Assembly (NCBI RefSeq): GCF_000003815.2 | Contig: NC_049991.1 | Location: 14,740,154 to 14,804,153, forward strand | From: Branchiostoma floridae | Lineage: Eukaryota; Chordata; Leptocardii; Amphioxiformes; Branchiostomatidae | Direction of reading: 5' to 3' | Length of the DNA: 64,000 nt | Part shown: piece by piece, positions 1 through 64,000 of the stretch | Numbering within the stretch: position 1 is the stretch's first letter | How the letters are laid out: every line of letters starts with the position of its first letter | Translations under genes and position numbers: made by a program | Notes under the pieces: model-generated | What the model was told of the DNA's origin: nothing | Seen by the model: the letters and a program-made list of their open reading frames with translations, nothing else | The model's database searches: none

Positions 1-269
1 NNNNNNNNNNNNNNNNNNNNNNNNNNNNNNNNNNNNNNNNNNNNNNNNNNNNNNNNNNNNNNNNNNNNNNNNNNNNNNNNNNNNNNNNNNNNNNNNNNNN
101 NNNNNNNNNNNNNNNNNNNNNNNNNNNNNNNNNNNNNNNNNNNNNNNNNNNNNNNNNNNNNNNNNNNNNNNNNNNNNNNNNNNNNNNNNNNNNNNNNNNN
201 NNNNNNNNNNNNNNNNNNNNNNNNNNNNNNNNNNNNNNNNNNNNNNNNNNNNNNNNNNNNNNNNNNNNN
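1..269. other. assembly gap
   Basis: Run of N. It hides whatever lies upstream, including 5' exons of the RPUSD1-type gene that continues into the window. Confidence 0.99.
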
Positions 270-397
270 ACAGTGAGAGGTCAGGGTCAGTGTGTACGCG
301 TGTACGCGTATGGGTCACGTAGTCAACTACTGTTCAAATTGTCTATCTACAGGCATTGTGATGATCAGATCAGAATTATTTTCTTCTGCATTCCCAG

Positions 398-3116
398 GTT
401 TGTCCACAGACTAGACTACTCCACCAGTGGTCCCGTCTGTATCGCACTGAACAAAAAGGCTGCTGGGCATGCTGGGAAGGCTTTCTGTCAAAAACAGGTC
501 ATCAAGCAATATCTAGCCTTGGTGAGTTATTATAGTGATCAGGAATAGATGGACGTAAGTTTATGTCCACATTTTGCAGCATTTGACATCTAGCTACTAG
601 TCACTTGTAAGTTCCAAAAGTGGGCAAGGGTGTCAAGTGCACAAAATGTGGGTGTTAGATGCACAAAGTTTCAGAGGTCAAGATTATAATATCTGGTTGA
701 CACGTAATACCTGACGGGGGGAAATGGGTGTCAGAAGTAGAAGGAAATCTGAATTTATCTGTTTATGCATAACTTTACTTTAACCACTGATACCTCAGTA
801 GCAACATCGCTGAGAAATGTAGTTATATCATGATTTCCTACTCAGAATCTTCCCATGGCAGCTGTCCTTGGTGCTGAATGTCCTCTGGCCAAACTCCAGG
901 GAACATAAAAGGCCTTCCTCCCGTCCAGCTTTTGTCCATGGTGCTGAATATCCTCTAGCCAGGTTATAGAGGATGGGGGACATTACAGGCTTTTGTCTTC
1001 CTCCCTTCTAGCTGCTGTCCGTGGTACTGAATATTATTTGGCGAAGTTCTAGGGGACATTACATTTCCCTTCTCTCCTTTCTAGCAGCTGTCCTTGGTGC
1101 TGAATGTCCTTTAGCCAAGTTATAGGGGACAGGGTTGAACAAGTTTTCTAAAATCCACTTGTCCTATCGGGCAAGCACATAAAAAATGTACTTGCCCGAA
1201 CCAATTTTTCACTTGCCCAAAATTCAAATGTCACTGTTACTAGTATATGCATTTTCACTTCCAGCAATGGAATTCTCTGTAGACAATTGCTTGATGTCAT
1301 GACTGTAAAAAGTAACAAGTATATCAAAATTGCACTAAAATCAATGGAAAAATCTTACTTGCCCGATCAGGCAAGTGGGGTAGGACATGAACTTGCCCGA
1401 ACAGCACTTTCACTTGCCCTGGACAATAGGGCTAGTGGACTTGTTTATCCCTGGGGGACATTACATACTTTTACCTTCAAGCTTCTGTCTGTGGTACTGT
1501 ATATTCTCTGGCCAAGTTCTAGGGGACATTACATTTTGCCTCCCTCCCTTCTAGATGTTGTCCTTGGTGCTGAATGTCCTCTAGCCAAGTTTTAGGAGAC
1601 ATTACATTTTCCCTCTCTCCCATTTTGCTGCTGTCCTTGAATGTCCTCTTGCCAAACTCCCAATGAAATTACAGGCTTTTGCCTTCTATCCTATACAGCT
1701 GGTGTCCCCTGGCCAAACTGTTGGAAATTTTACATGTAATCAATGTAATCTGGCCAAGTTCTAGGGGACATAACATTTTCCCTCTCTCCCTTCTAACTGC
1801 TGTCTTTGGTACTGAATGTCCCCTGGCCAAACTCCTGGCCTTTGCCTTCTTTCCCATTTAGCTGTTGTCCTTACTGAATATCATTTGGCTAAGTTGTAGG
1901 TGACATAACATTTTCCTTCCCTCCCTTCTAGCTGTTGTCCATGGTACTAAATGTCCTTTAGCCAAGTTATAGGGGACATTACATACTTTTGCCTTCTAGC
2001 TTCTGTCTGTGGTACTGTATATTCTCTGGCCAAGTTCTAGGGGACATTACATTTTGCCTCCCTCCCTTCTAGATGTTGTCCTTGATACTGAATATCCTCT
2101 AGCCAAACTCCCAGGGACATAGCAGGCCTTTGCCTTCTCTCCCATGTAGCTGCTGTCCTTGCTACTAAATGTCCCCATGCCAAACTATTGGAAACATTAT
2201 AGGTTTTTGTCTTCTCTAGATCTCCCATTTAGCTGCTGTCCTTGGTACTGAATGCCCTCCAGCCAAGTTATAGGCTTTAGGGCATCACAGGCTTTTGGCT
2301 TCTTCTCTCCCTTCTAGTTGCTATCTTTGGTACTGAATGTCTTCTACCCAAACTCTAAGGGACATTAAAGGGTTATGTATGCACCCTCACTCCCGATATC
2401 AGTATGAGAATCTCCCTTTTCACAGGTGCGTGGCCACATTAGCGAGGACCACCTGTCCATCGACAAAGCCATCGGTGAGCAGGTCACACCTGATGCACCT
2501 GTCCCCATGTGTGTGGAGGGCACACCTGGCTGTCAGCACCCCAGGGATGCTGTAACTCAGCTGACTGTGGTGGAGAGAGGCCTGTTTGAGGGGCAGCCAG
2601 CTACAAAAGTTCAACTGTGTCCTGTGACAGGTGGGTCGCTCAGAGCTTAAGCATACATAGTATCTACATTCACTAGTAGTATTTAGGGTTGGCCAAGTGC
2701 AAGTGCTTGTAGCTCCATGGTCCACATGCTTTGAAGTGATGGTGCTTTTGTACTGAAAAATAGAGAAAAGGTATTTCCTTGCTGCTGTTGAAAAATGCAT
2801 AGAAGTAATTTGAGCTTCAGGTCAGTGAAAATTTGGAGTAAAGGTATGAAAACTGGTATTACAGATGTGTTGGTAACATATTTCATTCCTTCCTACTACA
2901 GGTAGAAGACACCAGTTACGTGTGCATTGCCAGAGCATCGGACACCCGATAGTAGGGGACTACACTTACAGCTGCCGCCAGGACACCGAGCCTTACAGGA
3001 TGATGCTGCACGCACAGAAACTCCTCATCCCGCTCAAAGGCGAGGTCATCGACATTGAGACCGTTGACCCCTTCACAACAACCTTTGACCCACGTTGGCA
3101 AAGTGCAGAAAGATAG
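398..3116 (+). CDS. RPUSD1: RNA pseudouridine synthase, RPUSD1-type (5' end missing)
   Basis: RluA-family pseudouridine synthase, which isomerises uridine to pseudouridine in RNA. Three exons are visible: 398-521, 2426-2630 and 2902-3116 (stop TAG 3114-3116), with AG acceptors, GT donors and phases that join cleanly. The first carries the catalytic motif HRLDYSTSG, whose Asp is the family nucleophile. The second reads RGHISEDHLSIDKAIG. The junction of exons 2 and 3 restores GRRHQLRVHCQSIGHP, equivalent to the family's GRTHQLRVH motif, and ends PFTTTFDPRW. Exon 1 enters in phase 2, so the N-terminal part lies upstream in the N run or beyond. The run MCVEGTPGCQHP and the C-terminal layout fit RPUSD1 better than RPUSD2-4. 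The intron 522-2425 is filled by a minisatellite. No AATAAA is seen close after the stop. The function is inferred from the family; the exon structure is seen. Confidence 0.9.
855..2375. repeat. ~70 bp minisatellite in RPUSD1 intron
   Basis: About 17 diverged copies of a ~70 bp unit around CTGTCCTTGGTACTGAATGT, then CCTCTGGCCAAGTTCTAGGG and GACATTACA. Copies start near 861, 935, 1016, 1088, 1487, 1558, 1630, 1800, 1930, 1996, 2070, 2152, 2235 and 2320. The array is interrupted at about 1136-1450 by an unrelated interspersed repeat. Short ORFs here are repeat artefacts. Confidence 0.9.
1136..1450. mobile_element. interspersed repeat rich in ACTTGCCC, copy 1
   Basis: Segment with repeated ACTTGCCCGA / GGGCAAGT words, inserted inside the minisatellite. 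The same order of words (CACTTGTCCTAT, TTTTCACTTGCC, AAATTCAAATG, then CTAGTGGACTTGT) recurs at 58846-59213, so it is a dispersed element. It has no coding capacity. Confidence 0.7.
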
Positions 3117-4429
3117 CAGTGTCAGAACTTCTGTTTGTAGGAACTAGTATTTATAATATTTATAATACTTGTACTATGGTATAAAGAATGGAAAAAAAAT
3201 ATTTTGACCTAAAGTTACCAATTACCAGGAATGACGGTGTCCTGAAAAGGAATGAGCGGCCCAAATTGGAACAGGACATTCCTACCTGCGCCAGAGGAAC
3301 TCTACTCTACTCTATTTATTCTACTCTACTCAATTATAAAACTGCATAAAAGTAGATAGATAGACTACCATCGATCAGATCACATACATCTGTGATGGTG
3401 CTGTGGTAGGATTGACACATTTACTTGGTAATATGCAGTTTGAAGATGAATTGAATGGGTGATTACCCAAAACTGCATGTTGGAAGGCAATATCACATAA
3501 TATATGTATTACGCGTGTAAGTACACTAAGACCTCTTTGAAATCTTTTATGACTTGTCATAAAAATTACAAATATAGATATCAAATGACACACACCTCAC
3601 CTTTGTGATACGTTTTATTCTAGTTTCTAGCCCATAGCATAAATACAACATACAATGTACAAATATGTATATGTTACAATTGTATCAGTTTACTCCTTGA
3701 TAATCAAAATTACCTTAAGCATGGTTTTATCAGCATTACTTGATTAATTGTCCATCTAGAGAAAAAGACACTAGGCAATTAAAGCTTCACTTTAAGGTTT
3801 CATCTAACTCTCACAAAGCATTTCAGCATTGGTCGTCATAGTGTTGTATTTTACTTTCAACTGGATGAAGTTTGTCTCTATGTCGGTATTTCACTGGACT
3901 GCAAAGGAAAATTGTGCAAACTTTGTGACTTTGCACCTATTTTCCGTTACGGTCACATCGTTGTGAAACACATTTACATGTACGTATGAAGCCCAGATGG
4001 GTAGGTCATTGGAATTGATGCCAGTGAATTAAAACCAACGTACAATGTATCAAAAAGGTTTGCATCAAAAATAATTGCAGTTATAAAAGGTTTGCAATTA
4101 TAAAAGGATGTTCACGTACTTAATATTGGCGCAGCATAGTGAAATATATTGATTCCATTTTTACGCCATGTTGCATTTAAAAAAAAAACAATTTCAGGCG
4201 ACAAATGTTCGCGTGAGTTATCTCCTTCAGTCACTGCTATTCTGTGGTTTTGTCGGACTTTCTATTTTGTACTGTTTTCTTGCTCTCCACGGCCAACATT
4301 AAAAAAAACGGTACAGAATAGGAACACTGGCAAAAAAGCCTACACAGCCGCCCAGCCATGTAGTATATCGAACGTCGATGGAACGGTTTTTATTTTTTTA
4401 AGTATCCATCCGCCGTGCATAGTAACGCC
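3117..4429. other. spacer, no gene seen
   Basis: AT-rich spacer after the RPUSD1 stop. It holds a short CTCTACT-rich run (3300-3340) and no ORF with coding character. I see no transposon ends here. Confidence 0.6.
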
Positions 4430-4529
4430 GTTGCTAAGGGCGCAGTTTTCCCGCGCGCCAACGAGATGAAATTTCATCCGAGTTGACAGCTGATTGCATC
4501 ACGATGTGTGACCTTTCAGCGAAATGACG
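4430..4529 (+). promoter_or_regulatory. possible promoter and first exon ending at a GTAAGT donor
   Basis: A CpG-richer stretch contains GTTGCTAAGGGCGCAG (resembling an RFX half site), then a short ATG ACG at 4524-4529 followed at once by GTAAGT. It could be the start exon of a plus-strand gene whose later exons are unclear (see 7893-7970). No protein similarity supports it, so this is a splice-site observation only. Confidence 0.25.
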
Positions 4530-4683
4530 GTAAGTGTCGGATGTGTTTGCTATCTGCTCTCCATTTAATTCATTTCTGTGGGGTTTTACAACGATTTTAA
4601 TTTGTTTTATGATCAAACTTGGAACACAGTCAAATTAGCAAAATGGCAGCGTCGTAAAGAGTTGAAAATTCGGTGATTTTCAG

Positions 4684-4800
4684 ATTGGGGGCGTTTGCTT
4701 TTCGCACTTAGATCCTTATTCATTTGATGGTGCGTCAGAACCGTTTAACCCTTGTCTATATCCCGTGTGAAAATCCCGTTGGTTTGAAATCTGGGTAGAT
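4684..4800 (+). repeat. dispersed repeat, copy 1
   Basis: Words GATTGGGGGCGTTTGCTTTTCGCAC and, about 90 bp later, GTTGGTTTGAAA recur in the same order at 9868-9985. This indicates a shared element of ~120 bp rather than two related promoters. Confidence 0.55.
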
Positions 4801-5475
4801 ATGTAATTCAAAGTCTGCCTAAGTCACTTTTTAGCGTTTTTTCGCCAACATGCTGGTGTTCGTAGTGTAAGTCCTATGAGATTTTTTTACTGGGCGGGCC
4901 CTGTTACATGTGACAAATTTGCTTTATCGTCGGTATTTCTTGTAAACACAATAACCACCGAGGTGCAAACCTGCATGGCTTGGTGTAAAATGTTGATATA
5001 CGTGACAAATTTTCTGACTCAGAATTTGTTAGTGAGGATAAACGTTATATTTGGCGCTCAGAGAAATTTTAATCGAAAACAGCGGAGAATTTGGCCGTGA
5101 AAAATCTATCCTTCAATGCGTTACATAGCCTGACATCCTCTGAAAACCCCAAAACTAATACAGGAGGTCGACAAAAAATCCAGCAAAAAACAGATAATAG
5201 TTGCTAAGCCACAGGACAACAAAGCTGGTTTAAAATGTATTACGAATTGAACCACAGAACGTGTATCAAAACAGCAATTGTGTATCAAAAGAAACAACAA
5301 GTCTTTACCATTACTTCTAGGAGGTATTACATTTAGGTTGTCTTGTTCATCTTAGCAGACTCAGCTGAGGTAATCAATGTTTGATATACAACATGTATTG
5401 GCAAGAATGATCAAAGAAGGTACACTTTTATAAGGTAACGGTTATAAATTGACTCCAAGGATGGATGGTACATAG

Positions 5476-5625
5476 ATAGCTGGATAGACTACAAAATTAT
5501 AATAATAATAATATCTGTTGTATTTGCATCCAGTAAAAAAAGATTGCAATCCCATGGCAACTTAGTTGTCCCTATTTGGCCAAATTCTTCTATTTTTTCT
5601 TCCAACTGAGTAGCTGACACATAGT
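5476..5625. mobile_element. fragment of TTTGGCCAA-terminated MITE family
   Basis: Contains TGGATAGACTACAAAA, then CCCATGGCAACTTAGTTGTCC, then CTATTTGGCCAAATTCTTCT. The same order occurs in a fuller copy at 35130-35275, which shows the matching left inverted end. Non-coding. Confidence 0.55.
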
Positions 5626-5654
5626 ACATACTGTTAACTGAGTTTTATTCAACT

Positions 5655-6860
5655 TGTGAGGAGTAAGGGATAAGTGTAATATTGTAACCTGTTAGTAAGA
5701 GTACTTAGTTGTGAGGAGGGAAAGAGATGAGTGTTATATTGCAACCTGTAAGAGTAGTGAGGCGGTTAGAGATAAGTGTGATCATATCAGTGTAACCTGT
5801 AAGAGAAGTGAGGAAGGGGATAGAGATGAGTGTTATACTGTAAACTGTAAGAGTAGTGAGGGGGTGGAGATGAGTGTTATACTGTTAACTGTAAGAGTAG
5901 TGAAACTNNNNNNNNNNNNNNNNNNNNNNNNNNNNNNNNNNNNNNNNNNNNNNNNNNNNNNNNNNNNNNNNNNNNNNNNNNNNNNNNNNNNNNNNNNNNN
6001 NNNNNNNNNNNNNNNNNNNNNNNNNNNNNNNNNNNNNNNNNNNNNNNNNNNNNNNNNNNNNNNNNNNNNNNNNNNNNNNNNNNNNNNNNNNNNNNNNNNN
6101 NNNNNNNNNNNNNNNNNNNNNNNNNNNNNNNNNNNNNNNNNNNNNNNNNNNNNNNNNNNNNNNNNNNNNNNNNNNNNNNNNNNNNNNNNNNNNNNNNNNN
6201 NNNNNNNNNNNNNNNNNNNNNNNNNNNNNNNNNNNNNNNNNNNNNNNNNNNNNNNNNNNNNNNNNNNNNNNNNNNNNNNNNNNNNNNNNNNNNNNNNNNN
6301 NNNNNNNNNNNNNNNNNNNNNNNNNNNNNNNNNNNNNNNNNNNNNNNNNNNNNNNNNNNNNNNNNNNNNNNNNNNNNNNNNNNNNNNNNNNNNNNNNNNN
6401 NNNNNNNNNNNNNNNNNNNNNNNNNNNNNNNNNNNNNNNNNNNNNNNNNNNNNNNNNNNNNNNNNNNNNNNNNNNNNNNNNNNNNNNNNNNNNNNNNNNN
6501 NNNNNNNNNNNNNNNNNNNNNNNNNNNNNNNNNNNNNNNNNNNNNNNNNNNNNNNNNNNNNNNNNNNNNNNNNNNNNNNNNNNNNNNNNNNNNNNNNNNN
6601 NNNNNNNNNNNNNNNNNNNNNNNNNNNNNNNNNNNNNNNNNNNNNNNNNNNNNNNNNNNNNNNNNNNNNNNNNNNNNNNNNNNNNNNNNNNNNNNNNNNN
6701 NNGGAGAGTGTAAACTGTGAGAGTTAGTGGGGAGGGGGATAGAGATGATCATTTATGATCATGATGATTATTTATGATTATTTATGATCATGATGATTAT
6801 GATCATCATGATCATTATGATGATGTAACCTATAAGAGTAGTGGGGAGGGGGAGATGTGA
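5655..6860. repeat. ~48 bp minisatellite with assembly gap
   Basis: Tandem units of the form TAAGAGTAGTGAGGAGGGGA, then TAGAGATGAGTGTTATAYTG and TAACCTG, at 5655-5907 and again at 6703-6860. They flank an N run at 5908-6702. The gap is therefore probably more of the same array. A short ATGATCATGATGATTAT low-complexity patch lies at 6745-6825. Confidence 0.85.
5908..6702. other. assembly gap inside minisatellite
   Basis: 795 N flanked on both sides by the same ~48 bp tandem unit. Any ORF bridging the N run is an artefact. Confidence 0.99.
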
Positions 6861-7892
6861 GTGATATTATCCAATGTTTGTATAATAGTTATGTGTTATC
6901 AATGAACAGTAACTACCAGTATCATGGCAGTATGACAGATGGAAATTACAGTAACATGTTTTCTGTTTATGGACATGAATTGCTATAAATGTTGTTAATA
7001 ATGCCCTAATTTGCATGATAATAGCAACAATATTATGATATTTAGCAAGATGATATCTCAAGTAGGAATGAGGGTAGTTTTGAATATTCAGCTCAAAAGG
7101 ACTTTTGACTGAGGTTATGCCAATGACATATTACAATATCATACTACTAATGTGCTACTAAACACCTTGATTGCATAATTAATGTCCGAATATTACTAGT
7201 ATGTTCCCTTTGACAGACTTGGTACGTGGTATAAAATTTATACCAATAGTATAGGGAGGTTAGCTAAACATGTGAATATAAGGAATTATATCAAAGTATA
7301 TCCTGGATACTAATTAGGACCGAATGAGCATAATCATGATAATTTGGACTATTTCTCTCATAATTAATGCTATGGGTGTCATATTGGAGGTGAAGGGAAG
7401 GTGCATACAACAAAATGTGAATTATGTTAGTGAGTACTTCATGTGCATATTTAATGCAGAAACTGCTAATTTCTTCTGGTCAATGGTAGGGATTTCCTAT
7501 AAGACATGTAGGTAGCTCTAGGATAGGTAAATACAATGGCATGTGGGTAATGCTCATGATGACCTTATTTCCATTTTAATGCAGAAACTTCATTAATGAT
7601 TCCTTTTGTGGTAAATGGAAGGGACTTCATGGTGGAGACATAAGATTAAGAAGCTTGACAAATAGCCAGTTCCAAGAAGTATGTGTTGTGCTACTTAGCA
7701 TCTAATCTGCATAATAGATAATGACATTTTATACTTTCTTTATTACTGAAATATCATGCATTTTGTTCAAAATGTTACATTTCTATATAGTTGACAGTAG
7801 TCATTAAGGATGTAACAATGATTAGTCATTGTGAATGAAGATTCTTGATATCTATATTTCATAACATACATGAAATATTATGTTTTATACAG
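6861..7892. other. AT-rich spacer or intron, no clear gene
   Basis: No credible coding exon. A weak duplication is visible: TTTAATGCAGAAACT followed by TTCTTCTGGT..AATGGTAGGGA at 7450-7495 and a similar order at 7573-7625. Confidence 0.5.
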
Positions 7893-8853
7893 GTGATGTT
7901 GTGCTGTGGATCTGAGGAGGGGGACAGCTGTTTTAGCCAGTCATATATCATTCGGCTTGATGGGAATTAGACAAACTTGGCCAAGCAACCACCTGTCAAC
8001 ATATCAAAACAGTCCCATCCATTCTTACAGAGTTTAGAACCCTTCCCAGGCTACCTACTGTCTTACCCATTACCAGCAACATTTTTGTAGTTTTCAGGGG
8101 TCTTTCACACCTCTCTAAACAACCAAAATTGACATAAAGCCCAGCAGCAGCCATGTCTGATGAAAGCTCCTTGGTCAAAATGGGAATGTCTGCATGTTCT
8201 AGCACTAGCAACCATTGATTTTATTCTAACATCATAATCAGAAACAATCCACAAATTAATCTTCACAACAATACCACCATGGATATAGATAGATGCAGTT
8301 TAACAGCAGTAAAAATTTGTTAATGACAATATTATGTACCTTTTTGGGACAATCACATTAAAACCTTGCACTGTGCAAATAGCACCAGTGGGCATTTTGA
8401 CATACTGAGAAACTTATGAAAGCACTTGTTTGGTCTGTTTAGGAACAGATAACTACAAAACAAACCATGTTTAATTCATTGTTAGACAAACTCAGCACTG
8501 ATTGTTAAACAATGGTTTCTTGAAATTTGTTTAACTAACATGGATGTTAAAAACTGTGTAAATACCTTTCATGCGAACTAAGATATCCTGCAAATGGGAT
8601 CATTTTTATGTTTTTGGCCCAACCAACCAACTAGATCCAACTAGTTTTGATCAACTAAATGACCTCAGCATGCATTTTTGCTCAGTCCCATGATATAAAT
8701 ATATATATGAGTGGTTCCCCACGACAAGTTTGTACATCATTTCACTCAACTGTAATTATATAACTCTGGCTATAAATTGTTGTTGTTTGATTACAAATCT
8801 TGTTTCTAATTTGGCATTGATATTTATACCGTGTGACTTGTTTGTTCAATAAA
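7893..8853 (+). other. possible terminal exon with 3' UTR
   Basis: A good acceptor (TTTTATACAG, ending 7892) opens a 25-codon reading frame (7893-7967) beginning VMLCCGSEEGDSCF and ending at TAG 7968-7970. About 880 bases follow without another gene, ending in AATAAA at 8848-8853. This has the shape of a last coding exon plus 3' UTR. Only short peptide evidence exists and I do not recognise it. It could pair with the donor at 4530, because both phases are 0, but the intervening gap at 5908-6702 leaves this open. Confidence 0.25.
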
Positions 8854-9125
8854 ATTTGGCCAGTATTTAACGAATATGACTTTGTTTATTTCATATTGTT
8901 TAATAGCAAGGGCTAGTTATCATAAACTTCAGATGAAGGTAGGAAAGAAGAGAAAGTTGACCCTTCTGGATTAATACAAGGTGCATTATTGACTATGCAT
9001 CATCACATGCCCCTTATATGCAACATCACAGATCAAAATAAACACAATATCTTACTTATCTAATCTAGTGTGATCTACTGTGAGTATGAAATGTAACTAG
9101 CAAGCTGTACTCAGCCCTGGGTAAA

Positions 9126-9388
9126 CCCTGGAGACGTGATTAAAAATGACAATGNNNNNNNNNNNNNNNNNNNNNNNNNNNNNNNNNNNNNNNNNNNNNN
9201 NNNNNNNNNNNNNNNNNNNNNNNNNNNNNNNNNNNNNNNNNNNNNNNNNNNNNNNNNNNNNNNNNNNNNNNNNNNNNNNNNNNNNNNNNNNNNNNNNNNN
9301 NNNNNNNNNNNNNNNNNNNNNNNNNNNNNNNNNNNNNNNNNNNNNNNNNNNNNNNNTACCATTGTCATTTTTAATCACGTCTCCAGGG
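9126..9388. repeat. 29 bp perfect inverted repeat flanking an N gap
   Basis: 9126-9154 is the exact reverse complement of 9360-9388, and the N run 9155-9356 sits between them. The structure is a palindromic or inverted-repeat element that the assembly did not resolve. Confidence 0.9.
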
Positions 9389-9460
9389 GTTTTTCCACGC
9401 TTGAAATAATCAAAACTATGAGACTCATAGTTTTGATTATTTCAAGCTGGAAAAAACCCC
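9386..9460. repeat. near-perfect hairpin, ~37 bp arms
   Basis: GGGGTTTTTCC plus CTTGAAATAATCAAAACTATGAG is followed directly by its reverse complement (ACTCATAGTTTTGATTATTTCAAG then GGAAAAAACCCC), with only a small indel and one or two mismatches. The turn is at about 9422/9423. It adjoins the inverted repeat around the gap, so the two may be parts of one larger foldback element. Confidence 0.9.
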
Positions 9461-9697
9461 TCTTGCTAGTGTCACAAACACATTGAAAACGATACAGTGT
9501 GCGTAGATAAGAACTGAATGTAATTTTAAGTTGGAACGCTTGGTAAGATTTTAAAGGATTGACAACTTGGCTTGATAAATGGGAACTTTCTCTTTGACTG
9601 ATTGATGAGACTTGCAGATGAAACAATTACTTTACAATATGAACGAACGGTCGGTATAGCATATTATAAACTAAAAGAGAAAGTGAGGGACGCGTCT

Positions 9698-9760
9698 ATT
9701 CTCCAAGCAGAGATTTCGGTCGGGAGGCGTCGACCGAAACCTCCGCCTGGAGAAAATTAC
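9698..9760. mobile_element. short CTCCAAGCAGA-family MITE
   Basis: TATTCTCCAAGCAGAGATTTCGGTCGG is followed by the inverse CCGAAACCTCCGCCTGGAGAAAA, a ~60 bp minimal copy consisting almost only of the two ends. Related, longer copies are at 38835, 40099, 40601, 52180 and 62299. Confidence 0.7.
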
Positions 9761-9867
9761 GCGCTCCGCCGCACGCGTGCTGTTTGTAACGTTATAACGT
9801 TTAATATATAGTGGTGCGTTCTTTTTCTGGAATCAAAATAACCGCTCCGAATGACATCGCCTCGCGC

Positions 9868-9985
9868 GGATTGGGGGCATCTGCTTTTCGCACTCGAAAT
9901 GTATGATAAACCATATATCGACAGAAAGTACAATTTTCGCTCTTTCATACACGCTAAATTTCCTGTTGGTTTGAAACCCACACCA
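9868..9985 (+). repeat. dispersed repeat, copy 2
   Basis: Second copy of the element at 4684-4800: GATTGGGGGCATCTGCTTTTCGCAC then CTGTTGGTTTGAAAC. Confidence 0.55.
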
Positions 9986-10139
9986 TGGTAAAAACAACAA
10001 AGGAATTTACACGAAAATTACGTGTTTTCGAGCCGTAATATTGGCGGGAAGGCGATAAAATAGCAGTTAAAAAAACTATAAGAGTAAAAAATGAAGCTGA
10101 AATATTGTAAATAACTGGAAAATAAGGAGATACAGGGTT

Positions 10140-10440
10140 AAATACTCCAGCGGCAAGGTTTCTTGCAAGGGGTGTTTACGCCCGGAGTCATGGAACGGAC
10201 TACTTTCTCTCGCGGAAGGAAAATAAAACTGCCTCGAACTCTCGACGTGGCTGGGCGGCTGTACAAACACGTCAGGAACAGCCGGAGTCGAACCTCTGCT
10301 TGGAAAGTTGTCACTCTGCCGTTGAACCCAGACTAATCCGCTATGGGTCGGTTCCCGGTGACACGCCCAACACGTTGCCGCAAAAACCGTGAAGCAGGTT
10401 TTACATATCCTACCGGGCAGGACCGGGGTGAGAACAAACC
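10140..10440 (-). other. weak tRNA-like segment, otherwise spacer
   Basis: On the minus strand GGTTCGACTCC (B-box-like) follows GGCAGAGTG with about 26 bases between their starts, which is shorter than in a tRNA. The B-box-like word lies next to TCCAAGCAGAGG of the MITE terminus family. No full cloverleaf can be drawn, so this is not called as a tRNA gene. Confidence 0.2.
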
Positions 10441-11539
10441 GTATCTTGGTCAAAAACCTTAACTGTTCACACAAAATTGAAATAAGCAAAAAGTCGTGAT
10501 TATGTTCTTCTAAGTAGTAAGAAGGTTGATATTCTGCCACACCAAGGGACAGAGTAGTCATTGGCCATATTGTTCACTTTGTAAGTACACTATCATTAGT
10601 TAAGTAGTAACGTTATATGCTGTTGCTTACATGCAGGACGAGACAGAACATTGTCAATGGGTCAGCACCACTGACAAACTAAGGGGACTGCATGGAATAG
10701 AGTTACTTATAGGTGTTTCCCATGGCACTTTTCTTGTAAACGATCTTGATGCATGCCCGGAACACAGATCTTTTTCTTGTTTGTGTTCGTTCAGACTCGG
10801 CTGCATTCCGCATGCAGAGTACAGTATAGTATAGCCGTTCTTTTTAAGACATAAGCATTGTCATCCTACTACCATGTCCATCTCTAATGTTCAGTAAACT
10901 TGTGTGACCCATTCACTAGTTTTAAGGTATAGTGGTGAATCGACATTTCCTAAAACCAAAAGGAACGGAAATATTCTGTTGACAGCTATGACGGGTGGTA
11001 GTATTAAACGTGCACTATGTGCTACAGTACTTTTTATGCTAGTTTAATTCGTTTATACAACGATTTTCTCACCTTTTTTACCAATATGCCTCAAACACTA
11101 GTGCTGCATATCGGTAAAACCTGGTGTAGAAGAGACCTGCTTGTACTGTGATTACTTTTCGGTTCGATGCGCAGGTGAGAGCAAAGTTAGCTTAGGGCTG
11201 CACTTGGAATTCTTTTACTTGCGGCTTAAAAGCATCTCCATGGCGTAACTCCTTCAAGTGTCATTCAAGTCCTGCGGCAGTGGCTTAAAGAACCAAGAAC
11301 TGGTGGCTCAACCCGATAATCTCCTGTGCTAGGTTAATGTTTGTGACCTTTGAATAGTACTTGTGGTCGGTCTTTATCCTATGCAGTGACTTTGAATTTC
11401 GATCAAATTGACAAAATTTAAAACATATGGAGTTAGGAATGACAGATAGGTAAGGAAAGTGGTCCAGCTGTAACACGACAACACAAAAGGAATGCGCTGA
11501 CAACTGTCCAAACTTTAAGGAACACCTTTAAGGAACGCC

Positions 11540-11901
11540 TTAACTCAAGATTGACCTGCTACGCGTTCCGGTTGAACGCCGGTCTACACTTGACCGAACA
11601 ATCGGGACGTCCCATCTAGAATTTTCTCCTGAAATGAAGGCACATTTGCATACGAATTGGGAAGCGGTGACCCGCGGACAGACCCAAATAGGTGCATGTG
11701 CACTATGGGCGGGTCCCCCGCGTAGGTACGGACGCACTTCCGGTGCCACCTGTCTGACAGCCCGACGCCTGGGCATTGTGGGTGCCGTCTGTGTATCCAT
11801 GTGTGAATTTTCATAACACCCCCAGCGGCGTCTGACGCATACTTGTCAACACACCTCCGCTCCCAGCCCCCACGACACGACGCAAGGACAAGTTTTTCGA
11901 G
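11540..11901 (+). promoter_or_regulatory. CpG-rich segment with possible non-coding first exon
   Basis: A GC- and CpG-rich block ends in TTTTTCGAG at 11901, followed by GTGAGTGCG, a strong donor. The next downstream gene, NMRAL1, has a clear acceptor (CTCCTCTTAG, ending about 15474) just before its ATG. That fits a 5' UTR exon here spliced over ~3.6 kb. ORFs through this block on both strands lack family support. Inference from splice sites and composition. Confidence 0.35.
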
Positions 11902-14900
11902 GTGAGTGCGACTCGATCTCGTTCGACCTGTCCTCCAGCCTTGCTTACTGTGTTGGGGTTGGATACGATCCACGGAGATCGGCTTACTACACTAACTTGC
12001 AGTACAAAGGCAGGGGGTGTAAGCGACCAGTCTAAATATTGTGACCAAGATTTGTGTCTGTTTTTGCATGTTTCATGTAGTTAATCTTTAAGTTAACACA
12101 AGACTCACTCTTAAACTAACCTGGCGGCCAAGATCGCGGTCGTTTTGGAAAGTTTTCGATGACAGTGCCGGCCGGTGTCAGCAACATCGAACACAACTTT
12201 AACAATTCATACGGTGTGTCAGTCAAAATACCCTGGTACTAATAAATCAGAGAAACACACAGCTATTTTCAATAACGTGTAGTAGATTTAACCTTACGTT
12301 TTAGAAAGTTGCGAACTTTAGGACGCAAAAACTTGAAAAGCAATCAACAGGTGACATTTTTTTAGTTTGGCTATTCACAAAGTCTATTGTATTCATCCGA
12401 TTAGCCTCGTTGTTCGCTGGGATTGGCATGTTAGAATAGCCTGGAGTGTAAGCCAGCTCATCACGGATGCATGAACATTTATAATAGACCTACATTTGGG
12501 CAAATTGTAAGGTCTGGAACGCCCAGATGAAAACGAGCTCTCTAATTTAGAAGCGTTGAGACGGACAAGCTTTTCATTAATACGGCTTTGATTCTGAAGT
12601 ACTAGCGGCGTCAGCATTCTTGAGCGTCATATTTCAAGTAGAAAAAGTCTCGATTCTTGATTAAAACTTCAACCCGAAAGCTGACAAATTCTCTGTGTTT
12701 CGTTGCTTTTTTGTTGTTGTTGTTGCTACTTAAGGAAAGTTTTAACGTGGCACGGAAAGCCAGTCCTTAGATGGGAGCTTACCCCACCCACCTGAAGCAG
12801 ACATAACGTTAGATGTCGTAATAAACTACTGCAGTGACATATGCAGTCAGAAGACGGGCCTTCGTGGGTTTTACAAATGGGTTCTTTGACGTCAGACAGA
12901 CAAAGCCACCTGTACTGAACATACTGTAAATATTCACCTTACAGAGATCAAATGAAAAGTTGTGCTGTACAATTCAAGAGAGCTGTTTGTGTCGTCGGCC
13001 ATGTTTGTATTGAGGCTGGTTGGACAGGTCGCAGGGGCTTGTCTCAAGTTACCCGTACCTGCTAAATATAGATGCCCGTGGTATCAATTATTAGCACAGA
13101 TGCCCTAGTTAACGTTAACCACTGTCATTTCGGGTTAGTGAAGTCTTGCTACTAACTACTGTAATCTATCCATCATTCTTAAACAGCTGCTGGTGAAAAA
13201 TAGTTTGAATACAGCAATATATCCGGCCAACTTATCAAGTTGGCGATGGAACTTAAATGCGCACATTTCGTTCCCGGATGTGTCAAATCACGGTTCAATA
13301 CTGATTTTAGGCTGTGCGTACTTAAACATACGGTAGGGTTACTGTTACGTCACTCCAATGACCTGTTAAAGGTATCAGAGTTAACGAAATTTGGTTCAGG
13401 AACCCTGGCAAATGGTTGGTTCAGCACCATCANNNNNNNNNNNNNNNNNNNNNNNNNNNNNNNNNNNNNNNNNNNNNNNNNNNNNNNNNNNNNNNNNNNN
13501 NNNNNNNNNNNNNNNNNNNNNNNNNNNNNNNNNNNNNNNNNNNNNNNNNNNNNNNNNNNNNNNNNNNNNNNNNNNNNNNNNNNNNNNNNNNNNNNNNNNN
13601 NNNNNNNNNNNNNNNNNNNNNNNNNNNNNNNNNNNNNNNNNNNNNNNNNNNNNNNNNNNNNNNNNNNNNNNNNNNNNNNNNNNNNNNNNNNNNNCAGCAT
13701 GTAGTTTGTTTGTCGTTTTATTGTGTTGAAAGGGGCGACAAAGGCAAGTCCTCGTTCAACACAGGTGAAAATCCTTGCCGATGAAAAGACGCCAGTTAAC
13801 ATTTTAATCGTACCTGGTAATTGATATGAGATAACACCTCAAAAGTTAGGTCTCCGCCACAATAGACGGCGATCGCGCCGAGACCGGATCGGACTCGATG
13901 AGACTGCAAACCATGTAGATCCAAAAAAATATTTGTTTTCCATCTATAAAAGTCTTTAAGCGTCCTGTAAAATTCCCTTAAATTTTTAGGTCACCACACG
14001 GTCACTTGACTACTTTATCAAGCTTATCCCGACTAATATCAGCTAGAAAGTGTGAGGGAAGTCGCAAAGTCATATACGGCGCAGTACATTAGAAGCGGGT
14101 CCATATGGGGGTAGTTGGATTTAGTAAAGGATTATTGTTGAAAAGACAAATGGAGTAACTTTGCCAAAAGTCTAGTGCATTTGTCTCCTAAAGAAATATC
14201 ATCTATCAGAAAATCACACCCGCTTCTGGACTGGAATTCCCCTTTAACTGCCTATCTTACCCTACCACACGACCACGCCACCTGTATTTGTTAGAAAACC
14301 CCATTCGCCCATTACTGTGTATCATGGTGTTTGTTTACCGGCCGTGTTCTTGCTACGACAGGTGTCGTAACGAAGAAGGTCCTCACGACGGCACGTGTAT
14401 TTGTTGTGTACACAGTCCTTTGGAAATTCTTCCACTGCCCCTCCCGGCGACATACATCGTAACAAACCCTCTCCACAAGAGGCTGCGATCACGCTGTGAC
14501 CGGTGAGCGACCAAAGGTTTTACAAATCCCGATAAAAAACGATTTTTACATATTCTGAAGAAGACCTTAGGTTCTCCAAGTTTCCATCGGCACCTGTCGG
14601 TTGCAGGGATCTAGGCCTGTTCCCAAGTGATGTTAGTTCCCTTTGAGTTCTTCTTCTGAAGAAGACCTATAAAATCAGGGGTCGCATAAATTCAATTTAG
14701 TCGCTGTACTATCGTTCAACTATCGTCGTCTAGTGGACAGTGGCCTATGCAGCGACGAGAGTAAGACCACTCTGCAGCAATCCTGGGCGCATAATGCTTT
14801 AATTCATAAGTGTTTGCCCATGTTTGGAATCAAGACGTAACTGCTCTTAAAAGATTAAGATGTCATTTACATCAAGTACTTTTAAGTGGTGGAACAACAC

Positions 14901-14984
14901 AAATAAATTTCACCAAGCATTCTTTCATTAATTTGAAACATGGCGTTAACGTAGGTAAAGGTAAAGTTAGCTCCATAACATTTA
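11902..14984. other. intergenic or 5' intron, no gene seen
   Basis: Includes the N run 13433-13694. No exon can be supported. GAAGAAGACCT occurs twice, at 14560 and 14657. Confidence 0.5.
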
Positions 14985-15009
14985 GGAGGTCATTATGAGC
15001 AGTGGGTTG

Positions 15010-15225
15010 TTATGACACGATAAAGAAATGGAGAAGCCATCCCTCTCCTTCCACTGCCCACTATTTACCCCCAACCGAAGTCAGATACCCATTACCGCCT
15101 TAGTGGAGTGAGTGCAATGTGCCTTTCCCAAGGGCAACGTATAGCCAAGAGTGCCAGTAATCAAACCCGTGACCCCTCGATCATGTATTTATCAGCCTGA
15201 CGTTCCACGACATTACGAAATTGTC
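15010..15225 (-). mobile_element. tRNA-derived SINE-like element
   Basis: On the minus strand there is a tRNA-like head with an A-box-like GTGGAACGTCAGG (15196-15208) and a B-box-like GGTTTGATTAC (15157-15167), about 41 bases apart. A conserved-looking core follows: CCCTTGGGAAAGGCAC, then GGTAATGGGTATCTGACTTC. That order of a Pol III head followed by a CTTGGGAAAGGCAC core is typical of SINEs in deuterostomes. The 3' limit is uncertain. Confidence 0.6.
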
Positions 15226-15286
15226 TAAACGTGTGGGGGCGAGTATGAAAAGTTGGGACGACTTTTCGTCATTTGATAAGAAGAAA

Positions 15287-15462
15287 AAATAAGATGCACA
15301 TAGTTTGGGTAAGCTGTCCTTGGGCTGTTTACGTCTTTTTCATAGTTTAAACATTCCATCCCTTTGTTAAAAGGAGAAAAACAAGATACACATAGTTTTG
15401 GTAAGCTGTGCTTGGGCTGTTGACGTCTTTGTCAGATTTTAAACATTCCATCCCTTTGTTGG
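15287..15462. repeat. tandem duplication of ~87 bp before NMRAL1
   Basis: 15287-15370 and 15374-15462 are near-identical: CACATAGTTTKGGTAAGCTG, then TTGGGCTGTTKACGTCTTT and TTTAAACATTCCATCCC. The second copy runs into the acceptor of the NMRAL1 coding exon. Each copy carries a GGTAAGC donor-like word. Confidence 0.85.
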
Positions 15463-15483
15463 CTCCTCTTAGGCAATCCCAAG

Positions 15484-17359
15484 ATGCGGAAGCTGATAAC
15501 CGTGTTCGGCGCCAGCGGCAACCAGGGCGGCGGGGTGGTTCGTGCGCTGGTGGACGACCCGGGCTTCGAGCTGAGAGCTGTGTCGCGGGACCCGAACTCT
15601 GACAAGGCTGCCTGGCTGCGCAAACTTGGCGTCGATGTCGTCCAGGCGGACTATAATGACCCCGAGAGTCTGGAGCGCGCGCTGAACGGCGCGTACGGCT
15701 GCTTCGTGGTCACCGACACCGAGTGGGACAGCGACGACCCTCTTCAACAAGAGCTGATCCATGGACAGAACGTCGCGGACGCGTGCAAGAAGCAGGGGGT
15801 ACAACACGTGGTGTTCAGCGAGCTGCTGCACGTGAAGAAGGCGATCGGGATCTCCGCCAGACACTGTGACGCCAAGGGGCATATATCGGACTACATGAAG
15901 CAGATCGGACTCAACAAGACCGGCATCATCATCCCGTTCTACTTCGAGAACCTCCTGACAACAATGATCCCCAGGAAAACTGGCGATAACACATTTGCAT
16001 TAGGTAAGTACTACCATTGTACTAGGAGACAAATTCACCACTTGTTTTAGTTATATAAGGTCACAACGTAACAAACCTGAATGCCACTGCAGGCTCAAGG
16101 GTTACATGAATAGGACTGAAACAACATAATTGAGACCAGCTCAACTGCTCAATATTTGAAGAGTAAGGACTAACTGAACCAAACAGGAAAAACATGGGTT
16201 AGCCCCATTCTCTTCCTCATTAGATTGAAATGGTTTACACCGGTAAGGGACCTTACTCTCTTCGGTAAGTGTCACATTGCATTAAATACAAAAAAGAGCC
16301 AACTCAAATTTTCCCGGTTTATTCTTTTTCATCCTGGTCCTAACAACATACGGGAAACTTATCTTAGGGTATACAATTATATAATGCTGGTTGTTTTCTT
16401 TTCGCAGGAATTCCGTTCGGAGACAAACCTATGCCGGGAATAAGTGCGGAAGACATCGGGCTTGTTGTGGGCTCGTTCTTCCGCGACTCTGCGGCCTGGG
16501 GCGGGAAGAGTCTGGGCGTGGCGGGGGACATCATGCTAGTCAAGGACTACGCCAAGGTCCTCTCCAACAACCTGGGACCGAAGAAGTTTTTCGACGGCCA
16601 GGTTAGCATACAGAAACCTCGATCTGCCATGTTATGTTTATTTGTATGTCTCCTGAATCATGATCGCCGACATCCTTACATACTACATGTTGATAAAAAG
16701 CTTGCCAACAGGATCCTCGTACTAACCTTACAGTTGACAATTGATAATTGACTGTTACGTACCTTGCTTGCAGCCATATAAGGCAGTCTCTATTGGGCAC
16801 AATATGCATATGTTGATAATAATATCAGTGCATCCTCACTGGAGAATGTATATGTTCCTGTAACTGAATAACACCAGCCAGTGGAGTGTTGGTGTTCTTG
16901 GTATAATAAATTTTATATCAGGAAAGCCCGAAACGTCCAGCTATACAAGGGTGAGTCATTCTGCCTACCCCCAATACGATTGCCCTTCTTCCTACCCCAA
17001 AAACGATTGCCTATCTCCCTACCCAAAAGACGATTTCCCTCCTTCCTACCCCCAAGACGACTGCCCTTCTCCCTACCCCAAAGACGACTGCCCTTCTCCC
17101 TACCCAAAACTTCACGAGTGCCCTTGACCTTTTACACTCTAACCCCCCTTTCCCCTCTCTTCAGGTGACGGTACAACAGGTCCGGGACCTACAGCCCTAC
17201 TGGCCGGCTGCGGTGGACCTCGCCAACATGTACGAGTTCATGATGCGGGCCAGCCTGCCGTACAGCAAGGACCGCACGCTGAAGCTGTGCCCCGCCGTCC
17301 GGAGCTTCGACCAGTGGGTGGCGGACAACAGGGATAAGTTAGACGCCGCTTTTAATTAG
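15484..17359 (+). CDS. NMRAL1: NmrA-like family protein (NADPH sensor, HSCARG)
   Basis: Complete three-exon gene: 15484-16003, 16408-16601, 17165-17359 (stop TAG 17357-17359). Phases 1 and 0 join exactly, giving 302 aa; the human protein is 299. It belongs to the NmrA-like atypical SDR family, Rossmann proteins that bind NADP(H) and act as redox sensors in the cytosol rather than as clear dehydrogenases. The Rossmann loop GASGNQGG is at residues 9-16. RAVSRDP fits the 2'-phosphate side of NADP binding, and YFENLL matches the conserved PCYFENLL region. The last exon has DLANMYEFM and FDQWVADN, matching DLANMFRF and LDQWL in human NMRAL1. The first ATG follows an acceptor-like CTCCTCTTAG by about 9 bases, so a 5' UTR exon is likely upstream. 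A minisatellite lies in intron 2. Confidence 0.93.
16964..17108. repeat. ~28 bp pyrimidine-rich tandem repeat in NMRAL1 intron 2
   Basis: Five to six units of the form CCCTACCCCAAAGACGACTG followed by CCCTTCTC. The array ends just upstream of the acceptor for the last exon and may act as an extended polypyrimidine stretch. Confidence 0.85.
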
Positions 17360-18651
17360 CCCTTACATCTTCATAAGCTACCATTCAACATCAATAGTTG
17401 ACTTAGCTCTACGTCACATTTCCAACCCAGGGCCCGGCCGGGCAGCTATTGGGAACGAAAAATATTATATAAGCGACACCAAACTACACAAGACGTAAAA
17501 AGAGAAAAGTCGTGGGCATTATTTGTGTAAACTTTTACGTCTACATTTCTTACATTTCATTCCGTCTTTATAAATGAGTTTCCAAAGTTTTCCAAAGGTT
17601 AACCTCATATATATGAACTCTACTTGCATATTTAAAGAATATCTAATTTGGTCTAAAATTGATATCAACAGCCGGTTTGCCATTTAAGTCTATCTTGTTT
17701 ATCTGTTTCTATCTGTTGTCCGTTTGTTTGTTTGTTTGTTTCTTTGTTTATCGTTATGAACGCGTCTGTGTAAAGATCTCAGATTAGAGAAAAAAACACG
17801 TAAGTGTTGAAAGGCTATAATGTATTTTATTACCTGGGATAGGGTGATATGCTTGAGACTTTCTCAACTTGAGATTCAGAGTCGTATATTTATAATATAT
17901 CCATTTAACAAGGTATATGGGAACAAAATCTGAACTCCTAAGTCCGGATGGATGGGTGATCATGACAATAAAATGTGTAACAGATATTTAGGCCGTGATT
18001 GACTCACTCTACGTCTTGTATTTTTGGTTTCGGGTCGGTATGTTGTCCCAAGAGAATCCACAAGTGTTACAACAGCGATTTTTGTTGTAACAGTATACTT
18101 TCTAATCACTCTTCAAGCAAATCAAGCTTTGTGCTTACTCTAGAGAAGGCCAACTGCATCGATTAAAGTTGTGTCGGAAAGGACATCTAAAACTATATGT
18201 ACGAGGTTTGTAGCAACACAACAAAAATGATTATATAGAGGTAAAGCTGCTCTCCGACACGAACATTGGACTCGCTCTGTCCTCATACACTGTGGTCAAG
18301 TGACGATATCGACTCACCCCCTACCGCCATCCCCGTCCTGGTTGAGAGAAGGTTGATGTGCCATGATGCAGATGACATCCTATGGCAGAACGTAACGCGA
18401 CAACAGCGACCAGACAGCAGAAAAAAACTGAACGAGCTTGAAGTTTCGCTCTTCATAATAAATTTCACCAACTCTAATGAATTTTCATGCTACAGCATAA
18501 AGGATTCTATATTTTCTGACGATAAAGTAGCCTTCAACTGACTTCATCCGGACTTATTGCACTCTACTACTACGCATTACTGATTTTGTCTCTAGCTCGT
18601 AAGATCTCGTATACATAGCAGAACTGTTAACATTGATTTGCACAAGCCATC
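17360..18651. other. intergenic region between convergent genes
   Basis: Spacer between NMRAL1 (+) and the coiled-coil gene (-). AATAAA at 17967-17972 could end the NMRAL1 transcript. At 17404-17450, ACGTCACATTTCC and GGGCCCGGCC match the ends of the elements at 27165, 29374 and 29585. A short GTTT run lies at 17720. The ORF-like stretch near 18266 starts with TTG and lacks support. Confidence 0.5.
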
Positions 18652-21600
18652 TTAAAGGTCCATGCGACGTCTTTTCCTCATTTCCTGCTTCTGCTTGTAC
18701 TTCGGCACCCTGGGACTGAGATCCAGCTCGTACCCGATCTCTCCCCTCTCCTGGACCGCCTGCAGGAACTTGCTGGTCTTCCTCTTGTGCCACACGGGGT
18801 GGCCGGCCGCCTTCATCGACTCGTGCACCTCGTCCTCCATCTGCCGGGCTTTCTTCACTTTGTCCTCCACCTAAGAAGTGGACAAAAAGGAAGCTCCTGT
18901 AGGGTACGATGCTGCATAAAATATTCAATGCCGACTCACCAAGATAAGTTGCTAGATTGACCTCTTCACTGAACCTGCTTCCTGCGTGCATGTTGGCGAC
19001 ATTGCTGAAGCAGACCGCTATCGATTTCACAGATCTCGAGCGCTCAATAAATTTCATCAATCAAAACGAATCTTTTTCCGCCTTTGGCTTTCTTGTCTTT
19101 CTAAATTCATTCGTACTTGAACGTTTTGCATGATATTCATTATATGATTGCATTATAAAGTCCCATTGACATGATATTTCCATTACATGTATAACACAAA
19201 TCAAATTTAGGACGCAGCGACGCCTTGGTAAAGTGAGATATCCGCTTAACATAGCTACAATTGCTCAGTCGATTGGATAATGCCCCAAGGTGAACATTCA
19301 ACATTTTCAAGCGTTGGGGCGTTACCAGTCTACATCAGACTACATGGGTCACTGGAAAAATAGTAGGAATTAGTAGTAGTCCAAATGGACTAAATGATAT
19401 ATTCTATTAGACTGTCTAACAAGCCAGGGGAGTTATCCAGCCATACAATCTATACTCCGACTATAGCTTCTCTTCCATGTTGTACAATACTACAGATATT
19501 TGGCCAATTTCTACTGTTTTTCCAACAATTTATTGAGCTTCATAAAGGCTAGGTGATGATGATGAAAGACTAGGACGTTACCTCGTTAGTGCCCTTCTCT
19601 GCCCTGTTGTAGGTCCTCTCCATGTTACGCTGTTTCTGGTCCAGCACGTCCACCCGGTGGTTGATGAACTTCAGCATGTCCTTCTCAGTCAGGGCGTCCG
19701 GCTGCCGCCGCATGTACCTGTTCTGGTCAGCACAGATCGTTCGTATGTTACGGCGCCAAACTAGGCCCATGGCTAATGAGTCCCACTTGGCCCGACACCC
19801 TGGTCAGATAGGCCCAATAGCCTAACCCTAACCCAAACCCTTATTCTAACGCTAACGTGAAGCCAAACCTGAACCCTAACCCTAACCCCGGCCGAGTTGA
19901 CCAGGGTGCTGGGCCGCGTTGGTCAAACTGTTGGGCCGAGTGGACAGGACCAAGTTGGTCAAGGGCAGTGTTTCTTGGATAGGAAAATTGTCGGAATGAA
20001 AATCATCAAATACATTTATCATTACGAAGGGCAGACACAGGGTGAATGGTTATGTTCAATGATGTTTGATAAAAGCTCATGCAGTTGTTACATATGTTAG
20101 GTCCCTTCTAAAATAAGAATATAGCTCACCACAACAACATCATCATCATCACCATCCTATCAACTGAGATGAAATGACTAAATTTAGAAACTCCAGCTTA
20201 CTCCATCCTCAGCCACAGCGCTACGCACGAACTGAGAGTCCCTGGCGAGCTCGTCCATGCCCTTCTCGGCCTCCTTGATGTTCTTGTTCAGGCTTTGGAT
20301 CTTCAGGTCCATCATGGACTTGACCATGATGCCGTTGTCTCCGTTCAGGCGGGGGTCTTCATACACAACAATTGCCAAAGATCTGGGGACAGATTAGTTG
20401 TTTGTGCAATTAAAGAAACATTTGTTTTACACATGTAAGTTTGATGCTGTAGTTAACTATATTTTCCCGTCTCAGCTGATCTATTGATAAAAGATTGAAA
20501 GACTTTTATTGTACGTTTATACACTCACAAGCTAAGTAGGACATGGTAGTATTGCAGAAGTATCATTCCATGTGATATGGCAATCTGGTACCTTATGACC
20601 GTTGACTAATGTATAATAGTATATGTTCAACTTCTTCTTGTTTCTTAAGACAGCTTTATTGTTTTGATACATTTAAGACAACCCAGCTAATCGGAAGGTA
20701 CAAAGGAAAAAATCGACTAAACATGCTGAGTTTTACCGAGGCTTAGGCTTGTTGGCTCGCATCCTAATGTCCTTCCTGTTGCAGTGGTATTCATCCACCA
20801 GATCATCGAACTTGCCCTCAGTTGTCTTAACGTTCTTCTGGAGTTTCCGCACTTTCAGCTGAACATTGCCGGGGAATGAGAGAGAACATTACATTTGGCT
20901 GTGGTTTGTTTATTATACAAACAAGCGTTTGAGGTATAAGCTGCAATGTGAATGTGGAATTCATGACTGTATGTACTATAACGTTACATGTTTTAAGACA
21001 GGTTACTCGACAACTTCTTCCAGGGACCATTAGACTTAAAAGTCATTCATTGAAAACGACTATGCTAAAAGGTGTGATTGGTTGCAACAATGAAATGTTA
21101 TAAAGAATTCAATAGCCGCCGTCTTGGAAATTAGACCATTCGATAAATTGAAAAGCTATATACATTGCACACGATACTTGGTTTGATACACAAATATGCA
21201 ACAAATTATGCCTTTGAATTAACAGAAAGGGTGAACTCGAAATCAGTGATAGACCTGCATCAAGGTAAAGATAAATCAATTGTGCTCTTATTTATGCAAC
21301 AACATATCTATTTGAATCAACAGAAAACTTGATAATGTTGATGTACAACAGAAATCAAAGGTTAACCTGTAAAATCGTTTCCGACTTGTCCTCTTCTTGG
21401 AGCGGCCCGTCGAGGATGGACACCCGTTTCTTCCCGGGCACACCTACCTGTTTTTAATTGGAGTAAAACAAATTCAAAGACGGAAAACAAGACAAGAAAG
21501 ACAAAGGTTTTTCACTGTTTTCATTTTTTTCAACGTTTCAAAGAACATACAAAAGACGATGGAAAGAAAAAGGATGTGTCAAGCTGCCCACGACAGGTTA

Positions 21601-22659
21601 CTTGTACGCCAAACTCGCACCAATCCACTGCTGCCAATTTGACACATCCAGATAAAATAAAGACATGCGAAACGCACTACAAGATACAATTTTTTTAATG
21701 GCATAATGTGCCCCCTAGTATTGTTTATATTTTATTTCAGTGGAGCTACTTGTTGTGATGTACAGAACAATTCAGGATGTTTCCAACTGGAACATCATGC
21801 TATCCTGTGCATTTTTGATAAACTTGTCAAACTTGTCAAACAAGACAGACAGATTATACCAGTAGACTACAGGGAAGCCGAGAAGGCCCACCTTGCCGCG
21901 GAGGGGTTTGTGGTCGTCAGGCACCCTGCTCATAGGCAGCTTGTACTCCTCGTTCATGTTATCCAGGTCAGTCTTCAGGCTCCGGTACTTATCCGCGAAG
22001 GCTTGTTTACGTCGGTTGACGCTGTGAAGGGGATGATCCCTGGCGAGGAGAAAGGAACGAATTTCAAAATATATCATTATTACTGTGTGTTTGTTTGTGT
22101 GCTTGTTTGTGTGTATGTGTGTGTTTGTGTGTGTGTGTGTGTGTATGCATGCATGTGTCTGTGTGTGTGTGTCTTCGTGTGTCTGTGTGTGAATTTTTTC
22201 AATGATACTCCCTTCGTGATATGATAACAAAACAGAAAAAATGACGCTATGTAACATGAACCCAACAGGTTTTATTGCTGTATTTACAAAACATAGAAGA
22301 AATTTGATGATCTAAAATTTCACAATGATGCCCAGTGTGCTGAAACTATGGGGAGGGGGGTACCCGGATTTGATAGGTTTGATATCTGATATCTTATACC
22401 TTAAGACATCATATCTGTATAATGTTACAATTCTATAGAATAATGCAGAATGTTTAAATGTTAGCAGCAGTTCAATATCAGTACAATGCAGCTGGTTTGC
22501 GACAGCAGTTATTCTTAGACCACCATACACTAACGTTATAACAGATATGACAGAAAACATGTATAGATGCAGAGACAACATAGATACAGTGACTTGCCTG
22601 CTTTCCATGAACTTGGCATGCGGATCGCCCTCCGGCCCGGTATCTCCGTACACCGACAT
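18652..22659 (-). CDS. coiled-coil protein, function unknown
   Basis: Seven coding exons on the minus strand: 22598-22659, 21892-22039, 21367-21447, 20737-20858, 20202-20382, 19582-19722, 18652-18870 (stop 18652-18654). Phases (2,0,0,2,0,0) close perfectly, giving 317 aa from MSVYGDTGPEGD to KRRRMDL. All introns are GT-AG except the first, which is in frame only with a GC donor (CAG|GCAAGT). The protein is highly charged and helical, with heptad-like stretches such as FADKYRSLKTDLDNMNEEYK, LKVRKLQKNVKTTEGKFDDL, FINHRVDVLDQKQRNMERTY and VEDKVKKARQMEDEVHESMK. It has no signal peptide or membrane segment and a basic C terminus. I do not recognise the family; a ciliary or cytoskeletal rod is possible but unproven. 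A CRE (TGACGTCA) lies at 22846-22853 upstream. Confidence 0.88.
19815..19892. repeat. degenerate interstitial telomere-like repeat
   Basis: Runs of CCTAACCCTAACCC, ACCCAAACCC and ACCCTAACCCTAACCCC on the plus strand, i.e. (TTAGGG)n on the other strand, in intron 5 of the coiled-coil gene. Too short and impure to be a chromosome end. Confidence 0.75.
22080..22195. repeat. (TG)n microsatellite
   Basis: Imperfect GTGTGTTTGTGTGTAT-type run about 110 bp long in intron 1 of the coiled-coil gene. The histidine- and threonine-rich ORFs across it are artefacts. Confidence 0.9.
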
Positions 22660-22845
22660 TTTTCGTCCGTTCTTTCTGTAGCTGACTCTGAAAACCGTTA
22701 CAGTGTATGAGGAGTACAAAATTATGGTAGGCGATGTCGGCCGCCCGTCTATTTTGGGAAATTATTTTCGAAATGCTCGCGGACGTGGACTGTGATAGCC
22801 CATCCCGCCCGGCGACGTGTTTTTATTGTCACCTAATCTCGTTGA

Positions 22846-22853
22846 TGACGTCA
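22846..22853. promoter_or_regulatory. palindromic CRE site
   Basis: Full TGACGTCA about 190 bases upstream of the coiled-coil gene ATG, within a locally CpG-rich stretch (22750-22870). A plausible CREB/ATF site of that gene's promoter; occupancy is not shown. Confidence 0.35.
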
Positions 22854-22869
22854 GATTGATCGAAGCGCG

Positions 22870-25800
22870 TGCTTCAGTTCTGTAGTTTACATGTTTGAGT
22901 GGGGTCGGTCGAATTGAGTGTGCCAATGTTGTGACATTTTGCCATTGACGCATGGACTGCAAAATAGATATGTTTACGACTTCAGTAAGGCAACATTAAG
23001 CCAATACCATGCATATGACTGTACTGTTATCGATAAAGTTTTGCTGTTGTTTTGTATGTAGCCTCTTAGTGCTATTGTCTGTATAGCTATTAGTTGTTGT
23101 TGGTTGCCATACATTGTAAATTCACTCAGTCATATAGTCTAACATTGAACAGCGGGGATACAATTAATTGGCAACAGGCTTGGAGTTTCGATGGGCAAGT
23201 ATGTTGTGCTTTATCAGTCTCTAGATACAGTAGGACATGTGCATGGCTCAGACAAACCCATCTCTCAGATGCAATAGAACTCATATATAAGAGAACTCAA
23301 AACTAATATTGTATAAAATGTGTACTTGATATGATAAAGGGTCCTCCCTGAAATTATGTTGTGCTGGTCATATGTATCTTTACCTACTAAGTACATATAT
23401 CGGAATGTTTCTTAGCAATTTTGAACATCATGCAAGATCTGGGTATTTTCCTTCAGTCGTGTGGGAGACTAGAAGGGGAGAACAAAAGAACACGAGTGAT
23501 GGCCTGATGCAAGCAAGCCTTCGCCTTTATTCTGGATAGTTCTTCAGTACCAGTCCTCACAAATATTCATGCAATGCACTTTGACTTACTACAGTAAGAG
23601 TCAGGCTTTTAAGTAAAACTTGTGCATCTAGAACAATGCTAATACGTGTCTGAAGCGCGGCGTAACAAAGATTAAACAAGTCAACAGTTTTAAACGCAAT
23701 ATCCGTGAATAATTCCATCAGGTTGTTAAATGATAATCTGACATCCAGTCTTACCGTAGTTGGCCAACTTTCTTTAGTAAAGCCCCAGCGCAAAACTTAC
23801 AATGGCGGCAGAAATTTCTTTTGCCTCAAAGACAACCTACCAAACCACGGTAGCCTGGGTGCCAGGTTATATATTAAGTAAATGACTGAATAGGAAAAGT
23901 TCTTCATTCCCAACCAGGGCATGGGGAGTAACTAGTCATGTTTTGGATCGAATTCCTTGGAAGTAACTTAGGGACTGCATTTGTCAGCAACCACATCTAG
24001 CTGCAGTGCAAAGCAAAGCAGTTAGTGATGCTCCAAGGAAGGTGACAGATGGTCAACGAAACGTCGGCCGTTATGTCACTCCCTCGTTGTTACTAAAACA
24101 AGTGCTTTTAAAAAGCTGGCATTTTGCCAATGTTTGCGTGTGTGAACGTTTTTTTCTAGTTATTAGAATGTCATATAAATAGAACAGAGTAACTAAACCT
24201 GATATTGGCGCATGGAGAGATTCACATATGTGCCTGAATCTAGATCTAGACGCCACCTGTTAAAATTTGCGTGAAGTGCAGCAAATTTCACTACACTGCC
24301 TGTTTTTGAGTGAGCTCTGTTGCGGGGCATTTTTAAGTTGTTTTTTTTTAATTTTTATTTCTATTCGGCAAAAAAACGAAGCGGCGAATCCGTTAACCAA
24401 AGAAATAAATTGGTGTGGCCAAATGGATGTAAAAATTAGTATTTTAATGGTGTAAAAAAGAAATGTGTTGAAAAAATGCCCGTTTTAACAGGTATAGAAA
24501 TGTTTGGCATGAATTGAACAGGTCCGTTCATCTCAACATCACTCCATCACAACGGCGACTACTATGGATAGAAATGCAAACAAGAAAAAATAAAGTTCGT
24601 TCGGTGATTTTTATCATTAAAGATCGACAAATCCTTTCAAGTTGACAAGACGGCGAAGCGCAAGCGCAGTAAAGTGGGGGTTCCCGGAAGTGTGGAAGCA
24701 GGATCCGAAGACCCGACCTCCCCGCTTACACCGGCGAATTTCTGGCATTTTAAAAATTTACAAGCAAAATAAACACATCACAAGAAAAAGAAACTTATAT
24801 CCTTTATTTTGATGGGTAACTTTACCTCTAGAACCGGATAGTTTTTGTACCGCGGGTGTGGGAAGATGGTAGGGAAATTTACGGATCGCCGTACTGCAGA
24901 GGGCGGTTTTCGCGGATCAAATTATGAATATTCGCAAGGGCCTCTGGGACGCTATATGTAAGTGTTATGTATATATATTCGATTTATTTGGAAAACATTT
25001 CATCTTTATGAATTGCTAATGCATGGGTAAATGTTAAAGCAATTATTTGATGATATGCTGCACCAATCTAAGGAATATCATACTTCATTTATTAAATTTA
25101 ATGAAATATCAGGGGCAATTACGGACCACAAACAATGACTTATGACAGAGCTTTTAAGAAGTATACAAATTCTTAGCAGATACTGTAAATCACTTTATCT
25201 TCACGGAGAAAATTGAACTTGTTCTCGGAACTATATGTTCACTGTCGAGGCAAGTGCACATGAAAAATGTCTGTGAATTATTTTTTATCGGTAATGATAA
25301 GTTCACGTTACAGTCGTCACCGTGAAAACAGTGAACATAACATTACAGTGAAAAAAATCAGGAATTACAGTATTGAACAGGTCCGTTCATCACAACGCCC
25401 ACTATTCTGGCCTCAGAGCATTTTGCCGCTAAGGCGGCAAAATGCAAAAAACAACTTTTCTATTAAGTGTTAAGCCCAAGTATTATTAAGTCCGGCAGAT
25501 AGTTCTCGTTAACCAATCATGTAACCATTTCAAGGAGGTGCCTTGAACAGCATTACTACTCCGACGGGTACCTACTGGCTGTTACAATACAACAAGCTGA
25601 ATGCTAGTATCAAAGCTCACACCGTGTATCATACATTGTACAGATAACGCTACATTTATGCTAATTTGACTGGATGAATAGATTTATGACCGAGGGATAT
25701 GTATCTCATCATTAGTGAAGGCACTTTTCAATGGTGTACAAGCTAGTTTCATTTTTATCATAATGTACTTTGTCTATGTACAGCCGCTATGCATCTCCCC

Positions 25801-26353
25801 TGATGCCCGCGGCTGATTGATTGATTGATTGTACTTTGTCTGACCCTTGCCTCTTCCCTCATGACTTCAATGGAAAGCGTCCTCAGGCAGCGGCAGGCCG
25901 ATTTGAGCTTTCATGAATAAACAAAGGTTCATAATACTGCTTACTTTACCATAATACTGTACAGCTCACACTAGTGCTGTCCTAATATATGTGATTTGAA
26001 ATATTGCGGGTCCAGGAGCCGATATCACTTTACCCAGTCTTCTTACATAGCTAAAAGCCAGACAAAATGTCAAGGGTCAGCTTTTTTCTCTATACAAACA
26101 ACAAGAATAAGCTCTGACTCTCAGTCTGCATCTTCGCCTCTATGACTGAAGTTTGTTTTCCTAAGTATATGTATAACGTTATATGGCAAGAACAATGAGC
26201 ATTTTGTATCTTGGCTATTGTGACTAGAGATCTGTTAAGTTCCCATTAAAGTGCAAGAAAACTGAGGTCAGAGTTCTTTTACAACGAGCCTTGCTCCTCT
26301 GGCTTTAAAAAGCATAATGGCCGACGTGCCAAGATGATTTACAGGCCTTAGAG
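22870..26353. other. intergenic, repeats only
   Basis: No credible exon. Contents: a LINE-tail-like segment (23014-23121), a lone TAGCCTGGGTGCC terminus (23850), a CpG-richer patch (24590-24930), and the word TTGAACAGGTCCGTTCATC at both 24513 and 25374 (dispersed repeat). Confidence 0.5.
23014..23121 (+). mobile_element. short non-LTR retrotransposon 3' tail, family A copy 1
   Basis: GACTGTACTGTTATCGATAA, then GTAGCCTCTTAGTGCTATTG, TCTGTATAGCTATTAG and CCATACATTGTA. The same order is at 31944-32095, where the copy ends in CAATAAAGTCATTCATTCATTC. These look like severely 5'-truncated LINE 3' ends. Confidence 0.55.
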
Positions 26354-29300
26354 TTAGACAGGCTGAGCCTTCACAGCTTGTTCGGCGGGGGCCGGGGTCT
26401 GTCCCCCGGCAGGGTAGGCCGGGCCCTGCTGGCCAGGCGGCGGCAGGTAGGCTGGGGGAGGCCCGCCCAGCGGCTGGATGTACCCGGCCTGGGGGTAGCC
26501 ACCCGGAACTGCTGTAAAGACAAAACGCATTAATGTAATCGTTGAAGAGATTCATTAGTCACGTTTGTTCACAGTTAATAGAATTTTTCATCAATCTCTC
26601 GGGGGAACTAGGTCACTCCGTGATCAAGATGGACTGATAGCCATCGAAAATTTGGAGGTACGTGTGCTCACATTTAATAACAGTCACTGATTGATGAAAA
26701 ATTCTATTAACTGCATCCATGTAATATTTGTTGTCTCGTACAGAGTGTAACGCTAGTTCACCTTTATCCGCGGAGTGGACCTAAATCTGCTGTTTTCAAG
26801 TGATCTTGGGATATGGTAGTTTCAAACTGCAGTATTTGTCCGTCGACTAGATTTTACTGCTTTCACTGCTTACCCTGTTTTGAAACAACGGATACAGGTT
26901 ATTCCGCGGATAAAGGTGAACTACCGTTAAGTCATTCACGGTAGCAGTTCAGAAAATCACTAAAAGTACATGGTGTCTTCTATATTTTCCATGAGATAGG
27001 CTGGATGTATTCCTTGTAGCAAATCAATGCAATAAAGTTTGTATAACTTGATATCACAATTAAATGTTGCTATGACGTATTTATTTTGAAACATTTTTCA
27101 GAACTATCTAAAATGAAAGCGGGATGACTATACTGACTAACTATGATGTTCAGGGGTGATGTTAGGCTTAGGTCCCATTTGAAACTGGGGCCCGACGGGG
27201 TGGCTTGCGGAAATAAAAAAAATAAAAGTGCTTACCAAGGAATATAACGTTACACAAATTATGCTCATGAATAATTTTGTTTACGTTCTGTGTGTTTTGT
27301 TGCCTTTTATTTCACTTTTTTTCCGAAAACTATCCGGCCGGGCCCCGGGTTGGGAATTGGGACCTAAGCCTTACCTGGGTTGTTGACACTGGGAGGCATC
27401 TGGGCGTACGGCAGGTTGGAAGGCTGCATGATCACCACACTCGAAGCCGGCTAGAACAACAGACTTGCCATTAGATAATATCGCACTGACTTGATTAATC
27501 TATGGAGGACTTCCGTATCTAAATATGAATGACATTCTCGCACGTATCGAGTATTGTTCATTAACAAAAAAAAGTTTGCAAAGAAGCTGCAAAATGAGCA
27601 AATATGATCAAAAGATATGTCTAGCACGACAGTCTCAAGAACAAGTGTAAATCCTCTTGGAAGCTCATCTGTGTTGGTAGTAATGACAGTGCAATTCTAA
27701 ACTTTCTTCCAACACAAAGGTATACACGGATCAAATTTTCGTGCCACGTTTGACCAATTACTGACGTCACGTATCCACAAGATCACGTGTTATCAACTCT
27801 GTAACTCTAGCGAGTCTGAAGTAATTGGTCGTCAGTATTGATCCTAAAGAAATCGATCCGCAAAGTGAAAATTTGATCCGTGTATACCTTTGTGTAGGAA
27901 GAAAGTTTATCATTGTACTAAGTGTTAATCCTGACTGATAAACGACGTCAGTGGTTGTTGAAAATTTGATCCGTGTATTCCTTTGTGTTGGAAGAAAGTT
28001 AAAAATTGTACTAAATCCTGCCTAATTGAAATAAGAAACGACCGAGCGCCCCACCTGCTGGTCGCAGCAGGAACAGCCCACCACACAGCCGACGATGGAC
28101 GAGGCGAAGCACAGGATCATCTCCACCAACCCTAGCGCCAGGCAGGTGTAGTGCAAGGCGATCATGGTCGAGCAGTTCCTGTGATATTAATGGAGGCATA
28201 GGGATGTAACAGCCACTAAGCAGTAAGACTTCAAGTCATCCAAAGCCGAGCTGTCAGGATCATCCTACAACTGAAACGACGATCCAGTGTCCAGGACTTA
28301 CACACCAAACTCAACTGGAGGTACTTGATGCAGCGCCAAAAGGAACACACTGATCTTAGAGTAAATCAGATATATTCTGTAACAAAGTGTACGAGAAGTA
28401 TAACTATAGGAGATGGAGAATACAGAGAATGCGAATCCCCGCTATCTTGAATGCTGTAGGGCATAACACACAGTTGTCCCAGGCATTGTATAACTCTCAG
28501 TGACCACTTTGCATGCATTGCGAGGTTTCTGATCTTAGAGCAAATCGGATATATTCTGTACGCACAACTGTAGGTGTCTGACAATACAGGAGACTACTTA
28601 CGAATCCCCACTCTCCTGACTGCCGTAGGGCATGACATCACCGTTGCCCCAGGAGTCGTAGCCCTCGGTGACGAAGACGTTGTTGAAAGCGCCCGAGAGG
28701 GTCTGCTGTAAGTCCACCACAAGGCAGGCCCAGGTCACCGCGGCGCCCGACACGCTGACCTGGGACAGCGCCACGAAGATGCCGATGATGCTCAAGGTCA
28801 GGAAGGCTGGGGTCTGAAGAACAGATACAGACACAGATTGTCATAACTCGCGTAAACCAGACATCGTGAATGAAATTACGAGCTAGCCAGAAAGGCTGAA
28901 AGTCTTCGGTCGTAATTATGTCACTGGAAAATAGAGGTATATTGTTTTTGGTTTGCCAGTCTCTACATTTGTGTTGTGGTCAGCATAACGTTAGAACCTT
29001 TGGATGAATTGTGATTATGTTTGGTTGGTGAGTAGTTCAGATAAAGATGAAGGTCAAGGTCAATTATGGCTCTCCTGGCGGCTGTTCTTGGTACTGCTTT
29101 CGCACATCTTTTGGTGTATATAGTGATAAGCCACAGAAAAGGCACTATGGGCCATTTTCAAGTCTTAATCAAGTCTTTACCATACGGGATTCGAAACCCC
29201 GACCTTGAAACATTACATAGTTTAGGATAACGTTCTGGATATGACAGCTATAACTTACGAATCCGGTAGGAGCGCCCTCCCGCTTGAAGTTCCTCCCGGC

Positions 29301-30479
29301 CATGATACCCATGGTTCCTGTGATGACCACCTACAGAAGCGGGAAAATATCCAATCAAATTCTCCACTAGCCTAGTAAGGCTAACGTCACATTTCCACAA
29401 AGTACTAGTACGATATAAAAGTCAACAAAAACACAAAACGGACCAAAAAATAATCCAACAGCGCGTCTTGTGCATATCTATTGGCAAACATCTTAATTCT
29501 TCGTTTCCCCAAACAGCCAGGTCGGGACCCGGGTAGGAAATGTGACGTAAGACTAACCATTTTCAACTGGCCGGCTTAGGCTTAGGCTTAGGTCCCATTT
29601 CCGAACGGCGGGGCCCGGCCGGGTTGTTTGCGTAAACGAAAAATAAAAGTGTTCACCGAGGAATATACACAAATTATGCTTCTGTCTGATTTTTTGTACT
29701 GTGTGTGTGTTTTGTTGCCTTTTTTTAAGTGAATAACCCTGACTTAAAAGCAAAAACGTGACATTTTCAAGGCAGCATGTCGACCGCAGGTACATTCTCT
29801 AGATCTAGCTTGACCTTTACCGTTTGACAGGTTCTCATGAGTGGGCGGGCGAAAGTATGTATGGATTATTATGGACTTACATACGTAATGTTTATTGACA
29901 TAACAAAAGTGCAGCGGCTTTCGTACATATGGGGTACACATACAAACATGTGGATACTTCTTAATGAAGTAACAAACATATAAAAATGAAAATATCGACA
30001 TTTACACTTCTAGTTCTTAGGTCTAAATATTATTCAATATATTTACCTACCTTTACACNNNNNNNNNNNNNNNNNNNNNNNNNNNNNNNNNNNNNNNNNN
30101 NNNNNNNNNNNNNNNNNNNNNNNNNNNNNNNNNNNNNNNNNNNNNNNNNNNNNNNNNNCTTAAGGTAAATAGCGTTTATAATATCGCGAACTTTAACTTT
30201 ATTCGAATTGCAACAGGTGCAATACAATGTGGACACTAGGCAGCTACCCAGCTGATGTACAGATACATTTACTGTACAAAAAATGAACAATATCGTGAAC
30301 AATCCATGATGCAGTGATCGACTTACAAATGCTCCAGCCCAGATTGGCCCGCTGATGCGACTGTAGTAGTCCGCCGGGAAGGCTGCGGCGGCGGCGATCC
30401 CCAGCACCGTGCTCAGGGCGCCCAGGCTGACCAGGGCCACCCCCAGCCCGAACATGCCGTGGCCGTTGTTCTTACACAT
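26354..30479 (-). CDS. four-transmembrane MS4A/CD20-like protein, paralogue A
   Basis: Six coding exons on the minus strand: 30327-30479, 29259-29330, 28602-28813, 28055-28178, 27375-27450, 26354-26511 (stop 26354-26356). Phases 0,0,2,0,1 fit, giving 264 aa. Four hydrophobic segments are visible: ~10-34 (LGVALVSLGALSTVLGIAAA), ~41-62 (SGPIWAGAFVVITGTMGIMA), ~77-107 (FLTLSIIGIFVALSQ...) and ~150-182 (ALGLVEMILCFASSIVGCVV). A ~35-residue loop with an NCS sequon precedes TM4. The cytoplasmic tail is cysteine-, then proline-rich (PPPAYLPPPGQQGPAYP). The glycine-rich first half and the SGPIWAGAF...TGTMGI motif recall MS4A/CD20 tetraspans (PF04103); this family call is inference. The start was chosen by alignment with paralogue B, whose first exon is also 51 codons. 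An upstream in-frame ATG exists at 30522-30524, but an acceptor lies between the two. Confidence 0.85.
26572..26713. mobile_element. MITE-like foldback with perfect 25 bp inverted repeats
   Basis: 26572-26596 (CAGTTAATAGAATTTTTCAT then CAATC) is the exact reverse complement of 26689-26713, with 92 bases between. Non-coding, in intron 5 of paralogue A. Confidence 0.85.
26756..26921. mobile_element. TA-flanked MITE, GTTCACCTTTATCCGCGG family, copy 1
   Basis: Begins GTTCACCTTTATCCGCGGA and ends with the inverse TCCGCGGATAAAGGTGAAC. It is bordered by TA on both sides (26754-26755, 26922-26923). The interior word GTTTCAAACTGCA and the ends recur at 60638-60931. Length 166 bp. Confidence 0.88.
27165..27370. 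mobile_element. GGCTTAGGTCCCA-terminated MITE abutting a splice donor
   Basis: Inverted ends GGCTTAGGTCCCA / TGGGACCTAAGCC with flanking TTA duplications (27162-27164, 27371-27373). Length 206 bp, non-coding. Its right edge is 4 bases from coding exon 27375-27450 of paralogue A. Confidence 0.85.
27687..28005. mobile_element. MITE with ~55 bp inverted ends and a duplicated right end
   Basis: The left end (27687-27740) contains AACTTTCTTCCAACACAAAG, then GTATACACGGATCAAATTTTC. Its inverse occurs twice: at 27867-27914 and again at 27960-28005. Non-coding; lies in intron 4 of paralogue A. Confidence 0.85.
29374..29556. mobile_element. MITE with ACGTCACATTTCC ends
   Basis: The left end CTAACGTCACATTTCC is matched by the right end GGAAATGTGACGTAAGAC, in inverse orientation. 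Non-coding; in intron 1 of paralogue A. Related ends occur at 17404. Confidence 0.7.
29585..29735. mobile_element. truncated copy of the GGCTTAGGTCCCA MITE
   Basis: GGCTTAGGTCCCATTTCC and GGGGCCCGGCCGGG, then AATAAAAGTGYTYACC..GAGGAATAT, as in the 27165-27370 element. The right inverted end is missing. It is preceded by extra GGCTTA repeats. Confidence 0.7.
30059..30158. other. assembly gap (100 N)
   Basis: Exactly 100 N in intron 1 of paralogue A; probably a gap of unknown real size. Confidence 0.95.
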
Positions 30480-30594
30480 TGTGGTGAACTTTAAGGGTTT
30501 GTCCTTAACCCTAGGAAATGTCATGAAGTCAATAACAGATTTAAATCAAAAGGAGCAAGAACAAGTCATGAATATATGATACATGTGTTTCTTT

Positions 30595-31800
30595 TTGTTA
30601 CCCAGCACCGTGCTCAGAGCGCCCAGGCTGACCAGGGCTACCCCCAGCCCGAACATGCCATGGCCGTTGTTCTTACACATGGCGGTGAGCTACCCTAGGA
30701 CTGTCGAAGAATTTCTTGAAGTCAATAACCAATTCAAAGTAAGGTCATGAACATATGATACATTTTTTGTTACCCAGGACGGTGCTAACGACACTAAGGC
30801 TGACCAGGGCCACCCCCAAATCGAACATACCATGGCTGTTGCTCTTACACATGGTGGCGAACTAACCACCCTAGGACTGTCGGAGAATTTCTTGAAGTCA
30901 ATAACAAATGTAAATCAAAAGCAGCAAGAACACCTGATGGACATTTATGATACGTGTATTTCTTTTTGTTACCCAGCACCGTGATCAGGGCGCCCAAGCT
31001 GACCAGGGCCACCCCCAGCCCAAACATGCCATGACCGTTGTTCTTACACATGGTGGCGAGCTACCCTAGGACTGTCGGAGAATTTCTTGAAGTCAATAAC
31101 AAATTTAAATAAAGGTTATGAACATATGATACATGTACATTTTTTGTTACCAAGGACGGTTGTCAGGGCGCTCATGCTGACCAGGGCCACCCCCAGCCCG
31201 AACATGCCGTGGCCGTTGTTCTTACACATGGCGGCGAGATACCCTAGGACTGTCGGAGAATTTCTTGAAGTCAATAACAAATTTAGATAAAGGTTATGAA
31301 CATATGATACATGTATTTCTTTTTGTTACCCAAGTCAGTGCTCAGGGCGCCCAGTCTGTTGTTCTTACACATGGTGGCGAACTTCAAGGGCTGGTCCAAC
31401 CCTAGGACTGTCAGAGAATGTCGTGAAGTCAATGACAAATCAAAAGCAGTAAGAACAAGTCATGAACATATGGTACATGTACATCTTTTTGTTACCCAGC
31501 ACCGTGCTCAGGGCGCCCAGACCGACCAGGGCCACCCCCAGCCCGAACATGCCGTGGCCGTTGTTCTTACACACGGTGGCGACCTACCCTAGGACTGTCG
31601 GAGAATGTCTTGAAGTCAATAACAAATGCAATCAAAAGCAGCAAGAACAGGTCATGAACATATGATACATGCACATCTTTTTGTTACCCAGGACGATGCT
31701 CAGGGCGCCCAGCTGCAGGCTGACCAGGCTCACTCCCAACCCGAACCTGGCCTAGCAATACAGCTAAGCAGGACATGGTGTGACCTACCCTAGGACTGTC
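30595..31800 (-). repeat. tandem array of seven exon-1 fragments of the MS4A-like gene
   Basis: Units of ~170-200 bp repeat the first ~79 coding bases of paralogue A exon 1 plus ~100 bases of upstream sequence. Start codons (minus strand) lie near 30680, 30852, 31051, 31230, 31365, 31574 and ~31776. Units 1-4 keep an open frame beginning MCKNNGHGMFGLG or a close variant. Unit 2 has several substitutions, unit 5 an internal deletion, unit 6 GTG in place of ATG, and unit 7 is degenerate. Where the true exon continues GTGCTGGGGATCGCC, the units read GTGCTGG followed by GTAACAAAAAG (units 1-3 and 6 closest), so each ends in a donor-like GT. Confidence 0.85.
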
Positions 31801-31943
31801 GGAGAATTTCATGAAGTCAATAAAAAATTTAAAACAAAAGCACCAAGAACAGGTCGTGGACATATGATACATCTTTTTTCTTTTTGTTCCTCGCACCCTT
31901 CTATACTTCTATTCCCAATGCGAGACCAGATCACTCATACTTG

Positions 31944-32095
31944 ACTGACTGTGCTGTTATCGATAATATTTTGTTGTTCTGTACATGTATGTAGCCTTGT
32001 AGTACTATTGTCTATATAGCTAGTAGAAGTTGTTTTCGGTGGCCATACATTGTACTTTGTGCGATTGTTGAACAATAAAGTCATTCATTCATTCG
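31944..32095 (+). mobile_element. non-LTR retrotransposon 3' tail, family A copy 2
   Basis: Same word order as 23014-23121, ending GAACAATAAAGTCATTCATTCATTC, i.e. a polyadenylation-like signal plus a short microsatellite. This is typical of LINE 3' ends; no reverse-transcriptase ORF remains. Confidence 0.6.
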
Positions 32096-32646
32096 CCCTG
32101 ACAATTAATTATACTTAACTTAAGAATGCAACAAGAAACGAGAAACGACAATTTCGTATTGTCTTATTTTTCAAGTGACCGCACAGTATTTTTCTTGTAC
32201 GTTGATGAAGGTTAGACGCTTGAGATAGCATTCCCTACGTTTCGTAAGTGGCTGGTGAAAGACACCGGATGCTGTCTGACACGCCGTTTACAAAACGTAT
32301 GAATAACTTATGTAGTTTATGTTATAGACTATACCACACGAGAAATTGTTTATGTATGTGTGTGATGGTTTTTGTGCAGATGAAGAAAAACAATCTGTCG
32401 AGTGTAAAGGTCTCACTCCTACGCAGAGCTTTTCCGAGATCCATATAATTATATATAATCCATAGACTTATACGTCTACCGGGAAAGCTTTTAATGTATA
32501 GGGTCTGAAAAGGTCTATGTAGAACCATAAAAGGTCTTTGTTCCCGCGCTATAGTTAGAATGTGCGTGGGCAGCCGCAAGCCATTGCAGACTGGCGCCCA
32601 CGTACTGTGCTGGATGGTGTTTTTGATTGCATGTCTGGAGGAGAAG

Positions 32647-33718
32647 TAGCCTGAGTATCACCGGATTTCTACCGGGGCTCCTTACGCTACCCTTGAAAAT
32701 AGAGTAGCGAGTCAAACACCCGAGTGGGGTCCATTTGGACCCCAGGCGTAAATTTTGAAGAACCATTTGAACATTTTTTATCTGACGAAAAAATCCTTCC
32801 GTGACTTTGTCAGCCAATATCTTCTATACCTTCTCCTAAGTTTTTATGAAGATTGGTACAATACTGTGGAAGCTATAAAGAAAGTCCGTGATCAGTCCGT
32901 CTGGGGTCCAAACGGACCCCAGCCAAAAAGTGCAGGTTTTGAAACAAACTTTTGAGTCTAACTCCGTAACTACTTATCCTATCACCACCAAACTTTCAGA
33001 GAATAGTAAACATGTAAAAGTAAATCCTCCTTAAAACTTCTGTGTCATCACCATATAATATGACGACATTATGACGTCATTTAGCTTATAAGGGCGGCCA
33101 TCTTGGATTATGACTAATGAAGTCATGAAATTAGCATAAATTATAAATTTTGAATCATGAAAATAGCATTAAACTTCATAGAATTTAATTGTTGTAAGAA
33201 AACATGCATGGTTTACCAAAAAAAAACTTGTTGAAATCGAAATTGGAATTTTTTTGCAAAAATATGCCTATCATAATTCCGTTGCCATGGCAACCTAAAT
33301 AATGATAAATTTACTTTATTGACAAAAATATTTTGCAAACAATATTTTGTGATATATTACCAAGTTTCGTAGCTTTAGCACTAGCCGTTCATGAGTTATT
33401 GGACATAAAGGTTGCTGATGGCCTCAAAATTCCCCTCTCTGGTCAGAATGGGTTTAGTGCAAAACATGGTCCTTCTGATCTTTTGCATAAATTATGATAA
33501 TGAGGTGGAATTAGCAACACCTTAACATGTCAAAATATTCCTCTTACATTGACGAAGCAATGTATGCACAATGATCACCGATAGGAATTGGAAGTGAGAT
33601 GTTATGAACAAAACATTTTGGGGTCCGTTTGGACCCCACTCGGTCATTTTAGTCGCAAAAAAAGGTCGGGTGCTTGAGGGATAAGGAGCCCCGGTAGAAA
33701 TCGGATGTACCAAGGCTA
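32647..33718. mobile_element. 1.07 kb non-autonomous TIR element
   Basis: The left end TAGCCTGAGTATCACCGGAT, then TTCTACCGGGGCTCCTTA, is matched by the inverse right end at 33681-33718 (rc: TAGCCTTGGTACATCCGATT, then TCTACCGGGGCTCCTTA). A second inner pair GAGTGGGGTCC..TTTGGACCCC occurs at 32720 and 33620, and the word GGGGTCC..ACGGACCCC at 32905. No transposase ORF. A partial terminus (TAGCCTTGGTACATCCGA) restarts at 33727. Confidence 0.85.
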
Positions 33719-34539
33719 GTCCTCTAGCCTTGGTACATCCGAACGACAAGTTTAGTTCAGTCCAGTTCAGAAGGACAAACAAACAAAGAAAACAAAACAA
33801 AACACTCAATTCCTTGCACTGTATATGTGATATTTTTTTCCTCGTCGTCTTAGTGCTAAAGAAAGATTCCAGTTTGCAGAATTATACACCTCGTGTCATT
33901 GAAAGGGAATGCCATCCTGTTTATGCATGGCGCAGCAGCCTGAATACTTCCCCAGTAGAATTCAATTACAGGTGAAAGAATGTGTACCAATTATGCCGCG
34001 TGCGTAGTTTCCTCACGAAGAGCTTTCAACGTTTTAAGGCACAAACACGGGTTTATATGTTATGTTTGCGTGTATTTGTTGAGGGGATAAACATTCTGTT
34101 CGTTTGTTTGTTGCCCAAAACCATGTTTTTTTTCTTTATCTATCATAACCGGTAAACCAGCTTAGTACAAAACACACCTGTTTTGTACAGCAAGCATAAG
34201 CTGCGAAGACCAAAGTGTAAGATTTCATTCACTCACACCGGGAAGAACCCCTGCTCAAGTGTAGTGGGATCGAAGTATGGCTTTCCCTAAAGGAAATATA
34301 TTCCTCGCTTTGAATCTATGTCTAGTGTTGAAAAATTCATTTTTCTTAAAAATATGAGCTTTGATCAAACGACATTATACAAACACATGTTTTTCCTTAT
34401 CTTCTGTATAAACTCTGCTCTGTTTAGTTCTACGAAACCCTTGTTTGATGGTTTAATTTTGGTGATTATGATTTGATATCTGGCCTGTTACCCGATACCG
34501 ATTATGTTCCTGACGTTCTTTCATGTTATAATATCCTTT

Positions 34540-34667
34540 GTTCAATTATGATTTGTATTGTGTGTGTCTTATAAGCCCACGTGGGCTGGGCGTTCTAACG
34601 CATGACACGTTAATAAAATTCATTCATTCATTCATTCATTCATTCATTCATTCATTCATTCATTCAT
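34540..34667 (+). mobile_element. LINE-type tail with (CATT)n
   Basis: CGCATGACACGTTAATAAAATTC is followed by about 12 CATT units (34619-34667). AATAAA plus a simple repeat is the usual 3' end of some non-LTR elements. The serine/phenylalanine-rich ORF over it is an artefact. Confidence 0.55.
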
Positions 34668-34802
34668 ATACAAACACATCTCAAGCTAACGTTACATATT
34701 TAACATTACTAAGAAACGGGAAGAAGCCGAACAAATGTATTAGAATAGTTTTAGAATCTATGTTTTAGTTAAGTCTTAGAAACCATGTTTACTGCATTAC
34801 TA

Positions 34803-34870
34803 CCCTTTGTATCTATATGCCCGTACTTAGCCCGATAGGGCATGAATGTGCAATAAAGGCTATTACTATA
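34803..34870 (+). mobile_element. retrotransposon tail family B, copy 1
   Basis: GCCCGATAGGGCATGAATGTGCAATAAAGGCTATT-type end. Matches 35601-35666 and 37781-37852 in order and spacing. Confidence 0.6.
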
Positions 34871-34882
34871 ACTGAATCTAGG

Positions 34883-34995
34883 TACTCATTTTCTGCGTAG
34901 TGTACAACATTGGGGCTTGCGGGGGATTCGGACCAGAAGCTTTAAGCCAACAACCCTAACCACAATACGACCTTGCCTCCTTGCAACATGAATAT
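34883..34995 (-). mobile_element. tRNA-like SINE fragment
   Basis: The minus strand reads an A-box-like TGTGGTTAGGG (34953-34963) and a B-box-like GGTCCGAATCC (34924-34934), then GAAAATGAGTACCTAG, a word common in SINE cores. The box spacing is slightly short for a functional tRNA. Confidence 0.5.
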
Positions 34996-35129
34996 GTACA
35001 ACTGTGAAGATGATTAGTGAAACCAGTAGAAGGATTTGGGCTATGGAGTCCACTCGGGAACATTTGGACCGGAATGATTTTAATCCACCCACACTGGGAA
35101 GAACCTAGTCTCTAGCAGACTCCGGCCTG

Positions 35130-35275
35130 GACGAATAGTAACAGGGGAATTTGGCCAAGTTAGGAATAAAAGCCTAGTAGGAGTTAATTGGCATAGGAGT
35201 GGATAGACTGCAAAACACCGACTGAAATCCCATCGCAAGTTATTTGTTCCTATTTGGCCAAATTCTTCTTTTTTA
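35130..35275. mobile_element. TTTGGCCAA-terminated MITE
   Basis: The left GGGAATTTGGCCAAGTTAGGA is the approximate inverse of the right TTCCTATTTGGCCAAATTCT. Interior words AGCCTAGTAGGAGTTAATTGG and GATAGACTGCAAAA also occur at 42256-42450 and 5476-5625. Confidence 0.7.
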
Positions 35276-35600
35276 TCATACAGCTGACATGTCTGCTTGG
35301 ACTAGGAAGAACACCAGATCTTTTCGTCAAGTGTGATGTGTGCTCGAGTTGTGGCTCTCATTAAACACATTTAACATCTTAGTTCCCGCCCCATACATTG
35401 GAAAAATGCGTGGAATGTGTGCATGCCAGGTAACGTTATTAAATGTTGGACAATTCATCTTCCACTGCTTACGGAAAAGAAGTCAAACCCATCATATAGC
35501 TTAGGTAGAAATAGATTTAGTTTAGACGTTATTCCCTTTTGATTTATCTATGAATATCATTTCCCTTCTTTGTTAATCATGTTTATGTATACCACTACTA

Positions 35601-35666
35601 CTTTACTTTGTATGCAATTAGCCCTCGGGCATGAATTTGCAATAAAGATTATTGTTATTGTTATTA
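35601..35666 (+). mobile_element. retrotransposon tail family B, copy 2
   Basis: CAATTAGCCCTCGGGCATGA, then ATTTGCAATAAAGATTATTG and TTATTG repeats. Clean 3' end with a simple-repeat tail. Confidence 0.65.
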
Positions 35667-35840
35667 AAAGGTGCGCCGGCCATCTTAATTTCAACGCTCG
35701 ATGCCATGTACAATTCTAACGCTACGAGTTAGTCCGTACGGTACAAAAACACGGGCACCATCTGTTCTAATGTTACATGTACTTACAATTAGCAGCTTAC
35801 AAACACAAACCACTGAGTTCCATCGCAGTGTTGAAACAAG

Positions 35841-36059
35841 TGAACGCGACATTCTTTACCATCGCAGAAACACAAACAAAACGCCAGGCTTGTTTTTTTC
35901 TTCTGATATCTGCGACATCGATCTCATTCTAAACATTGCATAGAAGGGTTGGGCTCGTAAGGGATGTCTGTTTCTGTGACCATCATTATGTCGCAGATAT
36001 CTGGAAAAACAAGCTTGGCGCTTCGTTTGTGTTTCTGCGATAGAAGAGAATGTCGCAGG
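35841..36059. mobile_element. foldback element with ~75 bp inverted arms
   Basis: The left arm 35841-35918 (CGACATTCTTTACCATCGCA, GAAACACAAACAAAACGCCA, then ATATCTGCGACAT) pairs with the right arm 35987-36059 (ATGTCGCAGATATCTGG ... TTTGTGTTTCTGCGAT ... GAATGTCGC). Central spacer ~68 bp. The overlapping ORFs on both strands are products of the palindrome. Confidence 0.85.
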
Positions 36060-36146
36060 AATAGACCGTTTACTATAGTCTGTATCATACACGGATAGAT
36101 CTGATTTATAAGATTCTGTACGCCGCGACGCCACAATACATCTCAA

Positions 36147-38378
36147 CGTACATGTAATTAATGTATATTAGATAAAACGACAAATGAATAATCTCACAAT
36201 CATGATAGGTACTGCGGATACACGTACACATCACCTGCGTCTTAAGGCAACAAAGAAGCATGACAGCAAATTAAGAAGCAGAAAGAGAGATAACAAGACG
36301 TTTACCTGAGCTGAGCAACAGGTCGCCGTGGACAAAATGTCCGCCACCTGTAGCTGGCAGACCTGCAGCTCTAGTGCGTAGTTGGTAGCCTATCCGGTGT
36401 GCGCCCTAACCAAGCGTGCAAAATATCAACATGAGCGCAGTGGCAATTGTCGGCCAATGGCGCCACGGAATAGTTAACTCGATTTGCGCAGGAGAATATA
36501 CATACATTTGTATGTAAAACAAGGTATTTTTTACCTGGCCTTGGGTCACTGAGAGTCACTGGAAAGGAGGTGGAGTGGTAAATGTTCCACAGCCCATTTT
36601 TCTCAAGGGACCCTTCTTTCTTTCTTGACATGGAGGAAACTTTAAGGAGTTTTGATACCCGCGGCGTGCTCGTGGGAAATTTTTCAGATGATGCTTTTCG
36701 GTTGATGTGTTTCTTGGCCCCTCGTTAGAGATAGAGATAGGAAGGTAGTTTTCCTCTCTTTCGTTGAATCCAGAGGGTTAGTGAGAAACTTGACAAACGT
36801 CTTGCTCTGAGCTTGGTGGGAACCAAAAGGTTCTAGCGTCACTTCTATAGGCTGAGCAAATTGATATTGAATTTCATGGTCACTGGGGCTCAGATATTAC
36901 TTAGACAGAATTACTAGAGGTTTTGCCCTGGCTGTCTTGCTAATACAACATCGGCCAATTTTCAGATAGGATTCCCTTTTTTCATAGTAGACCCTTGCCA
37001 AAGTTATATGTATATCTACAACACACCTACGTCTTGAACTTAAAACACCATGTTCAATGTATTTGATATTATCCTTATACTGTACAGTCACACGAATCAT
37101 GACCACACTCTAGCGCTTCCTCGTTTAAAGTTTGAGGTAGTCATATTGCTCTATGCACGGAAGAGATTTTTTGTCGGCGAGTTCAATAACAGTCATCGCA
37201 GATTATATGGTGGCTTCTTTACTTATTCTTCATTTGCCCCCTTCGGATTGAAAACTTCAAGGCAAAGACTTCGTCAGTGAGAGCTGTTGTCCATTTGCAA
37301 GAGATACTGTCATTGACACACGACTTTCGACAGCACACGCATGTCAGGCACAACAAAATTTTGCGAGAGAGCCTAATTCAGGTTGTAAGAAATGTTTAAT
37401 GACAACGTAATGTTGCACATTCTGTGTACAATGATATATCCTTCAGTCTTGAGTAAAGATAATATAGTCAGTTTCAAGTTCAACATTCTCTCAAAGAAAG
37501 CAGTTCTATTTCAACCAATACAATGCTTTGAAGCTTTTGAAGCAATATTTGTGATTTCTAAATCGAGTAAAGAAGTCAATGATTATTCAATTTGTTGCAT
37601 AGCTATGATGCAAATATTGTGATAGTAGTTAAGCATAGAATACATCCTATTCTATAGACTTAGGTGATTTTCACTTGGGTAACAAAGTTAATGCAACATA
37701 ATAGCAGAAAATATCACTGAAAGGTCATTGCCTGGTTTGCATATGATTCTTGGAGCGACAACTCCGGTAACATATTTTCATGTATACTTGCAATTAGCCT
37801 TCGGGCATGAACTTGCAATACAGATGTTAATATTTAAAGATATTATTATTATCCCACTATGGCTTCAACAGAATTACATATGAAATTAGTCAAGCTGGCA
37901 ATCATTTAACCCACATCCATATTGAGATTCCAAATACGTGCTCAAGTCCATCATCGTTTACAGAAGACAGCAGTGGTAGGCTCTCAAAACAAAGAAACGG
38001 TTAGGTCACCGCCACTGTTCTACAATGTTGGTACGTATGAATGTCACTTTGTTATGAATTGTTCACGATATATATTACGATAAACGCACAAAAGCTGTTC
38101 ACATTTCATTCCGCTTGCTCTAAAGAATTTGCTACTTTCCGTTCGACAGATAAATTTAACTTCATTCTGGGAGGCGATAACCCTTACTTACTGTGTACAA
38201 ATAGCCAAAAGAACCAATAGTGTTAATGACACACTAGACTCAACATGTTGACTTTTTCATATCCATAGATATTCATATATGTCTGTTTATATGTACTGTA
38301 AGAAGTTGCTATAGGCCGTACGAAAGTCGCTGTACTTTTGTCGTGTCAATAAAGATTTTGCATGTCCAGCTGTCCACT
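36147..38378. other. intergenic, no gene seen
   Basis: No credible exon on either strand. It holds one retrotransposon tail (37781-37852). Confidence 0.5.
37781..37852 (+). mobile_element. retrotransposon tail family B, copy 3
   Basis: CTTGCAATTAGCCTTCGGGC, then ATGAACTTGCAATACAGATG and an ATTATTATT tail. AATAAA is mutated to AATACA. Confidence 0.6.
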
Positions 38379-41300
38379 CTAGACAATCTGGGTCTTCTGT
38401 TCGCCCGGGTAGGGCGGGCCCTGCTGGGCAGGCGGCGGGTAGGCTGGGGGTGCCCCGCCTGGCTGCTGCACGTACCCGCCCTGTGGGTAAGCGTAGGCGC
38501 CCGGCGGCACTCCTGGCGACGAAAAAAACGATTTTCGTCAGAGACCAAGTATTTAATTGGTACGAAGGCAACGTATTCCACATGGTCCAAAATCTTTCAC
38601 AGTTCAGAAAGGACAGTTAAGCCAGCAATAGATACAATCTTCTGCCCGGTTTCGGTGTCCAGCCCTATAGCGATACGTGAACCTGCTGAATAGTCTTAAG
38701 TGTGGTAATGCTGAATCTCCCTCTCTACAGCTCCAAGTTATATAATTCCGTTGATTGACACAGGCTCTCTCAATTAGCATCTAATTGAAACAAGGAACTC
38801 AACTGTGAGGTTTCCATCGATTGAGTGGCATTCCTAATCTCCAAGCAGATCCTACGGTAGCATAAGGTAGTATCAAAAGCAGAGGAGTGAAGCTGCCTTA
38901 GGAGTGTGTTTCGCTACCGGGCAAATGTACACCTCTTGGCTGCCTACACTCCATGGCCAGTTTAGTGCCATCTTATGCCATCGTAAGATCTACTTGGAGA
39001 TTATGACATTCCTACACTGTTCCCAGTGCACATCTACAAACACCAAGAAGTGAAAGTTACCTGTGGTGACGACCATGTTGGCGTTAGGAGGAGCCTGCAT
39101 GAAGACGACACCCTGCGTCTGAGGCTGTAGGGTAAGAACACCGCGAGATGCTTAGTCTTCAGTGTCTTAAGTACTTCATTCATCACAAAACAAAACTTAT
39201 TGAGAGCCACTCAATTAGTTACATTGACGGTGGCTGGGTTCTGATGACAATTGTCTGTTCGACTTTGTCATTAAAAGTTTTAGGTTGTACCAATCAGGGA
39301 AGCAATTACAAGGGAGCTCCATAAAGAAATCGTTATAGGAAAGAAGATTTCAGTGTGACTTCTGGCGTACTTTGATAGATTTCGGTACAAAAATATCAAA
39401 GGAATCACATGTCACAGATCAATTCATAAGTCAGCAAACGGATGAAATTCACAGCACAAAGGTATTTAAAGCTCCAGCTGTTGAAACGTACCTAGACTGG
39501 GTGCCATCATTTTTACAAGGAGCAAGACGGTGCCTCTTTAAACTAGATAAGATGGCACCCAGGCTAACAAGCAAATACCAATAAATCTGAGGATTACTAC
39601 ATTTACAGGTCCGATTATATATGTCTCACCTGCGGAGCACCGCAGTTACAGCCGCCGACCACACAGCCGACGATGGACGAGGCGAAGCACATGACCATCT
39701 CTATGAACCCGAATGCGATGCAGGCCCAGTGCATGGAGGCGGCAGACTGGCACACGCTGTGTGTGTTAAAGAAAAACATGCTTGTCTCATGAACTAAGAA
39801 CACATAGTCTGTGTGTTAAGATTAAGCGCACAGGGTTTGATATGTTCTTGTGTAATATAACTTTGCAGAAGTAAGAATTAAAACTTTTTGTGGCTCAAAC
39901 AGTTTGAAGTTGTATTGGTCATTTCAGGACTCTAACCCGATTGTCATGTACTAGTATCCTGTGTCCCAAACTGACGACAGCGGATGTCGGACGAATAGGC
40001 CTTTTTACCCAACTCGAGCCATGGTTAATCAGGCAAACGCCCTGAACGTCAAGACCCTGAACCCATCAAAACGTTGACCAAGGTTTTAGGCCGAATCGTC
40101 TAATCTACAAGCAGATCCTACATTTGTATGGTAGTATAAGATATTATAAGCTGTCAGAGGAGTGAAGCCGGCCTAGGAGTGTGTACGCTATTGCTACCGG
40201 TGCCCGCCTGATACATTCCCTTTGGCCGGCTATACAGTAGTATACTCCTTGGCCAGCTTTGATACTATCTTAGGATCTGCTTGGAGATTAGAATCGTTCG
40301 GATTCGACGGAGTCACTTACAGACACAGACACCTTGGAAGCCAGTGACTATCTTGAGAAATGGCGAGAATTGAACAAATACCTAGCAGAGCTATCACCAT
40401 GTTGCTTATTGACGGCGTCTGCCACCTCATCCACGAAGCACCACCCCAGGTAGGAGCCCCCCACGCCGTTGACGCTCTGTTGGGCGATCGTCACGAAGAT
40501 GCCCACAATGCTCAGCGCCATGAAGGCTGGGATCTGGGAAAAGACGTTTCAGGCTGTATTTTCTAATGTCAGCCAGTGCTACACAAACTGTCGCTGTTGG
40601 TACTCTCCAAGCAGATGTTGGTGGGAAAAATCGTGACCTTTTTCTTAATTGCCGTATTTTTCGACCAGCCTCCCCACCAACTAAAAGTATAAGGAAAAGG
40701 TCACAATCACCAACATCTGCTTGGAGAGTAGCTGTTGGGGGCTTATTGTAGCCCCTATAGAAGGCGCTCTGGGCCTTTTCCTGTCTTCTGGGCACAAGCG
40801 ACCCAGTACAAAAAAAAGATCAACAAAAGTGTATTATTAGCCCAAAAGACGAAAAAACAGAGAGCCTGCTATGGGGCGGCAGCACAAGTGACCCAGTACA
40901 AAACAGAACAACTAGCAAAATTGTATTGTAATATTATAAGCCCAAAAGACGGAAAGAGACCCAGAGAGCCTGCTGTGGAGGCTAGGCTTATTGGGCCACC
41001 TCCACGACCAGTGGAAGGCGGAGGGCTGCTGGAAGCATCAGGCTATTTTTCATGCCAGCACCAGGAATGAAACGACAATTGCGCAATGTGTAATGTGTAA
41101 TGGTAAATGATATTTGTTAATTTTAACCTTCTCCCTGCTGACAACCGTGTAACGGTTAAACCAATGGAAAATCGGTAGCCAAAGCGCTACTTCAGTTGTT
41201 CAACAATTAGTTTGACGGAAATGGTACTTACGTATCCGTTAGGTCTGCCATCCTGGAGGCCAAAGTTGCGCCCGGCCATGATACCCATAGCTCCAGTCAG

Positions 41301-41871
41301 AATGACCTGGAAGGAGAAAAATTATGTTTACCGTAGGAAACCAAGCAAGCAAGCAACCAACTAACTAACCAACCAACCTGACCAATCAATCTAATAACGT
41401 TGCTGACTGCTTTGTCATACCGCATGGCACTGTAAACTTTACTGCCTTTAACACTATATAATACATGTACATGTACGCCATTTTCTAGGCAAATGCACTT
41501 GATTTATGTCTAGCAATGATATGATAGTACGGACATGAACTTTACTGAAATTTCCATCAGATTAATAGTTGGGCCATGTTCTGCGGATGTCGGGTCGGAC
41601 CGAATCCCCAAAGTTACCCTACTAACCTGCTAGTCTTAGTTTCCTAATATTTGTATTTGACAAATGTACCATTGTTATTTTAGAATAAAGGAAAAAAAAA
41701 GTATGGACATGAACTCACGAATCCCCCTGCCCAGATGGGTGCGCAGATGCGGCTGATCCCCTCCCAGCTGAAGGCCGCGGCCGCCGCCACCCCCAGGATG
41801 ACACTGAGGGAGCCCAGAGACACCAGGGTGATGCCCAGACCCAGCAGGGCCTGCCCGTTACTCTTGCACAT
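38379..41871 (-). CDS. four-transmembrane MS4A/CD20-like protein, paralogue B
   Basis: Six coding exons on the minus strand: 41719-41871, 41232-41306, 40382-40533, 39630-39756, 39061-39124, 38379-38512 (stop 38379-38381). Phases match paralogue A exactly (0,0,2,0,1), giving 234 aa. The first exon starts MCKSNGQALLGLG and contains ICAPIWAGGF. Exon 2 gives VILTGAMGIMAGRNFG, nearly the same as A. TM4 (CIAFGFIEMVMCFASSIVGC) is almost identical to A. The third exon is 60 bases shorter than in A, so the loop before TM4 is 20 residues shorter. The tail is proline-, tyrosine- and glycine-rich (PPAYPPPAQQGPPYPGEQK). The ATG at 41869-41871 was chosen because the frame extends upstream only through GTG and the paralogue starts at the same point. 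The MS4A-like family call is inference, as for A. The two genes are head-to-tail duplicates. Confidence 0.85.
38835..39003. mobile_element. CTCCAAGCAGA-family MITE
   Basis: ~42 bp inverted ends: TAATCTCCAAGCAGATCCTA then CGGTAGCATAAG, with the inverse CTTATGCCATCGTAAGATCT then ACTTGGAGATTA. It is flanked by TGGCATTCC and TGACATTCC, a near-perfect 9 bp direct repeat. Lies in intron 5 of paralogue B. Confidence 0.85.
39488..39572. mobile_element. short element with CTGGGTGCCATC ends
   Basis: CCTAGACTGGGTGCCATC and the inverse GATGGCACCCAGGCTA, 85 bp apart at the outer ends. A similar single terminus is at 23850 (TAGCCTGGGTGCC). In an intron of paralogue B. Confidence 0.65.
40099..40282. mobile_element. 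CTCCAAGCAGA-family MITE
   Basis: Ends TAATCTACAAGCAGATCCTA / GGATCTGCTTGGAGATTA, flanked by GAATCGTC and GAATCGTT (7 of 8 identical). In intron 3 of paralogue B. Confidence 0.85.
40601..40731. mobile_element. CTCCAAGCAGA-family MITE with perfect 8 bp target duplication
   Basis: Ends TACTCTCCAAGCAGATGTTGGTG / CACCAACATCTGCTTGGAGAGTA, flanked by GCTGTTGG on both sides. The long inverted ends continue inward (GGGAAAAATCGTGACCTTTT pairs with AAAAGGTCACAAT). In intron 2 of paralogue B. Confidence 0.92.
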
Positions 41872-42255
41872 CGTCACAAAGATCGGAGTTCACACTCCTG
41901 ATAATGTTGGATGAAAAAAGGGGATACGTCGATGAAGGTTAGACATCCACTGGTAATAAGATACGCCCCCCAAAAACAGTTACTCAAGCAACTGGATATG
42001 ATGTTGGAAACGGTCAGACGTTTCAGATAGAATCTATCTATGAAGATATCGTTATTTTTGTAGAGTTAGAAAGTATATGTTAAAAAGGGAGTATCCGGAT
42101 GCGCCAGGTGTGAAATCGATGCAGGAAAACAATGACACAGCAGAAACGAAAAGTGTCGCCGTGCGTTGAATGTCAATTGAGCAAGACACAACAGGCCTAT
42201 AGCCATTTAGATGACATAACCCTGGGTTGTTTTTATGGGACGGGGCGGGAGACTT

Positions 42256-42465
42256 CGTAGTCTCTAGCAGACTCCTTCCAAGTTAGGAATAAAAGCCTAG
42301 TAGGAGTTAATTGGCCTAGGAGTACTAGTGTTGGCCGGCCTTGTGTTTAAGTAGGTCGCAAACTGTACATGTACTCCTCGGCCATCTAATTCCTCTGGCG
42401 TTTTTTCTGTCTTATTTGTCCAATTTCTACTATTTTCTCCTACCTGTGGAGCCTGGTAGAGGTTA
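42256..42465. mobile_element. copy of the CTCTAGCAGACTCC / TTTGGCCAA MITE family
   Basis: Shares GTCTCTAGCAGACTCC, AGTTAGGAATAAAAGCCTAG, TAGGAGTTAATTGGC and a far TTTGTCCAATTTCTACTATTTTCTCC with the element near 35095-35275. Both ends are diverged. Confidence 0.55.
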
Positions 42466-44525
42466 GAGAATTCGCCCGACAGAATTTGTGTAACACATTG
42501 AGGCTAAGGTTAGGCACCTGCAAATATGGCAGCAAGGTCATCCAATGTTGTTGTCGTTAAGCTGGTCAGTCATGCGGCAGTATTTTCTTACGTTTTCTTG
42601 TCAACACTTGATTATACCGAGGACGTATACTAATATATCTTATATAATATCCTTGATCATACCATCTGTTGCTGAAAACACAAGGTCTATTTGCCTCAAG
42701 TTCAACAAGTGCGAAGCATAACCATTTGACCCGTAGGATGTTGTGGATATTTGCACTTAAGGTATTTCATAGCTGGCCAGGGATCGAGAATGGCGTGGGA
42801 AGGTTACATTACACAGGTACAAACATTGCATTTGCATAATCACGTTAAAGCTCGTCTGAGGCGCTAGAGTTGCTTTTCAGACCTTAAGTTGACTTGCCTA
42901 CTCGCTTAAATGCCCATGCGAGGTGCTGGCCCCTCGCTCCTCTTTGGATTACATGTTTACACATAATCTGGTTGCAATGGCAGGGTAGGGCATTGACATA
43001 CACGCAAGCACACCAGAACAATTTGCACCTACTGCAGCATCAAATACATCAAACCTCTGTCTCATTTCCTAAAGTCTGAACCACAAATACATGTAGGCAA
43101 TAGGTAAAAACGACAGAGGAACAACGCCGTTACCCTCCCGACGATTCTGTTTAAGGGAGTTGGCGTGAGACGTAATCTTCTTTTCAAAATGGGCGTCGGT
43201 GCATTACAAGATACAAACACGCAACATGTCTTTCTTTTACCCTGCGCACCTTTCCTGTGACAAAAAAACAACGGAATTCTTCACGAAAACACCTTTTACC
43301 TAAACATAGACTATCAGTTAAATAGAATACTACGTACCTATACCTGTACAGCACGACCGTCTCAAGAGAAGACAGACAAGCTGGACTTGTCAGCGGCTCG
43401 TGGAATCCCGAAATAAACAGCACCTGGCGTACAGACCCTGTCGCGGCCAAGTACAGTGATAGCGTCACGCGACCGCTAGGCTATTCCAAGCTTGACGAGT
43501 ACTAGTATATCGGGTTACCTTTGTCATGTCTCACCTCAGCTCTCAGGGTCATGCCAGGTAAATTCGGAATAAAACTTGTGAAGGCAGTGAAGCTGTTTTG
43601 CTGCACCTGAAGCGCTTTTGCTTCATTAATGATTTTAATGCATTCGGAAGCTGGAAACCGCCGCATATCCGAACTTATCTATGAAACCAATTAGAAAGAT
43701 ATTCAGAACCGCATTCCTTGGTGGCAAAGAATTTGCTGATATTGGATGATAAAGGATGAGTCTTTGATACAGCAATGAAATTTTTTTTCATTTACTTGTA
43801 TATAGAACATTGTACATAAATGTATATACAAGAAGGATATTTGAATGACAAGGAAAATTTCGCATTCCTTATGCAATTATAAACCATGTACCATAAGTTT
43901 CATCAGTACATACATTTACAGCTGAAGAAGTTGAACCTATATACACATGTACTGATGTTCGTTATTAATTGTCTGAGATGTAATAAAAACACGTTCTACA
44001 TCAACGTCTGTGTCCTTCTGTTTTATCAAAATGACCTGTGCTTAGCTTGTAGGAGTATAAACGTGTAATACGTATTTCTTTCATTAAACTTAAAAAAAAT
44101 TCTCTACCCTACACTTCGTCGCAAATGACGTAGAACCACAGGTGATGCCGTAATATACTAGTAGCGTAATCTCCAAGCAGATGTTAGGTCTTGTCCGGTG
44201 TTTTACACATTTTCGTGGCGTTTGTGCGTCATTCTAATGGTCCACGTTTTTAGCCTGACAAAATATCTGCCATTCGTCGGAAAAGATATTGCTTATCAGG
44301 TTTGAAACGAATGTAGAAGGGATCTCATGACCGATTCTCTCCAATTCCCTTTCTCGCTGACCGCCTCCATTGGACCTGTTCTAGAACATGTCTTATTGTT
44401 CCTCGTCTTGGTCGGCAAGAATTATGACGCAACAAAGACGTCAACGAACAGAGTGTGAACTGAACGCCAAAAATTCAGACGCACGAGTTAAAACTGCGAT
44501 AGTCTCTTGTATTTAACCTGAAAAA
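42466..44525. other. intergenic, no gene seen
   Basis: Short ORFs on both strands have no family features. A single CTCCAAGCAGATGTT terminus lies at 44168-44185 without a partner. Confidence 0.5.
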
Positions 44526-44969
44526 ATGGAAAGCAAAGCGAAGAACGGGGGAAACTCAGACTCTCAGGAGCCATCCCCTCACCATGGGATGTCCTCGCAA
44601 GTTTTCATGGTAAAACTTGTAAAAGCCGCGTCTACGTCCTCGGACATGGTAAGATTTGATGGCTCCTCCATGAGCGTACGACAGACAAGACTGGTCAACT
44701 TCACCAGCGGTGACCAGCAAACATCCGAATCGTTGCTAGGTGACAACATGGAGGAAGAAACTCTACCTCACCCTCAGCCCGACAGCCTACCAAACCTTAT
44801 CCTCAACACACAGGGTGGTGGGAGAAAACAGGTTGTGGTCGTCAAACGAAGCACCACCATTCTGGATGACGATGAGCCTGTGAGAAAGCAGGGCTGGTGC
44901 TGTAGGATCTGGAAGACCCTGAAGAACAGGCTGACTCCGACCTGTATCAGGCCGCGCAGGCGCCGCTAG
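44526..44969 (+). CDS. intronless ORF, unknown protein (147 aa)
   Basis: Longest uninterrupted reading frame in the window that is not repeat or exon shadow. It starts AAAAATGGAAAGC, a fair context, and ends TAG at 44967-44969. The product is polar and serine/glutamine-rich with no membrane segment or signal peptide. The middle has VVVVKRSTTILDDDEPVRKQ, then GWCCRIWKTLKNRL and a very basic end (CIRPRRRR). I do not recognise a family. Codon composition and lack of repeats favour a real gene, but no splice sites, polyadenylation signal or homology confirm it. It could also be a first exon or a retrocopy. Confidence 0.5.
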   Translation: MESKAKNGGNSDSQEPSPHHGMSSQVFMVKLVKAASTSSDMVRFDGSSMSVRQTRLVNFTSGDQQTSESLLGDNMEEETLPHPQPDSLPNLILNTQGGGRKQVVVVKRSTTILDDDEPVRKQGWCCRIWKTLKNRLTPTCIRPRRRR

Positions 44970-46319
44970 GACAAATGTTCCCGGAAATAACAGGGGAAAG
45001 GAGGCAGCAGCCAAGAGGCTGCGAGATGTAAATCCACAACTGTTTTATGCTGAAGGTTCAGGCCCCGAATTTTCCCTGGCCGAAAAGCAAATCGAACTTG
45101 TTTCCCCTGAATTTGGACCCGAATTTCTCAGCTATCGTTATAGCTGTGAATTATTTGATTTAATTTCCCTTTTTTTTTGCGAAATGGTGGTTGGTCGCCA
45201 AAGACTCAGTGGTGTTATTCCGCGCCAACTGTTCGTCTCTATTTGTGTTTTGTGTGGGTTTGCGCCATCGCCACGGAAATTCCAAAAAAAAGTACCCTAA
45301 AAAAATTAAAAAAAGAATTATTTCTATTTTGTTATGAGACATGTTGGCCATTGCCAGCATGTCAGTTGTTTTTATGCTGTGAACATGCGAATTCTCGTAC
45401 AGCAGCATTTGAAAAAATTTTAAAAATTGTAAAAAAAAATTTTTTACCATTTTATATTTTGGGTAATGGCAGCTGGGTCATGGCAACTTACCCCTGAGTC
45501 TATCAGGCAGTGGCAAATTCCCATTTTCCACTAGAATCATTGGATTTTCCTGATGATGGTACTTCAAGAAATGGTAGCCTCTTTGCCAGAGTTGGAAGAA
45601 ACTATGAACTGAGGAATGCCAGAGCCTTCTTTGATTTGAACAGCCAAGTGCATCCTCTGAAGAGGACTGAGACTAGAAGCTGAATGCAGGTTAGGATGAA
45701 AATTTTGGGATATGTTGTTTGCCCTGGTGGGGTTTTGGTATTGGAGCACAGTCCCTTTTGGTGGCTTACTGTAATCAATATTTTGTCCCTCTTTGGCTAC
45801 TACAATAATGACAATTCAAAGAAACTTAAAACTTCATTTTTCCCCAATTCTCTTTGTTGGATATACTGTAACACTGCATACTATATCGAAAAAGTTTTAA
45901 CTGTAAGCTCAATAGTAAATGACAAGAGTATATTTTCCCTCTAGCTGCTAAGGAATCAACTTTATTCACTTTTTGTACTGTTACACAAGTTTGATAGTAT
46001 CACCTAATAACCTAATTCTGTCATGTCACATATCAGATTATATTAGGTAACCTGGCAGATAAATGTAATTAGAGGTTACACGTCTTGATATCCTGTTGGT
46101 ACAAAACCATGTTTTACTGAGTGAAGTATCAATAGTGGGATACATGCTTCAGATTGTATAGAATATACATGAAAAAGTCAATTACGCTTGAGATATAAAG
46201 ACATCGCAGTACTAATCCAAGTAAGACGTTGCTTCCAACTTTTCATCCAACATAGTGATATTGACTAAATTTTTTTTACAATTCTTTGTTCTAGGTCTTG
46301 CGTACGGATGGTGACAGCA
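44970..46319. other. spacer; 3' region of PSMD12
   Basis: No exon seen. TTTATT at 45961-45966 (AATAAA on the minus strand) is ~355 bases past the PSMD12 stop and may be its polyadenylation signal. A long A/T-rich run lies at 45285-45450. Confidence 0.5.
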
Positions 46320-51797
<5,478 letters not shown>

Positions 51798-53503
51798 GTT
51801 GCCGGTTTCAAACGTATCCCACAGTGCTTTGCTCGTCCGCAAGGGACAAGCCACTCATCAGGGGACAAACCATTCAATATTGGAAGGGGGTCGTTAACTC
51901 GTTCATTTGAAGGAAAAAATCTCTTGCGCCTAAAAGTAAACTGGACTGCGCCAACTTTGCGAATTTGTGCCGATTTATATTGTAGCCACACTGACGTGTG
52001 GCGCATTCCTGTATGAAATCCAGATGAGCAGGTCATTGGAAATCGCAGTGTTGCCAACTGAATAATCAAAATTGGGCAACAACGAGGGCTAGTAAATCTG
52101 TCCCCACCTGTTACCTCCACCTTCCACCTGAGTTGTGAATTTCGATAAAGAAATGGATAAACAAACAAATTAGAAATTCTACTCTCCAAGCAAGTTTAAA
52201 ATCGTGTCTTTTTGTTATGCCCTTTTCTCTGTCAGCTATGCACACAAGAAAACCGTCACAATTTCCCCATCAACCTCTGCTTAGAGAGTATAAAAATGCA
52301 TCCAAACGATATTTGTAGTGTTTTGGTGGTAAAAGGGTGTTCACTATTGATACTTGTCGTAACATAGTTAGAACATCATATAATGTATATGTTGCACCGA
52401 TTTGCGAAAAAAAAAAAAAGATAGCTATTTCACTAATTTCAGGCGAGAAATAATGCCAATATTTGCGCCACGACTTGGCGAATACTTGGCCACCGGTACA
52501 ATTTGGAGTAGCCGAATGAGATAAAGTACCAGTTTAGTTAGACTTTATGATACATTATCATAATGTATAATAAACTCCTTTTGTAGGCAAAGTTCTCCGA
52601 GGATGAAATCAATTCATACTTAGTAGTACATGTACTTTCCGTGTGTACAGAAAAACATTCACATAACAGCCTGCAATTTGGCCAAATGCAGATGTATTCA
52701 TTCAGCAGCATGCGCAGAAATGTAAAGACACAAAATGATAAAACTTTGTTATTCATAATGAAAATTCTGTATGGCTGGTGGCCTTAAACGGTTCAACGAT
52801 TTCTTCCTTAGTCTTTCGGGCCTGCAGGTAATGCTACACAAAATATGATAAAATGCCACTTCATAATTTCTTTCACCATATCAACAAAATAACGAACGAA
52901 TGGCCAATGACATCGTACCTCGGCAATGAAGGTTAGACATCCAGGAAATAAAATACACAACTTTGGAAATCCTATGACCAATGATGACTTGAGTAACAGT
53001 AACATAACGAAATCGTACCTCCTTCGCAAAGATGAACCAATACATAATTTGACAACAGGTGAAAGGCAAAATCGGGTTTACATGGCAAATTGCGGTGGGA
53101 AAAAGAGTCACTCATCGTATCGATTGAATGTTGATTTGACCGAGCGCTCATTGAATTTCATTGATAAAATCGAGCCTTTTTACGCGTTGTGTGTTTTGTT
53201 GTCCTTTAGTTATACTTGTACGTTCTGCATGATGTTCCCATTACAAAGGCAAGGGTAACTACAGTTAAATTCAGAACGCAGCTATACCGCCAACGTACAG
53301 CGGCTTCCGTGAGATACTATTACCACATTTAGCAATGATATTAATAATATTTGATATGATATCAAAACGAATATGCGTCGAGTGAGTATAGAAGTTCGCC
53401 ATGAATGCACAGGTTGAAGGAGTATTGGTGCCGCAAAGCTGTAGTCGAATGTCGTTCCAAACATCTGGTCAGGGTTCTTCGGGCATAGACACAGAAAGTC
53501 ACA
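51798..53503. other. PSMD12 upstream region and spacer
   Basis: Holds the PSMD12 promoter side and one MITE (52180-52290). No exon is supported. Confidence 0.5.
52180..52290. mobile_element. diverged CTCCAAGCAGA-family MITE
   Basis: TACTCTCCAAGCAAGTTTAA and the inverse CAACCTCTGCTTAGAGAGTA, ~110 bp apart. The target duplication is no longer clear. Confidence 0.65.
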
Positions 53504-54030
53504 TCAAACTTTCAAAGCGTAGGACAGTATGTAGACAATAACACACACCAGTCCTAAACACACGATCCGCACCGCGAGAGAGTCTTCACGCCGTATGAGA
53601 AAGGGAATCCCGCGATTTAACCTCCGCTGGTCTTCTCTGTGTCGTCTGAACTGGATAAAAAAGAAAACAACAACAATGAACTTTTCATAGTACCAAGGAG
53701 CTTTTGGTACGTACAGAGATGTTTGACACATGCTTGACGGATTTCACATTGCAAGCTCAAGGATTTGTTTTATATTTGGGAGTAAATGTACAGGGGAAAC
53801 CAAGGAGGGGTTATAGTAACTCAGTCTGCATAGTACATGTATAAAGGATAAACAAACTGTTCTAGAACCTGGTGGAGCACACGTCGATTGGCCCGGATCT
53901 GTTGTCGCAGCTTGGTCCGGACCTCCGCTACAGTCTCCCGCAGGTCTGTGTCCAGCGTCGCCCGGGACAGGGCGGACTCTCTCATCTCGTTCACAGCGTT
54001 GTCTTGGAAGCCAACGTCTCTCCCTGTCAT
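53504..54030 (-). CDS. small tail-anchored coiled-coil membrane protein, unknown
   Basis: Two exons on the minus strand, 53869-54030 and 53504-53650 (stop 53504-53506), both phase 0, giving 102 aa. The acceptor (TTTTTTATCCAG) is strong; the donor CAG|GTTCTA is weak but is the only in-frame choice. The N-terminal ~75 residues are charged and helical (RATLDTDLRETVAEVRTKLR, RRHREDQRRLNRG). The C-terminal ~20 residues (VRIVCLGLVCVIVYILSYAL) form one hydrophobic segment ending two residues before the stop. That is the layout of a tail-anchored protein. No family recognised. It lies between PSMD12 and PITPNC1. Confidence 0.6.
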
Positions 54031-55665
54031 CTCAGTGCGTCTATTCTGCGGTCACCAAATCTTGCCCGGTAACTTTCCGCACCTGTCCTCTGATCGATAG
54101 TCAGTAGCACACTGACACCGTCACTGATCGTCGCTCCGTGGTAAAACGGCGCCCTAACACAGCCACGGTAAAAACGACTCCAAAACACCTTACGGTACCA
54201 CTGTGATAGTCTATAACTCAGACTAGTCAGAGTCGTGTACGTTGGGCCTGGATGGTGACTGTTCACTTTAAGAGCAAAATGCCAGTATTAAACGAGTAAC
54301 CGACCATGAAACTTCCGAAGTGTTCTGGTCCACAGTGGCAGCAGATCTGTACCCACGCCTGTTGGACCACAGACAGTTACTTCAACTCAAACTTGTCCTG
54401 ACATGAACCCCTAAAACAATGGGTATCGCTGATTACTCCATTGTTTTAGGTGACAATCTTGTATCACCTTGGCGCGGATCATGACTGGGCAGACAAAACA
54501 AATCAGACAGAAGAAGAAATACAGACTGAAGCGTTCATTTTGACGCAATAAAGACCCAACAAAAAAGTACAGCGGCTTTCGTAAGGTCAATTACAAACGC
54601 AAGATAGAATGCAAAATAAATCTTTAAAATTCATCAGCCTCTGCGCTAAATAACATTCGTCACCGACCTGCAGTGCCTTTGCAACTTATGCCGACGTTCA
54701 GTGTTTTCGGACACTGACATTGCCTCCCTCGCCTTTTCATCGGTTTAACGTTTTGAAGTTTTGTGCATTTCATACTGGTTGTTTATCAATATGTTCAGAA
54801 GAGGGCTGTAGCCATATTGTTGACCATGGCATTTGCCATTCAGTACGTTAGCCGGCGTTCAAAACGATGTTAGGTGAGACATGAGCAATCTGCAGTACGA
54901 ACAAACTCCGATTGAGGACGCTTCTGAGCGCGATTTCTGAAAAAAAAAAGAAAAGAAAAAAGAAACAAAGACAACAAGTGGACATGCGTCTTAGCTGTCA
55001 CTTGCACACGAACGCATGGCTCGTCGCATAATGTTTTAGGTAACAATATCCAGGTTCGCATTACCTCAGAACTTTGGGAGGTGGGGTGGATCACACAATT
55101 ATCAAATCAATGACAATTTGCTGGGCACAAGGGCTTCAAAGGTTAAATCACGACCAAATCACCAACGTGTACATGAGCTAGAGGTGTCGCTTTTTGCCGG
55201 ATTGCCTCTGATAATGAGTTTGACATTGTCTGATAGCGTTACATGATACAAGTGTGATATCTAAATTATTTCTTTCAAACTTATTTCTTTTATTGTGTGA
55301 AAGCCTTGGATAGCGACTCTTAGTTCTTCCTGCATTTAATATACTTGTAACATTAATACTGTAAAACGTATAACTGTTTTTAAACGGCCTGGAGAGTTTT
55401 AATTTGTTGATCTGTGCTTGATCTGTGCATATGACTGTTATGCAGGCCTGATATAAAAACGACACAAAGCAGACTCTCTTAACATCCCTATCATAATCTT
55501 TCTAATAAACCTCTTGAGGTCCATTCATGCTATAGAAATGGAAGATGAAAGGATTGAAAATCCGATACTAGTGTCATGACATGACGCCATTAATCTGCCT
55601 CCCCCCGCGTAACGTCACGTTGGTATAGTCTAATTCAGCCCACGTGACTTTGTTTCCCCTGCAGG
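54031..55665. other. intergenic, promoter side of PITPNC1
   Basis: No exon supported. A CACGTG E-box is at 55641-55646, and an acceptor-like TTTCCCCTGCAG ends at 55665. A non-coding upstream exon is therefore possible. Confidence 0.4.
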
Positions 55666-55892
55666 AGTCACCAAGCGGCTGGCCCAGGAAAAGTCAGGCG
55701 GCCGTCGTCCCGTCACAACACCGCCTCCAGTCGGCCTTCCCTCCGTCTGTGGAGGACCCCGTTACCTCCACCGCATTCCTGCTGCATGGATACAGCACTA
55801 CCGTGCTTCAGATAACCCCGGATCGCTCCCAAACGTCCGTACCAGCGACATTTCCTCTCTGTCCGGCCCGTACTGCAGTGAAGCTCACCACC

Positions 55893-55940
55893 ATGCTGAT
55901 GAAGGAGTACCGCATCTGTATGCCTCTAACGGTGGAGGAG
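55893..55940 (+). CDS. PITPNC1: cytoplasmic phosphatidylinositol transfer protein 1, first coding exon
   Basis: Sixteen codons, MLMKEYRICMPLTVEE, ending at a strong GTAAGT donor (55941). The family start is MLLKEYRICMPLTVDE in RdgB-beta (PITPNC1), and the exon boundary after the Glu is the same. Class II PITPs carry phosphatidylinositol or phosphatidic acid between membranes. The frame stays open upstream to 55644, but the conserved start and the context ACCATGC favour 55893. No second exon (expected YRIGQLYMI-like) was found before 64000, so the first intron is longer than 8 kb. Very short but highly characteristic. Confidence 0.8.
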
Positions 55941-57958
55941 GTAAGTCTGATCTGCCGGCATTTCTCTGGCGACATTCGGCCGGTATTCCTCCCACGATCC
56001 CAAACACGTAGCGCCACAGACGCGCCTGGTTTTTGGTGAGAGGTTACAGGAAATGGAATGGACGATTTACAGCTGTAGCCAGGAGGTGAAACGCGTGTCA
56101 TCTCCGACGATTTTCAGGAAAAGACCTTTCCGGGTCAGCGTTTTTATAACAGCGCGGTGTTCACGGCTAGATCGGAAAGGGACAAGGTTAACGCATTAAT
56201 TTGCTATAAAATGTTGCCCTGCACAGTTCTTTTCATTGGCACAATAAACGGTAATGTGCATCCATGTGATTTCAGTGGAAACCTGGAGATTAGAACAGAA
56301 GCACTTGCCATAAATCAGGGAGCAGGTGTATGGAGCACAGACATTGACGCCCCCATTGTACGCAATGTTGTTTTGATTGTTCATGCGAATTCCGCAATGG
56401 TCCATACATTATATATTTACTTCATATGGCTAGTTTTTCATCTTCTTAGTTTTTCTGTAGATGGTAGTAGATTGATTGATATAATCGTCTTATAACCTCC
56501 TTAATACAATTCAAGCCAATTCACATCATTGAATTCATAATGACACTTAAGTAATATTACTGCTTTGGAAAAAAAATAATTGAACAGCAGATTTCTAGAT
56601 TTTTTAGAAAGCAAATAAATCATATGAAGAGTTTAAGGTTTTTTGCTGTCCCTACTCCCTTGTCAAGTTCCATTTTGATGAATGAAATATTGGACAAAGT
56701 AAATGATATAGAAAATTCAAATGGATATTAAGTAATGTTACAAAAAGTCTGCATTGATAGAGCACAGCTTGTCATGGCTTTATGTTAATATGTTAAGTTA
56801 TATGTATGTGTTAAGAGTTTAATATCAGAGTAATAATATTGAGATTTTCATTTAAAAAAATGCTTGAAACCAAGAACTAAACAATTAAATTAGATTTAGA
56901 GTGGCCTAAAGCGGAAAGACACTGAAATTACCGTATGATGCAGTTTTTAACATGCGCTACTAGCTTGCCTCTGCGCACCATAATTTCCCACCGGTGTTAT
57001 GGGCTGGGAAATAAAGTGATTTCACAGGCATTACCATATATGTTAGGAGGAAAGGCCAACAGCTGGACTTGGTCATAGGATTTCTAATAGTAAAAGGTCG
57101 GAAAAGGGCCTCCTTAAAAGCCTAGCTGCTTGGTCACAGCATGGCAAAGTTCCTGCATTACTGAATTTACTCCATTAGCCCTTTTAGGCAGCATGCAAGG
57201 TTCTCTCTAGCTAATGGATAATGGAGCAACGAAGGAAAAAAAAAACTCATGACTGGTCCCAAAGGTGTATATGGTTATCTTCATCGTGTTACTTTAATAC
57301 TACCTTGTATTTTTTTACCATCTTTTGTGTGCTGGACTATTCTAGAATACTTGAAATTGAATATTTTGTAACCAAGAAAGGAGCTTTTGCACCTGCTAAC
57401 CAAGTTTTTATGAAACCTCATCGGTGACTTCCCCGGCTTCTTTAAAATATTCCCAGATACTGTAAATAAAAATATAGTGTAATAATATAAAATCATGAAT
57501 TTTCCTTGAAATTTAGGTCAGAAAGAAGAAAAAACTTGTATGTTTCTAAAGATGATTAGAAAGGTAAAGATGTAGTCACAATTGACACAAAAGTACTTGA
57601 TAATGCAGTATTTAGTGAGGCAGATTGAACACCTGTGTGGCACACCCTGTTGGAATGTACTAGCTGGTCCTATTCTGGGCAATTCACCACCTCCTTGGTA
57701 TGTTAAGATCATGTATGCTTAAGAACAGGTGCATTGGCGGCCAACAGCAAAAATTCGTATCTTTTGGTGTTAATAGTGCCTACATTATTATTAATTATGC
57801 ATTTCTATACTAGTATAGGGGAAGGGAAGTTGCTGTTGTTACAGATCATGTTTGTCCCTTGATCTTATGTCAAATACAAAATGTACTGATTTGTTTGAAT
57901 TTTAGTTTGAATGCATGTACACCTGCTAAATACACATGTTTCTGACTCTTTTGATTGC

Positions 57959-58246
57959 ATGTACACGTTCTACATGTTGTGTAAATAATAGTGTGAGACA
58001 GTTTGCACTGTTTTCCCCATATAACATTGCATGGAAGCCCATAACATACACATTCTGTATATACTGTGGGTATAAGTGTGGGACAGTTTTCAGTTTTTTG
58101 CCCATGTATGATAATAAAATTGAGATATCATTTCATAGAGGCCCACCAAATATACATTCTGTAGATACTGTGACAGTGTGAGTATTAGTGTGAGAAGATT
58201 GTCATTTTTTCCCCCATATACCATTGTATGGAAGCCCATACATGTT
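57959..58246. repeat. three diverged ~95-110 bp tandem units
   Basis: Each unit runs ACATTCTGTATATACTGTG, then AGTGTGAGACAGTTT, then TTTTCCCCCATATA, and units 1 and 3 add CCATTGTATGGAAGCCCATA. Starts near 57959, 58048 and 58151. Confidence 0.7.
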
Positions 58247-58369
58247 GTAAGCCAAGAGGTGTAAATCATCCTTATTGGCAGACTGCTTAATAATATGTGT
58301 CAATATGCTACAGGTATATGAAAATCATTTCCCACAGATTTGCTACAGTATGTCATACTGACTCATACA

Positions 58370-58412
58370 TACACACACACATGCACACACATGCGCACAC
58401 ATACACGAGTAT
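58370..58412. repeat. (CA)n microsatellite
   Basis: ACATACACACACACATGCAC-type imperfect run. Confidence 0.85.
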
Positions 58413-58845
58413 ACAAAATGTACATTCTGCTTTATATATATTTTTGGAGGAGATGTACACTAAATAAATGTCTAAATGAAACTTTATTTCATATTGATGA
58501 CAAAGTACATGTAGTATTGCGCAATGCCTGTTATCAGTACTTGTGATAGCTAATTGCGCATCTAATTATATGTAAAACACAGCAGTTACTGTGTTTGCAG
58601 TGTAACAGCTGTTTTATTGCCGAATTCTAAACCATATAAATCTTTCCTTACCCTTTGTCCAAGTAGGCCTGTTGCCAGGAGTGCCCACATAGTTGCCCCA
58701 GGTCAAAATTGCCACCAGAGTTCAGTGTGTAATAATTTGTTTTGAGCTCCATTCTAAATCTACTGACATGTGTCAAGAATTTTAACATGCGTCAGAAGTA
58801 GGTTTCTCTGAAGAATTGTGTAGTCTCATCCCACGTAAACTTTGT

Positions 58846-59213
58846 GTAAAAATTCATTTGTCCTATAGCCTAGTTGGACAAGTACAAAAGAATTCCACTT
58901 GCCCCAACCAACTTTTCACTTGCCTGAAATTCAAATGACATATGTTTATGCATTTTTACTTTCAATAAGGAGATCCGTTTATTTTTCAGTAAAGAGAGCA
59001 GTTCAATTCACACTCTTTGTGAATGTTATCTACAACTTTATAGTAAACAAAAAGAAGTAAGACCTTAACTACATCTTAATTATTGTTACCTGGTAATATC
59101 TTGCTTTATGGGTGTCTTGCTATCTGACAAATAGGGATGGTCAGTTGGGTGAACTGCTAGTTGTGCGGTTTAGTCAGTCTAGTGGACCAATGGACTTGTC
59201 CAACCCTGCCATA
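58846..59213. mobile_element. interspersed ACTTGCCC repeat, copy 2
   Basis: Second copy of the 1136-1450 element: ATTTGTCCTATAGCC, TTCCACTTGCCC, TTTTCACTTGCCTGAAATTC, ending GTCTAGTGGACCAATGGACT. Confidence 0.7.
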
Positions 59214-60637
59214 CCTACATAGCTTTTCTGAGGCTAGAATTACCACCTGCATGCACACCTTGTTGCACGTAGAATTGGAGGGGTGCACATATTCTTTACT
59301 GCACATGCACCAGTGCAAGTAGCTTCATGACTATTATATCACCTAGAATTATCTAGTAAAGATATGAAATGGTAAAAAACAATTTTTCCAGTAAAAATTC
59401 CAGTTGTCATTTTTACCATTGTGACGAAGGCCGCCACAAGGCAAAGATTGCTGTAGTCAGAAAAGTTCCGCTATATTGATCATGTGATACAAAGCTCATG
59501 TCCTCAAACCATTAAAAGTGCAGGTTATCTTTTGTAAACCAACCAGAGGCTAGAGCATGGCGTTATGTTTGCATACTAATGAGTAAAATCCTGAAGGTCA
59601 CACACATGCGACTTTGGTCTCTCAACAGTTGGCTTAGCAATTGCTGTCTAGGGGGCCTTACATAGAATAAAATACAAGGTTAACAGGGCTAACTGTGGTA
59701 AAGTTTATAATGTGGGAAGATTATGTAGAATCTGTTAACTGAAAGTCAAAGGGAGTTTTGCAGGTCGTGCAGTAAGAATCTAGGGAATTGATGCCAATTG
59801 TCTTTTAAACAATAGTGTAATAATTTGTTTTGAGTTCCATTTTATTGTACACATTTAATTTTGTGGTCGGGAGAAAATTTTAGTGTTTGTAGTGTTTTTT
59901 AGTTTATGGTTGAAATGGGAATAGGCAGGCAGATGACAGCACGAGCATTTTCTCGGTGGTTTTAATTTAAGGTTGCCCTGACAAGGTTTCCGTGAAAACT
60001 GCAACCATTGAAGTACTGCAAAAAGATCAACATTTACATTACTTCTGCTCCCTCTTCCATTCTGCCCGAAGACGGGTCAATTTGTTGGCAAGGAGGATCT
60101 GAAGTTCTTTGGCCTTTTGCAAAAAGGCCAAGACGTCAGAGGGAATGAAATTTTGCTCGTGTACGTGGTGGTCTGACGTTTTTGACAGCTGTGTTTGGCC
60201 TCAGCCATGGTGTGATGTAAACATCACTGTAATAAATGATCTGTCTCCATGGAGACAAAATACGTCATCTTTACATGACCAGCATGTTGATTAGCTACTT
60301 GGTCAGTTACAAGAGCATCAAGCCCAGCTTTAATGGCTGTTAATGAGATGTTAACGAGATGTTGAAACGTCTTTGTTTTCATTTAGGTGTCATGAGCACT
60401 GCATTAGGACCTGTCAAGTTCAGCATGGCAACTGGGCTTTCTCCAGCTTTGATTTTTTTCGTCCCCTTATTGTTTGAGAGCCCATGTTGTCAATTTCCGT
60501 TATTAAATCTGTCATATTATGCTTAAGAAAACACAATTTCATGTCATAAAGTTCTTTTTTTTTGACAGATGAAGTAGAATTTTTGTCAACCGCAGGGACG
60601 GTTCCTGGAGACAGCCCTGAGTGTACATGTAACCCTA

Positions 60638-60931
60638 GTTCACCTTCATCCGCGGTTTAACCTATATTCGCTTTCCTTCTTCTTCTTCTTAGTGATACAG
60701 GACAATGGGCCTTGCGGCACATCACGTCTTGGGAAACAAGGTGCAGCTAGTGTGGCAGGTGGTGGTGTGCAAACCAAAAACGAAGTGAAATTAAGGGATA
60801 TCAAGTCGATGAACAGACGGTGGTTTCAAACTGCAATATTTTAAAATGTTGTAGTTTGAAACCACTGTCTATCAACTTGACGTCCCCAAATACTAGTACC
60901 CTGTTTTTAAAAACAATGGATAAAGGGGAAC
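60638..60931. mobile_element. GTTCACCTTTATCCGCGG-family element, copy 2
   Basis: Ends GTTCACCTTCATCCGCGGTT / GGATAAAGGGGAAC, bordered by TA on both sides (60636-60637, 60932-60933). The interior has a palindrome GTGGTTTCAAACTGCAATATTTT / AAAATGTTGTAGTTTGAAACCAC. Length 294 bp against 166 bp in copy 1. Confidence 0.85.
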
Positions 60932-62298
60932 TAGCGTTATGTATGCGTGTAATGAAAGATGTCCCCATGGTTCAGCTTGGTACACCTAACAGCTGGGGAA
61001 CTGCAGATAGCACTTAATGACTGAGGTTCTGGGACAGGGGATGATGTCATTACCTCACGCATGGTGATCTCCTTACTGCCGTGTCCATCATTTTTATAAT
61101 GAGGGATGGTTCGTTGTTTTGCGGAATTTAAAAGCCCACAGATGTCATAAAACATATACTGAGTTAGTGTGTATACACATGAATATACAACTTGCTCATT
61201 CATTATTACAGGCCATGTCCTATATAAAGACAACGTAGACAGCGAATACACATTTATGTATAACATTAAAAAAAATCACCTCTTGTAATATAGAAACGAG
61301 TTGTACCTTGTTGTAGTCACATTCGCATGCAGTATTGTCATCATATGATTTCGAGACGGCTTCTTCTGAATCAAGAAAGCCGAATCTTGTTTGACACATG
61401 CATGGCTATTCCAAGACTGCAAGAGTGCCTTTGATGAAGGTAAGCAGGCTCCTGTGGCATCATATGATCGAAGAGTGAGGGAGACAATGTCTTCAGGACT
61501 AGACTGAAAAGGCTCCATTTATTGACAAGAAGGAGGAATGCACTAGCCATATTTGCACCTGCAGCAGCCAGGCGCCCGGTATGATGGATCAGACAGGCTG
61601 AAGTAACTGCTGTTTGCTGAGGTCACTCCAGGACAAGAGTGTTGTATCTGTATTTGTATAGCCGTTATAACCGCCCTTCTGTGTAACACACCAGCTTGGC
61701 ATGCACGCGGTTGTCAGCAGTGGTTATATTACACTGAACAACCTGTCACACCTAAGGTTTGCATATCTAATTGTACGTGTTATAGTACTTGGTGGCTACT
61801 CTATTCTACTCTTTTTTTTTTAGGAAAAACAAATTGTTGAACACAGCTTAATAATCCTGGTACCTGATGGTATGACTATTTCATGTTCTTTTCTGAGCTG
61901 GTATTAGATATTTCCTACTTGGTATGTCTACCAGCTTGTTTGTCATCTTTGTACATCATCCATTGTCTGAACATTTTTCTTCTGTCTTCAAGTGACATCT
62001 ACTGTAGATCTGTTTTCACTGTAGTGCCTGTTACACCTGCATCTCCATACCTTGTTGTTGTTGGTTGGCCGACTACATACTCTCTCTTTGGTTGTAGCAT
62101 GGGGATGAATTGTGAGAAGCTTACTATTGGTGGAGCTAAATCACAAAATTCACAATGGTCTGTAATGGCAGCCTGTACACAGTGCCTTGTGACCTCAATA
62201 TAACAATAACTGCCCCAGTTGCAGCCACTGAACTGTAAGGATATGAGGGTCATCACGCATAAGACTTATTAAGAGTCTTCAGGACATACCTAACGGTA

Positions 62299-62432
62299 TT
62301 CTCCAAGCAGAGGTTTTGGTCGTGGTTGGTATTTCTTAGTCTTACAGTTGACTCCCTTCACTAAGGAGGCAGCCCTAAGAATTCCCAGTCACCACTATCC
62401 CCCGACCGAAACCTTTGCTTTGAGAATACTTA
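62299..62432. mobile_element. CTCCAAGCAGA-family MITE
   Basis: TATTCTCCAAGCAGAGGTTTTGGTCG and the inverse CGACCGAAACCTTTGCTTTGAGAATA-like right end. Target duplications are diverged (CCTAACGG / CTTAAGTG). Confidence 0.75.
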
Positions 62433-62637
62433 AGTGGCTCCACTGTGGTTCTTTGCTGTTTACTTCTTTCATTACCAGTTCGTCTTGGAATTCATAATTG
62501 TTGAAGTCACACATCAGCACAGGGCAGGCTTGTTCTTATGCTAATAACTAAACAAGACTGGCAGCAGGTAGTCAATAGAATTGATAGAGGAGCCAAGGAG
62601 TTCAAACCAGAATAAGAACTAGAGTTCCACGACCCCA

Positions 62638-63532
62638 TACCTTCGCCAAATGATCCTAACCTTTCTCTACAACTGCTGTATTAATTGTGTTTGTCATTAA
62701 TTATGCAAATAAGGTTCTCATTTTATAAACTATTCCAGTTGATCATCTCCTCCACCATACAACAGAAGTACACAATCTATGTTAAGAAAGAAGGCTTTTA
62801 TCGCATTTTCTGATAATTTATGCAAATGAGATCCTCATTTGCATAATCAATGTTCAACGATGTTCGCCTGTACATAACTTCCAAACGCTACAAGTAAGAA
62901 GTTCCTGTCATCTACCAAAATGAAATTAAAGCATTTTCTCATTCATTATGCAAATTAGGTCTTTATTTTGCATAATATATATCAATCAATATTCTTCTCC
63001 TTCTCAGTTACAAATGTCACATGTTGCAATGGTCCCATAATGGCACTGAGCATGTTTAAAAAATGTCCTAATTAATTATGCAAATTAGATGCCAATTTGC
63101 ATAATTAATATGTCATTATATGAAGCATCACTTAAGCTATCTACATACCAAAAATCATAACAATCTGTTAAACCCTTCTTGAGTTATTCCCTTTTAAAGT
63201 CTGACACTAAACCTGCCCTGCAGTTCTAAAACAAGCCGCTAGGGGGCCCAAACCTACACCACTTACACTCTGCATCAAGAGCTGTCTAACACTCAAAAAT
63301 CATAGCCACAGCATGTTCAGAACTTGAGATATCAAACCAGGAAGTTCCACTGCAGTACCGTAACAGGCCGCCAGGTGGCCCAAAATCTAATCATTTTCAG
63401 GTGTCATCAAGACCTACCCACATACAAAATATCAATACAATCCATCCAGGCGTTCTGTAGTTATTTTGGTCTTCTACACACACACACACACACACAAACG
63501 CTACCCAAAATATAACCTTCTTGGCGAAGGTA
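62638..63532. mobile_element. ~0.9 kb foldback element with octamer palindromes
   Basis: Outer ends TACCTTCGCCAA (62638-62649) and TTGGCGAAGGTA (63521-63532) are perfect inverses. Inside are four units about 117-130 bp apart, each with TTATGCAAAT...ATTTGCATAA palindromes (62701, 62815, 62945, 63071; the first is half degraded). Two further GTAACAGGCCGCCAGGTGGCCC-like words (63228, 63359) follow. No ORF. Confidence 0.75.
63475..63496. repeat. (CA)n microsatellite
   Basis: ACACACACACACACACACAC run inside the foldback element. Confidence 0.95.
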
Positions 63533-64000
63533 AAAATGGTTCTGTCTTCTGTTTTTGCTATAAATATTTTATTTGATTCATTAAAATGTATAAAAAGACC
63601 AGGGGTACCCAACCAGCCAGAGACAATCTCAAACTCAAAGGACTAGTCCTGGTAAATAAGCACTTATGATACAATATGTGAGTGCACAGTAACATTACAA
63701 TACAAGCTACTAAGTGGTTACAGTGCACTATTAAATGTGTTCACAAAGATAGTTTTTTTAAGTAGGGTTATACAAATTCTAAAAATGAGAAGCACATCCT
63801 GTGTGAGGATGATAGTCTGTCAAGATTATCTCTTGAGCAGATTGTGCTATTAATGGACCTCTTAACATGTCTATGGGAAAGTACTTATCCGTGTCTATAT
63901 GTGCTTGACTAGTGGTCAAGATCTGTACCTTGATATTACTAGTAACATAGCCTTTGTATCTTCAGACTTTTTTGTGCTACATGTAAATTGTGCATCCAGA

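Follow-up and report, generated by a model that had tools for sequence, protein, structure and literature searches.

A tandem array across the start-codon exon of an MS4A/CD20-like gene of Branchiostoma floridae, probably a mirage

A stretch of 64,000 nucleotides of Branchiostoma floridae DNA (contig NC_049991.1, positions 14,740,154 to 14,804,153; hereafter the window, to which all positions refer unless a related locus is named) carries on its minus strand, reading from 31888 to 30600, seven diverged, head-to-tail units of 166-203 bp, and the authentic first coding exon of an MS4A/CD20-like gene comes next. The array is very probably a mirage, that is located within a 5′UTR intron and removed together with it, and most likely serves no function itself. 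Nothing observed points to an effect on the protein of the gene.

Anatomy of the array and its host gene

Tandem Repeats Finder, self-alignment and alignment of the units confirmed the seven tandem exon-start units that an earlier, sequence-only reading of this DNA had described, with repeats of about the size given there and with the distal end at 31888 rather than at 31800. Tandem Repeats Finder scores on the array were 660 and 548, and self-alignment gave ~75% identity over up to 1347 columns (E = 0), values that rule out a chance origin. Each unit contains, in order, the probable 3′ end of an intron, an acceptor-like CCTAG|GG, a leader, a start codon and ~27 codons, with GGTAAC last, so that what has been copied is the 5′ flank, the start codon and the first 26-27 codons of the first coding exon. 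The array and the coding exons of the gene are as follows.

30600-31888, minus strand: whole array, from the proximal unit U1 to the distal unit U7
30600-30771, minus strand: U1, 172 bp; ATG at 30680; 27 codons, amino acids as in the authentic exon
30772-30970, minus strand: U2, 199 bp; ATG at 30852; open; 6 amino-acid differences
30971-31148, minus strand: U3, 178 bp; ATG at 31051; open; 1 amino-acid difference
31149-31327, minus strand: U4, 179 bp; ATG at 31229; open; 3 amino-acid differences
31328-31493, minus strand: U5, 166 bp; ATG at 31372; internal deletion of 36 bp, in-frame
31494-31685, minus strand: U6, 192 bp; GTG (31574) in place of ATG; otherwise open
31686-31888, minus strand: U7, 203 bp; distal edge; frame-shifted and decayed; ATG at 31776; donor in phase 2
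30327-30510, minus strand: E1, authentic first coding exon (coding part 30479-30327); acceptor-like CCTAG|GG at 30511/30510; ATG at 30479; 51 codons; donor GTAAGT at 30326, phase 0
29259-29330, minus strand: E2, coding (VVITGTMGIMAGRNFKREGAPTGF); phase 0 at both ends
28643-28813, minus strand: E3, coding; 3′ end approximate
28052-28159, minus strand: E4 core, coding; limits approximate
26354-26509, minus strand: E5, last coding exon; proline-rich tail and stop; 5′ limit approximate

Each unit opens with the seam GG(T)AACAAAAA. An AT-rich segment follows (as in tttgttattgacttcaagaaattctccgacagtcctag), then a brief leader and the start, one version of which is ATGTGTAAGAAC. The unit ends after codon 26 in GG|GTAAC or TG|GTAAC, at the point where the authentic exon continues with GGGATCGCC. 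Among the units, the long leader of the authentic exon is present in U5 alone. GGTAAC, which had been noticed at the end of several copies, terminates all seven, and the proposal that at least four units keep an open frame is borne out by U1-U4, each with 27 open codons including the ATG. The phase 1 that had been assigned to the unit donors holds for six of the seven (U1-U6), the donor of U7 being in phase 2. The repeated exon, which the earlier reading labelled exon 1 and coding exon 1, is first in the coding sequence but, on comparative evidence, probably second in the transcript.

In the flank, identity of the units to the authentic copy was 0.82-0.87 (aligned bases). Coding identity was 0.90-0.95 for U1, U3, U4 and U6, 0.80 for U2, 0.75 for U7 and 0.60 for U5, the low value of U5 being due to its deletion. 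In four of the seven units (U1, U3, U4 and U6) the coding part is closer to the authentic exon than the flank is, a point that counts against a mirage without function. U7, at the distal edge, is decayed, yet the interior units U2 and U5 are also divergent, and tree supports ranged from 0.58 to 0.82. The non-coding parts of the units show 78-94% pairwise identity, that is, 6-22% of aligned flank positions differ, and indels are unit-specific. An assembly artefact was considered, as an N gap lies nearby (30059-30158), but divergence and indels of this kind are not the product of a wrongly repeated contig end, and an artefact is next to inconceivable. Other tandem arrays are located within the window at 997-2138, 5707-5903, 15285-15460 and 16959-17109.

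The window protein matched positions 2-156 of the 156 in the Pfam model of the MS4A/CD20 family (PF04103), but with a score of 22.5-23.2 bits, which is under the cut-off of 27.9. The closest paralogue, C6, scored 40.5 bits, above the cut-off, and covered the whole model; a further paralogue, C13b, scored 22.0. The MS4A/CD20-like name therefore rests on the family and not on this member alone. From exon 1 alone, no CD20 match was obtained in Pfam at any of the six loci tried, the window locus included. A search of the PDB by sequence returned no relevant match, and a search of a plasmid collection returned no match, which is uninformative. A second MS4A/CD20-like paralogue lies in the window at 38379-41871 on the minus strand (exon 41871-41719), and its exon 1 is without an array.

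A putative 5′UTR intron and the likeness to known mirages

Comparison of upstream DNA identified a block of ~250 bp upstream of the gene that is common to the window and C6, and a search of the genome with this block gave two matches only, the window and the C6 paralogue. At its downstream end the block reads CTCAG|GTAAACGTCTTG in the window, where the G of the donor is position 36305, and TTGAG|GTAAACGTCTTG at C6.

36306-36561, minus strand: putative promoter and 5′UTR exon, matched at C6 only; donor CTCAG|GTAAAC, with its G at 36305

A conserved promoter-like region (36181-36660, minus strand) has a GCCATTGG box at both the window locus and C6. The predicted 5′UTR intron measures 5,795 bp in the window and 2,103 bp at C6. 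Acceptor-like sites, defined as a YAG preceded by 13 bases of which 9 or more are pyrimidines, were present within 60 nt upstream of the ATG at 19 of the 27 related loci with an identified start, compared with 1081 of 5662 random 60-mers drawn from the same loci, a difference for which the P of 1e-8 is too small because the loci are related. The definition was missed by 8 of the 27, including C6 and C13b (8 of 13 pyrimidines each), both of which have, by eye, a plausible AG before the ATG; these misses take slightly from the strength of the mirage reading. Also by eye, ctcctaccgtcctag at one relative (L007) resembles the ctccgacagtcctag of the units. Taken together, the conserved donor at 36305 and the acceptor-like sites of the relatives place the array probably at the 3′ end of a 5.8-kb 5′UTR intron. 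The simplest reading would be a non-coding first exon, an intron of 5,795 bp and an ATG in the second exon, with each unit probably crossing the intron/exon boundary, its intron part being assigned on comparative evidence. Retention of the array in the mRNA would put 38 ATGs ahead of the authentic start codon.

The units are tandem, imperfect and minisatellite-like, they span a boundary (of which the exon part is observed and the intron part comparative), and the genome is that of a cephalochordate, as in the mirages of amphioxus. The earlier suggestion of a minisatellite born from an exon stands in substance; more exactly, the origin is an intron/exon boundary, and the kind has already been named in amphioxus. 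In the globin genes, according to the cited sections of PMC3087553, each 150-160 bp unit of the BflGb6 mirage combines the 3′ end of the intron with the 5′ part of exon 2, the two haplotypes carrying 6 and 3 copies; the BflGb9 mirage has a 157 bp unit at the 3′ boundary of exon 2. In these same sections many globin units retain splice signals, cluster edges escape homogenisation, and the origin of mirages is called unclear. The present array is like both in having minisatellite-like tandem units across an intron/exon boundary, whereas its boundary is probably that between a 5′UTR intron and the start-codon exon, so that its units carry start codons, and its units are of 166-203 bp as against 150-160 bp. 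A scan of nine globin exons of the genome gave two arrays, one of ~158 bp x 4.2 on the acceptor side (L047) and one of 157 bp on the donor side (L043), which resemble the published BflGb6 and BflGb9 mirages in period and side.

Likenesses extend to other genes. Adh3 mirages are also tandem repeats at exon-intron boundaries, with shorter units (10-72 bp), and are described in parts of PMC3087553 and PMC3902484 as unstable in length, with somatic instability and undisturbed splicing. PGBD5 and troponin C share with the array repeats that include splice sites, although in other genes and at other boundaries, and in PGBD5 with fewer copies. The PGBD5 repeats are imperfect, tandem, of 60 and 108 bp and contain splice sites, the 108-bp repeat being a triplication, and the cited passages of PMC3902484 state that Adh and troponin C mirages yield no aberrant mRNAs. 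In potato RdRp, as described in part of PMC4974935, an intron-exon structure has likewise been duplicated, bringing acceptor signals and activating or creating a donor; any new intron in the window array would, by comparison, be a candidate only. Among the amphioxus papers of a limited literature collection, no title or abstract described such arrays in MS4A-like genes.

Under the mirage reading, a first duplication would have joined the exon just past codon 26 (CTGG|G) to intronic AACAAAAAG ~170-200 bp upstream. The copies would then have been raised to eight, counting the authentic one, presumably via unequal exchange or slippage, and the copy at the distal edge would have decayed after the expansion. 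On the precedent of published mirages, splicing would most likely run from the donor at 36305 to the acceptor of the authentic exon (30511/30510) and excise the seven units, whose start codons and frames would be inherited and not maintained. A DNA search of the 513-Mb genome with the array gave, among the best candidates scored, two matches, its own locus and the C6 exon; by the same search no second array of such kind was found and the locus is present once in the assembly examined. There is no array at the C6 and C13b paralogues, and the window array is therefore probably derived.

This absence from C6 and C13b also speaks against the array as an intronic regulatory element, such as an enhancer derived from the AT-rich CATATG/ACATGTA segment, the copy number of which would tune expression. 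The non-coding part is retained in all units, with the pairwise identity given above (aligned bases), as suits such an element, but homogenisation by itself accounts for this similarity and the unit includes the start of an exon, not just a regulatory motif. A regulatory role is accordingly a very unlikely reading of the array.

Splicing of the units and tests for selection

Alternative starts were the other possibility raised by the sequence-only reading, with the units acting as alternative first coding exons that yield protein variants. In five of the seven units the ATG persists and the ancestral frame runs on as far as the donor, and the peptide of U1 is that of the authentic start. However, the authentic donor at 30326 and the acceptor at 29330 are both in phase 0, and since the unit donors are in phase 1 or 2, all seven unit-to-E2 joins are frame-shifted. 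No selection was detected on the units, as described below. Donor phase and the absence of selection together rule against alternative first coding exons, which are left with hardly any probability.

When joined to the authentic E1 acceptor instead, U1-U6 yield frames of 20-32 codons that terminate upstream of the true ATG. U7 (31686-31888) joined to 30510 gives an in-frame extension of 40 residues, composed of frame-shifted and leader sequence and probably due to chance. Pairing with U1 RNA was -5.0 to -6.2 kcal/mol for the unit donors and -4.9 and -5.2 kcal/mol for the real E1 and E2 donors, respectively, and the weakest of the unit donors, that of unit U4, falls between the two. GT sites at -6 kcal/mol or better make up ~4.5% of the 3805 on the same strand, and six of the seven unit donors are among them. 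As the unit donors pair with U1 RNA about as strongly as the real donors, or more so, splicing into the units may occur, which is a further point against the mirage reading. By consensus, the unit donors match at 5 of 9 positions, versus 6 of 9 for the real E1 and E2 donors.

Such splicing would make the units cassette exons between the 5′UTR exon and E1, the 20-32-codon upstream ORFs of which would lower protein output. CCTAG|GG, resembling an acceptor, and a donor GGTAAC occur in every unit, with the next acceptor 79-102 bp away; the frames of U1-U6 (with GTG in U6) stop ahead of the real start as noted, and start contexts (GCCACCATG or similar) are good in most units. The unit donors are, on the other hand, without a G at +5, in addition to their 5 of 9 consensus matches, no constraint is seen on the coding part, and Adh, troponin C and globin mirages are reported without disturbance of splicing in the cited sections of PMC3902484 and PMC3087553. 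Cassette use is for these reasons considered improbable, and the mirage reading is preferred.

The tests for selection covered U1-U4, U6 and E1; U5 and U7 were excluded because of indels. A naive count of all variants found 17 of 29 to be synonymous (P = 0.0008). This excess vanished on spectrum-matched shuffling, in which variants private to one unit were taken and each mutation type was redistributed over sites with the same base: 13 of 24 private coding variants were synonymous versus 11.0 expected (P = 0.22, or 0.24 with CpG matching), with low power. The third positions of E1 are G/C-rich, and the private variants are mostly changes away from G and C. For some of the synonymous differences (ACC GTC versus ACG GTG), the C6 paralogue has the same state, which probably makes them older than the units. 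In the same six sequences, private variants numbered 24 in 405 coding positions and 17 in 440 flank positions (P = 0.20). With the spectrum-matched result and the similar coding and flank rates, the units appear to drift freely, 24 variants giving little power. Neutral codon change across the copies, which the sequence-only reading had named as an outcome that would reduce the array to a decayed repeat, is thus what the synonymous-variant tests found, at that low power.

Related loci and exon edges

A protein search of the genome with exon 1 (E up to 1) gave 34 matches, comprising five array units and 29 loci, 11 of these with E < 0.01 and 18 with E 0.01-1. As exon 1 alone gives no CD20 match, the family label of the weaker loci (E 0.01-1) rests on shared exon sequence. 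Using a boundary criterion specific to the family, tandem duplications across the start codon and upstream flank were identified at 10 of the 29: the window gene, L038 and L029 (both C7), L035 (C12) and six genes of the C158 cluster (L027, L030-L033 and L037). All but the window gene and L038, i.e. eight of the ten, are among the weak matches (E 0.01-1). In this count the most upstream in-frame ATG was used, which is not the true start at C13a, L019 and L038 (with the true starts, C13a and L038 still count as positive), and at L021 and L022, which are without an in-frame ATG, the start of the match was used. Because six of the ten positives are in one cluster, independent origins are far fewer than ten, and are estimated at about four or five.

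The periods of the arrays at related loci range from 39 to ~520 bp. At L038 (5584-6999) there are 35.6 copies of 39 bp, reaching the real start, with each unit containing an acceptor-like CTATAG, an ATG and the next four codons, and the reading frame of the gene stays open throughout the array. Coding maintenance was considered for this array, because one uninterrupted frame runs through the 35 units into the authentic start, and was rejected: by eye, most of the distinct substitution types are amino-acid-changing, and the openness of the frame therefore does not speak for its use. L029 (4189-4999) has ~10 copies of 62-73 bp across an acceptor-like site and the ATG, and the observed units read ATGGCGTAA, so that the frame closes at once. 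L035 has periods of 369 and 522 bp with 67-82% identity. At L027 and L032, the exon part of the unit ends in SVTLGVA, no more than a few codons from the point at which the window array breaks (STVLG). L025 (3069-3637; C19) and L036 (3091-3419; C158) have tandem duplications at the 3′ side of exon 1, possibly donor-boundary mirages.

A uniform scan was positive at 6 of 29 related loci, 2 of 9 globin exons and 2 of 30 tetraspanin matches (a sample from 41), a comparison that does not show an excess special to the MS4A/CD20-like related loci. The two tetraspanin positives (L058 and L067; C4) are tandem duplications over the 5′ edge of the exon match, with periods of 251 and 99 bp, respectively. 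Exon edges were also compared with shifted positions, which were intervals of equal length 900 or 1200 to either side, or at +600; the -600 shift was omitted from the main comparison because the mirages themselves extend there. One related locus, evidently L029 (Ns in the exon), was dropped at offset 0. Tandem duplications were present at 10 of 67 exon edges versus 16 of 331 shifted positions, an approximately threefold excess (P = 0.005) in a post hoc comparison of related loci; with the -600 shift included, the controls were 23 of 398 (P = 0.017). For globins and tetraspanins alone, with all six shifts, the counts were 4 of 39 versus 3 of 228 (P = 0.0099). The exon-edge excess is to be treated as a lead, since the loci are related, the globins entered the set as a positive control and the window locus is itself included.

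Earlier reports of mirages, in the cited parts of PMC3087553 and PMC3902484, concern single amphioxus genes or small families, and the window case adds the start-codon boundary. What is new is the duplication of the same boundary at 10 of 29 related loci together with, as a lead, the hint of a preference for exon edges, and the main interest of the array lies in this recurrence and this hint. It is conceivable, though doubtful, that mirage formation, rather than being random birth of minisatellites that touch genes by accident, is aimed at splice boundaries, repeatedly and independently at this first-coding-exon boundary of the family, and supplies ready-made cassette exons and introns at a high rate; the targeting might, for example, have to do with transcription, with R-loops or with the GC steps of exon edges. 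If the exon-edge excess were to hold in a full survey, direct tests would become possible of how mirages arise and of the part proposed for them in intron gain.
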